Below, one piece after another: positions 1 through 64,000 of a DNA stretch of 64,000 nt. The stretch is from positions 39,350,305 through 39,414,304 of the forward strand of contig NC_044277.2 in assembly GCF_004027225.2 (NCBI RefSeq), written 5' to 3'. Within the stretch, counting starts at the first letter, position 1. Each line of letters starts with the position of its first letter. The notes under the pieces are model-generated. The model was not told the DNA's origin. It saw nothing but the letters and a program-made list of their open reading frames with translations, and ran no database searches. Made by a program: the position numbers and the translations under genes. The DNA is from Strigops habroptila. Lineage: Eukaryota; Chordata; Aves; Psittaciformes; Psittacidae.

Positions 1-3000
1 GATCTGCTATTGACTGGTACTGGAGCAAGGATGCTGGGCTGGATGGGCTTCTGCTCTGACCTGCTAGGACCATCGTTGTGTTCCTATGAGTATGCAGGCA
101 CGCAGAACTGGAACGGATCACCCTGACTGAGCCAAATGCCTTACTGACACAGAAAGCATGTCTGTCTCTGTGAACCTGTATAGATCCACTTGCAAGCTAG
201 TTACATTTTTTCCCTCTAATCACATCCCACATGTCTTCTGACACGTAAACTTAAAGCCAGTGTTTTGTTGCTTAGGAACCCTTTTAATTTCCAGCCTAAA
301 GTTACTTTCAATAAGCTTACACTTATTCATTATGCCAGCCTTGCTGATTGTCTCATTGGCATACTTAAGACCGTTTTTTTTTTCTGTTGGTCTGATGTTT
401 TGTTGTGCTATCCCAAATAAATTTTTAAGAATATGTATTACCAATTTATACATGGTGTTCCAGCAAGACCTGCTGGAACAGTGGCATCTGCTATAGTGGC
501 ATCTGTATGTCCCTTTCTGCACTGGAAATAGAGCTGCTTTTCCTAATCATTATATTTTCTTTCTTCTGAAGCAGGTCTCTAGTGATTTTTTTACTAGCTG
601 CTTATAGGATGGTTATACACAAACATTTTCATTCTCTGCTACTTCCAGCTGATGATTGGTCACTTTTCAGCAGAACCCCCTACTTTCTGTTACTCTCCCT
701 TTTGCTGTTACTTTTCATCCCACTTCTGTCACCACTGTCCTTAAGATTTGTTGCAGTTTTTCTCATGTGTTGTTTCAGTCTGCACTGTACTTCTGGTACC
801 TCCTAGTCTCGTCTTTTCTACAGATTTTGGTAGTGCTCATTTAAAAGTGTAAAAAAAAATGAAAATATTGAATCAAAGACTGAAGACCAGTCTTGGCAGA
901 ATTCCATAAATAACATCCTTCCACCTTTCAGAAAGAAATCTGTTGTCATCTCTTCTTGGTCTGCTGTTTTTCCTGCCATACTGTTCTTGAACTAACCCTT
1001 CTCTTCTCAGCTCAACAAACTACTGTTCAGGTGGTAATATATCAGATTTCTTACCAAGTGAGACTTGAACTGTTGCGCTTCCTTTGTATAAAGAATATTT
1101 TGTCATGTTGAGGAAAAGTTGGATGTTTGACATGGTTCAACTTTTAAGAATCATGTTTCATTTTATTCGATTTTCTCTTTACCTTCATGTTTTCATTCTT
1201 TCTTTGAAAACGTGCTCCAAGTAGGAGGGCATGCTGTCATTATGAATTGTATGTCCAGACAACTTTTCTCTACCTTTCCTCAGTACTGAAATAAGGCGAA
1301 AAGTGTTTATTTGGATTTGATGCTGCTCTAAGACTCTTCCATCTGATCACATGGCAGACTCACTTTCTGTTAAATCATAACATAGTATTTCAATATGAAA
1401 GGTAAGGTTATATATGTACAGCTGATACTTTTTTAATTCACCTTTCAGAAGCCCCTGTGTTGGTCTCCGTGCTTGGTAGCCAACTCTGATGCAGAGGACT
1501 GTAAACTTCTACCTTATTTTCACTGTAGTGGAAATAGCGAGTTGAAACAATTGGCTGATGCTTCTCTCTGTAGTGATTGTAGATGTTTGGCTGACTTAGT
1601 TCTGAGCAAGTTTATTCAAGGAAATCTGTGCACCACCAGTAATATGGACTTAGTCAGTTAGTACCTCTCATCACCTCTTCTAAGGTGAGAGCATCTCACT
1701 GTGTTGTGACACTCCATTAGTCTGTTGTGCTCAATCTGTTCTGCCAGGCTGGTTCCCCTCACTGCCCTCCTGGATCTTGGGTCTGCAAGACAGAGGTGGT
1801 GCCAAATCCCCTTGTTTAGCAGGGTGCTGAAATTTCTGCTGTTCCTCATTCTGAACAGCTGCTCAATCCGGTTAGTGCCAAGAGGAAATCTGTGGTTCCA
1901 GTTTCTCAGTGATTGCAGGTTGGGCTGGAGCTGCAGGAATCCCAGTCTGCTCATCCCTGTACCTGAGACAGCTCTTCTCTGCCTCCTCTTGTGCTGGCAC
2001 CAAGATACTCCAAAATTAGACTGCACTGAAACAGTCAGCATTTTTTCTGTAGGGTTAATTTGGCTGGTTTAGTTCTCTGGTCTGGTACTGTATGGCCAGA
2101 CAAGCACCAGTGCAAGAAGGAAAGGGAGGGAGGGAGGAAGAAGCACTGTACCTAGAGCTGTTTCAGTGTGGAGGCACACCTGAAATAACTAAGCTCTGGA
2201 CAGGCTGACAGGGGGCTGCCCTGTGCTCTTTTCAACATGACAGCTGGACAGATGTGTCCATCTCCAGCCCCAAAGCGTTCACCAAAGTGCTGTGCCAGAG
2301 CTGTTACCCCCTGGCCTCCGAACTGCTTATGGGCGCTTGAACCTGGCACTGCTTTCGCTGTGCAGCCGGGCCAGGAGGGCAGCTTGTGTCCGGCCAGCTT
2401 GGGGTGTTGGCTGCGCACGGCTGTCTCTGCCTATGGACAACCAGCGCTTCCTTAGGTGGAGTTACCTAATTCTGGAGGTAGCTGCTTTGCTTTTGGGATG
2501 GGGTCCAGAGATGAGAAGGTAACTGCTGAAGCTGCTTGCCAAGGCAGCTATCAAATCTGATGAAGGATCAGGCCTTGAGGTTAACTCACAGCAATTATCT
2601 TACCAGAGCTATATCCGTGCTGAGTGATTCTTCAGTGTTTTCTTTTGTGTTAGTTTTGTTGGTTCTTTAAAAAAAAAAAAGTGATGTCTCAGTGCTGGTT
2701 TCTGTGGCACTGTGATTTAAGGGAAGTATCAACACTTGTCTTTGCAAGTACAGGCTTTTGGGTACAAACACTGAAGTTTTGGTTACAACTGTGGTAATAA
2801 TGAGACTGAAATACAGATGTCTGACATGTTCTTATGTTCCCTTTTGGGTTACAGGCTCCTCTGAAATCACCCCTCTACTTTGGTAAAGAAACAAAATTAT
2901 TTCAGAAAGGGACATTTTAAAGTCATAAGGCTGTTGTACCTGTTTTGGTAGCGTTGTGTTGTTTTTCTTAGCCATTCCTTCACATAACCCAGACTGTCTT

Positions 3001-6000
3001 TGACCATTTTGTACCTGGCCCTTTAGCAGAGGTTTCTCCCCAGCTCTAGCCATGGCAGCAGCTTATGTGAAGTGGTGGGGCTAGGAGAGAAAACTATGTT
3101 TGGGGAGAGGGATGGTAGATTATCATTGCCGCAGGTCAGGAAGAAGTGTATTGTGTGTGGTCGATAATATGTAACAAGTGTGCCTTAGTAAGATGAGCTT
3201 CCAGCTCTCTCTGCAGGAGAAGGGGGTGCATACTTTTCTTGACTCCAGCAGATTCCGCGATATGATAGGAGGCAGGAAAGAAATGTAATTTCTACGGCCA
3301 AGTTTCAATGCGTTACTTTCTCACGTGTTCTTAATGCTAGAAAACTTGGGTGGGTGCCGTGCTGTCAGGCTGTATTACACATCGTTGGCTGATCGTGAAT
3401 CCACACTTCATGTTCACAAGTATTTCTCTTTTTCTTGAAGACTGTTTGTTTGTGCAGTTATAAACACTGCTGGCGTGGGCACAAGTCTCCACATCTCCCT
3501 TGCCTGCCCTCTGGTACTCAGATTTGGGTAAGCAATGCAGCTGCAGTTTGAAATTTGTAGTTGTAACATTATCTGTTAGCAGGTTGATTATTTTTTCTCT
3601 TTACTGCTAAAACACTACCGTAGACCACACTAGGTCTGCTTCAGGTAAGTCTGCCCATTATTGTGTGCAATTACACCAAGTGTTTTAAAGGATTAGTAGA
3701 TATTATATTTTAAGAGATTGGTTAGTGGTAGGAAGTAAGGCTGCCAGTGAATTTTTTTTCTTCTAGAGTCCAAATGCAAAGATCTCATATTAAAATTTAT
3801 CCAGTTGTTTAGCTTTTCTTAACAGAAGGTTCATAGGTCACAGAAACAAGTGTAGTATGAAATTTCAAACCCAGTAGTCACCTGCTTTTAAAGCAAAATA
3901 GTAATATTCCCTCATTTTAGAAGGCAGTGCAGTTACTTAACTACTGCTTTGTGCTGTCAAAATATGCCCCTGTTTGTTTACATTTCTGTGTATTCTGAAC
4001 AGGTTTGATTTTTGTTTTGTTAGTTTTATTTTTAGCAGTAGAATCCCATACAGGTTCCCAAGCATTTCACTGGCTTTCCTTCTAGCCACTTTTTCCTAAG
4101 AAAAGGTGACCATACCAAGGCTTTGAATAATCCTCTGTATTCAAATCTGTTGGACAGCAAATGCCTTGCAATTTGTTAACACTGCTGCTTTGCCTCTGCT
4201 TTGCTCCATTTCTCTATTCAGGCCTCCTTTTCCTCTTCATGGGATTCCCCATTTTTTGGGTTTTTTTACCAACTTGTCACCTGCCAGATTGCTTTTTTGG
4301 TCCTAATCCACCTATAATTTGTCTCTGCTTCCCCTTCCTTAATCTCCTTTTGCCTCTATCTCCAAACCTCACCTTCATCCTCGTCGCTCCTCCCTCCCCC
4401 ATCTTTGGTTTTGGAAGAAGCCAGGAGGCGTGGTTAGATGCCAGAAGAGCTCAGTTATTACTTACACAGGGACACTTCATCCTGTCCGACAAGTATGCTA
4501 TTTGTAGCCTTGAGGGATACAGCTAAAGGGCACAGAGTTTCCACTCAAAATTTAAGTAGATTAAATTATGTATACATATTTGTTGTGACTTGGCAGGTAT
4601 CCCAGTGCCCGAGGTCTTAAAACATATACTTTGCTATACTCGAGGCAAGCTCAACTGCGTGTTTCAGAAGATGCTCTGGAGAGATCGGAGGCTGCTGTTT
4701 GGGGTTCATAAAAGTGTTATACTCTCTAGATCTGATACAGCACAGGAATTTTGGAATTCTGACTACTGTTCTGTCTAGTCCTGTATTTTGTCCTGATATT
4801 AACTATTAGATGATTTAAGGAGTGGTATAACAGTAAGATACAGAGGAGAAGATCCTCTCATTTAATTCTCTGCCGGTTTGGATTTTGTCAGGGGGAAAAA
4901 AGAGAGTTGGTATTACTCTTTTCTGAAGCCCTCTTGAAGTCATATTATAATTCTGGATGATCCAGTTAAGTATAGAAGTGTATGCTACCTTATGGCAGTA
5001 AATCTCACAGGCTAATACTTTGCTGGTAAAAAAATAAAGTATTGGTGTTTATTAGTTTAAAATCTGCTATGGTGTGGTTTTATTGAATGTGTTTCACTGT
5101 CGCAAGAACAGATGAAACCATCTGAGCACATTATTTTAATAGTGTTATCTTGTAGTCTTGTTTAAAAAACCAATGCAGCCCCCAAATTCAGGTGCTGCAA
5201 AGATGCTGGAGGGAACTGTGAAGTTAAACTAGCTGTATTTTATGAAATTCTGTTTGGTATGGCACTTTTCCTTATAAGGTCCAATGACCAATTGTTTTGA
5301 TTATTTAGAAGGAAAAAATTCCATGAGAACTGTTACTGAAAATGACTAACTTGGCATTAGTGATCTGTCGCTCTCTTACAGCATTTGATGCAATACTGAA
5401 TTTAATTAAGATAGCTGAAATGTCCAATTAGCCACTCAGTGCTTCAGCCCTTCATATGTGACCCGTTTATTACATTTTCTTGTAAATTGCTAATGATATC
5501 TGTAAATAAATACTCCTCCTGTTTGTAGTGGGGTCTTAACATCCAGGCCTTTGTAAATAAAGATCAGCCTGTGTATCTAATAGAAAGCTCCAACACTTGG
5601 TTCTCAGTGCACAGTGACCTACGAGCTTGTGCAGCAAGGAGCTGAAGTGATTCCTCAACTTTTGCCATTAGAGCAGTGAAACCTTTGAAGGAGTGTGGTG
5701 CTGCAGTTGCTAATGGATGGCAGAGGAGCTGTGAGAGCAGAGTGGCTGGGGCCGTGTGTTGGGAGCTAGGGACGGTCTGGTCAGGTTGCAAGAGAAGGGC
5801 ATACTTGACAGAGAGGTAGCCTGGATTTAGTTGAGTGGGTTTGCTTCTTTATTTAAGCAAGGATTGCAGGTTGATAAAAATGCACTAGCTGATATGCAGT
5901 AGGTATGAGCTGCTTTTGCTCAAAATTGCAGAGGGGTACGTGAGAGAGAGAGGACCAGGACTATGCAGATCTGAAATGTACGTCCACCCAACTTGTTCTT

Positions 6001-9000
6001 TCGGCGTCTCAGTGGCTTAGAGAAGATATGCTTGAAAACAGTTATACACTTGTTCAAACCCATTTGTGTTATCTTTTAGAGTAGTCTTTAAGGGCAGAGG
6101 ATGAGGAATAATCTGTTGAGAGCTTTTTTTATTTACTTTTTTTTTTTTACCTTCTGCATGATATTCTTCATGTATGGTGAAAAAAAAGATTTGCTGTAAC
6201 AAACAGAAACTGCATGCAAACGATACTGCATTCTCAGGTTCGTTCTTCTATTTTGCTTTTCTAAATGTGAACACATAGGATTCACTCAAGCAGATAATAG
6301 GTAGAATTGTTCCTTTGTAAACCTTAAAATGGAGGTAGTGAGAGAGAATGTCTAGGCTGTTGATCACTGGGAAATAATTAACAAAAACAATTTACTGTGG
6401 CGTAGTCTGCAGTAGGATGTTACCTTGAACACACTTCAGTTCCTCTTACGGCATCATGTGTCCATGCTGAACTTAATTCTCAAGGTTATATCAAAAAGGA
6501 CTACTTACTCTAGCAAGTGCAGTAAATGCTTGTTGTGTTGGGTTAGTTTCCACTCTTAAGGTTTCTGTGTGTTAATTGTTTATAATCTGCTGGAGTTTGT
6601 ATTTGTTTCCTCCTGACTTGCTACCCATGTACTTTTCTCCAGGATCATCCTGACTGGAGGTAAATGTTCCATACGTGTTGTAGGTAGGCAAGAGTTGCCT
6701 TTTTATGGTGGGGGTCGTAAGCAAGTTGTTTGTAATGTCTGATTAGTTTTGAAGAGTCTGCCAAGGCTCTGGTGGTCTCCCATTCATCTATGTCTGACCC
6801 TACTCAGATACAAATCATTACAGGATGGATAGGTACGGGTCGCTGCCCACATAAATGAAAGCACACGTGGACCTGGCCTTGGGGATGAATCAAAGGATGT
6901 AGCAGAAGACAAACACAACAGAATTCTTGATCAGTGCCCTTGTACGTGCGCTGGACTGTGGTGTTGCAAGTGATATTGCTGCTGAATCCAGGAGTGATTT
7001 ATATTCCGCCCCCTCCCTGGGATGCTGCACAGTGCTGTAGCTGAGGCCCAAGGTAACAGGTTAAAAATCCAGCAAATAGAGGTCAGTAGCATCACCTATG
7101 GCATAGTGTCCAGCTGGGCCTGGGCCTGTTGCAAGCACTGTGACTCATCAGACGTGAACAATACCCAAGAAACGGCTACAGAATCCTGCAGAGGCTGGAG
7201 GAGGAAGCTGATCTGGTAAGTATTGCATGCCCAATTGCACAATAACTTCACAGGAGGTGAAACTTCACAATTTAGAAACTACTTTTTGTGGAGCAAAGCT
7301 CTCTCGCTCAGGTAGCAGCTTTCCCCTTGCCGTTGAACTTAGCCATTCTCAAACTTAGATCAGACTCCTGTTTTATTTATTTGCTCCTTGTCCCCACTGA
7401 TGCACTGTCAGTCACTCACTGGCCACCTCTGCACTCCAGCTGCTGTCCCTACATCCCTACATTTCTCTCACCCTCTTACCCAGATTAACAGCCTTTGCTG
7501 TTGGTATCCCGTATCCCAAAATTTTGCATGTGAAATCCAGCAAATTCTTTTCACCTACCCTTGTCTAGTTATCAGTCCTCCTGTACTGAAGGACTTCTGA
7601 GAAACTTTACTATATCATTTCTCTTGTACCTCCATGTCTTCTCTTTCCCCTCATTCTCTGCATTCTCTCTACCCTCTGTGTAAAAGATCCATCCCATGAG
7701 GTGCGTCATGAAGTTATCTTCACTGCCCAAGTCTTTGCAACCATGCCCCATAGACACCTTGCCCTGTGTGGGAAGGCTGGAGATCTCTAGGGGAGAGGTG
7801 ACCCTGCTCTTGGTGCTGATGACAGTGGTGAGCACGCTGCCCCCTTGTCTTGGGGAGCCCTCGGGCTGTGGGGAAGGCAGGAAGCAGCCTAGCCTGGCTG
7901 GGCACAGCATGGAGCATTCCTGTCCCAGCTGAGCCAGAGCCATGGCACGGCTCACCTCCATGCTCCCTAGAGCTCAGCTCCTTGTGTGGGTGCAAGGAGA
8001 GACAGTCTGGAGGCTGGACGGGACCATGTTTTGGGGAATGCACAGATGTAAAGGACAGATGGCATTATATGGGGCTCTGTGCTTCCTCCTACTGCTGCCT
8101 ACACCCCTGCCCATGCGACATGTCCTTCAGTTTAACAAGTGTTGGTATGCCTTGCAGCCAGTGTCATCTGTCACATCTGTGCTGCTGACTCAGAGCTTTG
8201 TAGTTTCTCCAGTACCTGACACCACAAATACCAGAGCTCTTGATCACACTTTCTGATGCTTTTATGTTTTTCACTTTTGTTTTTTTATTTTTTTTTTTTT
8301 AATTCTTGCTCCCCTCCCTGAAATGGCATCTTCTCATTGGTCTCACTTTAAAGCTTTAATGGTATATTTCTTTACTGTGCCAAGTCCCAAACTTGTTGTA
8401 CTTTGCTGCCTCCTCCTCTCAGCTGATTCGATCTCCTCTCATTTCCTCCTCGCTAATCACAGCCTTCTCCAGCTTTGGTTATGCTGCCCCCCTGCTCCAG
8501 ACCTTAGTCATGCTCAGTGTGTTTATAAATCTTAATGCAGTCTCAAATATAAAGCTGTGCTGTCGCGGAGTTTCGTTAGCATGCTCAATCTTTGCTCAGG
8601 GTGAAATACACAAGGAATTTTGAACTGTGTTGCTGTTCTAAAACTTCTGTTTAGTAAAGTGATCTTGTGTATATCTAACAACTGCTACAGAATTTTCTTA
8701 ACTTTGCAGTGTATTTTACAGTAATTTGTAGGAGCCATAAAAAGAGCAAAAAGAGTGTGTGGGAGGGAGGTTTGACACAAACATTGCAGGTAAAGGAGGT
8801 GGTGGGGTTTTTCCGTATTTTTCATTTTTATCCCCCCCCCCTTTTTTTCCCTCTTTAAGGAAATGCTCCTCTAGCACTCCTGGATAAGGCTTGTTGATAG
8901 ATAGCCTTGCACTGTATTATCACAGTTTGCCTGTTGTTTTTATAAATGAGGCCCTTAAGTCTCCCAGGAATTTCCTAGGGAGTAATATCCTTCAGCATAA

Positions 9001-11999
9001 GGACGGCCAGTTGCACATGTGTGCAGTTACAAATGTAATGCCTACTGTTTTTTTCTTTTCTTTTTCCTTTTTTAAGAAGAAAAACAAATCCCAAAGCAGA
9101 ACCCTTTACACTCAAATGCCTATCCGACAGTGTATGACCATTTTGAGTTTTGAAACAATAGCAACCAACTTACCCCATTACGTATGTCCCAGAAAAAACC
9201 TACAACAGCATATGTAGTATGTGGAAGTAATTTGGAAGGCATCTTGCAGTTTTGAAGGGAACACGGTGAAAAGAAGAGTTGGGTGAAAAGAATCTGAATG
9301 TGGTCATGAAGAAAGAAACTCATTAGCAGCATTAAAATAGAGATTGTAATGAGTGGGGTGACTAGTAACATCTTTCTTTTTTCTGATTTCTCTTAGCACA
9401 TAAAAAAGCTGCAGCCCATGTGAAGAGGGGAATTATTAGCTAAAAGATAGCCATCAGAGTTCAGAAGATAAACGAAAGGTGGATCTGAACCTTGAAATTA
9501 TCAGCTCAGCTCAGCAGGAGGTTGCAAAGGCAGAGTGGTGAAAGGAGGGTTTCCTGGAGAACTCCCAGAAGATTGAAATGGATTATACGATTCTGGAAGG
9601 GGACAAGAAACAGGCAATGCAAAGGTGCTAAACATAAACAGTTGTAACAAAACACTGGTCAAGCACTTCACCTCCAACACCCTGCAAAACATGGAAGATG
9701 TTCTGTATTGAGACCACTGTGTCAGTCGAGCTAATCAGAAATGTTTCCTGGACAGTATTCAGGGTCATCCGGAGGAGCACTCCTTGCATGACCTACTTTG
9801 TTTTTAAGGTCATTTTTTCATTGAAAAAATTTCACCATCAGTTAAATCAGTAAATAAATCCATTTTTCTAAACACCTGTCTGAAAAATTAATTCAACATA
9901 ACTATTGTAAAACTCTTCACAACTTCTTAAAAATAAAATTAAACTAAACCATACCTTTTTGATTGCAAATTTTTGCTAGCCCACAGCTACTTTCCTACAG
10001 TGTGAAAGGAGCTCAAGCATCTTGTTGGAGAGCACTTTAGAGGAATACGTTCTCTGGGACTCAAAATCATCTCCATTTCATGTTTCCATCTGCCCTCCAG
10101 GACTTTTTTCCCATTATGTACATGAAACATTGATGCATGCCATACAGTCATAAGACTATTTTTAATTCAATCTTTTTTGTCACCACCTTCCTTTCACCTT
10201 TCTGGAAGCCTGCTCCACTGGCAGTCTGCAGCTGTTTAAGGCAAAGTCTTGCATGTGGTTTTTTTTCCCATCACTTACTGTAGGCTTGGAAATCAGGGAA
10301 GCAGAGTCTACTAAGTTGTTTTAAAAAAGAGGTGCTCTTAAAATGCCCTGGTGTCTTGGACTGTGCAGGACAAAAATTACCTTGCAGAACACAGGTCTTT
10401 CATCACAGAGCACCCATTATTGACATTGGTGAATGCTTACTGTCATAAACTGTGTCCAGCAAGACTGTGAAGGAATACGCCATTATGTTAATAAAGTCTT
10501 AGGCCTGTGTGTTTGGGAGGTAGAGCTGGGGTAGAGAAGGGCAACAGGTATGCGTCTCTCAACCTGCTTCTGTGCCAGCAGGGAACCCTATCCCCTCAAA
10601 TCTATCCGTGCCCTCCTGTGCATTGACAAACCTTCTCATGCTCCATCTGCCTTCCTCACTTGGTTGCCCTGCCAATAACAAGCTGATTACCTTGTGATTT
10701 AGTGGTAAAGTTGTTTGGTGACTACATCGTTACGACATTTCATCAGGCTGACAGGAGCTCCCAGACTGGTTTTCTGTTGGTGCAGCTCCAGGGTAGAATC
10801 TCTGTGGACTTCTGGCGGGTTCTGCCTTTGCTGCCTGAAACTGAATCCAGTGGTTGCTGCCAGTCACCTGAATCCAAAAATTGTACTCCAAGTGATTGTT
10901 CTGAGTACTAACTGCCTGGCTTCATCTCCCTCTTCTGTGTTCAGTCGTGCATAACTGCTTTTAATTGTTCATCAGTCTGGCATAAAGTCTTAGAATTCTT
11001 ACACATTCAGATGTGCATCCCAAAATGTGTTGCATTACTGAAACTGAAGCAGAGCACTGTAAATGAACTGCACAATGTGCCAAGTGAGAGATGGGAACAA
11101 ATGCAGAGCTATTTACTTACCTTGTTAACAAGGATACCTTCATAGCAAAACGGCATGCCAGCACTCTGTGAAGTCATCCTAATGAGAGTAAGCTGTTTAG
11201 GTGTATGCTAACATCACTGCATAGGCAAAGCTGGTACATGAACAGTCAGAAATATATTCAGTGTTTGTGCTGTGGAGGATCTGAAAGGCTCATTGATTAC
11301 AGCTTTGAAGAGGGATTTGCTTTGGTATTACCCCAAGTATTCTGCATCTTTATTTGTCCTTTCCTAAGGCTTTTGTGGTTTAGCTCATAAGGTCATTGAC
11401 ACAATCATCCAACATCACAGCTGTAGCAATAGTAGTAAAGGACATCATGACTAAACAGGACACTTTTTACTTAAGGTAAAGTTACAATAATCTATAAAGT
11501 GTTTTCTTTTCAGACAGAACAGCAGTTCCTCAACTGTAGGGTGTATTGGAAGATTATCAGCTGCTTGGGAATTGGGCACTCCTTAATGTTGCCTTTCTTT
11601 GGGGGCTGGGACAAAAGTCAGAGGAGACTGGCAACCAGGATTTTAATTGGAATTTAAATCCAATTAAAATCAGCATTTTAATTGGAATACCCCCAACAAA
11701 TCGTATGAAAGTTACAGAAAAAGCAATGCTAAACCCTGTCACAGCTTTTGCCCCCTGGCAGTGTTGTTCAGGCAGTGTGATATTCAGGGCAGGACTGGAC
11801 TTCTGCTACATTCTTCGGACTACCCCATAGTTACCACCTACATCCAGGACATGGTGTATGTGCTGGAGACACTACCCTTTCTCATAGTCACTTTATTTCT
11901 GTCCTTCATGAGTTGTCTTTTGGGAGTCTTAGGGAGTTGGAGTTCTTTGGAGGCATCAGCAAGATGTTCTGGTTCAAAAATCGAAGTGATCTTTATCAG
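1..11999. other. Gene-poor DNA, probable PLAG1 upstream intron
   Basis: I see no supported exon here. The open frames are short, lack recognisable domains and often sit in pyrimidine-rich or A+T-rich sequence. The stretch lies upstream of a PLAG1 exon that begins at a splice acceptor, and vertebrate PLAG1 is known to have distant non-coding 5' exons. I therefore infer that most of it is intron on the PLAG1 strand; a small untranslated exon could be hidden in it. Only simple A/T runs and short palindromes stand out. Confidence 0.5.
11639..11688. repeat. Short inverted plus direct repeat cluster
   Basis: The 13-base arm GATTTTAATTGGA (11639-11651) is followed after 7 bases by its exact reverse complement (11659-11671). 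The 14-base string ATTTTAATTGGAAT then occurs twice in direct orientation, at 11640-11653 and 11675-11688. The cluster is A+T-rich and can form a hairpin. No function is evident. Confidence 0.8.
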
Positions 12000-13095
12000 A
12001 AAGGCTTTTTAAGGAAACTAAGGAGCCATGTTGTAAGAGGGATATGACACAAGTATATGACAGATTAAAAGGTAGGATCAGAGGTCAGAAGTAAACAGTC
12101 AATTCTCAGTTAAAGGAGGGTCCTGGTTATGTTCCACAGAGATCTGTGCAGTTCAACTCATTTGTAAATGGTATCAGTAAAGGGGTGAGCAATTGGGTGA
12201 GCAAGTTTGCTGTGAAGAAGAGAGCCAGCTGTGGAGAGCAGTAGAAAGGCATTGAAGTGCTGAAGACAGTGCAACAAAATGGGTGATGAAATTCAGTGTA
12301 GATAAATGAGAATAACTGAGGAGCACTGGGCAGAACAATCCTGATTATATATGAAGATAATAAGTTTGAGCTGAGTATTACGGTTGAGAAGTAAGATTTG
12401 GGGATTGTGATTGGTGACTGTGAGATCATGAGCTTATTGGTCACCAAAACACAACCCAGTTGTTAGAGGAAAGAAATACAGAATAAAATTGGGAATGTGA
12501 TTACGAGAGCGTATGGTCCAGTTCCCTTCCGAGTCCTGTGTGCGCTTCTGGAGCCGTCATCTCAGAAAGGATTTATTAGAACTGGAGGAAGCTTAGAGAA
12601 GGTCAGCAAGGATAATGAACTACCTGGGGTGGCTTCCACATGAAGAACACTTCCGTAAACTGGGGCTTTGGTCTGGGAAAGGAATGAGTTGAGGGCAATG
12701 TCATGGAGATCTGCAGAGGAAGGAAGAGGCAGACTAACCACTGCCTTTCAGAACAAGAACATACACAGTGAGGAGGGAAGGCAGATTCAGAGCCTTCAGA
12801 AGGAAGAGGTTCTCTATAAAATCACTAGTGGAGAGACCTTTGGGGCGACTTTTCAAAAGTACACTGCGTATACTAGAAACTGATACTGTTTCCAGGGGAA
12901 GTGTGTACTATTGCTTGGAGCAGTGATGTGCTGAACCTTGCTAAACTAAACAGAAGCCACATACGGTTCAGGAAGTCCCTGACATCAAAGTAGTTGGAGG
13001 TCAGAGGAGCATCAGGAAATATCACATGTTCGTGACCTGTTCTGTACTTTTGGCTGTTACTGGAGATGGATGTACCATTTATCTAGCCTACACAC
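12000..13095 (+). mobile_element. Ancient CR1 LINE fragment
   Basis: On the plus strand this stretch follows the order of the 3' half of an old amniote CR1 element. It has the 'caacaaaatgggtgatgaa' block near 12280, the 'tctggagccgtcatctc' block near 12550 and the 'gacttttggc'-like tail before 13090. Reading frames are destroyed by many small changes, and it is far more decayed than the other CR1 copies here. The 5' end is fixed only approximately. Identification rests on remembered CR1 consensus text, not on a search. Confidence 0.6.
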
Positions 13096-13250
13096 CTAAT
13101 CTCATTTTGAAATGTCTTCAGACAAAGGAAAATAATATTCCTTACAAACATCAATTAACTTCTGATCATATTAGTATATAATCTCATATGCACTTTTACA
13201 ATGTGTGTTTGTGTTTACTTGTACATGTTGAGGATTTGATTAGGGTTTAT

Positions 13251-13664
13251 TATAGAATCATAGCATGGTTTGGGTTGGAAGAGACCTTCAAAGCTCATCT
13301 AGTCCAATCCCCTGCAGTGAGCAGGGACACATTCAACTGGATCACGTTGCCCAGAGCTACATCCAGCCTGGCCTTGGATGTCTCCAGGGATGGCACATCC
13401 ACCACCTCTCTGGGCAACCTGTGCCAGTGTTTTACCACCCTTATTGTGAAGAATTTTTTCCTCGCATCCAGCCTGAATCTTCCCTCTTTTAGTTTAAAAC
13501 CATTACCCCTTGTCATATTGCAACAGGCCCTGCTAAAAAGTCTCTCCCCATCTTTCTTATAAGTACCTTTTTAAGTACCTTTTTAAGTACTGAAAGACTG
13601 TGATAAGGTCTCCCTGGAGTCTTCTCCAGGCTGAACAACCCCAACTCTCTCAGCCTTGACATGG
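13251..13664 (-). mobile_element. CR1 LINE 3' end, 5'-truncated
   Basis: The plus strand begins with the reversed CR1 terminal repeat (atagaatcatag) followed by the typical ggtttgggttggaagagac. The element is therefore on the minus strand. The minus-strand frame still encodes the conserved C-terminal reverse-transcriptase segment with the GNGFKLKEGRFRLD and HWHRLPREVVD blocks. Truncation on the 5' side is usual for CR1. A 12-base unit (AAGTACCTTTTT) is duplicated in tandem at 13561-13584. Confidence 0.93.
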
Positions 13665-16607
13665 TCCTGTATGCAGATTAAACCGTAACCAAACTTTGTT
13701 TTCACAGAAGCATCATTACTTTAAAAATGGATGCAGATTATTCTTAGGGGGTGGAATGGGGTGGTGTGATTCTAAAGCACTTTTACAGGTTTTAAACATT
13801 CTAACAGTAATGACAGTATCAACATTATTTGTATCATAGCCTGTCCAAAATTTTTTAGAAAAATGTGTATGCAATGCCATAGAGATTCTTAAAAAGCTCA
13901 TAAAATCAGAGTTATCAGATGGGTTAACTCTAGGCTGCTCTTTTTTCCTTAAATTTAGTATATAATCAGGAATCCTTTGCAATATTTAGTAACCAAAACT
14001 GAGCTCTCAGAGTTAAAGTGGACCTAAGCTATTTGAAACATGGAAAGCCCACAGAGAGATGCTGGATAGTATTGCGATTTTTTTTTTTTTTTTCTCTAAA
14101 TTACAGACTATTAGGTCGTGATAAAACAAACGTTGGTAAATTCATGTTCTACTTTTCCAGAAACTTAAGAAGAAAAAGGCAGGCATGATAGAATTTTTCT
14201 TCTTCTGAAAAAGGTTATGTAATACTCTTTCTAGTGTAGCATCTTATAAGAATGAGTTATTTTCTAAAATTAAAAATCTGATTGTTCAAATTTCATGACT
14301 GTAGTATAGCTTTTAAGAATTGCGAGTGGTCTTACAGTCATGAAGAAAACCAGGTCATACTTCATAGTCTAATCTATATAAATACCTATTTTCATATGAG
14401 GGTTACTGCCCCACAGCAACCTACTGGTTTTTTCCTCCAAATGCTTGCTTTATTAATTCATGACAGGTATGTATATTTAATAGAAGTTTGCTAGTGTAAT
14501 CTGTGTATTTACAGATAATAAAAATAAAAAAAATGGGTTTCATCATTTTAGTGCATTTGTTCCCCTTGCTACCCACATTTCACACTAGTTTGAAAGATAC
14601 GGGATTTTTCCTGCTTTATGCGTATTCAGTAGATTTCTCTGTTTGTGGATGTTTTCCAAAAAAAAAAACCAAAACACCAAGAAAATGTTTGTTAAAATTT
14701 TGAATTGATGAAATACCTTAATTCTTGTCTTTTTATGTCTTTATCCCTTCCATGTAATACCCTTTGCAGCATAATCATTGTTCTGCACACAGTAGATATT
14801 AGCATGTGCTGTCACTAACAGTAGACTACAATGGTTGCCTGGGTTTAGTTTCAGTGCTTATGTTAATTCATTATGTTCTGGATGTTAGGCTGTTTCCCTG
14901 AGGGGTAAAGTCTTATGTGTTATTATCTCTAAGTATTTCTTATGTTTATACCTAAGATCACTGGATAGATATTTTCACTGTTTTGCCCACGCTGTTCAGT
15001 TTTCCTGCAGCAGCTTTCACGGGCAGTTCTCCTGCTGCATGCTTGGAGTTGCTTGTGTCTTCCTGCAGCCTGTGCATGCTCTTGCTGCTGTCCTGCCACG
15101 CTCTCTTGGCCACCCTTCTATAATGTAGGCTAGAGCTTGAATCCATGAAGGATGTCTCTGAGCTCAGCTGCCGGCTATAAGGAGAAGTTCTGAAGTTCAA
15201 GATAAGATAAATACAGCCTCATACCTATTTTTTAAAAAAACAAACAAACAATCTGTTCTTCTGTTATTTGTATGTGTCTGTGCTCCCCTTTATATGAAAC
15301 ACTGCTGTACGGTAGGGCCAGCGCCTACATCTTTGAATGGTTATTCACAGTAACTGTTGCCCAAAAATGCAAAAGGTCAAGTGGCTTCACCTACCTCTCA
15401 GTGCCATCTTGTCCCCCTGGGGCCTCAGCATGCACCCCTTTGTCTTCTTGCATCTGTTCTCTCACAAGCTGAAGGAGAGGAGCTGTAGAGCCTTGTCCAA
15501 CTCCTGGCTACTGTCCAGTAGTGTACCTGTTGGCTCTGACCCTCTTGCTGCCTCCCATATGAAAGGCCATAGTGGCCAGAGGCAGGGCTCTGGGGGTTGA
15601 GATCGGTCCCTCCTGTCATTTGACAGTGCTGTGTTTGTAGACAGTTGTGCCAGGTGTCTTTACTGCTTGGGGCAGAAACATGTGCATACATGTTGCTTCC
15701 TGTTCAAATCGCTTCCAAATTACACAATAAAACAGGCAGGAAATTAAATGAAGTATCACTTTGTGAAAGTGCAGGCATGAGCCCCTCCTAGCATAGGCAG
15801 GCTCCCTGGTCAAACCCACCTTCTGGTTAAGTCTCACCCCAGTAATGCCTGTTCTTCCTCCTTCTTGTCCTCCAGTATCAAAGCCTCAGCTTGAGCTTCC
15901 AAATGTAGAAGACCTCGGGCCACAGAGTTCTCGCTTTGTTTCCCCTTTCCACCTCTGAAAGGGGCTTTCTGCTGCAAAAAGCCTAGCATTTTCCTACAAA
16001 GTCAGTGAGACTTACCATTCTAAAGTAGTGCAAGTGTGCAGTAGGCACATTGATCCTTGATGACCCAGAAAGGATGGCTGAACCTTTCAGGCCTACAGGT
16101 CCCAGTGTGCTGTCCTAGAGGAGAGCAGGCACTTCACCGCTTATACCCTCAGCCCCTTCCAACAGCTGTTGTAGCAGAGGTATTTGAAGGAAGTAGGGCT
16201 AAATCTGCACCTCTACAAACTGAACTGCCTAGTGAGAGGCTTGTGTGCAAGCCCATAGCACAGGGAAAGCAGGCACCTAAATGGTGCTCCTTCTTCAGTT
16301 GCCTTGACCCAGGGGTAGATCCCTTCACCTTCAGGAGCACTGGCGACATTTGCACAGTTTTAGCAACCCCAGCCGTGAGGAGCAGACATGGTGAGAGCTG
16401 TAGTTCAGTTCTGCCACCCTGTAAGAATGATGCTGTGTGTCACTTTGGCTCTTCTGAGCCACAATACATGGCTACGTTGGCTGTTGCTTGCTGATACTTC
16501 CTTCAGCTCAGCTCCCCCAGCTATCCCTGACTGCTTGGACAGAGCAGGTTTCCTCTGTCACAACATTTTTACTCAGGTGACTAATAGTCACCTGATACAG
16601 AAAAGAA
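13665..16607. other. Gene-poor DNA, probable PLAG1 upstream intron
   Basis: A+T-rich sequence up to about 14.9 kb, then a more mixed composition. There are poly(T) and poly(A) runs (for example 14079-14093). I found no exon with both a good acceptor and donor that I could defend. Several frames of 80-145 codons between 15.3 and 16.5 kb have no recognisable domain and overlap one another on both strands. Confidence 0.45.
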
Positions 16608-17346
16608 GAAAAATGGTTACTTATGCTACAGTAATTGTGGTTCTTCCAGGCACGCTCTTCATAGAGGCACCACAAGCAATCTCTTGTCCTTCTCTCTGAA
16701 TGAGCCTTTACTGTTGGCAAACCTGAGAGAGGTTAGACTGGGGCATCCTGAGCTTAGTTTGCTCCATTACCACCCTGAGCAGCAGCAGCTCCTGGCTTCC
16801 TTGGGCTGCACGTGTTCATCCTCCTTCTTCCCAACCCAGGATGCCAGTCTGTGTTTCAGCTTTCCAGTCCTCACACTGTGCTCCCAGTTAGGGCAGCAGC
16901 TCTTGCCCACATACTTTTCTCCCGTGGCCCTGCTCCTTTTCTTCAGCCACAGCAAACTGTGTCAGCTCCTTCACATCAGCATCAGGTTTGGGAGCAGCAG
17001 GGCTGCATCAGCTACTGAAGAGAGAGGTTGCCACCTCCCAAAGCAGTACGTTGATGGCAGTGGCGCATGTAACGGCTCTCGCCCCATGGCATGAGTGAAG
17101 AGCAGAACTGGGAGCTGCCGTTGCTGCAGAGCCTGTTAGGTGGTGCAATGATGTGTGTGGCAGTGGTCAGGAGCCCTTTGCCTCACTGCCAGTAGCAGCT
17201 GGGGGAGTTCACAGGCACAGCCTGGATGGACATTGCTGTCTTCAGAGAACTTGATCCTGTTCATGTGAGTACATGCTCACCTGGGAGCTGTGTGGACAGC
17301 ACTTCTTAAAGAATCACAGTTTCCATAGGGTAAGTAACCGCTTTTC
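16608..17346. mobile_element. Non-autonomous element with terminal inverted repeats
   Basis: The left end (16615-16649) starts GGTTACTTATGCTACAGTAA and ends in TTCTTCCAG. The right end (17305-17339), read on the minus strand, starts GGTTACTTACCCTATGGAAA and ends in TTCTTTAAG. The two ends thus form imperfect inverted repeats of about 35 bp, and similarity continues outwards through a GAAAA tract. The interior (about 660 bp) is richer in G+C than its surroundings and has no coding capacity for a transposase. From memory, similar 'ggttacttacc...' ends occur in an interspersed repeat of turtles and archosaurs. I cannot name the superfamily, and no clean target-site duplication is visible. Confidence 0.6.
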
Positions 17347-20300
17347 ATTTTGTTTCCTTAAAGAAATATCTAAACCCCAGGATGACTCTGTAATACTATT
17401 AAATCCTTAACCAGTTCCACCATTATTATGACTAATGTTTCTAGGAATTTTCCTCTGGTTTAAAATGGATTAATTTCAGGATTTGAAGCTAGATTCATTA
17501 TACTGTGTACAAGGCAGAATGACAGATACGGTGTTCTCATTATTGTTCTCTTATTTTGAAAGAAAATAGCCATGAAACTGGTGTTTTCCTTTACTGTGCT
17601 TGGACACTTAAGAAAAGTAAGAATTGCAAGTTAGGAGGAGGATTATTGGTTGTATTCATGTAATATCTTCATTATCCTTTTAGTTTAGATATCGAATAGT
17701 GTTTTAAAACATTTTCAAGTGCAGCTATTTTTTCAGATTTTTAAACATGAACTGTGAATTTTGGAAAAAAATATGTTACTCTTTTTTAATATTAAAACCA
17801 GGAATAAATGATTTAGCTTCGGGTTTGGGTTTTGTTTTGTTTTCTTTGACTCCTTAGATGGTAGAAATTCAAATATTGTCTAACCTGGAATTAACAGGGT
17901 GCCTGGAGAGTTAGCAAAACTAGCGCCTCACGGATACTGGAAAAGCTGATCAATTCTAGGAATTGTAATCTGGCAAATCACAGTAGTTGTATTTTGTTAC
18001 TAGTTCGCAAGGGGGTTTGGGGCATGTGCATGTGACAGTGCTTTCTGCAGTGTGACACTTCTCTGCTTCACATGGACAGTAATTTGAACTTTGTTACTTG
18101 TTTAAAAATTGTTCCTAACTCATCTAGTTGAGAAGAAAACGTAATAACACTGTAACTATAAGCAGTTATGAGAAGAATGGTACATCTTTGTCCAGTATTC
18201 TGCCTCAGAGATTTCCTAGGTCCAAAAGCTTCTGAGAAAGGTGGTCTAAAATTCAGCGTTGTCATGGACAACTTTTGTATTCTGTGCAGAAGAAAAAGTC
18301 TTTTATCAAATAGCTGATTTATTGTAACGAAGCAAAGGAATTATTGTACATTTTCTGTTAATCTTGTCAAATGTAGCAAATGTTTTCGTTATTCATACAA
18401 ACTTACCCCTTTTTGTGTGTATGTTGTTGAGTTCTGCTTAATTATGGTCTAGAAGTTGAGATCCCAGCTAATTGTAGGTATAGCATTGCCCTTATCTGGA
18501 TCCACTGCCCTGTGATTTTGCTATATTCATAAGGTAATGAATAAGAGTACCTCCAGCATTTTAACTACATCTGGTGTTTGTCTTGCTTGCTTACTTGTTC
18601 CAGTTGCTTCAGTTTCCCTTGATACAATAGTCTTTCCATGCCTCTAATGGCCCATCTCTGAGGACATCTGCTTTTTGCTAGAGAGACTTTAGATGTGTGG
18701 TGAGAACTGAGTACCATAAGCATGTAAGAGAAAACAATGAATAGTGTTGAGAGGGCATTATAATATTTTAGACAGAATTTGGGGGTGAGGGGCATGTACG
18801 GTTTTGAACAGGGAATAGTCTGTAAATACCAATAGTGGAGGGACTAAGTCCACGAGGACTTAGTCCATTACATTATGTGGCTGTCTTAAATATTGTCTAC
18901 TTAGTGTGAACTACATTAGCAGAAAAATCTGAATAGTGAAGCTCTTCCTTTCTGCTGTGGCAGTGGAAGATATTGAGAATAGGCATTGCAGGGTAACTAA
19001 TTTATAAGGGTCTTGCTTGGAAAGTGAATGAGGAGTCATTGGCATTTTCACCCTGAAAGAAGGTGATTTGGGGACCTCCAAAAGAGATGAGGGTTGTGTT
19101 CCCTCTCTTGCTCCTTAGGTGAAAACAAATCTTTTTCTTTGGGTACTGGAGCCCCAAATAAATGCTCCTCAGCTGTCAGAAAGCTTCAGCTGGTTGCCCT
19201 GGAGCACTTTTGCCTTTAATAGGTGTTCAGGGACACCAGTTTGCTCACGTTCATGCTTACCAGCAGAGGAGGCTGGGGCTGTGTGAAGCTGAACTTGGTA
19301 CCAAAAGGAAGAATACTTTGATGAAGCAAATGGGAAGTGAGAAGGGAAAATGGTTTGTGTAAGGGAAATGCTACATTACTCCCGGGTTCCTGCCAAATAC
19401 CTTCAGCCTGGTGTGCCACGTGGGGTATGTGCACTGTATAGGGCTTCGCCCTTAAGTATCTGGAAGAGTTGAGGGGATAAACCTCCCTGCTTTCTGTTTT
19501 CCACTTATACCTGTGTCATCCAGGAGGCCTTCTAGCAAGAAAAGGAAGACATGCTGCAAATTACAAAAGGATGGTGGCAAGGAAAAGGGAGATATAAGGG
19601 AAATTCCAGAAAGGCCCTCTGGATTTGCTCAGGCACACCTAGACTTGCCTTCCATTGGGATTTACCTGTAGCATGTACATCATTAAGAGGCTTTATTATT
19701 TTTTTAAATTAATTTTATTTTCCTTTGCAGGTCACCTTTTATGCTGTTATTTCCTGTATAATTAAGCAGAATGAAGGCATTAGGTTCTATTAAAGCTGGG
19801 CCTAATCCAGAAATCTTCTCTTATTCAGTCCTTCCTGAGTAAGAAACTCAAGTCTGGGCCCAGCATTTTACATGTTTTATTGTTATTTCTAAATTATTTG
19901 TGGTCTGTGGAAATTTTTTTTGTTATTTTGTTTTTAACTTTATTGTAAACTCCTTTGCTTTTGTCTGATTTTATCTGTTTTATGTGTTACTGTCCAGCAT
20001 AGCATTAGTTGAAATGATGTAAGTATACTGCAAATTGAAGTGCGTAATTGCTACTGATAATGCAAGAACGATTGATTCCTACGGTTTATAATTAACAGTA
20101 CATAATGTTCTGTGCATGGGTTGGATCTATCCCGTTTAACTTTTCCTTTCTGATTTTTTCCATCCCACGGTCTTGCTGCATCCCAGCCTTTCTGAATGTA
20201 CTGGTTTCGCTGGAGTCTAGTCCGTTCTTCCTTTTGTTTTTCAGACCAGTAAAAATGGGAAGTACTGGATTCTGGTTTCCTCCAAGAAGAGTCAGCGGAA

Positions 20301-20965
20301 CTGGTTAAGACCAAAATCTGAGGACTTTAGTGGGCAAACATCAGGTGTGCATTGAACAGAGGCTGCTTTAATTCTGCTTTAAGTATATGCTTGTTTAAAA
20401 ATAGTATTATATATGAGCTTTTGTGTAATGTGTTTGTTATATTTGATACTGCATATAATCATTCATCCTGCAGTTGTGAAAGCACCAGTAAGAATGAGGA
20501 TTTTAAGTGATAATGTGTTGAGACACAAGCAGGCAATATTACTCATAAAATTCTTTCAGCTGGTCTTTGGAAAGTATAATATTTGAGGATCAGTGGTTTT
20601 TTAAATTTTATCTCCATTGCTCAGTCTATATATCCACAAGGAAAAAAAAAAAAAAAGTGGTTATTTGCTATTCAGAGATCAATACTGAAGTTCTTCATCT
20701 GTTGAGAAATGGTACTGAGATAATAGTGCATACATGTCTTTTAATAAAACACTGTCATTGTCAAAAATTGGATCCACACTATATTTATTCTAATGATGCA
20801 TATTTAAGGACACTTATGCACAGTTCAAAGTCAGCTTAATTCATTTTGATCATGGAGGAACAGAACCTGAATTCTTCATCTGTGTGAATGTTCTGAATTC
20901 TTTCTGGTACAGCAACTAGGCTACCTGAAGTTCTGGAAATTACAGTAATGTTGTATTGGCCTGAA
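17347..20965. other. Gene-poor DNA, probable PLAG1 upstream intron
   Basis: A+T-rich sequence with no supported gene. The only structured items I see are a perfect hairpin at 18841-18866 and a poly(A) run at 20641-20655. Short frames such as those near 18.6 and 20.1 kb carry no recognisable motif. Confidence 0.45.
18841..18866. repeat. Perfect 11-bp hairpin
   Basis: GGACTAAGTCC at 18841-18851 and its exact reverse complement GGACTTAGTCC at 18856-18866 are separated by four bases (ACGA). Each arm is itself nearly palindromic. No adjacent gene suggests a role. Confidence 0.85.
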
Positions 20966-21208
20966 TATAGAATCATGAAATCAACTAGGTTGGAAAAGAC
21001 CTTTAAGATCATCAAGTCCAACCATTACCCCAGAACTGCCAGGTCCACCACTAAAACGTGTCACCAAGGGCCTCATCTACGTGGTTTTTGAACACTTGGA
21101 GGCACGCTGATTCCGCCACTTCCCTGGGCAGCCTGTTCCAATGCCTGATCACCCTTTCAGTGAAGAAGTTGTGCCCAATATCCAGTCTAAACCTCCAGCC
21201 CGAGATGT
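20966..21208 (-). mobile_element. CR1 LINE 3' end fragment
   Basis: The plus strand reads atagaatcatgaaatcaact, then the characteristic 'aggttggaaaagacctttaa' and 'atcatcaagtccaacca' blocks. It ends after a block resembling 'cctgttccaatgcctgatca'. This is the reversed 3' portion of a CR1 element of a different subtype from the copies at 13.3 and 33.2 kb. It ends abruptly on the 5' side near 21208. Confidence 0.9.
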
Positions 21209-22649
21209 GATCTTTGCATTGAGAAAAGGAGGGGGAAGTTGTCAGAGTTGTTAATTTAAGCTCGTATGCTGTTCCACAGCAAAGACTGCTTTTGGCCTCA
21301 CATCAGACACTGCATATCACCCTTCTGCATGGCCTAACATCCTGCATCTCCCAAACTTGATGCATGTTCAGTTCCTCCCCACCTACCCCCAGCAACTCCT
21401 ATCCTCATGTCCTTAGATATTCCCAACCCCTGTGCAGCACTCCCTGCACCTCCCTGGCCCCACACCCCCATCCGAGTTCTGTCTGTTGTCCCCTCTGCAA
21501 CAGCTCACTCTCTCTGCTGTATCCTACCAGCTGTGCCTGCTTCCCTTGTCACTGGCTGGGCAGAGAGGCCACTGGCTGCTGGACTCTGGACTCAGCATGG
21601 TCAAATTAACCACGCTCCCCTGCTGCAGACTGTGAAGGTGGTTCTCTTGCCCTTTGCTGCTAATGCTGCCTGCCTTGTCCCAGGCTAGGTATGGGTTTGG
21701 CAAGGGAGGTGAAGGGGGTCATATCCTTTTCTTACCAACTAGGTGTCCTAGCCACGCAGTGAGAGTCATGGCTGCTGCACTGTCAGCTGTGTGTGGCAGG
21801 TCTTATATAGGTGCCTGTGTGGTATAGATATACTCTCTGTTAAGTAGATCAGGTTGGGGTTTTTTCCTCCCCCCCACCTCAAACTTCATTTGTCAGGAGA
21901 AGTTAGGCTAAAACAAGATTTCATTCTGTATTCAGGCCAATATGCATAGAAGACCAGTTTGTTCATTTAGAGGAAAGCAAAATTAATTTTATTACCAGAT
22001 TCTGATTGAAGCATATGTTGGAAAAAATCTTTCAATCCACAAGTATATCACAACTTCGATGTGAATGAGACCCTCCTTTTCATTACACTGACGGCCTCAT
22101 TGACATTGGAGCTGGTCTTCATTTACTTTTATTGCAGAAAATTGTTGCTCCCAAGTCTCCGAGCAAATTTTTCATTTTCTCACTTATGAACTAGATAGTT
22201 GATTATGAGACAGAACATAAAATTAAGCTGATCCTTTGAAGACCTGTGCATGTTCCCACTCATGGAACTGATGTCTGCAGACTTGGTCCCATGAGTGGGA
22301 ATGAGTCCGAGACAAATCTGAAATCGTAAGGGTCCTTAGAGAAAGACCTTTCTGTCACTGGGTATCTTTAAAGACGTTAGTGGTTCCATATATAACTGAG
22401 GGGAGTAAAGGTGGTCTTACAAAACTTCTTGCTTAAAGATGATAGCAGAGTCTAACCTGCCGTTCAAGGACGTTAGGTTGGAAGGCAGCAGATTTCCATC
22501 TTGGTGTGCCAGTACTTCTATCCTTTTGTAAAGACAAAGGAAAAGTTATGGGGAGGGGGGAGGAAGAGGCATAGACAACAACATACTCTGTGTACATGTT
22601 TCAAATGGAGATGTCAGTCTGAATATTTCATAAAATGCAGACATTAAAG
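21209..22649. other. Gene-poor DNA with one long palindrome
   Basis: No supported gene. The part around 21.36-21.70 kb is cytosine-rich and gives overlapping open frames in all plus frames, which is a composition effect. The palindrome at 22253-22301 is annotated separately. Confidence 0.45.
22253..22301. repeat. 49-bp nested palindrome
   Basis: The arms TTCCCACTCATGG (22253-22265) and CCATGAGTGGGAA (22289-22301) are perfect reverse complements. The spacer is centred on a second perfect palindrome, GTCTGCAGAC. The whole 49 bases therefore fold into one nearly continuous hairpin, with a few unpaired bases between outer and inner stems. It could be a fossil of an old hairpin-type repeat or a double-sided protein-binding site. 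Nothing in the sequence decides between these. Confidence 0.85.
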
Positions 22650-23350
22650 AGGCACATCCCCTTCTCCCCCTCCCATGCTGTCATGCATTGAGGAACACAC
22701 AGGCTCTCCTTCCTCCTCGCCTTCCTCCAGGACCACGCTGGGGCTCTTGCAGCGACCATTTAGTTCTGCCCCCATTGCACCTGGGCACCACTCTCTATCT
22801 CAGCTGAGCCTCAGCAGGGAGAGAGGACAGCTGAGGCCAGCCCCAGACTGCCCTGAGCTCTCCATCCTCCCTCGCTGCCAGCAGCGAGGAGTCCGCTCTG
22901 TTCGTTGGGGAGGTGGCGCTGGGCTGAGCAGCTGTGGCCTGGAGCTCCCTGCCGGCTCCAGGCTCCCGGCTCCCGGCTCCACCTGTCTCAGCAGCTGCTG
23001 GGGGGTGGCTGGCCGCTGAGCCCCAGCCCGGCCACAGCCTCCGGCCTCCGTGCCGCCCGGCACAGCCGCCCCTGCTGCAGCAGCTGCCCTGGCTCAGGCC
23101 GGAGCGGACAGCAGCTGTGAGCTGCGACACCGGGGCTGGGGGGACAGCACGCTTTTGAGGGAGAAACGCCACTCTTTGGGGCTTTCCAGCCGTGCTAAAT
23201 ACTTGTGTTGTGTGCTGTCCTCCTGCTGTCCTCCTCCTCGCCCCCGCTGCCGCAGACCTCGCACCTTTCCTGCACTGGGTTTTGGTATCTGTAGTAGCGG
23301 CTGTGCTCCGATGGTGAAAAAATGCTGTCAGCTACCCCTGACAAAGGGGG
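22650..23350. promoter_or_regulatory. GC-rich island, possible internal promoter
   Basis: G+C content rises sharply against the flanks, with clusters of CpG (for example around 22.87-23.15 kb) and a repeated CGGCTCC unit near 22965-22980. It lies about 1.1-1.7 kb upstream of the first PLAG1 coding exon. An internal PLAG1 promoter or untranslated exon is possible, but no initiation site or donor is evident. Open frames on both strands here are composition shadows. Confidence 0.4.
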
Positions 23351-24303
23351 GCTGTTGAGTGCCATGTAATAGCAGGTGCCCAGTTGCTACTATACATTAC
23401 CAAATGATGAAATTAAAGCTGTTTGCCCGCAACTCAGACACGAGCATCACGCACCTCCTTTAGCTGAAAGCTGCTTGTTTAGTTTACGGTTTGCAATGCC
23501 CCAGCAGGACTGAGAGCCTGCATCCTGAGCTAGCCTAAATCTGAACATTTACAGCCTCTACATCTTCCAGGATAGGGTGAGGAGGGTGGGGGTCTCCAGC
23601 ACTGCACTGCTAAAACCCTAATCTATCCCTAATCTATAGGATTTCTGTTGTTAATACATCAGGTCTCTGTTAGCAGAGGGTAAGTTTACAGGAGAATTTC
23701 ACCTGGTGTTAGCAATCAGTGTCAGTGCGTACATTTCACTAGAGTAGATGCGTAGATGTGCAGTAATCTCAGCGAGGAGGTACACCCAAGAGCATGAGCT
23801 TTTCCCCCCAGACTGTCAGCAATGGGTACTGGCGCTTCTCACACAGGTTTTCGAACACTTCGAGCCTTACAGATCCTCACTTTGATAAGTGTATGCATGT
23901 GTGCGTGCGTGTGTGCGTGTGTCTGTGCAAACACCACAGGCGCACCTTTAATTCCTTTGAAATCCGAAGCTGCCAAAAGCCATCTGGGTAGGTAGGTAGG
24001 TAGGTAGGCTCTTTGCGGGGTGCCTCCTGTAATCTGACAGGAACTTTGCTGTTCTCCATCAGTGCTTGAGGGGAAGGTTGCGAGGTGTGATTTCAGGGCA
24101 TATGTGGATCTGTTCATCCTGAGCAATGCATTGTAAGAGTTGCAGCAAATAGTGTTTAAAAAAAAAACAAACCTGCAGGTATTACATTAGACCAGCTGAA
24201 CCTAATTTTATTTTTAAGTTTTATTCAGAAGCATCACATAGCAAGTAAACTTCAAAATCTAAGTTTAGTTACAAACTAGTTGTTTCTTATTTTTTTTTTC
24301 CAG
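23351..24303. other. Intronic DNA before the PLAG1 start exon
   Basis: No gene is visible. The stretch contains a GT/GC-rich microsatellite at about 23889-23928 and a (TAGG)n tract at 23987-24008. It ends in a polypyrimidine tract and the acceptor AG at 24302-24303. Confidence 0.6.
23889..24008. repeat. Microsatellites: (GTGC/GT)n and (TAGG)n
   Basis: An alternating GTGTGCGT-type tract occupies about 23889-23928, and a run of five TAGG units lies at 23989-24008. Both are ordinary simple repeats likely to vary in length. Confidence 0.9.
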
Positions 24304-24420
24304 TCCCCTTTTGCTTTCTTTTACGACCACATGAAACTTGAGAAGCCATCTAAAGCTAAATCATTTAGTGGAGTTGGGCAATTCCCAAGTGTCCAACAAG
24401 AAGGCCTGGTTTAGGCTGCG
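24304..24420 (+). promoter_or_regulatory. PLAG1: PLAG1 5' UTR with in-frame upstream ORF
   Basis: The exon begins after a tttttttttccag acceptor. An upstream ATG at 24331 opens a 27-codon frame that stops at TAG 24412-24414, six bases before the PLAG1 ATG and in the same reading frame. The upstream ATG has a weak context (C at -3, A at +4), while the main ATG has G at -3 and G at +4. Leaky scanning past the upstream ATG is therefore expected, and the peptide would tune rather than block PLAG1 translation. It begins MKLEKPSKAKSF and has no known domain. Confidence 0.7.
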
Positions 24421-26523
24421 ATGGCCACTGTCATTCCTGGTGATTTGTCAGAAGTAAGAGATACCCAGAAAGTCCCTTCAGGGAAACGTAAGCGTGGTGA
24501 AACCAAACCAAGAAAAAACTTTCCTTGCCAACTGTGTGACAAGGCCTTTAACAGTGTTGAGAAATTAAAGGTTCACTCATACTCTCACACAGGAGAGAGG
24601 CCCTACAAGTGCACACAACAAGACTGCACCAAGGCCTTTGTTTCTAAGTACAAATTACTAAGGTATTAAACTCTATTTATCTTTCAGATTATATTATCTA
24701 TTTTATGTTGGCTGTGTTAAGCCGTGTAAAAGTATATATTTGTGTACGCCTTCAGCTCATTGCAGAGAGGATGTGTTAATTAAAGTAGCCATTGGATTGT
24801 TTCTAGAATTCTAAATTACCTAAGTTTGCAAGCTAATGTCTTTGATTTTGTTTCTTAATTTGTTTTCTGCTTTTGTTTTCTGTTTGTTTGCTTTTAGTTT
24901 TATTTTGTTTTTTTTAAATGAGCGTAGAATTTTCATTTGTATAAGGAATTGTCACAAGAAAAAGAGTATGGACTGAAAATTTTTTGGCTATGGACTTTTA
25001 CATGAGTACTTTCATACTTGCCTATATACCCCTGTTACAGTAGCTAAACCCCACCAAAACCTAAAAGTGTCAATTTAAGAGAAATGGCTCGCGTTTTGCT
25101 ATATTTAAATTTGTTGAACTGTCTATGTAGTGTCATGCTTTCAGTTAAAAGGTTCTGTTGCAAAGCAGCCTTTAGTGTAGTATTTAGCTGCCATTAAAAA
25201 ATGAGCACGTGTGTTTTTTGATCAAAATAATTACTTACAGAATATATCTGTGTTTAAAGGCATATGGCTACTCATTCTCCTGAGAAAACCCACAAGTGTA
25301 ATTATTGTGAGAAAATGTTTCACCGAAAAGATCACCTAAAGAATCACCTACATACACACAATCCCAACAAAGAGGCCTTTAAGTGTGAAGAATGTGGAAA
25401 GAACTACAATACCAAGCTTGGGTTCAAACGTCACCTGGCTTTGCATGCTGCAACAAGCGGTGACCTCACCTGTAAGGTATGTTTGCAGACTTTTGAAAGC
25501 ACAGGAGTGCTGCTGGAGCACCTAAAAACTCACGCAGGCAAGTCATCGGGTGGAGTGAAGGAGAAAAAACACCAGTGTGAACACTGTGATCGTCGGTTCT
25601 ACACCCGAAAGGATGTCCGTAGACACATGGTAGTGCACACTGGAAGAAAGGACTTCCTCTGTCAGTACTGTGCACAGAGATTTGGGCGGAAGGATCACCT
25701 CACGCGTCACATGAAGAAAAGTCACAACCAAGAACTTTTGAAGGTCAAAACAGAGCCAATGGACCTTCTAGATCCCTTTACCTGCAATGTTTCTGTGCCT
25801 ATTAAGGATGAGCTGCTTCCAGTGATGTCTTTACCTTCCAGTGAACTGACATCAAAGCCATTTACAAACACTTTGCAATTAAATCTCTACAACACTCAGA
25901 TTCAGTCCATGCAGAGTTCTGCATCTGCACACCAAATGGTTGCCACATCGTTACCATTGGGAATGCCTTGTCCAATAGATATGGAGTCTGTCCACCCTCC
26001 TCACCAGCTATCGTTGAAATATCCGCTCGGTACTACCTCATACGCAATTTCTATGCCTGAAAAAGAACAGCCATTGAAAGGGGAAATCGAAAGTTACTTA
26101 ATGGAGTTGCAAAGTGGTATGCCTTCTTCATCCCAGGATTCTCAAGCATCTTCATCAAAACTAGGGCTGGATCCACAAGTAGGGCCACTAGATGATGGGT
26201 CTGGGGAGGTTTCCCTTTCCAAGGGCTCCGTTCCTATTAGCGAACCTCTAAACACCCCATCATTGGACTTTTCTCAGCTGTTCAACTTCATACCTGTAAA
26301 TGGCCCTCCCTATAATCCTTCCGTTTCAGTGGGGAACCTCGGAATGAGTTATACGCAAGAGGAGGCACATTCTTCTATGACTCAACTTCCACCACAAACC
26401 CAGGATCCACAAGATCCTAGCAATAGTATAGGTCTTGGGTCTCTGCACTCGTTGTCAGCAGCTTTCACAAGCAGTCTAAGCACAACCACCACCCTACCAC
26501 GATTTCATCAAGCTTTCCAATAG
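24421..26523 (+). CDS. PLAG1: PLAG1 zinc-finger transcription factor (two coding exons)
   Basis: PLAG1 is a nuclear DNA-binding activator of growth genes such as IGF2. The coding sequence joins 24421-24662 and 25260-26523, giving 501 residues against about 500 in human. The intron (gtatta...aaag) splits codon 81 inside zinc finger 2, which restores Arg81-His82. Seven C2H2 fingers can be read: C36-H56, C64-H86, C94-H114, C123-H143, C152-H172, C187-H207 and C215-H236. A basic nuclear-localisation run KRKR sits at residues 22-25. The C-terminal half is rich in Ser, Pro and Gln, as in the family's activation region, and starts with a KTEPMD sumoylation-type motif (VKTE). The start ATG has a strong Kozak context. 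No disruption is seen; the second exon carries the stop TAG at 26521-26523. Human PLAG1 also has its coding part in its last two exons. Confidence 0.98.
24663..25259 (+). other. PLAG1: PLAG1 intron between the coding exons
   Basis: A 597-base intron with donor gtatta and acceptor tttaaag. It is A+T-rich, with a polypyrimidine/TG-rich stretch around 24.85-24.92 kb. No nested gene or repeat was recognised. Confidence 0.9.
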
Positions 26524-27110
26524 GATGTACAAAGCTGGCTTGTTACTGTCTATTTGTAGAAATGCCTTAGGTGACCATTTTTAACTTAGTGCCTACTATA
26601 AGACATTATAAATCCTCTGCTTTTGTACAGTACCAATCTCATGAAGCCAGTAAGAAATTTAAATTAACTTTTTAAAAATGTTTTGAAAGTGTTTATTCTC
26701 AGCTGTGTTTACTTTGTTGGGGTTTTTTTTTAAGCAGTCTCATTGTATTGTTTTCATTTTCACTGCCAATTGACACATTGAAAATGTTCAGTAGAAAGTC
26801 ATCCCAAGCAAACTCTCAGCACTCATCCCTTTTTTATAACTTTTTCAACCATACCAGCTATTCTGTTTTATTGATGTCAGTGGTAGAGCTACCACCAGTT
26901 TACCTTTTAATATCTATTTTACTATTTGCAAAGAATCCAGCTAAAATATGTATCACAAAGATTCCTAAAGATCTGGGGGAAAAATATATATCTCCAGTCC
27001 ATTTCCAAACAAATCCTCTTCCCAAATGGTGTCACTTCTGATCTGTTCTATAATGACAAATCTAAATTTTTTAAATAAATAGAGAATTCAGATTTTTCTG
27101 AAAACTTGTG

Positions 27111-27140
27111 TGTGTATATATAGAAGTCCATATATACACA
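27111..27140 (+). other. RNA hairpin in PLAG1 3' UTR
   Basis: TGTGTATATA (27111-27120) is the exact reverse complement of TATATACACA (27131-27140), with a ten-base loop. In RNA the stem can be lengthened outward by G-U pairs. The sequence is low-complexity, so chance formation is quite possible. Confidence 0.6.
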
Positions 27141-30100
27141 TGTACATATATATAGCATTTGACTTGTATTAAAGTCATTATAAAAGGTGTTAAGAATTTT
27201 GCCATTTTCTGGCTTAAATTTTTGTGGCCTGTTACAGATAACAGATGAAAAACAAAAGAAATTAGTTTAATTCTCTAAAATCATGGCTGAACAGAATTTC
27301 AACGGAGAATCTCTGCTTGCCTGAATGACAAATGTTTCAAGTTGAATTTGGAACTGTGGTGTTGTGCTTTCATGACTCTGGTATAGGGAAACAGGCGAAA
27401 TTAATGGCTGATCTTGAAATATAAAAGTGTTGTAATGTAGTAATGCAGACTATTTTGTCGCAGTTTTTGTTTTAATTCTTGCTGTTTTTTTCTCTTTAGT
27501 AGTATAGAAAGAGTACTGCATAGGAATCTTCCAGTAGTGTATTCACATTTGTAGGCATCAGCCTTCTCCCAGCTGCCACCGCCAAAGGGTGGTTCAAGTC
27601 CAGCCAGAAAGTGTGTATCTATTTTCAGTTCAAAACTAGCGTGCAGTCAGAGAGTGAATGTAAATTTGCAAATACCGGGTTTTGGTTTTGTTTTGCCTTT
27701 TTTTTTTTCTTTTTATTGGAATGATCTTTTCAGTTGTGTTACATGGTGTGTTATGTCCTCCTAAGCAACAAGTTAGATGTTAATCACACTTTCTACACCT
27801 GGGTACTTGGTTAGGGACTTTTTGCCCATTGCCAAGGTTTAAAGACAGGACTCTTAGGAGTGAAGTAAAAGCATATTGCTTACACCACTTTTACCTAATG
27901 CAATATATTCTATTCCCCAACCCCTAATAACCAAAAGATAAAAAAAAAAAAAAAAAAACAAACAACCCTGTGATGCATGAAAGCAAACTAGATTTGCTGT
28001 ACTTCAACAGTAACATTCTTTTCCTTGTCATTTTTGTACAAGGAATTAAAAAATAGAAATCAAGTACATTAGTATCTCTCAAACCATAATGAGGATTTGT
28101 ACAAGGTTTTAAGTGGTTAAACTAAATATACTTCACAGAAACAAAAGTTGCTCCCATTTAAGGAGCTCATGCTCCGGATGTTTTATCAGTAGCTCCTACT
28201 TTTTTTTTGTAATTCTAGGAGCAATATGCAGGTGTAGTTTTACTATTTTATACATATGTGTATTTAAATTTTATTACTGAAAGATAACATTTTTATAAAT
28301 GTGTTTGTGTTCCAAAGGCATTAAAATAAGGATGTATTAATAAGGAAAATACCTTTTGAAATTCTGCAAACTACTCCTAGATTTTGGGTTTAGGAGCACG
28401 TTATCTCAAAGTGGGCTTTTAGCTCTGCTTCATGACTGCTTCCTCTGGTTTCTGTGAAACAGATTGCTCGCTTACTTACATCTTTAGTTGAATGATTTGT
28501 TCAATATTGCTTCTTTTCTCTTTCACCTTTCTAAAGGAAAGAAAAACACAGATGAACAGAGCACAAGGTGAATGCAACCGAATGTAACTCTAGTTTAAAT
28601 CGGCAACCATAACGCAGCTAGGAAGAACTCGGGTTTATTCTCAATCCTTTAAATCAATCTGAGATGAAGATAAATGGACTTAATTCCTCCAGTGGGTTGG
28701 AAAGTTCGGAGTGCTCAGCATCCTGCAGCCAGCCCAGCAGTGTGGCTGTGCAGCCTCAGGCACACAAATTCCCAATCCATAGCAGCTGTTTATCAGGCTC
28801 AGTTGCCGATTAGACTTCATTTACAAAAAGAAACCCCAAACAGACACGTTGCCAACACCCGCTTCTTAGCGCGTAGCCAGAATCCTTACTACTTTGTTTG
28901 TGCCTTAGCTTCCTGAAAAGGGATTGACATTTCACTTTGGAGTTAGATGTACATTTCACTTTAGAAATAGGGACCTCAGACAAGATATTGAACCTCATTC
29001 AGTCAGGGTTTCAGTCAGTGGCTGCACCGAGGGTGTTTGCCACTGGACTAGGATGTACGGTAACGTGGAAGCAGACTGACACTGTAAGCAATACTACCAC
29101 CACCGGAGTGCTTTTGAGTATCACTTAGGCGGAGTCACTATTGGCCACTACTAAACCATCAGTTTTCAAACCCTGTCTTCTCGATTTCAGATGGATTCTC
29201 GGCGGGAGGGGGGAGGGCTGGCTGATCATGCACCACTCTTCGTGCAACTTCTAGACTTGTAGTAAGGTTTTTTGTTTTGTTGTTTTGGGTTTTGTTTCTT
29301 TTTTTTTTTTTTTAATATATATATTTTTGTGTACTTGTTGCTTGTGCTTTATTTAGTAGTAAATTGTGGAATAGAGTGATTTATTGTTAATTTGGCAGTA
29401 GCGGTTTTTAAAAACCATATACTGACTGAAACATGAGCCAGAGCTGATTGCTTTATTAAGCTAATAATGAATGTTAAGAGTACATATTTTCAGGATCATT
29501 TGCCTAGTGAGCTAAACTTGTATTATAGGCCAATATTTTTTAAAATAAAGCTTGGTCAACCTCTATGTTACACATATTACAAGATATAGCACTTTCAAAA
29601 AGAAAACCTAAACCTTTTAAGAAAATTTCTTACAGGTTATGCTTTTTATTATAAAACCTTTTATTATAATTTGTTTCAAGTGCCATTAGATTACATATAT
29701 GTAGGCCTTTGGTATAATGCTTTGTGTACAAAATGGTAGACATTGTAATTTTAAACAGGTACATTTTTACAGTGTTTTCTTATCAATTTGCTATATTGCA
29801 CAGAACCAGTGTGTCTTTCTTAAGGGTTTTACAATGGTTTTTACTAGGTTTACATGTTTCAAACTACACTGTCTTCTACTGCCATTTTGAATACCAGTCA
29901 AAAAAAATAGAGGAGTTTGTCCTCACCAAATGCAAACTGTGTCCTCTGGAGTTCTGGATGGTAAACTATGGCAAAAATGTTTAACATGCAGTATTTCATA
30001 CAGATTTTTTTTATCATATCCTATCATCGCTATTGCTGCTGTCTGAAGTTGACTTAGGGCCTGATCCTGCATCCGTAAAGGTCAAGGGGAGCAGGATTGC

Positions 30101-31421
30101 ATCCTTCGTTATGTCTGTCTCATACACTGGTTTAGCAGCTCACCCTGTATTCTTCTCGCTCTACAGATAAGCCTCCAAAATAAATGTACTTATCTAGCAT
30201 GTAGTAAACCGCATAGGCTTCGCTGCCCATCCTGCATCCTCCCAGTGTACAGTTAAAGCCACAGCCTATTTAGCATCACACTCAACGTACAAATAATGCC
30301 ACAGTAGTTCAAAATGTGTTTGGATAGTCCCAAAGCTTTTATGCAGTAAGGGTGTCTTACTTTTGTTGGAAGGCAGTGTCTTTTGATAACAGTTATCTAG
30401 CCCTGGAAGTGACACAGAACTATTGCTAATCATATGTAAACACTTTTCAGTATAAGCTTCAGTGGTACAGTTGAACCAGAGTGAATGTTTATCTCCTCAG
30501 AAACACTCCTGCAATATTGTTATATTGGATCATGCTGCTAATGTAACTTGGGATACAACTCCTCTCATGGTGCTACAAACCTCCCTGTCTCATTCAGATG
30601 TATTTTTACCCATAGAAAAAAGGACTATACTAGACCTATAGTTGTATGATATATTTTTATACTGTGACTTAATTTGTCATTAATGAACTTTGTGCAACAC
30701 CACAATGTATTCATATGCACTTGCAAAAGTAAAATTTTGGACATGCAAATTTAAACGCTGACAAGCCCAGCTCTTGTTCACAAACATAGGTGACTGCTAG
30801 TTAAACTCAAATGTGGGCTTTTTATATGGTGTGGAGTGAAGAACATACTATATATTACTAAAAGCCTTTGAATTTAGACAATAACTGGGGAAAGCATATT
30901 GGGGAATGATGACACACCCAAACCTGACTTGGATTGCTGAAATTATATTTTTAGCTAGTGGAAAAATTGTTCGGACTTTATGTTTTAATGATAAAAGTTT
31001 TGAGTCAAAAATAGAGAAAGAAAAAAAAAAAGAACACAGAAAACCCTGCATTCCAGACTGAATTTGTATATGTTTCTTGCATTTAAAATTTGCTATCCTG
31101 TGATATGGGAAATTGAGTTGCTTATCATGTATATGTACTTTAAAATGTATTCACAAACTACTGTTGTATTTGTATAAAATATAGACAAAAAGATTGCATA
31201 TATATTTTTGTGTATAAGCTCTGTAAAATAGCAATCACATTATGAAGCTGCAGCAGAACTTCATTTTAAACATTCACATCCAAAGAAACAGACTATTTAT
31301 TGTCCACATACCCTGATTATAAAATATACCTTGCTGCTATTAAACAATAGTGCTGCAGCTTCTTGTGGCCTACAGTGTTATGTTTGCTGTACAAAAATAT
31401 GTGAACTCCACAAAATATATC

Positions 31422-31427
31422 AATAAA
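31422..31427 (+). terminator. PLAG1: Poly(A) signal AATAAA, probable PLAG1 3' end
   Basis: Canonical hexamer about 4.9 kb after the PLAG1 stop. A second AATAAA lies at 31849-31854 and could be an alternative end. Which of the two is used cannot be decided from sequence alone. Confidence 0.5.
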
Positions 31428-31440
31428 ATTACAGAATGGT

Positions 31441-33169
31441 TTTAGTTAATGAATAACTTATGCCTGGCATTTCAATAGATAACCTTGGTCTGAACGTTTG
31501 GGATTACAGAATACATCCAGTTTTGCTGGGTGTCGTTATTCTGAGTGTGCAGAGGTGTAACTGTCTTTCTAATTTACAAATGGTAAAATGTCAGTTTTTC
31601 AGACAATCTTAAAGCATAAGTATCTGCATTTCATGATTTCACCAAGGAACAAATTGGATGATGCTACTGTGTCTGTGACAAGACAGATCTGAACTGAAGG
31701 AAGCAAGTCAGTTTGCCATCAAATTGCACTTTGAAATGCTGTGAGACACTGGAAAGTGAGTTTGGGATTCCATAGTGGGACCACTTGTCTGGGAGATGTA
31801 GGTGAGTGATTCTCCATCATTTCCGGATTAATGCAAGTCATTTACATCAATAAACTGTAAGAGCGTGGCATGTGCTAGACCTAGTATGTGGGTTGTCTCT
31901 CTTAAATGCTCCCAGGAGAAACTCCGCTGCTTTGGTCCTATAGATCTGCCCGTGACACTGCCAAAGAAGTCTGACTCTAATGCACGGGGGGAGGAGGTGC
32001 TACGCAGGCAGATGAGCAGAGTAATAAGTGAAATGTGATTGCATGGATGATATCTATGTTATATCCAGAGATCTCTTGGTGCAGTCCCTCCAGAGCTCTC
32101 CTTGTTAAATTCAGAGCCATGGGCATCTTCCCTGCTCTCTCTCCTGTAATCATTCCTTTGTAAAACTTGTCTAAAAAAGTACAGAAAAATGGTCTTTCAG
32201 CACCCTCTATACCTGGTCTTGCTGCCTTCCAGGAGTGGAAAACTATTCTGTTTCACCCCTTCACTCTGTCTTTTCCTTCCCACATACAAGCATTTCCTAG
32301 GATTTAAGAATGGGGGTTTTTGACAGCGAAATCCAAAACTGTGTTGCTGAGCTCCTGCTGGACCAGCAAGAACTGGGCAGCTACATGCTGTTGGCTTCCC
32401 CGCTTTGCAAATCAAAACACTGTATTAAATCAGATAGAAATTTAAGTTTCCTAAAGTGGCAGTTTCTGCAGTTGGCACAGCAAGGGCTGGCCATCACAAA
32501 CAGGCAGCAAGGTAAGTTCTGTTGCAAAATTTAGTGTGTGCTTAAAAGTTTGAGAAGTGTATTGAAGGATTAACTGCTGCTTATCATTATGAGCTGGAGT
32601 CTTTAGCAAATAAGCAGTAGCACTGTGTTTCTGTGTTTTGAACAACAGTGGAAGTAGTGGCGTTGAGACTGACAGGCCACAGCAGTAGTGTGAAGTTCCA
32701 AGTTCCTGCTTGGCTACTATATCCCAGGTAATTCACTATAAGCTTTATCTACTCCTAATAAAAGTGTAATGTCTTGCCCAGTATTTTTGTATATTTATTT
32801 GTTGTAATGGTCTGTGTGTCCTCAAGAAATGAACATATTCAGAGAAATAAGTATTTTAAAAATACATAATTAACAGTTGTGTTCTTCAATGTCATCATCA
32901 TTCCACAACCTTGTCTCCTTCAAGGACATTTGTGTTGTAAAATCGCCAGCTACAAAGCTGGATTGCCTCAGAGGGAACTGGAGAAGCATCAGCTGTCAGC
33001 TGAGCACTCACTCTGAAAACAGGACTCTAGTAATACACACTGTGGCTGGGTGGGAGCCTTTTTATTTGCTCCTTCATAGTTTGCCCATTACATTGATTTT
33101 CATTGTTTCACTGAATTACAATGTACAAAGAAAAAAATGGTTCAGTGTTATTTTCATATAATCAGGCAG
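31441..33169. other. Intergenic DNA downstream of PLAG1
   Basis: No gene is supported. An alternative AATAAA at 31849-31854 suggests the first 400 bases may belong to a longer PLAG1 mRNA. Small frames near 32.2-32.6 kb overlap on both strands without a recognisable motif. Confidence 0.5.
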
Positions 33170-33495
33170 ATCATAGAATCATAGAACAGTTTGGGTTGGA
33201 GGGGACCTTCAAAGGTCATCTAGTCCAACCCCCTGCAATGAGCAGGGACACATTCAACTGGATCAAGTTGCCCAGAACCACATCCAGCCTGGCCTTGGAT
33301 GTCTCCAGGGATGGCGCATTCACCACTTCTTTGGGCAGCCTGTTCCAGTGTTTTACCACCCTCACTGTAAAGATTTTTTTTCCTCACATCCAGCCTGAAT
33401 CTTCCCTCTTTTAATTTAAAACCATTACCCCTTGTCCTATCACTACAGGCCCTGCTAAAAAGTCTCTCCTCATCTTGCTTATAGGCCTCTTTCTC
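33170..33495 (-). mobile_element. CR1 LINE 3' end, 5'-truncated
   Basis: The plus strand starts with atcatagaatcatagaacag and the ggtttgggttggaggggac-type block, so the element lies on the minus strand. The minus frame retains RGNGFKLKEGRFRLD from the reverse-transcriptase C-terminus. It is close in sequence to the copy at 13251-13664, so both belong to the same or sister subfamilies. A one-base length change breaks the frame near the poly(T) tract at 33374. Confidence 0.93.
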
Positions 33496-36400
33496 TGCTT
33501 GATGCATGTAAAATAATGCAGAGAACCTGAACAGTCAGTGTTTCTGAAAATCAGTACATTGCTTAAACTTTTGTATATGCATGTGTATATGTATGTATGT
33601 ATGTATGTATGCATGGGAGGGTAGCAATCAAACCTGGAAAAGTTGAGACATTTGTTTCATTTCGGTTTGCTTCAAAAAGGTTAAGTGTAAGGTGTTTGTG
33701 CTTTACAAGTCCAAAATGAATCATGCAGTTTGTAAAGCTATCTCCTCGTTAACACAGCGTGTGGTTTCCCGGGCAGGTTGGAAGAGCTGCTGCCAAATAC
33801 ATGATTAATCTATGAGCGACAGCAATTTATCTTCAGGGCGCACAGACTCCTGCGGGGAAGGTGTTTGTCAGATACCCTTGTGGAGTGCTAGATACAATTT
33901 CAGCAGAAAAGTTCTGTAGGCTGTGCCTCTGAAATTAAGCTCTGCTCTGGCTTACTGCCTTTGTGTTAAATTGCTACACACGTGTTCACGGGTGAATCCT
34001 TAAGTTCCCTCACAAGATCTTACATTGAAAATACAGGCTCTGTATGGTTATATGCCACAAATGAGCAGCATCTGAGCTGTAACGTAATATTATCAGATAT
34101 CAAACATAAATGACAAATAAACACAGACTAAACTCCCCAACTCACTGAAGTCTCTCCTCACCTGACAGTTGTCTTCTCTTACTTTGTCAGTGCCTGATTC
34201 CTTACGCCAATAAAGCATTACAGGATTGCCCCATAGTTTATTTGCTCCGTTCAGCTTAATTACTGCTTCTTCAGCAGTATTTTTACAAGAAGCTTCTGCT
34301 TATTCACTGATGCAAACCTTGTAACAATGTACTTAAACTGTACAACCCCTTTTAATCTGGGAGGTTTAAAACCTTGTAACTTAGGGCAACCTCTGATAAT
34401 TGGCTGTGGCCCATCAGTGTGCCCAGGCCATCATTTCAGAGCCACCACATCTAGGTGATCCTCCTGCACCTCCACATCTCTCTGAAGGTGTGCTGTTTGC
34501 AGGAAGCCACTGCATTTGCTATGGCAATGTGTTTGATATAGTCTGGGCATGATCTGCATGAATGGGATTGTGTGAGCTGCTGGAAAAGACTGACCTTTTT
34601 ACACTTCAGTCCTAGGTGTCAGCAATAATGGGAAGGCAGCTGTCTCCAGGCAGTAGAATCACACTAATGTTACCCCTGGGCCCTTTGCTGTGGGCATTTC
34701 ATTCTTCTCATTAAGCGTTGAAGCTGTTTTCTAGTCCTTAAGTACAAGTCTCAGATTCCACCATTACTTCTTGTCATCATCCTGTCATTCAGTAAAGTCA
34801 GTTTTGCCCCAGGGGCAAGAATGCAAGACCAATACTGCATAAGGTGCCTGCCATATGAAAACAGTAAATCTGCCAGGATAGGTACTGTCTTTGCATGGCC
34901 GGGAAGTATTGCTATAGGTAAGAGCCTGCCTTTCACATTTATTACCTTTATCCCTAAGTTTAGATTCCCTTAGCTTGTCTAAAGGTGCTCTTTTGTAATT
35001 GTGATATTAATCAAGAGCAGCAGGTCCCAGATTGTTATCCCTGGTCCACCCTCGTCAGTGGTGGTCACGAAGGCCACAGTAAATACCTCACCTGCCTTCC
35101 AGTGCCTCCAGTCAAAACCGCAGTGCACTCAGGTAAGGAGAGCCTTTGCTTCATGCTCTTGAACACACAGAGTAACCTTACTGGGAAGGGAAAAAGCACC
35201 AAGCAGCTGCTTGGCAATGTGGGTTTGAAACTTATTATTTATAAACTAAGGTTTAGCCTTTATTGATTATTATGTCTCTCAGCAGTAAAATAGCATCACA
35301 ATTCTTGCAGATGGGTTTGTTCTTTGCATTTGGGTTTACCTCTGACTGCTTTAATGAAACCTTGCTTGTATTTGCTATTCCAAGTTGTCATTTCTCACCA
35401 AAACAACCAAACTGTGAAACATGAACTGGATTCTCGTCTGGTGTGTGCTTGTAGTAAAAAACCCCATGTTAATCAGTGGCCTATCTTCAGAGAAAGCCTG
35501 TACGGACTGGCTTCAAATAATGGTATCACTTACATCTGTGCAACTGATCATATCAGAACTGCTTTCAGGCAACTCTGAATATCATCTGAGGTTGATGAGG
35601 TGTGACTGGAAGCAACATGTGGACAGTGAAACACTATATCCATAAGGAAGAATGTAAGTTCATCATCAGATCCTAAACTGAGATCACAGGGACTGACAGT
35701 AAATGGAGAGAAAAAGAAAACTTCAATTTGAAACTGGGAAGAAAACCTCTCAGAAATCACTAAGGCACAGGCTAAGGGATAGTGTTTTGAGAGTAGGACT
35801 GTAATTTAAGTACTTAAAAGATAAATTCGACTCCTTTAGCAAGATTATAAAGAAATCTAGTAGTAATACAATGCCGCCTCTACATTGTAAAGCAGTTCTT
35901 AGAAGCCACTGACAGTCATGCCTTCAAGGGTTTGTTACATGGTACACTAACCAAATGTACAAACTCATGATTGTGATATACTCTTAAACTCTGAAATCAG
36001 TTCCAATCCCCAAATCTGACCTTCTCCTGTTTTAGATAAAACTTTGGCTGCTAAGAACCACAACAGTAATGCATCCTGATCAAAATGAAACTGGTGTTTG
36101 GTGAATGTTCTCTGTTGTGGTAGGTTACATCCATATCAGTCCTTTAAGGCCCTTGCTCATGGGGTTGACTTCTCCTGTCCAGCAACTCAACAAACAGCAA
36201 TAGTAACTAACCCTTCAGACACAGATTTGTCACTTGTAAAAGTTCCTGTTGCATTCTCTGCTGATGACTTCTGGTTCATACAGCTTCCTCGTGGAAATAT
36301 GAAATGGGAGCAGTGTGGTTGGAGGCTGCTGTGGGTGCCCAGTGTGATGCCGGGTTCCTTGGATACCCACTGTGATGCTGTGGGTTCCCCTGGGGAAGGG

Positions 36401-38884
36401 TGGCCAGGAAGGAAGGGGTAGTTTGTCCCCAGAAGCCCTGCTCCCCTCCGTAAATGGGTCCCTGGACCATGCTGTGGCCACCTCCTCCAGCCAATGGTAA
36501 TGCTGGAGCCAAACAGGGCTGTGCAGTGTGGGAAGGATGTCCTACAGCGGTTGTGTCTTGTGGGAGGTCACTGGGCCAGTGCCATCAATGGGTTACAGGA
36601 AAATAATGTTTATTAAAAACCTGCTTGCTTTTAAATCTGCTTTAATTGCATTCACATTGGAAGATGCTGGATGTCTCCCTGCTCCATTCCTCAGCAGTCA
36701 GCTTGAGACACGACAGTTACATTAAGGCTATTTAATCCCAAAATATGGTCCTCTTCCTGTTTAGAAATCCAATGTATTCCCCAACAGCAATTCAACATGC
36801 CTGCCACAACAGGGTCAAACCAGAAAGGTTTCTAACAGAAAAGTGTTAACAGGAAAATTGCCAAAAAAGGTACACAGCAGAGATGTCCCTCTGTTGCTTT
36901 TATATACTGTATGGCACTGATGTCCATGCAAGAATTGGAGCCCTGATAGCACTCAGAAAATAGGCATAAAATTCCCTTCTCTCTCCCCTATAGCTTTATC
37001 TGCTTACTGCAGTTTTTCATTTCCATCACAACTGACCTGCCTGGAAAACGTTCGCTGCAAAGATCGGAAGTGAAGACTAATGCGTGCAAGCATAAAATCA
37101 CAGTGCTGCTCAGAAAAGGAGCATAAAATACCTGTTGTCTTCATGGCTTACTTCACATTTAAAACTGCACTCAAGCTCCTTTGGTCGTCCTTCCACCCCC
37201 AAAGCTTCCCTGCAATGTCTGATGCCAAGTCCCTTGTGGGAGGGGCAAGGGAAGAGGAGCCTTGTGCTGTCAGGCAGTCCCATTTGCAGGGACTGTCCAC
37301 GGAGGGCCCTCTGCACTCTTGCTTGTTAACAACTCCTAGAATGCATATTAGCACCTATTTATCTAGTTCCTCCCCAGCCTGTTTCACACCGGCAGGTGAT
37401 AATCCAAATTCCCCATTCTCATTCACCTCTGGTCCAAGTTTGCTTCCCTGTGAACTGCAATGACAAATCTCTCCTGATAGCCCTAACTCTCAGCACCGGG
37501 GAAGATCTCCATCACTGGTTCACCACAGTGATGCGTTTGAAACCCTCTGGCTGAGCTGATCTAGAGTTCAGGTAGGGTCAGAAGAAGTCTTTGGGACATT
37601 ATGTCTGTTGAGGTGAGCAACCAAACCCATCTCAAGGTAGAGGACACTCCAGTTCTGATTGCACGTCCTGAGCACCCCTGAAACCTCCCTCAACTCATTC
37701 AGAGAAGCAAACCAAAGAGGAAATACCAGAAAAATGCCTGCAGAGCCAGTGCTGCCCAGAGATAAACTCTGGAGAAACAGACACCTTCAATCTTTGAAGT
37801 CCCACACCAGGATCTGTGCTGGCAAAGCTGACATCCAAAGGAAGGTTCTGAAGGGAAATGGAGACCAAGCTTTCCAAGATATTTCTCAACACAAACAGAA
37901 AGATACTTACTAAAATACCCAAAAGCTATATAGGTCCCTTATGGTGCTCTGATGCGTGTGCAGTACAGCAGGTAGCAAACACAAAGGCAGACAGCATGAA
38001 CACCGTGAATATGTGAAAGCAGGGTGAAAAGAGCAAAACCTCCTTTGAAAAACTACTGGGACCAGCAAGGTGAAATCATGCTTGCTTGATTTCTGCCACA
38101 ACAGCTCTGTGAATTTAGCAATAAGCTCACTAAGCAAGATCCAGGGATAAAATACAAACCTGTAGTAACTGCATGGGGTGCAATGGGAAGATGACGAAGT
38201 ATTTATGTATAATTCTAGCTGCTATATCTAATGGATGACACAGAGCAATCATTTGTGTTTATGCTGCTACTAAGGTTGCTGTCCTGCACAGGCAGAGCTG
38301 AGCAGCTAAACAGGAGCCCTTATCCCAGTCATGTTTAAGTGGCAGGTTTCTACAAACACGCTTCTATAGTTGGTTATGCCTGCCACAGCCTCATCAAATG
38401 CTAGCAATCACAATTTCAGCTGCTTCCTCTGGTATGACTTTGAGCTGTTTGATGTATCTGATGATGATGATCATTCCTGCCTGGAGCCCTGGTGAAATGC
38501 ACTCACCAATCCCTGCATTATTTACTCCTGGGGCATTTTTCTAGAGGCATTGAATGCACCAAACATCTTCCTTTTCTCTTGAGATTAGAAATGATGTGAA
38601 ATACACATGAGTTAATACCCTTTTAGCTTTAAATCCATTTGCCTTGACTTTCTAGAGATTTGCTTCAAGGGTAGAGAATGTTTCCAGGTGAGCCTGATTG
38701 GGTTCAGCTAGTTGTGACAGATGCAGTTCATTTGGGAGTGGGAGGGAGAATGGTGAGGGGATGATAAAAGGCTCTGAAAGCCTCTCTGGAGTCCTTTCTG
38801 CCAGGGAAACTTTTCAGTCTTCTGTTTTAACAGGCAAAAACAACTAACGACAACCTGCCTGCCTGTTGTTTTCTCCATCTTATT
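33496..38884. other. Intergenic DNA between PLAG1 and MOS
   Basis: No gene is supported over about 5.4 kb. A (TATG)n microsatellite occupies about 33585-33614. Frames of up to 127 codons near 36.1 and 37.1 kb have overlapping frames on the opposite strand and no known domain. The last few hundred bases contain the MOS promoter or 5' UTR; a pyrimidine tract plus AG (tcttctgttttaacag, ending at 38832) lies about 50 bases before the MOS ATG and could be a splice acceptor. Confidence 0.5.
33585..33614. repeat. (TATG)n microsatellite
   Basis: Six or seven GTAT/TATG units followed by a single variant unit. An ordinary simple repeat. Confidence 0.9.
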
Positions 38885-39934
38885 ATGCCATCACCCATTC
38901 CTCTTAATTGTTTTCTCCATTTTGAGTTTTCCCCATCTGCGGACTTGCGACCCTGCAGCAGCCCTTTAGTTATCCCTGGCAAAGACAGCAAGAGCTTTCT
39001 GGGGGGAGCTCCTTCGGTCAGGACCCGCCGCTTGCCTCCACGCTTGGCCTGGTGCTCCATTGACTGGGATCAGCTCTGCCTCCTGCAGCCTCTTGGCTCT
39101 GGGGGCTTCGGTTCTGTCTACAAAGCCACCTACCATGGTGCCACTGTGGCTGTGAAGCAGGTGAAGAAGAGCAGCAAAAACCGGTTGGCATCACGGCAGA
39201 GCTTCTGGGCTGAGCTGAACGTAGCCTGGCTGCAGCACAATAATGTGGTACGTGTGGTGGCTGCTAGCACGTGTGCCCCGGCCAGCCAGAACAGCCTGGG
39301 CACCATCATTATGGAGTACGTGGGCAACATCACCCTGCACCATGTAATCTATGGTACTGGTGGTGTGTGGAGACAGGGTGAGGATGATGAAGGAGGATGC
39401 GGAGGGAAGGCCCTGAGCATGGAAGAGACTGTGTGCTATTCTTGTGACATCCTGACTGGTTTAGCCTTTCTTCACGCACAGGGCATTGTGCACTTGGACC
39501 TGAAGCCTGCAAATGTCTTCATCACTGAGCAGGGAGTGTGCAAGATTGGAGACTTTGGGTGCTCCCAGAAACTGGAGGAGGGCTTGTCCCAGAGCCCCCA
39601 TGTTTGCCAGCAGGGGGGCACATACACACACCGTGCCCCTGAGCTCCTCAAGGGCGAGAGGGTCACTGCCAAAGCGGACATCTACTCGTTTGGCATCACC
39701 CTCTGGCAGATTGTCATGCGGGAGCAGCCCTACCTGGGTGAGCGGCAGCACGTGCTCTACGCTGTTGTAGCCTACAACTTGCGCCCTTCACTGGCTGCTG
39801 CTGTTTTCCACGAGTCACCAGTGGGACAGAGGCTGCAGAGCATTATCAGCTGCTGCTGGAAGGCTAATGTAGAGGAGCGCCTGAGCGCAGCCCAGCTGCT
39901 TCCCAGCCTCAGGGCCCTGGAGCAGAGCCTCTAG
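38885..39934 (+). CDS. MOS: MOS serine/threonine kinase, intact single exon
   Basis: MOS is a germ-cell MAP kinase kinase kinase that phosphorylates MEK1 and holds oocytes in metaphase II as part of cytostatic factor. The single frame encodes 349 residues, close to the 346 of human MOS. The start is supported by the family N-terminus MPSP, in which Pro2 and Ser3 control protein stability in Xenopus. The kinase parts are complete: glycine loop GSGGFG at 71-76, lysine K91 in VAVK, glutamate E110, catalytic HLDLKPAN at 203-210, DFG at 223-225, APE at 251-253, and the highly conserved [15 protein letters not shown] block. An acidic, glycine-rich insert (about 159-175) replaces a variable loop also found in mammals. 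No intron is needed, as in other vertebrate MOS genes. It lies 12 kb downstream of PLAG1 on the same strand. Confidence 0.98.
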
Positions 39935-40140
39935 GAAAACTCAGGACTGTTTCCTTTGCTGTTACCTCTTCTTTCCCCCTGCCTTTTCTCTGAACATAAT
40001 GATTTAGCCCCTGTGATCTAAAGGCTTTGTTGCTGTGTTTTATACTAAAAAAAAAAAAAAAAAAAACCAACAAAAAACCCCACAACAAACTGTTCCGATG
40101 TTTTGATAAAAGAAGATTATAAATAAAGACATTTAACAAA
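39935..40140 (+). terminator. MOS: MOS 3' UTR with CPE-like element and poly(A) signal
   Basis: A TTTTAT element, the core of a cytoplasmic polyadenylation element, is at 40038-40043. A canonical AATAAA follows at 40122-40127. A CPE within about 100 bases upstream of the hexamer is the known arrangement for translational activation of MOS mRNA in maturing oocytes. A run of about 20 A residues lies between them (about 40047-40066). The short UTR of about 200 bases is inferred from the hexamer. Confidence 0.65.
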
Positions 40141-42759
40141 ACTGTGGGGTTTTACCATGGAAGGGGATAGAGGCAAGGATCGAGACATTAGCAGCTATGG
40201 CTTTTTCTGGTTGATCTGTTGTGTGCTGCCTTCTCAGGGAGAAAATGGGGAATGTGATGGGCAGAGACGTTGTTTTCAAGTAAGTATAATAAAGGAGCTT
40301 CTTTTGGAAGGTTCTTTGTACATAATACCTTTTGGTATTTCCAAAATGTCAGATATGAGTAGTTCTTTGCTAGGTTTGTGCATTTGAGCTTTTCCTCTTC
40401 ATTTACCAATGAATGAGTATGCATCACAAATCAATGAATGCAGAAAAATAAATACAAAGTGTCAGTGGGTTTTCTTCTTGTTCTCAGCTGTACTTAATCT
40501 CAGTAAGTATGCTTTTTCTGAAATGGAAAGTGTGAACTACCGGTATATTTCTCAAAATAAGGAACCTTTTTGTCAGTCTAAGGCTATTAAGAGTAAGAAG
40601 CAGCATTAACAACTTGGTCTTTTGTAAGACCTCTGTGCTGCCAGGTGTCTGAGTTGCAACTTGCTAGTTGGTATACTGTAAACTTCAGTATTTAGTTCGA
40701 ACTATTTAGTGTTTTAATTGCAGTATTTAGTTTGAAGTATTATAAGAGTATCTTGTGTGGAACAGGAAGTTCCCAGGTTTTGGAGGTGCAGGGGGGGTAT
40801 AAAACCAAAAATAATTGGGAAAACATGAAGGGAGAGGTACAGATACAAAAACCTCCTAAAATCAGGGTAAGGAGGGGTGTTACTTGCCCTTTGTAATGCA
40901 TGGGTCAGTATTAGACAAGATACTGGAAGTACTGAAAAGGAAAATTGATTAAAGCAGTCATAATGGTGCTCTGCCAGTGCTCAAAGCATACACTATTGAA
41001 CTATCCTCTGTACTGCTTATGTCTTATCTGCTATCTTTTCTAATCTGGTTGTAATGTGTCTGAGCAAGGAAGTGCTGTAGGCAATGAAGACAAAAAGCTC
41101 TGATCCTTGATTTATTGGAACTGATAATTATACATCTGTTGAGATCTCAACCCTTATCTGGAGCTAGGAAGATCTGACTGCTGCAGCTGATATTGCTGTT
41201 CAGTTCAAAGACTCCACTTCTTAAGACAGGAGAGTAAGGGATGTTTCAGTCAAACTGTTTTTCTTCGTTCCCCTTCCTCCCTCTTGCTTCCATTCTGGAG
41301 AAAAATCCCAAAGGAATTAAGCCAGTTTCCTGGTTTTTGACACACATCTGTTCTTAGCCCCATGAAATCCTGGAAATGAGCAGCTATGTGAATTTGAGAT
41401 GATTCTGTAGGTCTTTATGGTATTTGGGTTGGCCATTGAAATTGATGCTTTACAAAGCATATCTAAGCTTAACTATTTCTTGCTCTTCTGTCCCCCTTAA
41501 TTGGAACTGTAAAATGCTGCCTGGGATCAAAAAACCGAAGGTAATTTCTGGAATAGATTTCCTGTGTTTTTTCTGTCAAAATAATTATGCTATAGAAAAA
41601 CAACTTGTTTTTCATGTTGCATAACAAGAAATATCTTATAAAGGTTATCATAACGAGCCAGTTACCTTTTAAAATGATTAGCTGAGAGCATGTAAGATAA
41701 AATGTCAGATAAAGAGACTGGCAAGCCTCACCTTAACATTAAGCCTTAGATAAAAATGTTTCTCCAGTCTTCAAAAGAATATAATAAAAAAATGGAATTA
41801 AAGTGTTTTAGTAGTTCCTAGATACTTACGTGTTTTATTTATTTTGCCAATCTAGGTAGCTTGTTGCTTAAACTGCTAGGAACTTGCTATTGTGCTTAAT
41901 GATACTTTAGTGTCAATAAGTGCTACTTGAGTGTCTATGAAAAAACAAGCACCCTTCAAATTCTCTGTTATACTTGACAGAAGAATACTGGATGGCCAAG
42001 ACCTGCTCTTGGAGGTGTAATCAGCTCTGCAGATGTGTCTGTTGGTTTTATGGGGCTCGCTTTTGAATGGGAATGAGAACTCTGCACAGCACTCAAGATA
42101 GACACATTATAATCTGCTGTCATAATGATGTTTTCTATTTTTTAGCATCTGCTAAGATTTGGTATGCTTAGTTTTGGTTATTAATGAGCTTCGAGTTAAC
42201 TCTAATCAAGAAACATCTCAGGCCTGATGGCTCAGAATCCATGGTTCTACGTGATAAGGATTATTTTGCCTGTTTGCCTCACTTTACATCCGTCTACCTT
42301 GAATTTCCTTCTGCCGGTTTGTAGCTGGCCCTTGCACTCATATCCTAAATAAACAGATTTGCTGATGGTGGGGGTACCTTATGGCTCACCTTCTTGCACT
42401 TCATTTATGGATGTGCTGAGCTGCACAGGACCCTGTGAGACACCAGTGGGCACTTCCTAGTTGAGAGAACTGACACATTTACCCTCTGCTCCTACCTTTT
42501 GATTTATCCAGCCCAGGATTTTCTCTCCTAAACACAACTGCTTAGTACCTTTAAAAGTTTGCAGTGAAGGATTTTCCAAATACCTTTGGAAATCCAAAGG
42601 GAACAAACGTATCAGTCAGATCCTTATCTGCATGCTGTTTGCGCTCCTAAAGAATTCCAATACAATTCAGCATAGCACAACTCCTTCCAACCAAAGCAGT
42701 ATTGGCAATATATGTCAATCGTGATTAGGAAAGGGTTTTTTTTTAAAGACTTCCATGGG
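40141..42759. other. Intergenic DNA downstream of MOS
   Basis: No gene is supported. The sequence is A+T-rich with scattered short frames that lack recognisable motifs. The right part runs into a CR1 element at about 42.76 kb. Confidence 0.5.
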
Positions 42760-44515
42760 CTATGGTCCTGGAGAGGAGAGAGCCCCAGGATACCTGGTTG
42801 ATAGTCAAGGATTGCCGTCTAAAAGCTCAAGATGGGTCCATCCCAATGAGCAGGAAATCAAGCAAAGGTGACAGAATGCTTCCAAGGATAAACAAGGAGC
42901 TCCTGATTAAACTCAAACATAACAAATAAATGGGCAAGGGTTGAGAGATCAGTGAGAAGTCCGGAGCAAGAAAGACTGTTGGTAGAGAGGATCAGGTTAG
43001 GGAACATTCAAACAAATGAGACATATGTTCATGGGACCTGATGGGATGCACTCACAAATGCTGACAGAGCTTGCTGATGTCATTGTGAGGCCACTATTGA
43101 TGATCTTTGGAAGATCATGGTGGTCAGGAGAGATTCCTGAGGGTTGGAAGAAAGCAAATCTAACTTCCATCTGCAAGGTGGCCAGAACAGAGGATCTAGA
43201 AAACTTCATCCCATGGAATGTGGTGGAACAATCCTGGAAACCATTGCCAAACATACCCATGACAAAAAGGTGATTGGGAGTAGTCAGTGTGGATTTATGA
43301 AGAGGAAGTCATGCTTGACCAACATGGTAGCCTTCTGTGATGAGATTGCTGGTTGCTGGATGAGGGGAGAGCAGTGGCTTTTGCTTATCTTGACCTTAGT
43401 GAGGCTTTTGGCACTATTTCCCATTACATCCTTGTAGATAAACTGATGAAGTACAGGCTAGATAGTGAAAACTGAGAACTAGCTGAGCTGCTGGACTCAG
43501 AGGGTTCTGGTCAGTGGTATGAAGTCCAGCAGGAGACCAGTCACTAGTGGTGTACCCAGAGATCGCTACTGGGCCCAGCACAGGTTAATGTCTCTATTAA
43601 TGGTCTGGATGGTGGGACAGAGCACACCCTGAGGAAGTTCACAGATAGTACAGAATTGGCTGGCGTGGTCAGTACCTCAGATGGTTGTGCTGGTGTTCTG
43701 AGAGACCTTACCAAACTGGATAAATCTGCTGATGGGAATCAATGCAGGGAGCTGCAAAGCCTCGCACCCGATGGAGTGCCAGGTAACCCCATGCATCAGC
43801 TCAGGCTGGGCGCAGATCGGCTGGAAAGCAGCTTGGCAGGAAAGGACCGGGAGCTCCTGGCAGACACCAAGTCGAACATGAGCCAGCAATGCGCCCTTGC
43901 GGCAAAGGTGGCCAACAGCACCCCGGGGTGTGCTGCGCGGGGTGTTGCCAGCGTTGCTCCGGCAGGTCTGAGTTCCCCTCTGCTCACTCAGACCTGGTGG
44001 GACGCATCTGGAGTGCTGTGGCCAGCTTGGGATTCTGCCGGGACAAGAAAGTCATGGATGTACCGCGCCAGGAGTGTGAAGGGCCATTAAGCTGATTATG
44101 GGATGGAAACCTCTGCATGTGAGAGAGGCAAAGAGATGGGACTGTTCAGCCTGGAAAGAGAAAGCTCCAGGGGATCTTACCAGTTTGTATAAATACTTTT
44201 GGGAGACAGTAAATATGGAGCCAGTCTCTGCTCAGTGGTGCCCAGTGACAGAACAAGATGCTATGGAGACAAACTGAGAGACAAGAAATTCCATTTAAAT
44301 GCAAGAGAAAAACATTTTTACTCTGAGGATGGTCAAACACTGGAATAGGTTGCCCAGAGAGATTGGAGTATCTTCATCCTTGGAGATATTCAGAACCCAA
44401 CTGGACACAGTACTGAGCAAGCTGCTCTAGTTGACCCTACTCTGAACAGGAGGTTGGACTAGACAATCTCCACAGGTCCCTTCCAACCACAAAAGTTCTG
44501 CAAATATAATAACAT
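42760..44515 (+). mobile_element. CR1 LINE, 1.75 kb, decayed ORF2
   Basis: The plus strand encodes, in three successive frames, pieces of the CR1 reverse transcriptase. The block GPDGMHSQMLTELADVIVRP begins at about 43038 and is followed by a WKKANLTSICK segment. A shifted frame then reads KKVIGSSQCGFMKRKSCLTN. A third frame runs over about 43656-44090. The tail 'ggttggactagacaatctcc' near 44452 and the 'cccttccaacc' block near 44478 mark the 3' end. It is 5'-truncated, with frameshifts and stops, so it cannot be active. The left boundary is approximate. Confidence 0.88.
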
Positions 44516-47500
44516 TTATAGATGCTTGAATTTCAGACAGCACCCGAGTTCTCCTACAAAAGTGTTCCTAGTATGAGCCTATTTTGTGTTTCATCCTGGG
44601 ACAATACACAGGCAAGAAACACGCTTTCATTCTTTGCAATGGCTTTGTTGATCAGGGGTTTGGTTTTGTTTTGATTTGTTTTCTTTTCTTTTAAAAACCT
44701 GACATCAGTAGATCCATCAGAGGGGCTTGACAGAATTCTTGTTCTTGATATTCTGAAAACTATAAATCATGGGATTATTTTAGTTCCTTGAAGTTTTTTT
44801 TTTCATTTATTTTTATGTTTAATCCACCAGAGTTTTATCCTTTCCATTTTCTTCATCTGGACTCAGCTTCAGGTTTTTAAAAGATGAGCTCTTGCTTCTA
44901 AAGCTGGCATCAAAGCTAATGAGTGTAGCTGCACATCGCTCTTTAACTTTGTCACACTTGCATACCTCCATATAAAACGTTAGCAGAAGCACATGATGCT
45001 AGCAGAGTTGCAGACAATTGTGTTATTACTCTTACAGGATTCTGTTCACGCAGATTTTTCCCCAAGTCTTTCTATAAGCTGGCTTTGTTCTTTATCTCTC
45101 CTTCCCCATTCATATGTGTGCAGCACAGTTCCAGATGGTTAGCAAGACATGGTTACAAGTCAGGATAAATCTTAAGGGCTACTCGTACCTAGTTTATTTA
45201 TTCTCTTCATTCCTGGAACTGATCACCAGCAGCTTGGTCAGCCTAAACAGAAGATGTATTGAAGGCCTGGAGAAAGTGCTACAACCAGGTAATTGTAATT
45301 TATCAACATCTTGCTATGCTTTCTGAGCATGAAACAGTGTGAAGCCAGTGCTGAGGATCCTTTGTATGGCTGCTCCAATCAGCCAGCCAACCAAATATAA
45401 AAAGGAACATCACTTTTTCTTTCTCTGGACTAAATGCCTTGGCAGGGCATATATAAAAGCATAAAGAGTTTGAAAAGCTGAACTAGCATTCATGTCCTGG
45501 TGGGCTCTGAAGGGTCTAGCAAATTCAGAACTATGGGAGCCGGTATTGCACAGATTCAGATGTTGCAGCATCAGTGTAAGTCTGGGCACAGTGGTATTGT
45601 AAAATATCTTTGAGCTGTGCACTCCAGCCCTCTGCCGGCAAGGTATGCTCTATTCAGAGCACATGTTATGTGATGCTAAGAACAGGCTGGACCTCCTCAA
45701 ATAAGAGTGACGCTTCTTAGGAAGGGACAAAGCCTTCTTTGTCCCAGCTGCTAAATGTCAGATGTCTCATGTCATCAACCAAGTTCCACAGCTTGATATA
45801 ATTATCTTAATTGGAAATAAATAATTCTTGTATTCAGGTTTGTTTGGTTGTTGGGTTTTTTTATGGCAGGAACTTAAGTGCCATTCCTGGGACCCTGGGA
45901 TGCCATGTCCCAACAGCCATTTTCTCAAGGTGAGCTGGTTTTCTGGTTTTATGTTCTCTGTCCGTAAGTAGCACAAGCTGCCTTCCAAATGTCCACCTCT
46001 GCTGCATTGACAGCTAACCATTGAAAACCGGGTTGAGCTCCTGCCCCATAGCAGTCTGGGGTAATCAGAGCCTGCATGGAAACTTCAGCTAGTTCTCATC
46101 AACCTCCCAGCACCCAACTACCAAATCTGGCTGCATTTACTAATTTCAGAAAGGACATGTAAAGAAGATACTGTAAAGTGCCTGCATTCTCATGTCTAGT
46201 CATGGACAGCAGTAGCTCTGGAGATACTAACCATGTTAGAGTATTGTATGTTGTGCTTTCTTGGTTATACAGGTAGCATTGTCTACCAAGGGAAAGCCTG
46301 AATTAAAAGTTATAATTCTAGCCTTTTTTTCTCTCTTTAATAACAAATGGCATCCACCACCCCCAGGCCCCGCTATGACTCCTCTTTTCTCTCAAATGGG
46401 CACATGTGCAAAACTTGACAGGATGCAGTTAAGAAAGAGATTTTAGGTAATTTTGTCTAATTCAAACTGAGTCCCGAAATAAGAGCCAATACTGGTCAGT
46501 GCTGAAGTGGGTTTAGGTAAATATTTTTTTTCATACTTTTCTTCATGATGAAAAGCAACATCCACGTGATCTTGTGAGTTCTGTGAAGCGCAACAATTAC
46601 TGTAGCAGTCAAGTGATTAGAGGAAAGACAATAATAGATGGCTAGAAGCATGGGAAGTATGCAATTGTAATAAGCGGTTTCTAGGAAGAATGAGAAAGAA
46701 GAAGAAAAAGCATGGAAATGTGATTTTATCAATCTGTATTACTCTTCACTTTGTATAGGTTTAGTGTCTTTGGTTCCCAAATACAAATATCAACAGATTT
46801 TTCATAATAAGTTTTTAAAAATGTAAGCATAAGCTACAATTCTGATGCTGCTCTCTTTATTTGGGGATGGGCGGGAGCATTATGATTAAACATATTTGAT
46901 AACTAAGTGGGGAAGTTATATGTTTCTCCTTGACACAGCTTCTGGCTTATCATCAACCAGGAGCCTCTGTAAGCCTGCTCATGGTTTGTTTTGTTGTTTG
47001 CTTCTCTTTCCTTGGAGGCTTCTGTGCTCATTTATATCGTATTTTTTTAAATTATATTTTTCCCTTTTTTTTGGTGCCATGCTTTATCTCACCCCAGAAA
47101 GAAAGAGATAACAACACTATCTTCAAATGACAAAAATATTATGTAACTTGGAGGTAGGCACATCCTTAATACAGAAGGTAGAATGGGAAGCACAAAGATG
47201 TAAGCACGTATGGGGGGCTTCTATATCCTGTGGTAAGATGCATCTGCAGCACAGAAAACAACAATGTTTTACAGAATATACCACAAATATTTGTGAATTC
47301 AACGGGACTTCAGTGCATGCTTGATATTTGACTTGTATATCAAGTTTTGCAGCATTAGCGTCTGTGCTTATGAATTGATCCACTAGAACAAGGATAAAAA
47401 TAGGACTAGAAACTTAATGATTGTTATTAAAATTAACTGTACTTTGAACATTTTACTTATACTGTATTTTAGCCATTTATCTGCTGCAAATACCTTAATG

Positions 47501-50500
47501 CAGTGCTCAAAGAGCCTCTTTCTATGCTTCAGTTAACCCAGCTGCCAAATATTTGTCTGCCTGTCCTATGAAAAGCCTTACAACCAGTTAAAGAAGGAAA
47601 ATGGAACAAAAAAAGCCTACTGGCATCTCTCCCAGCCTGCCATCAGCTAAGGATGCCATGGGACAACCTGACAGTAGAGGCACCATCCGCCCCTGGACTT
47701 ACCCAAGCATGAGGCTCAATTTCGGTCTCTACCCAGCCTGAGGTTCAATAGCCTGAGTGTTCAGCAGAGCAGGGAGGTGATCGCATTTGCCTTTGCAGGG
47801 CACCTGGGATAATAGGGTAATTCATAACTTAATGAATATTCTACTGCACATGTGCCAGGCTACAAAGAGCGAAGTAGGCTGCAAACTGGAAACGTAAATG
47901 TCCAGCTCTTTTTAAGTTCCTCCCCTCCAACAAGGCGGAAGGGAAACCAGTTTTATTTTCAAGCCATGTATTTTTCTCAGCTGCTGACTTCAAAAACAGT
48001 GAAAGGGTTTTGATTCAGGTGTGGCACATGTGAAGCTGGCCCCACGGACAAGTATAGAAAGTTGCTCCTGAACAGAGGTAAAACAAATCTGACTATAAAT
48101 ATGGGAATTGATAGGCCGGGGAGGCTGGACTGGGTTTTTTTTAATAGTAGTAAATAGCGTATATATATGTAATACATTAAGTTTAGAGAGCTGTCATATA
48201 CTGTGGCCACATCGTTGTTTCTGAGCAATCATAGCAAGGGTACTAGGAAAGAGCCATTTGCACAGGGAGACAAGGGAGGTGGCTGGAAGAAGCAATGAGA
48301 AAAGCCAGGAACATGGAGAGGGGAGACACCCCCAAAACCAAACCTGGTTGCTACAAGCCTTTCAATCAGTGGAGCTCTCACTGAGAACAAAGTTAATGCT
48401 GGCACATGAATTTCTGTGCTGTATGCTAGAGCTACCTGCCCACTGGGCTGCCAGGACCTGTGTGGCTTCTAAACCAAGGTCTTGAACTAGTCTTAAAATC
48501 AGACAAGGCCACTGATTCAGTGCAGAGTGGTCATCCATTAGCACCAGGTCATACTAGTCTCTTGTTTAGTTAAAACAAGCATAGCCTTCCCCTCACTCCC
48601 AGCCCCAGCCTCCCCAAAACCCAGCTGGCCTGTCAAAATGAAAAACTGGCTAATTTTAAATGCTCTACAAACCATTACCTGCCCCCTAACTGTCTGTGAG
48701 ATTTTTTCTTTCTTTTCCTAATGATTGCACTATGTGCTAATTGTGATGATGGTTAGTTAGTGGTTTACTTTAATAACACAAATGGTTTACCAATGCACAC
48801 TAATACACAACTAATGATGGATTCTTCACTGGAAAAGATTTTTCTTTTATATACAGAAGATGTTAAGAGTAAAAAGCTCAGTTTCCCATATCCAAGGTGT
48901 GGTGTTCTTTTTTTCAGGAAAGAGAAGAATGAATCCCTAAGTATTAGCATGAGCCTTTGTGCCTGCCAGAACAGATTGGCTCTGCCTCACACCAGGAACA
49001 TTTCACAAGAGTGTATGAGACACAGTTCCTCCTCTGAACATGAAGGGACTCTCAAAAAGGAAACATACCTGCTGCAAGGGCACAGAAAGGGGGCTATTGA
49101 TAGAACAAAGTACCTGCTGGGTGCCCTCAGACACATCTTCCAACAGTCATAATTACCGAAAGATTATTTTGTAATATATACATTTTGTACTTAAAAGAAA
49201 AGCATGAGATAGTCATGCTGAAAAAATTACAGGTATTAATATTGCTGGATTTTTTTCCAGGGGACATACTCAAAAACACCTTCTGTGTATACCACAGTAA
49301 CTAATTTTATTTGCCTAAAAATTGAATGTTTGACCACAACCCCCTTAAATGCTAATATTACCTTTCCCTCAGTTTTAAACCTGTAGACAGTACTGCTCCC
49401 CTTGATCTGTGCCTGGAAAACCTGCTGCTAGTTATCGCTGTGCACAGAGGTAGGAATGTTAGAAGTGCAATCGTGTGGATCTACAGATAGTTGCTCTTAC
49501 AACATTTAAGTGATTGTTGTGGGGGAAAAAAGACTTTTCTATTTTTTATTATTTCCTAGGAGAATACTCAAACCACATTCCGTATTTGTAACAATGATGT
49601 TTTATAGACTGGTATGAAAGGACATGTACAGGCTCCGTTCTCATTATAAGTAGGAACCTCTGACATATATTTAGGTGAAAGTTGAGTTTAATAGACTTGC
49701 TGTTCACTCCTGTAAGTTGTTCTCTTCAACAGAACTGCTGGGTCTCCTATGGAATGACATTACAGACTCTACGGTTGTTGTTCCTGCCCTCTACTGCAAC
49801 CTCGTAATTGCACGCAGTAAACTGCAGCTGCTGCTTTGCCACATTAGCTTTCCAGAGAAGTCAGCAAACCCTTTGAAACCAAAACTTCTTAATACTTGAT
49901 GCCTCTTGGATCACTTTCATGTGACGTTGTGGATCTGAACAGCTGTTCTGAACAATCACAGGGTAATGATTTCCTCAGTGGCGAATAACTCCTGTTTCTA
50001 AAGCACATCTTTAACAGCACAGCATCTCCTTTAGTTCCAGGTCCCAAGTTTGACGTTATTACTCCTCTTTCTGTCAGGTTTTGAGTAATTTAACTTGGCT
50101 AGTTCACAGAGGGTCAGGACACAACAGCAGAAGCATTACTAAATTGGCTTTAGTCCTTCTTTATAGACGCCAGTGTTGGGGAGGGCATCTCTTCACAAGT
50201 CCCACAGAAGTCAGTCTGACACCTGGATGTAATCTAGATAAAACTGTGTGATGCAAGTAATATCCTGCTCTACAGGAGTACCATCAAGATGGCAATCCCT
50301 CCTTGCTTTAAATCTCATCATCTGTGGCAAGCATTTGCTAAATTTTGTGCTTGGAAATGTTCGTAATCTGAAAACCAGTTGGATCAGGAATATCACAAAG
50401 AGGAAACTAATCTTAAAGGGATGAGGAAAAACTTCTGAGGAAAAAAACCCAACAAAACCATGATGCAGTGATGCATTCTGTATCAAGAGAAGTTTCTCCT

Positions 50501-53500
50501 CTAGTCGTAGGGCAGTGTGTGGTCAGGATCATTCCCTAAATTATCCCTGCTCCGTGACAGAGAGGCAGCACAAGGACCATGAAACAATTCCCTCCTACTC
50601 TGTCTCGACAAAGAATTAGATTAGATTAAACTGGTCTTTGGAAGAAAAAAATGTGATCAGTGACTTCATAACTGGGCTCTGAAACAGTAGACAGAGGCTC
50701 ACGGGCAAAAATACATGTGGACTACATAGACTGGTAAACATAATTGCTGTAAAATTAATCAACATTTTCTTCTTCAAGGACAGACATCTCACCATGCCAA
50801 CACTCCGCTGCTGGTAGCTTCCCCGAAAGCCTTTGCAGGAGGTAGACATAAGGAGGAAAGACAACTCCAAAGTCTTTATTAGCACAGTATCATGGGAATT
50901 CGCACGCATCAGCATTCACTGCTAGTTTCTAAACACCCCGAGGACAAAGTGTGCATAGAGAAGCCAGCCAGGTAAGCGTAGCAAGCCAACCTGCATCCTG
51001 GAAGCCACTTCCAGTGCAGTTGTTAGAACAGCTTGCTGCGTTCAAAGCATTCTGCCGATATTACTTGAGTGGATGCAACTTGTGTTACAAACTATTGCAG
51101 TCTTCTTCAACTGTCTGATTTTACAAAATGAAACACATCAGGACAAACAGTGCCAAGCAGTGCTGCCTCAAGTGGCCAAATCTGGATTGGAGAGAATCCT
51201 GTAGCTTGGAATTAATTTTTTATACTTCATTAACCTTTCCACACATGAAGCCTTCCAAGGTGATCTCCAAAATGAAAGCTGGATGCAAAACCACAGGGGT
51301 TTTTTTTGTATGTCCACTAGTTCTGCTTTCACTGGACTGATGCTGGGGATTTTCTGTACAGGAATTGCATGCTCCCCTCTTGGTAACATGGCCTGGATAA
51401 CAACAGGTGGTACAGCAGGAATGCGAATGTAAATAGTGTGTGTGAACAGAATCCCCAAGCCAGCATGTTCTGAGAGGATGTTTGCCCAAAACCTGATAAC
51501 ACTAAGAGGAAATTAACAATAACAAAGCTTGCTTAAGACAATGATCCCCCAGATTAAACAGTAACCAGGGGATTAGATTTCTGAGAGCCTTTAAAAGAAA
51601 AAAAGTTAGCTTGAAAAGGAGCATGAGAATTTGTGATTGTTGTTAAAAACCCTGGGATGGGAAAGCAGTACCTGAGCAGCAGGTGTTATTACTTCTAAGG
51701 CCTGACAACACCCTCACCATCAGACACGGTCCGGAGCTGCCACACCGCTCCCCCTATAGGCAAGGGGATGAGAGGATGAGATGTAGCAGTAGGGACCCAC
51801 TGCTCGGGAGCATGTGAGAACACACAGGGTATGCTTCCATCAGCATGTGCATTAGCTGCACAGGTGCACATGCCCACATCTCCAAAAAGAAGGATGTAGA
51901 AACAGGGGAATCTGCACTCCCAAAAGTAGAAGTGTGAATTTGTAACCCACACTTCTTGCAAGAGAGGGGATCTGCATAAGAACTGTGTGAATACGTAAGT
52001 GGGATCAGTTGTAGAAGAGTGTGTAAGAAATTTGTAGGTGCTTATTAACACTTTGTAAGCATCTAGTATAGTGATTTCTGTTGTATTGCTGATACTGATC
52101 ACTGATTACTGGCAAATTACATATCGCTAATCAATAAACTGCCTCAGTTCTGTCAAGACTATATGAGTTGCAGTTATTCTCTGCAATAAGCTGCTGTTTC
52201 ATTATTACAGATTTGACAGAAGCATCCCATCTGCAGAGCAAGGAGTGGAGAAGCAACAAATATTCTTCCAGACAAGCAGACAATATACAATTCATCAATT
52301 TGAAGAAACATCTTAACTGAACTAAGGCAGGACAACTTCAAATAACATCCTCCTCAAAGCAGTCCAGATGTACAATCCCGTTTCAATCCCAAGTGTTCAA
52401 AGGCACACTGCAGTGATGTATCACAGATTTGGCATCACCAGACATGCTCTAGCATATTAGCAGCTATCTATTTTTTGTCATTGTGATTTGTGTCAAAAGA
52501 ACAAGGCAAAAGAGGCTGACAAAGGGAGACTTTTTTCTCTAACCAGGTCAATGATATTAGAAGCCAAGTGGACTATCTCTCAGGTATAAAGTACATATTT
52601 AGAAGGAAGGAGCTTGTGGTGAAAACTATGAAGTTCATGCTGCCCACTTGAAAAAGTCACTGAACCATCAATATCTGCAACAACATTTGTCAACAGTAAA
52701 GGACTCCATCAAAGCACAATTGCTCTTTTCCCGAGTTCATGTTTTCCATGGTTACATGAGCAATTTTTAAGTTAAAGAGAGCCTAGTATTTTATATGCTA
52801 AGCTTTATGCCAGAATTGGCAGGACCATTTAGAAAATTTAAAATGGACAGGCTAGGTACAATATGAGAACTCCAGCTGTGGACTGGTGCTCATGCATTCT
52901 GTGTTCTGTCCCTCTGCTACCTGCAGAGAACATTAGTTCCTGGTTACAACTACCCAGCTACGCAAATCAATCTTTGAAAAGAGGATATTTTCAGTTCCAG
53001 TGGGTTTTCTGGAAGTTTCAATAACTGGGGCACCTGTAGACACAGTAAATACAGATGTTCAAATTCTAGAGAGGACAAAGGGATATTAACAGGTAATACC
53101 TAACTGCTGAACAAAGAACTTGGAGGAGAGTTCTGAGACATGATACAACTGCCTAACTTCAATTTAACACAAGAGGATCAGCAGATACCTACAATTAAGA
53201 CCAAGCAAATCCTGAAGCCTTTCTTAAAATGCTTGAGAATAGCCTTTATTGGATTGCTGCTGACTGGTTTAGATACTCCACCACCTACTGACGATTTCCT
53301 GAAAAGCCTTGAGTATGACCCTGCTTCACAGGTATTTTATGACCAGAAGTTCAAACGAAACCTTTAGAAGTGCATGGAGATCCCAGAGACCTTGGAGAAG
53401 AAGTGAGTTACAAGTAAATAGGAATATATTTTGTCAATATGTTAATCACCACTGAAAGCAAAGCCTAGAGGCATGAAGCTGGCATAACCCAGGTAGCTTC

Positions 53501-54854
53501 CAGGGAGCTGCCCACATCAAATAATCCCTATGACAAAGCAGATTTAAGGAAGATTCTGTGAGCCCTGCTAAACCATCCACTGGCCACCTGTATGAAATAA
53601 GTAGAATAAATGTATTTAAAATAATAAATGCTGTTCAGAAGCCAATTTGCGAAGCCTGGGTGCATACATCTGTCCTTCCTGAACCATCCAAAGGTGTATC
53701 AGAGTTCAGCATTCACCAGAAGACAGCACAAGCCTTCATTTCAAGAAGTTCTTGCAATACTGAGATGCTGAGTGACAGCAGGTACATGTTCGTTCAGCAA
53801 ACTCTTCAGTCACGTAGGTAGACTCATACCAGGATCTACTATTGAATTATGACCACTCAAGCACTACAAGAACATCTGGCAGATCTCCTTGAATACCCTT
53901 TTTGTCATATGAACAAAGGAAGACAGAAGGTTAACTGACATCTAGACTAAATGGATTTACATTTGTAAAACATTGTGACATCGTTTCTGGGTAAAAACTG
54001 TATAATTTAGCCTGTCATAGAGAGAAAAACAAACAAAACCCAAACCACCAAAGCTTCCCAGGCAAAACTTAGCACGTTAAATGCAATGGCATTAAGTAGC
54101 TAAGGAATCAGGTGACCATCCATTTAGCACAAGTAAAAATGATCAGGCTAAAATTAAGCAAATGACCATAAACCTGACAAGAACTTAACTCTCTACACAT
54201 AGTTTTTTTATTAATAGGAACTGAATTACTAATTTGGAAGCATAAATTGAATCCATTTGGCTCTACTATAAGCTAGTGGAAAATATACAGATAATATTCA
54301 GTTTATTACTCGGGACTGTTTCTGAAGGACAAACTTGTCAAAGGAAGAGAGAAAAAAACCCACAGTAACCTATAAAAGCAAAACCAGAAGGTGTCATGAA
54401 TGCACATAGAACAATATTGAGCATGTTAAATCACAAAATTAGCTATTACATTGTTTCTGCTACAGACTAAGTCATGTTAAAAGCATGTCTTGCTTCTTAA
54501 TAGTTTCTCTTCTAAATTACATGACATGAGGAAAACGCTTCTGGAAGCTTAATCTAAAAGGCATATGCCAACAGTGTATTGTAAATCCAAACTCACAATC
54601 TCACAACTAAAGTCAGCATTAGCTGGGGAGCAAAACCTACATTAAAACCGATATGTAACTGAAAGAAAACCAGGCATAACACAAAATATGAATTGGAAGC
54701 TAAGAATGACAAAATACTCAAGAGGTAAGCAAAAAGTTGTATTCACAATGGATGTTTACTCATATGAATAGCATGAAGGAGTATTTTTTACAGTATATTT
54801 CAGAGACAGCAGGAAATTCAGACAAACTTCTGTTCTACATTTGTGGAGAAAATC
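44516..54854. other. Intergenic DNA between MOS and RPS20
   Basis: About 10 kb without a supported gene or repeat that I can name. The longest plus-strand frame (48760-49152, 130 codons) lacks a recognisable domain or splice context. A minus-strand frame at 51695-52102 (135 codons) is likewise unrecognised. Composition is A+T-rich throughout with no island. Old, unrecognised repeats are likely to make up part of it. Confidence 0.45.
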
Positions 54855-55180
54855 AACATAGATCAGAAAATTCTAACAATAGCTAAGGAAAGCCTTAAAC
54901 ATAGAAACAGAAGTAAGGCGGTTTTTAAATCAGCAGCTCCAGATAGCTTGCATCCAAGAATTTTAAGAGCTGGCAAAGGACACTTGTGTGCTGTTAATGT
55001 GGATTTTCCATAAGCTTTGAGAAATCTGGGGAAGCTCAGGAAAAAAAAAAAAATAAGTCTCAAAGAAAGCTGAGGTGGTGCCAATACTAGAAAAACAAGA
55101 AAGGAAGGAACAAATTCAGGAACTTACTGTCAACCTTGCATTAATCTCAGAGAAAAAAAACCCCAAACAACCTGACTTCT
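54855..55180 (+). mobile_element. Probable ancient CR1 fragment
   Basis: The text 'gctccagatagcttgcatcc' and the following 'aagaattttaagagctggca' parallel the CR1 reverse-transcriptase region that encodes the PDGxHPRxLxEL block. The following 'gaggtggtgccaatac' also fits. A similar but weaker resemblance continues near 55.47-55.50 kb. No frame is open. It seems as decayed as the copy at 12.0-13.1 kb. Confidence 0.45.
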
Positions 55181-56564
55181 ACATATAGGAACAAGAAATA
55201 AATACGGAAATTCTACTTCAATTACACAGCTTAAATGTATGGAAAACAGATATTTTCAGATTGACTTTTTTTCCTCATGCAGTTACAGCATATATTTGAT
55301 AGACAATAGGAATAGTGTTGATAAAACACATCTGCACATCAACTTGTTCAGTAGGATACAAACTGACACTGTTAGGCACCTATAGACTTATCTACCATAG
55401 TCAGTAAATTAAAACTAAGATTACAGGTCTGTGTCATCAATGAGGACTCAAACATATTTCTAATTGAATCCCACAGGAATTAGTTCCTGGCAGCAAGCTA
55501 CTCAGTATTTTATCCGGAAATAAAGTTTACTAAGAACTTTCATAAAAGCTCTACGTAAACAATGTAGCAAGACTGCCAATTGGGAACCATCTGGATTAGT
55601 GGAAAATTAAGTGTTTCAGCATGATCGGTGTGACGTCACGTATTTAAGAGCGATGAATATAAAACACTTATGGATGGAAAACTTCCTCAGGAATAGCAGA
55701 TAACAGAGTAAACACGGGTTCCTTATGCATAAGCAAGTTCAAAATTGTTAATAATTGTTAAATGGCTCAGAAAACAAACCACCAGAACCAAACATTGCTT
55801 TTGCTGCAGGGAGGAAGAGGCCAGAGAAACAGGACTATCATCAGAACACATTCTTGAAGTACTGATCTCCATCAGCAAAAGACATGGCTGCATTTCAGGA
55901 AGCAGCAACAGGATGACAACTTCTGTATCCATGTTTATTGGAACTGCTTTATCAGAACATAGCATCTAGTCCAAACAAGTTATTAGTAAACCAGATATTT
56001 CAAAGAGCAAGTACAAATGAGCCAAGTGCAAAACAAGCCTAAAATTGCGCATCAAAATGGAATAATTGGTATAAAAAAAAGTTAACTGCATCACATGAGG
56101 CTTAAGGACCATATGAAGACCTATAATGCATTTTGTAGGGAAAAAAAAAATAAAATTAAGTGCAGTGTGATAGCTGAAAGTAAGTTCCTATTAAACACCG
56201 AGCAGGCTTTTCTGAGTAACTGTAGTAATTAGTAAGTTTCCAAAAGGCGGCAGTAGTTTTGCTAACATTACACATGTCCATCATTACTGGACAAACCCCC
56301 AAACTAGAATCAAAACATTATTTTTAAAAGATAACGACAGTGACCTTACCATACACCATCATTTCATAACATGTAACATCTGTTTCTCCTGTTCAATAAA
56401 CCTGTTAAGTACTGATGTAACTAGGAACAGGCATGCTCTCAGCAAAACACTGGTTTGGGTCTGACAGTTACCAGTGCCCAGGCCAAATCAATGACTGTTT
56501 TCGTTAAAAAACATCTCTTCAATGCCTAATCTGAATAAATAAAAGGGACTTCAATAAACAGGGG
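55181..56564. other. Intergenic DNA upstream of RPS20
   Basis: A+T-rich sequence with no supported gene. One perfect CRE-type palindrome TGACGTCA at 55631-55638 is followed directly by a TATTTAAG element, described under findings. The remainder may include more of the old CR1. Confidence 0.45.
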
Positions 56565-56822
56565 CAATGGCTTCAAGCCGACAGAGGGCAGATTTAGGTT
56601 AGATATTAGGAAGAAATTCTCCCCTGTGAGGGTGCTGAGGCGCTGGCACAGGTCACCCAGAGAAGCTGTGGCTGCCCCATTCCTGGCAGTGTTCAAGGCC
56701 AGGTTGGACGGGGCTTTGAGTAACCTGGTCTAGTGGAAGGTATCCCTGCCCGTGGCAGAGGGGTTGGAACAAGATGATCGTTAAGGTCCCTTCCTGCCGA
56801 AACCATTTTGTGATTCTATGAA
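56565..56822 (+). mobile_element. CR1 LINE 3' end fragment
   Basis: The plus strand runs through the CR1 3' landmarks in order: 'ggttagatattaggaagaaa', 'ttcctggcagtgttcaaggc', 'caggttggacggggctttga' and the terminal 'tgattctatga'. It is therefore on the plus strand and includes the true 3' end. It is only about 260 bp long and sits about 130 bp from the RPS20 CpG island. Confidence 0.93.
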
Positions 56823-57507
56823 AGAAAGTAAGTTTAAGGTCTTAAATTTAAGAATGAAACCAGCATTTTTACTTTAAGCTTCTGTGGACCCTCACCTCCA
56901 CTTTCAGAAAAAGTAACCAAATAAAATTAAAAAAAATAATTAAAGGCTTAGACGGGAACGGGCTCGCTACCGCTGTGCATCAAATCCCGGCACTTCTCCC
57001 AGCAGAAAGCCCAAGCCTGCTGGCAAAGGCAACGAGCCGCGCAGGACGCCCGCGGGGCCCGGGACAGGACGGCGCTAGGACCCAGGGAGCGCCGGCCGGG
57101 CCCGGTGTGGGAGGTGCGGCAGCCCGCGGACCCGCCTGCTCGCTCGGCACGACCCGCGGTGGGCCCCGGAGCGGAGCTCTACCCCTTGCCGCCGCCGGAG
57201 CCGCTCCCGGCCCCCTCTCCTCTCACTGTTAGCACCGCGATTAGCGCCCGCAATGCCGCTACCGCCGGCACGAAGGTGACCGACCGACCCCGGCTCCCCT
57301 TCCCCGGCGCTTCCGGGCCGCGGAGAGGCGGGTGAAAGGTCCCGCAGCGCCCGGATGGAGGCGGTGCCGCTCGCTATATAAGCGCCCCGCGGCCGCCGCG
57401 CCCTCCTCTCGCCGCGCCGCCGCCTCCTGGCTCACCGCTGTTCGCTGGGCCCGCGCCGCCCCTCGCCCGCCCGGGAATAAGTCGGTCAGGAAGGCCCCGC
57501 TGCCGCC

Positions 57508-60101
<2,594 letters not shown>

Positions 60102-60117
60102 GTGATGGTCATCGCTG

Positions 60118-60123
60118 AATAAA
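60118..60123 (+). terminator. RPS20: RPS20 poly(A) signal AATAAA
   Basis: Canonical hexamer 17 bases after the stop codon. This gives the very short 3' UTR usual for ribosomal-protein mRNAs. A T-rich GU stretch (gctgtttgttttcatgtg) follows downstream, as expected. Confidence 0.9.
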
Positions 60124-61299
60124 GTTGATTTACAAATTTTCATCGCTGTTTGTTTTCATGTGCATGCCAACAGTCTTGGGTAGCCTCATGATGATTTTGA
60201 TGAAGAACAACAACAGATCATAATGAAAATGCTGTGTGAGAGGCTGACACGATACTTAAGGAATAATGTGCCAGTTGGAAACATAAGGAAGATGAAACTT
60301 GGGCATCATTCTCTCTACGCAGAGAAAAAACCCTGTGTCTTCCTGAAGGCCAGTTTCTGTTCATATAACTATGAGCTGCCTGACAAACGCTTCTATGCTT
60401 GGTTTTCAACTTGCTTGTATTTTTATGGGGTGCTCTGAAAAGCCTGGGAAGAACCTGACTTTGTGACTCCAGGCAGATTAAGAAGGGATAAACTGGCAAA
60501 CAACAGACTAGAAGTGTTACTTCTAGTAACCTCTAGCTGAGGCTGGCTGACCTTTGTGTATAAGCTGTTGACTTTCACCCAAGTAGTCCCTCTGCTTAAC
60601 CCAGTGGCCTGACTGAAAGCACTTGAAGGGATCTGAGGAGGGCTGGCTGGCTGGCTTTAATACACTTTCTGTCTTTGGTCTTTGCTGTTGGTCAAAACCT
60701 GTTGCTATGAAATAGGGTTTTGTTGGCTTACAGCTGGCTGTATTACACAGTGCTCCTTAAACATACCCAATGACCTGAAGTCCCATCTATGTTTTTGAGC
60801 AGCTGTGGGTCTTTCAAAAACAAGTTTTCCTTAGTATTATGAGTATCTTTTCATCTGCCTCCAAATTGCTTATGAAAACATACAACTTTACCTTTATGTC
60901 TGAGTCTTGTGCTATGCAGATATAAAACTCCCTACTCCCTGAATAGATAGGCTCATACGTGAAGACTGTACACTCTTTACTGGAACAGCAGGCCATTTGC
61001 TAGTTGAAGGTAACGGGACCCTCCCCACTGCCATAGTAAACCCTTTGCTTGACCTGCCCCAGTTCTGCCTTTGTGTAACCTGAGCGTTTTGTGATTTGTT
61101 TTGCACTTAAGCTTACAACAATACCGGGTGGTGTCGAAGCGGTTACATAACTCTTTTGATGGAAATATTTATGTATCAGTGTCTTCCTCCACGGCACACG
61201 CTCGGTCAGGCGAGACGCTGCTCCTCTGACAGCTAAGCTACCGCTGCTGGCGCTGCCTTACTTCGTTCAAACCATTGTGGTTTTTGTTTTTTCAAGCCC
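60124..61299. other. Spacer between RPS20 and the kinesin-like gene
   Basis: About 1.2 kb with no supported gene. A short (GGCT)n stretch lies near 60642-60656. Composition changes to CpG-rich near 61.19 kb, where the next promoter begins. Confidence 0.6.
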
Positions 61300-61860
61300 A
61301 GTGTCTTAATACAAACGTATGTATAAACCCTGCGCCAGGAGCACACGCTGCAGGGCCCGTGTCCCGTCCCGTCCCCCGTCACCCCCCTGCCCGCGCCGGT
61401 GCCGGCGGCTCGGCGGCTGCCTTACGCTGTGCGGCGGCGCCCCCTGCCGGGCATTTTGAGTTGTGTGCTTGCACGGGCCTGTCCGTCACCGCTGCTCCGC
61501 CCCGCCCCCTCCCTTCCGGCCAATCAGCGCCTGCCCTCCGCCGCTCAAACGCTCCCGCCGCCGGGGTTCGCGGCTTCCCGCGCGCGGCAAGGTAGCGGCT
61601 GTGGGCGCTGTGCGCGCGGGTCGCGCCTTGAGGCTTCGTGCCCTCGGCTCGGCTCGGCTCGGCTCGGCGCTGAGCCCAGCCCGGGTACCGCTCCCGTTCC
61701 GCCGCTGGGGCAGGCGGGCGGCCGGCGATGCCCCGCTCGGTTCCCCTCGGTTGTCCCTTTCCTGCGTGTAAACGCTTCCCGCTCTGAGCCGGTCATTGAG
61801 GCAGGGCACGGTGGCCCCGGGGCTGAGCCGCTGATGCCTGGGGGGTGTTGAGCCTTTCAG
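61300..61860 (+). promoter_or_regulatory. CpG island promoter of the kinesin-like gene
   Basis: A dense CpG stretch with a CCAAT box in CCAATCAG at 61520-61527, GC boxes at about 61500-61515, and an E2F-like TTCCCGCG at 61575-61582. A possible first-exon donor is the caag|gtagcg at 61591/61592. A CCAAT box with E2F-type sites is common in cell-cycle genes, which fits a mitotic kinesin. A (CTCGG)5 repeat lies at 61643-61667. Direction is assigned from the coding exons downstream; the start site is unknown. Confidence 0.6.
61643..61667. repeat. (CTCGG)5 pentanucleotide repeat
   Basis: Five perfect CTCGG units inside the CpG island of the kinesin-like gene, just downstream of its putative first exon. 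Confidence 0.9.
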
Positions 61861-62125
61861 GGGTGAGGGTTACAGGCTGTGGTGTAGCACTTTCAGGTGG
61901 ATGAGGGTGATGCCCACCTGAGGCTGTCAGTATGCTTTCACTTGCGTGTTTCGTTGTCAGTCGATTTTTAAGGTTCCACCATACTCCCAAACTTACTTCA
62001 GAAGTGCTTGTTCATGTACAAGCCACCCTGATCTCTACTTTGCTCCCTGAGTGGTTTTGCCTGTTCTGTGAGAAAATGATGTTCGTTTTGGTCTGTCTTC
62101 TTTTCAAGTTCCTTTGCACAGAACA

Positions 62126-63494
62126 ATGGATAATGAAGGGAAAAGCAATGTTTCTGCAGAAGCACCCAATACGCTGGAATCAGTTTCTTTTCTCGGTGTA
62201 TCGGGTAATCCTTCGCCTACGGAATCAACCGTATTGCCTAATACAGAGGAACTGCAGGTGTGGGTTGGTTTTGTACCAGGTCTTCTGATTATGGGGTTTT
62301 TAAGCTTTAATTGAGGCAAATACTTCTTTGGTGAGAACTGCTGTATTCCCCCATCCCCAGGATGTGTTTGGTTCTTCCGCTTGGTTCTCACTGCTACAAA
62401 TTGTTGCCAGTACCAAATGCAGATGGTCAACGCTATGTGATGTGTCATGCTAAGCTTTTGAGAAGGAAGTAAAGGAATTCGGTAACTGCACTTTGAATGT
62501 AACATGACTGTACTGTTCCTTTTAGTAAGCTAAACAAGCATATAGATCCTTGTTGAAAGCTTGTTAGGTGCTTGGAAATAAAGATCTGTAATGCTGTGCT
62601 GCAGTATGCTTCTGAAGATTGTATTGTCATGTCTGCCTTTCTAGATCTGTAGGTTTGCTGATTGACTTACTTCCCTCAGGTGACTTAATTTTGTATGATT
62701 AGCAGAGTGCTGCTTGTGGGAGGGATGTGAGAACTCTGATCAATCCATCTGCTGAATGAACAAGTTGTCAAAGTAGGGATATGGAAGCTCTGCAAGAAAG
62801 GAAGGAATGCTGGGATCCCTCTAGAAATCTCCCTGCTATTATTGCTTGACCTGGATGGAGAGACCTCTGTGTAATGATATGGGATGGAAAAGCCCACCTT
62901 AGCAACTGAGAACTCTTTCATGGTTATTACTGTGAGGAAGATAAGGGGCTAGTGCCTGGAAAACAGTAATTAAGCTGTCTCTGGAGGCTAAGAATATATC
63001 AGTCTGTTAAATGAACATGCACCATACAAAATGGAAGTGCAATACTTTAAAGCAGCTATTAGAAAATACAGCTTGAATTCAATACAGAGTGACACCAGAA
63101 GGTGGAAGCAGTGCAATTTATGTCTCTGTTAGCGTGCTCTTTTAAAACAAAGATACTGGCTTTGTCCGAAAAGAACATTAAAGGGGGTAGGAGAGGTTAC
63201 TTAAGGACATCAGGAATTTAAGAAACAAATGAAAGCTTAGGGTCTGAACTTCACAAGGAAGGAGAAGGTGAGGCAGTAAGATAAAACAGGAAATATGCAT
63301 TAGAGATGTATGCTGATATGATTTGGGGGATATTATGTTTAAAAAGTGGTCATTATAACTGTGGTTTGTTTGTTGCCTTGTGTTTGGTTTTGTTTGTTTA
63401 TTTTTTTTTTAATGAATAGGCATACCAACCTTTGAAAGTCTTCTTGAGAGTGAGGCCCTTTTCTGTAGCAGAGCTTGAAAACCATGAACCTCAG
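62126..63494 (+). CDS. Kinesin-6-like protein (KIF20A-related), 5' part only
   Basis: Two exons encode the first 69 residues of a kinesin: 62126-62257 (44 codons, preceded by the acceptor cttcttttcaag and ending ctgcag|gtgtgg) and 63420-63494 (25 codons, ending cctcag|gttagt). Both junctions are phase 0 and both splice sites are good. The ATG has A at -3 and G at +4. The first 44 residues are acidic and Ser-rich with no domain. Exon 2 then reads LKVFLRVRPFSVAELENHEP, which is the first beta-strand of a motor domain. Compared with remembered human sequences it matches KIF20A (KVYLRVRPLLPSELERQEDQ) at about 12 of 20 positions, better than KIF20B. ATP-binding P-loop exons must lie beyond the right edge. 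Kinesin-6 motors act at the central spindle in anaphase and cytokinesis. True KIF20A is on human 5q31, so this may be a separate paralogue. Confidence 0.75.
62258..63419 (+). other. First coding intron of the kinesin-like gene
   Basis: A 1.16 kb intron between the two coding exons, with donor gtgtgg and acceptor tgaatag preceded by a long T tract. No repeat or nested gene was recognised. Confidence 0.7.
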
Positions 63495-64000
63495 GTTAGT
63501 TGTAGAATTAAGAAATAAGTTTTCCTTCTCCCCCAAAGTATACTCCACCTAGTATTGTAAGCTGGGACTTTCTTTTATGGAAGTAGTGGACACCTGGGTA
63601 AATGTAATGTAGCTCTGCAAAGTTCCACTGGGTACTTTATTTAAAAGTTGGTATCACTCCTGCCTCTGTGCAGTGCTCAAGAAATGAGTTTCATGGAAGA
63701 GATTATGCAGTTCCAGGAGCAGTTCGGGCGTCTGACCCTTGAGTTTCCTTGGAATGCTTGAACAGTCTACTACCTCATTCCAGTGACTTGCTGCTCATCC
63801 TGTGAAGTTTTTTTTTTTTTATATAACCTCTACAGTTTATATTGTCCGATTCAGATGCTTCAGTGTTTTACACACATACATGTACACATGCAAACACACA
63901 GAATTACTCCTCCTTCCTACGCACTGCCACAGTGCTTCCAGTTTGGCATCATTCAGCAATCCGAGCTGCTTGTAAGGGTAAATTGATTTACAAAATCAAA
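63495..64000 (+). other. Next intron of the kinesin-like gene, to window end
   Basis: The donor gttagt at 63495 starts an intron that reaches the edge of the window. I see no further kinesin-coding exon. A short frame at 63783-63986 is low-complexity, with a CACA-rich tract. Confidence 0.6.

Follow-up and report, generated by a model that had tools for sequence, protein, structure and literature searches.

The right end of the window analyzed here, a 64,000-nucleotide stretch of the Strigops habroptila genome (C1:39350305-39414304), very probably contains the beginning of an intact kinesin-6 gene that is apparently single-copy, encodes an 831-residue motor and forms a third KIF20 branch, separated before the split of birds and mammals. 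The initial annotation had described two phase-0 spliced exons encoding a kinesin leader and the first motor strand, belonging to a KIF20A-like gene downstream of RPS20. Both exons are present with their splice sites, an intact gene could be assembled around them, and RPS20 lies upstream on the same strand.

Coding exon 1 (62126-62257, forward strand) opens with an ATG, encodes a 44-residue leader in its translation and ends in phase 0 at a CAG/GTGTGG donor. An AG acceptor at 62120-62121, immediately 5' of this exon, suggests an untranslated first exon further to the left. Coding exon 2 (63420-63494, forward strand), also in phase 0, is preceded by an AG acceptor and followed by CAG/GTTAGT, and it encodes AYQPLKVFLRVRPFSVAELENHEPQ, containing the first motor strand KVFLRVRPF. 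Compared with the corresponding strand of mouse KIF20A, exon 2 scores 63, against 25 for the next-best site across all six frames of the window and at most 40 in 100 first-order Markov windows. The 69 residues of the two joined exons matched no Pfam family and gave six PDB matches at E-values up to 10, all of them kinesins: the top three (0.14-0.2) were other kinesins, and three KIF20A constructs came next (1.3-1.6). Exon 2 alone gave five PDB matches (0.23-0.30), with three KIF20A and two KIF19 constructs level. By themselves, the two exons are weak in database terms and do not single out KIF20A; we consider them genuine because the rest of the gene, outside the window, completes a kinesin (Pfam, 1.5e-93; PDB KIF20A, 3e-146). 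KIF19 was considered as the family and rejected, as exon 2 scores 60 for it versus 63 for KIF20A and the full motor reaches 5.5e-41 versus at most 1.1e-144 in PDB. Inspection by eye of the three forward frames of 63495-64000 revealed no exon 3, which starts to the right of the window at C1:39416112.

Using a kinesin-domain search of the same genome (1,148,577,936 bases in 89 contigs; 129 matches), we located motor exons on the contig and strand of the window, beyond its right end, and we examined 80 kb of the contig, the overlapping part of which is identical to the window. The final gene model, a prediction from genomic DNA, consists of 18 coding exons at C1:39412430-39434123, includes both exons above and stays open to a stop codon. 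It extends about 20 kb beyond the window, with coding exons 3-18 at C1:39416112-39434123. Most motor exons and exon 13 were located by tblastn with human KIF20A and KIF20B and exons 6 and 12 by a splice and frame search, while exons 14-18 were placed by open frame, splice sites and phase only. All 17 acceptors are AG and 16 of the 17 donors are GT; the sole exception, at the end of coding exon 13, is a GC donor (gag/gcaagt, C1:39427632). Downstream, the last coding exon of LYN ends at C1:39437607 on the minus strand, placing the kinesin gene and LYN tail-to-tail.

The assembled protein has a complete kinesin motor domain. The whole Pfam Kinesin profile (1-327 of 327) is matched at residues 54-480, and among the best 60 of 154 PDB matches, three KIF20A constructs lead at 3e-146 to 1.1e-144, followed by the next best at 4.9e-53. 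The nucleotide-binding motifs GVTNAGKT, SSRSH and DLAGSE are intact at residues 144, 348 and 380. The motor resembles KIF20A and KIF20B more than it does other kinesins and groups with them, apart from KIF23, at 100/100. Like KIF20A (MKLP2), which has been described to have a long N-terminal extension and neck in the part of PMC10508983 available to us, the protein has a long extension, with 49 residues preceding the first motor strand KVFLRV, and a loop-6 insertion aligned with that of KIF20A, the region consisting of 106 residues from GILPRSL to ASVWISF; the motor can be aligned with that of KIF20A over its full length, and the overall size of the protein is also similar. The tail, 352 residues long, can be aligned with the tails of KIF20A (26% over 308 residues) and KIF20B (24% over 295); the E-values, obtained by searching two sequences with no correction for composition, are overstated for coiled coils. 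A C-terminal motif shared with KIF20A is weak, its score being reached by 13 of 1,000 shuffles. The tail of human KIF20B (MPP1), in contrast, is well over 1,000 residues long.

A pseudogene or retrocopy could look similar within the window, where only 69 codons are readable, and the gene is known here from DNA alone. Extending the sequence to the right and assembling the full motor, as the initial annotation had suggested, recovered both the P-loop and the switch motifs, however, and the 831 open codons, the intact motor motifs and the intron phases shared with related genes make this explanation very improbable. Intron phases equal those of KIF20A at 11 of 11 compared junctions (exons 2-12) and those of KIF20B at the nine exons located, an agreement that is partly by construction because KIF20A guided the choice of exon ends. 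The shared phases fit a duplication at the DNA level and argue against a retrocopy. In the parts of PMC12193209 available to us, the probable chicken counterpart, KIF20AL, is found in full-length transcripts of testis, again unlike a dead copy.

We then consider whether the gene is KIF20A itself, moved to this location in birds. Its best PDB match is KIF20A, and the chicken annotation name is KIF20A-like. Nevertheless, when the S. habroptila genome was searched with the motor of human KIF20A, 20 of the 37 matches fell in three loci: a KIF20A locus at C12:16617912-16621580 (seven matches, 63-85% identical), the window gene at C1:39416109-39425619 (seven, 46-73%) and a KIF20B locus at C5:64201220-64209561 (six, 42-64%). 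The remaining 17 matches were 29-63% identical, the highest being 38 residues of the KIF23 locus at C9:1187127-1193068. Contig C14 had been a candidate for the KIF20A locus; the search pointed to C12 instead. The motor encoded at C12 is identical to human KIF20A at 75.2% of 448 positions, compared with 53.8% of 431 for the window gene, and the two KIF20A sequences pair at 100/99 in the phylogeny, remaining together at 97.5/97 and 96.2/94 when the S. habroptila KIF23 is added. In chicken, the portion of PMC1876622 available to us places KIF20A on chromosome 13, tabled beside CDC23 and EGR1. The second locus refutes the plain relocation raised as one possibility by the initial annotation, and we assign it practically no probability; the window gene is not the KIF20A ortholog. 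Neither is it the KIF20B ortholog, as the C5 gene pairs with human KIF20B at 100/100.

The preferred reading, a separate KIF20 gene, is consistent with the levels of motor identity. The window gene is identical to the S. habroptila KIF20A and KIF20B at 52.5% of 434 and 52.9% of 401 positions, respectively, and to human KIF20B at 47.6% of 424, whereas the S. habroptila and human KIF20B are identical at 67.3% of 401. KIF23 (MKLP1), also a kinesin-6, is more distant, with 36.6% of 404 positions identical in the human motor and its own separate locus in S. habroptila. The P-loop GVTNAGKT differs from both human KIF20A (GVTNSGKT) and S. habroptila KIF20A (GITNSGKT), while this motif and FGPETTQ are common to the window gene and the S. 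habroptila KIF20B. No second copy of the window gene was found among the 45 matches of the assembled protein in the genome, the closest match outside its own locus being 71% identical over 57 residues of KIF20A. Other kinesin motors at C13:15608881-15609858 and C6:62745405-62746382 each lie in one open frame, of 534 and 614 residues; being intronless in the motor and matching the whole Pfam profile, they are possibly retrogenes.

We inferred phylogenetic trees from two species, S. habroptila and human, with the human sequences entered by hand. The S. habroptila KIF20B sequence starts within exon 2 and is without the loop-6 exon, and the S. habroptila KIF23 was reconstructed along the human query from tblastn segments with an identity of 45% or more, covering 408 of 414 residues. 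In a six-sequence tree with human KIF23 as the sole outgroup, the window gene was placed outside KIF20A and KIF20B at 88.5/80. With the S. habroptila KIF23 added, it was placed beside KIF20B, essentially unsupported at 13.8/42 (470 columns) or 28.7/44 (391 columns). Three placements, outside the two, next to the KIF20A clade or next to the KIF20B clade, were at most 0.82 log units apart and all accepted, so the branching order of the window gene, KIF20A and KIF20B may be any of these. The kinesin-6 tree proposed in the initial annotation thus does not force the gene to nest within the KIF20A clade, and a sister position to that whole clade is one of the three accepted placements.

Joining the window gene with the S. 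habroptila KIF20A alone or KIF20B alone, on the other hand, costs 40.4-66.8 log-likelihood units across two alignments. The AU test rejected a duplication confined to birds both for KIF20A (p = 1.08e-5 and 3.49e-5 in the two alignments), contradicting the duplicated KIF20A also considered in the initial annotation, and for KIF20B (p = 3.07e-5 and 7e-46). With these rejected, the split is older than the divergence of birds and human. If KIF20A or KIF20B had duplicated within birds or reptiles and the copy had then evolved fast, it might still be pushed outward in a tree, and in a two-species tree the branch is unbroken by other vertebrates; yet the AU test rejects both bird-specific origins, and the branch of the window gene (0.33-0.46) is of ordinary length when compared with those of KIF20A and KIF20B. 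We regard such a duplicate as unlikely.

The separate KIF20A, KIF20B and KIF23 loci and the rejection of bird-only duplications instead support the view that the window gene represents a third lineage of the KIF20 family, one that predates the divergence of birds and mammals and that human apparently lacks, in agreement with the third KIF20-type gene envisaged in the initial annotation. The apparent absence in human is based on the list of three kinesin-6 members in the part of PMC11729872 available to us. Going further back, it is likely, though less firmly so, that the gene is a third vertebrate KIF20 paralog that branched away no later than the early vertebrate genome duplications, stayed intact in birds and was lost in mammals. 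Human 8q11-12 is presumably part of a different set of duplicated vertebrate regions from those carrying KIF20A and KIF20B, and an even older split would be in keeping with this.

The gene has already been named in chicken. In the gene lists of PMC12193209, as far as the paper was available to us, KIF20AL is among the NCBI genes of a 2-Mb stretch of chicken chromosome 2 (109,473,923-111,473,923), together with CHCHD7, LYN, MOS, PENK, PLAG1 and RPS20, the order not being given. The window gene is most likely the ortholog of KIF20AL, a likeness drawn from name and neighborhood rather than sequence, and one for which the paper offers gene lists only. The same source reports up-regulation of KIF20AL in the testis of large-testis birds, based on full-length transcript data. 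Our literature search found words beginning with KIF20AL in three papers, PMC12193209 being one of them, and, among the matches listed, no study of the gene's origin or function, and the text of PMC6609395 contained no KIF20; in the literature searched, the gene is neither placed nor studied. Where papers on birds name KIF20A as a proliferation gene, they do not, in the parts available to us, specify which locus was measured.

Upstream of coding exon 1, a CpG island at 61201-61800 is a candidate promoter of the kinesin gene on the forward strand; measurements starting at 61201-61601 gave a GC content of 0.59-0.77 and a CpG observed/expected ratio of 0.96-1.10. A pattern scan identified a CCAAT box at 61520 and an E2F-like TTCCCGC at 61575, and together with a CpG island these would fit a cell-cycle gene. 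One CHR-type TTYRAA site, at 61266, lies about 250 bases to the left of the CCAAT box, a spacing that is not as expected. No divergent gene was evident opposite the island when the other strand was viewed as open frames.

The upstream neighbor, with four coding exons at 57508-60101 on the forward strand, is by its translation presumably RPS20, a name also supported by a U54 C/D box snoRNA in its intron (59260-59324, forward strand; Rfam RF01277, 58 bits); an Rfam scan of the window gave no further match at gathering score. Further left on the same strand are open frames that presumably encode the MOS kinase (38831-39934) and PLAG1-type zinc fingers (24415-24669 and 25258-26523). Broken frames and a 3' end at 43001-43437 (forward), 13295-13570 (reverse) and 56560-56820 resemble CR1-type LINEs.

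The kinesin-6 family supplies the motors that assemble the central spindle and the midbody. By analogy with KIF20A and KIF20B, the encoded protein may work at these structures in dividing cells, with its tail predicted to form a coiled-coil dimer and its motor, like those of its relatives, probably moving toward microtubule plus ends. One table in the available part of PMC12193209 hints at a possible testis bias. The gene would have been lost on the way to human. If this is true, birds have a fourth kinesin-6 motor, perhaps serving the division of the very large egg or of male germ cells, and studies of how chicken cells divide may involve a motor without a mammalian counterpart. The time of the loss, and the identity of the remaining motor that inherited its work, would also become testable.
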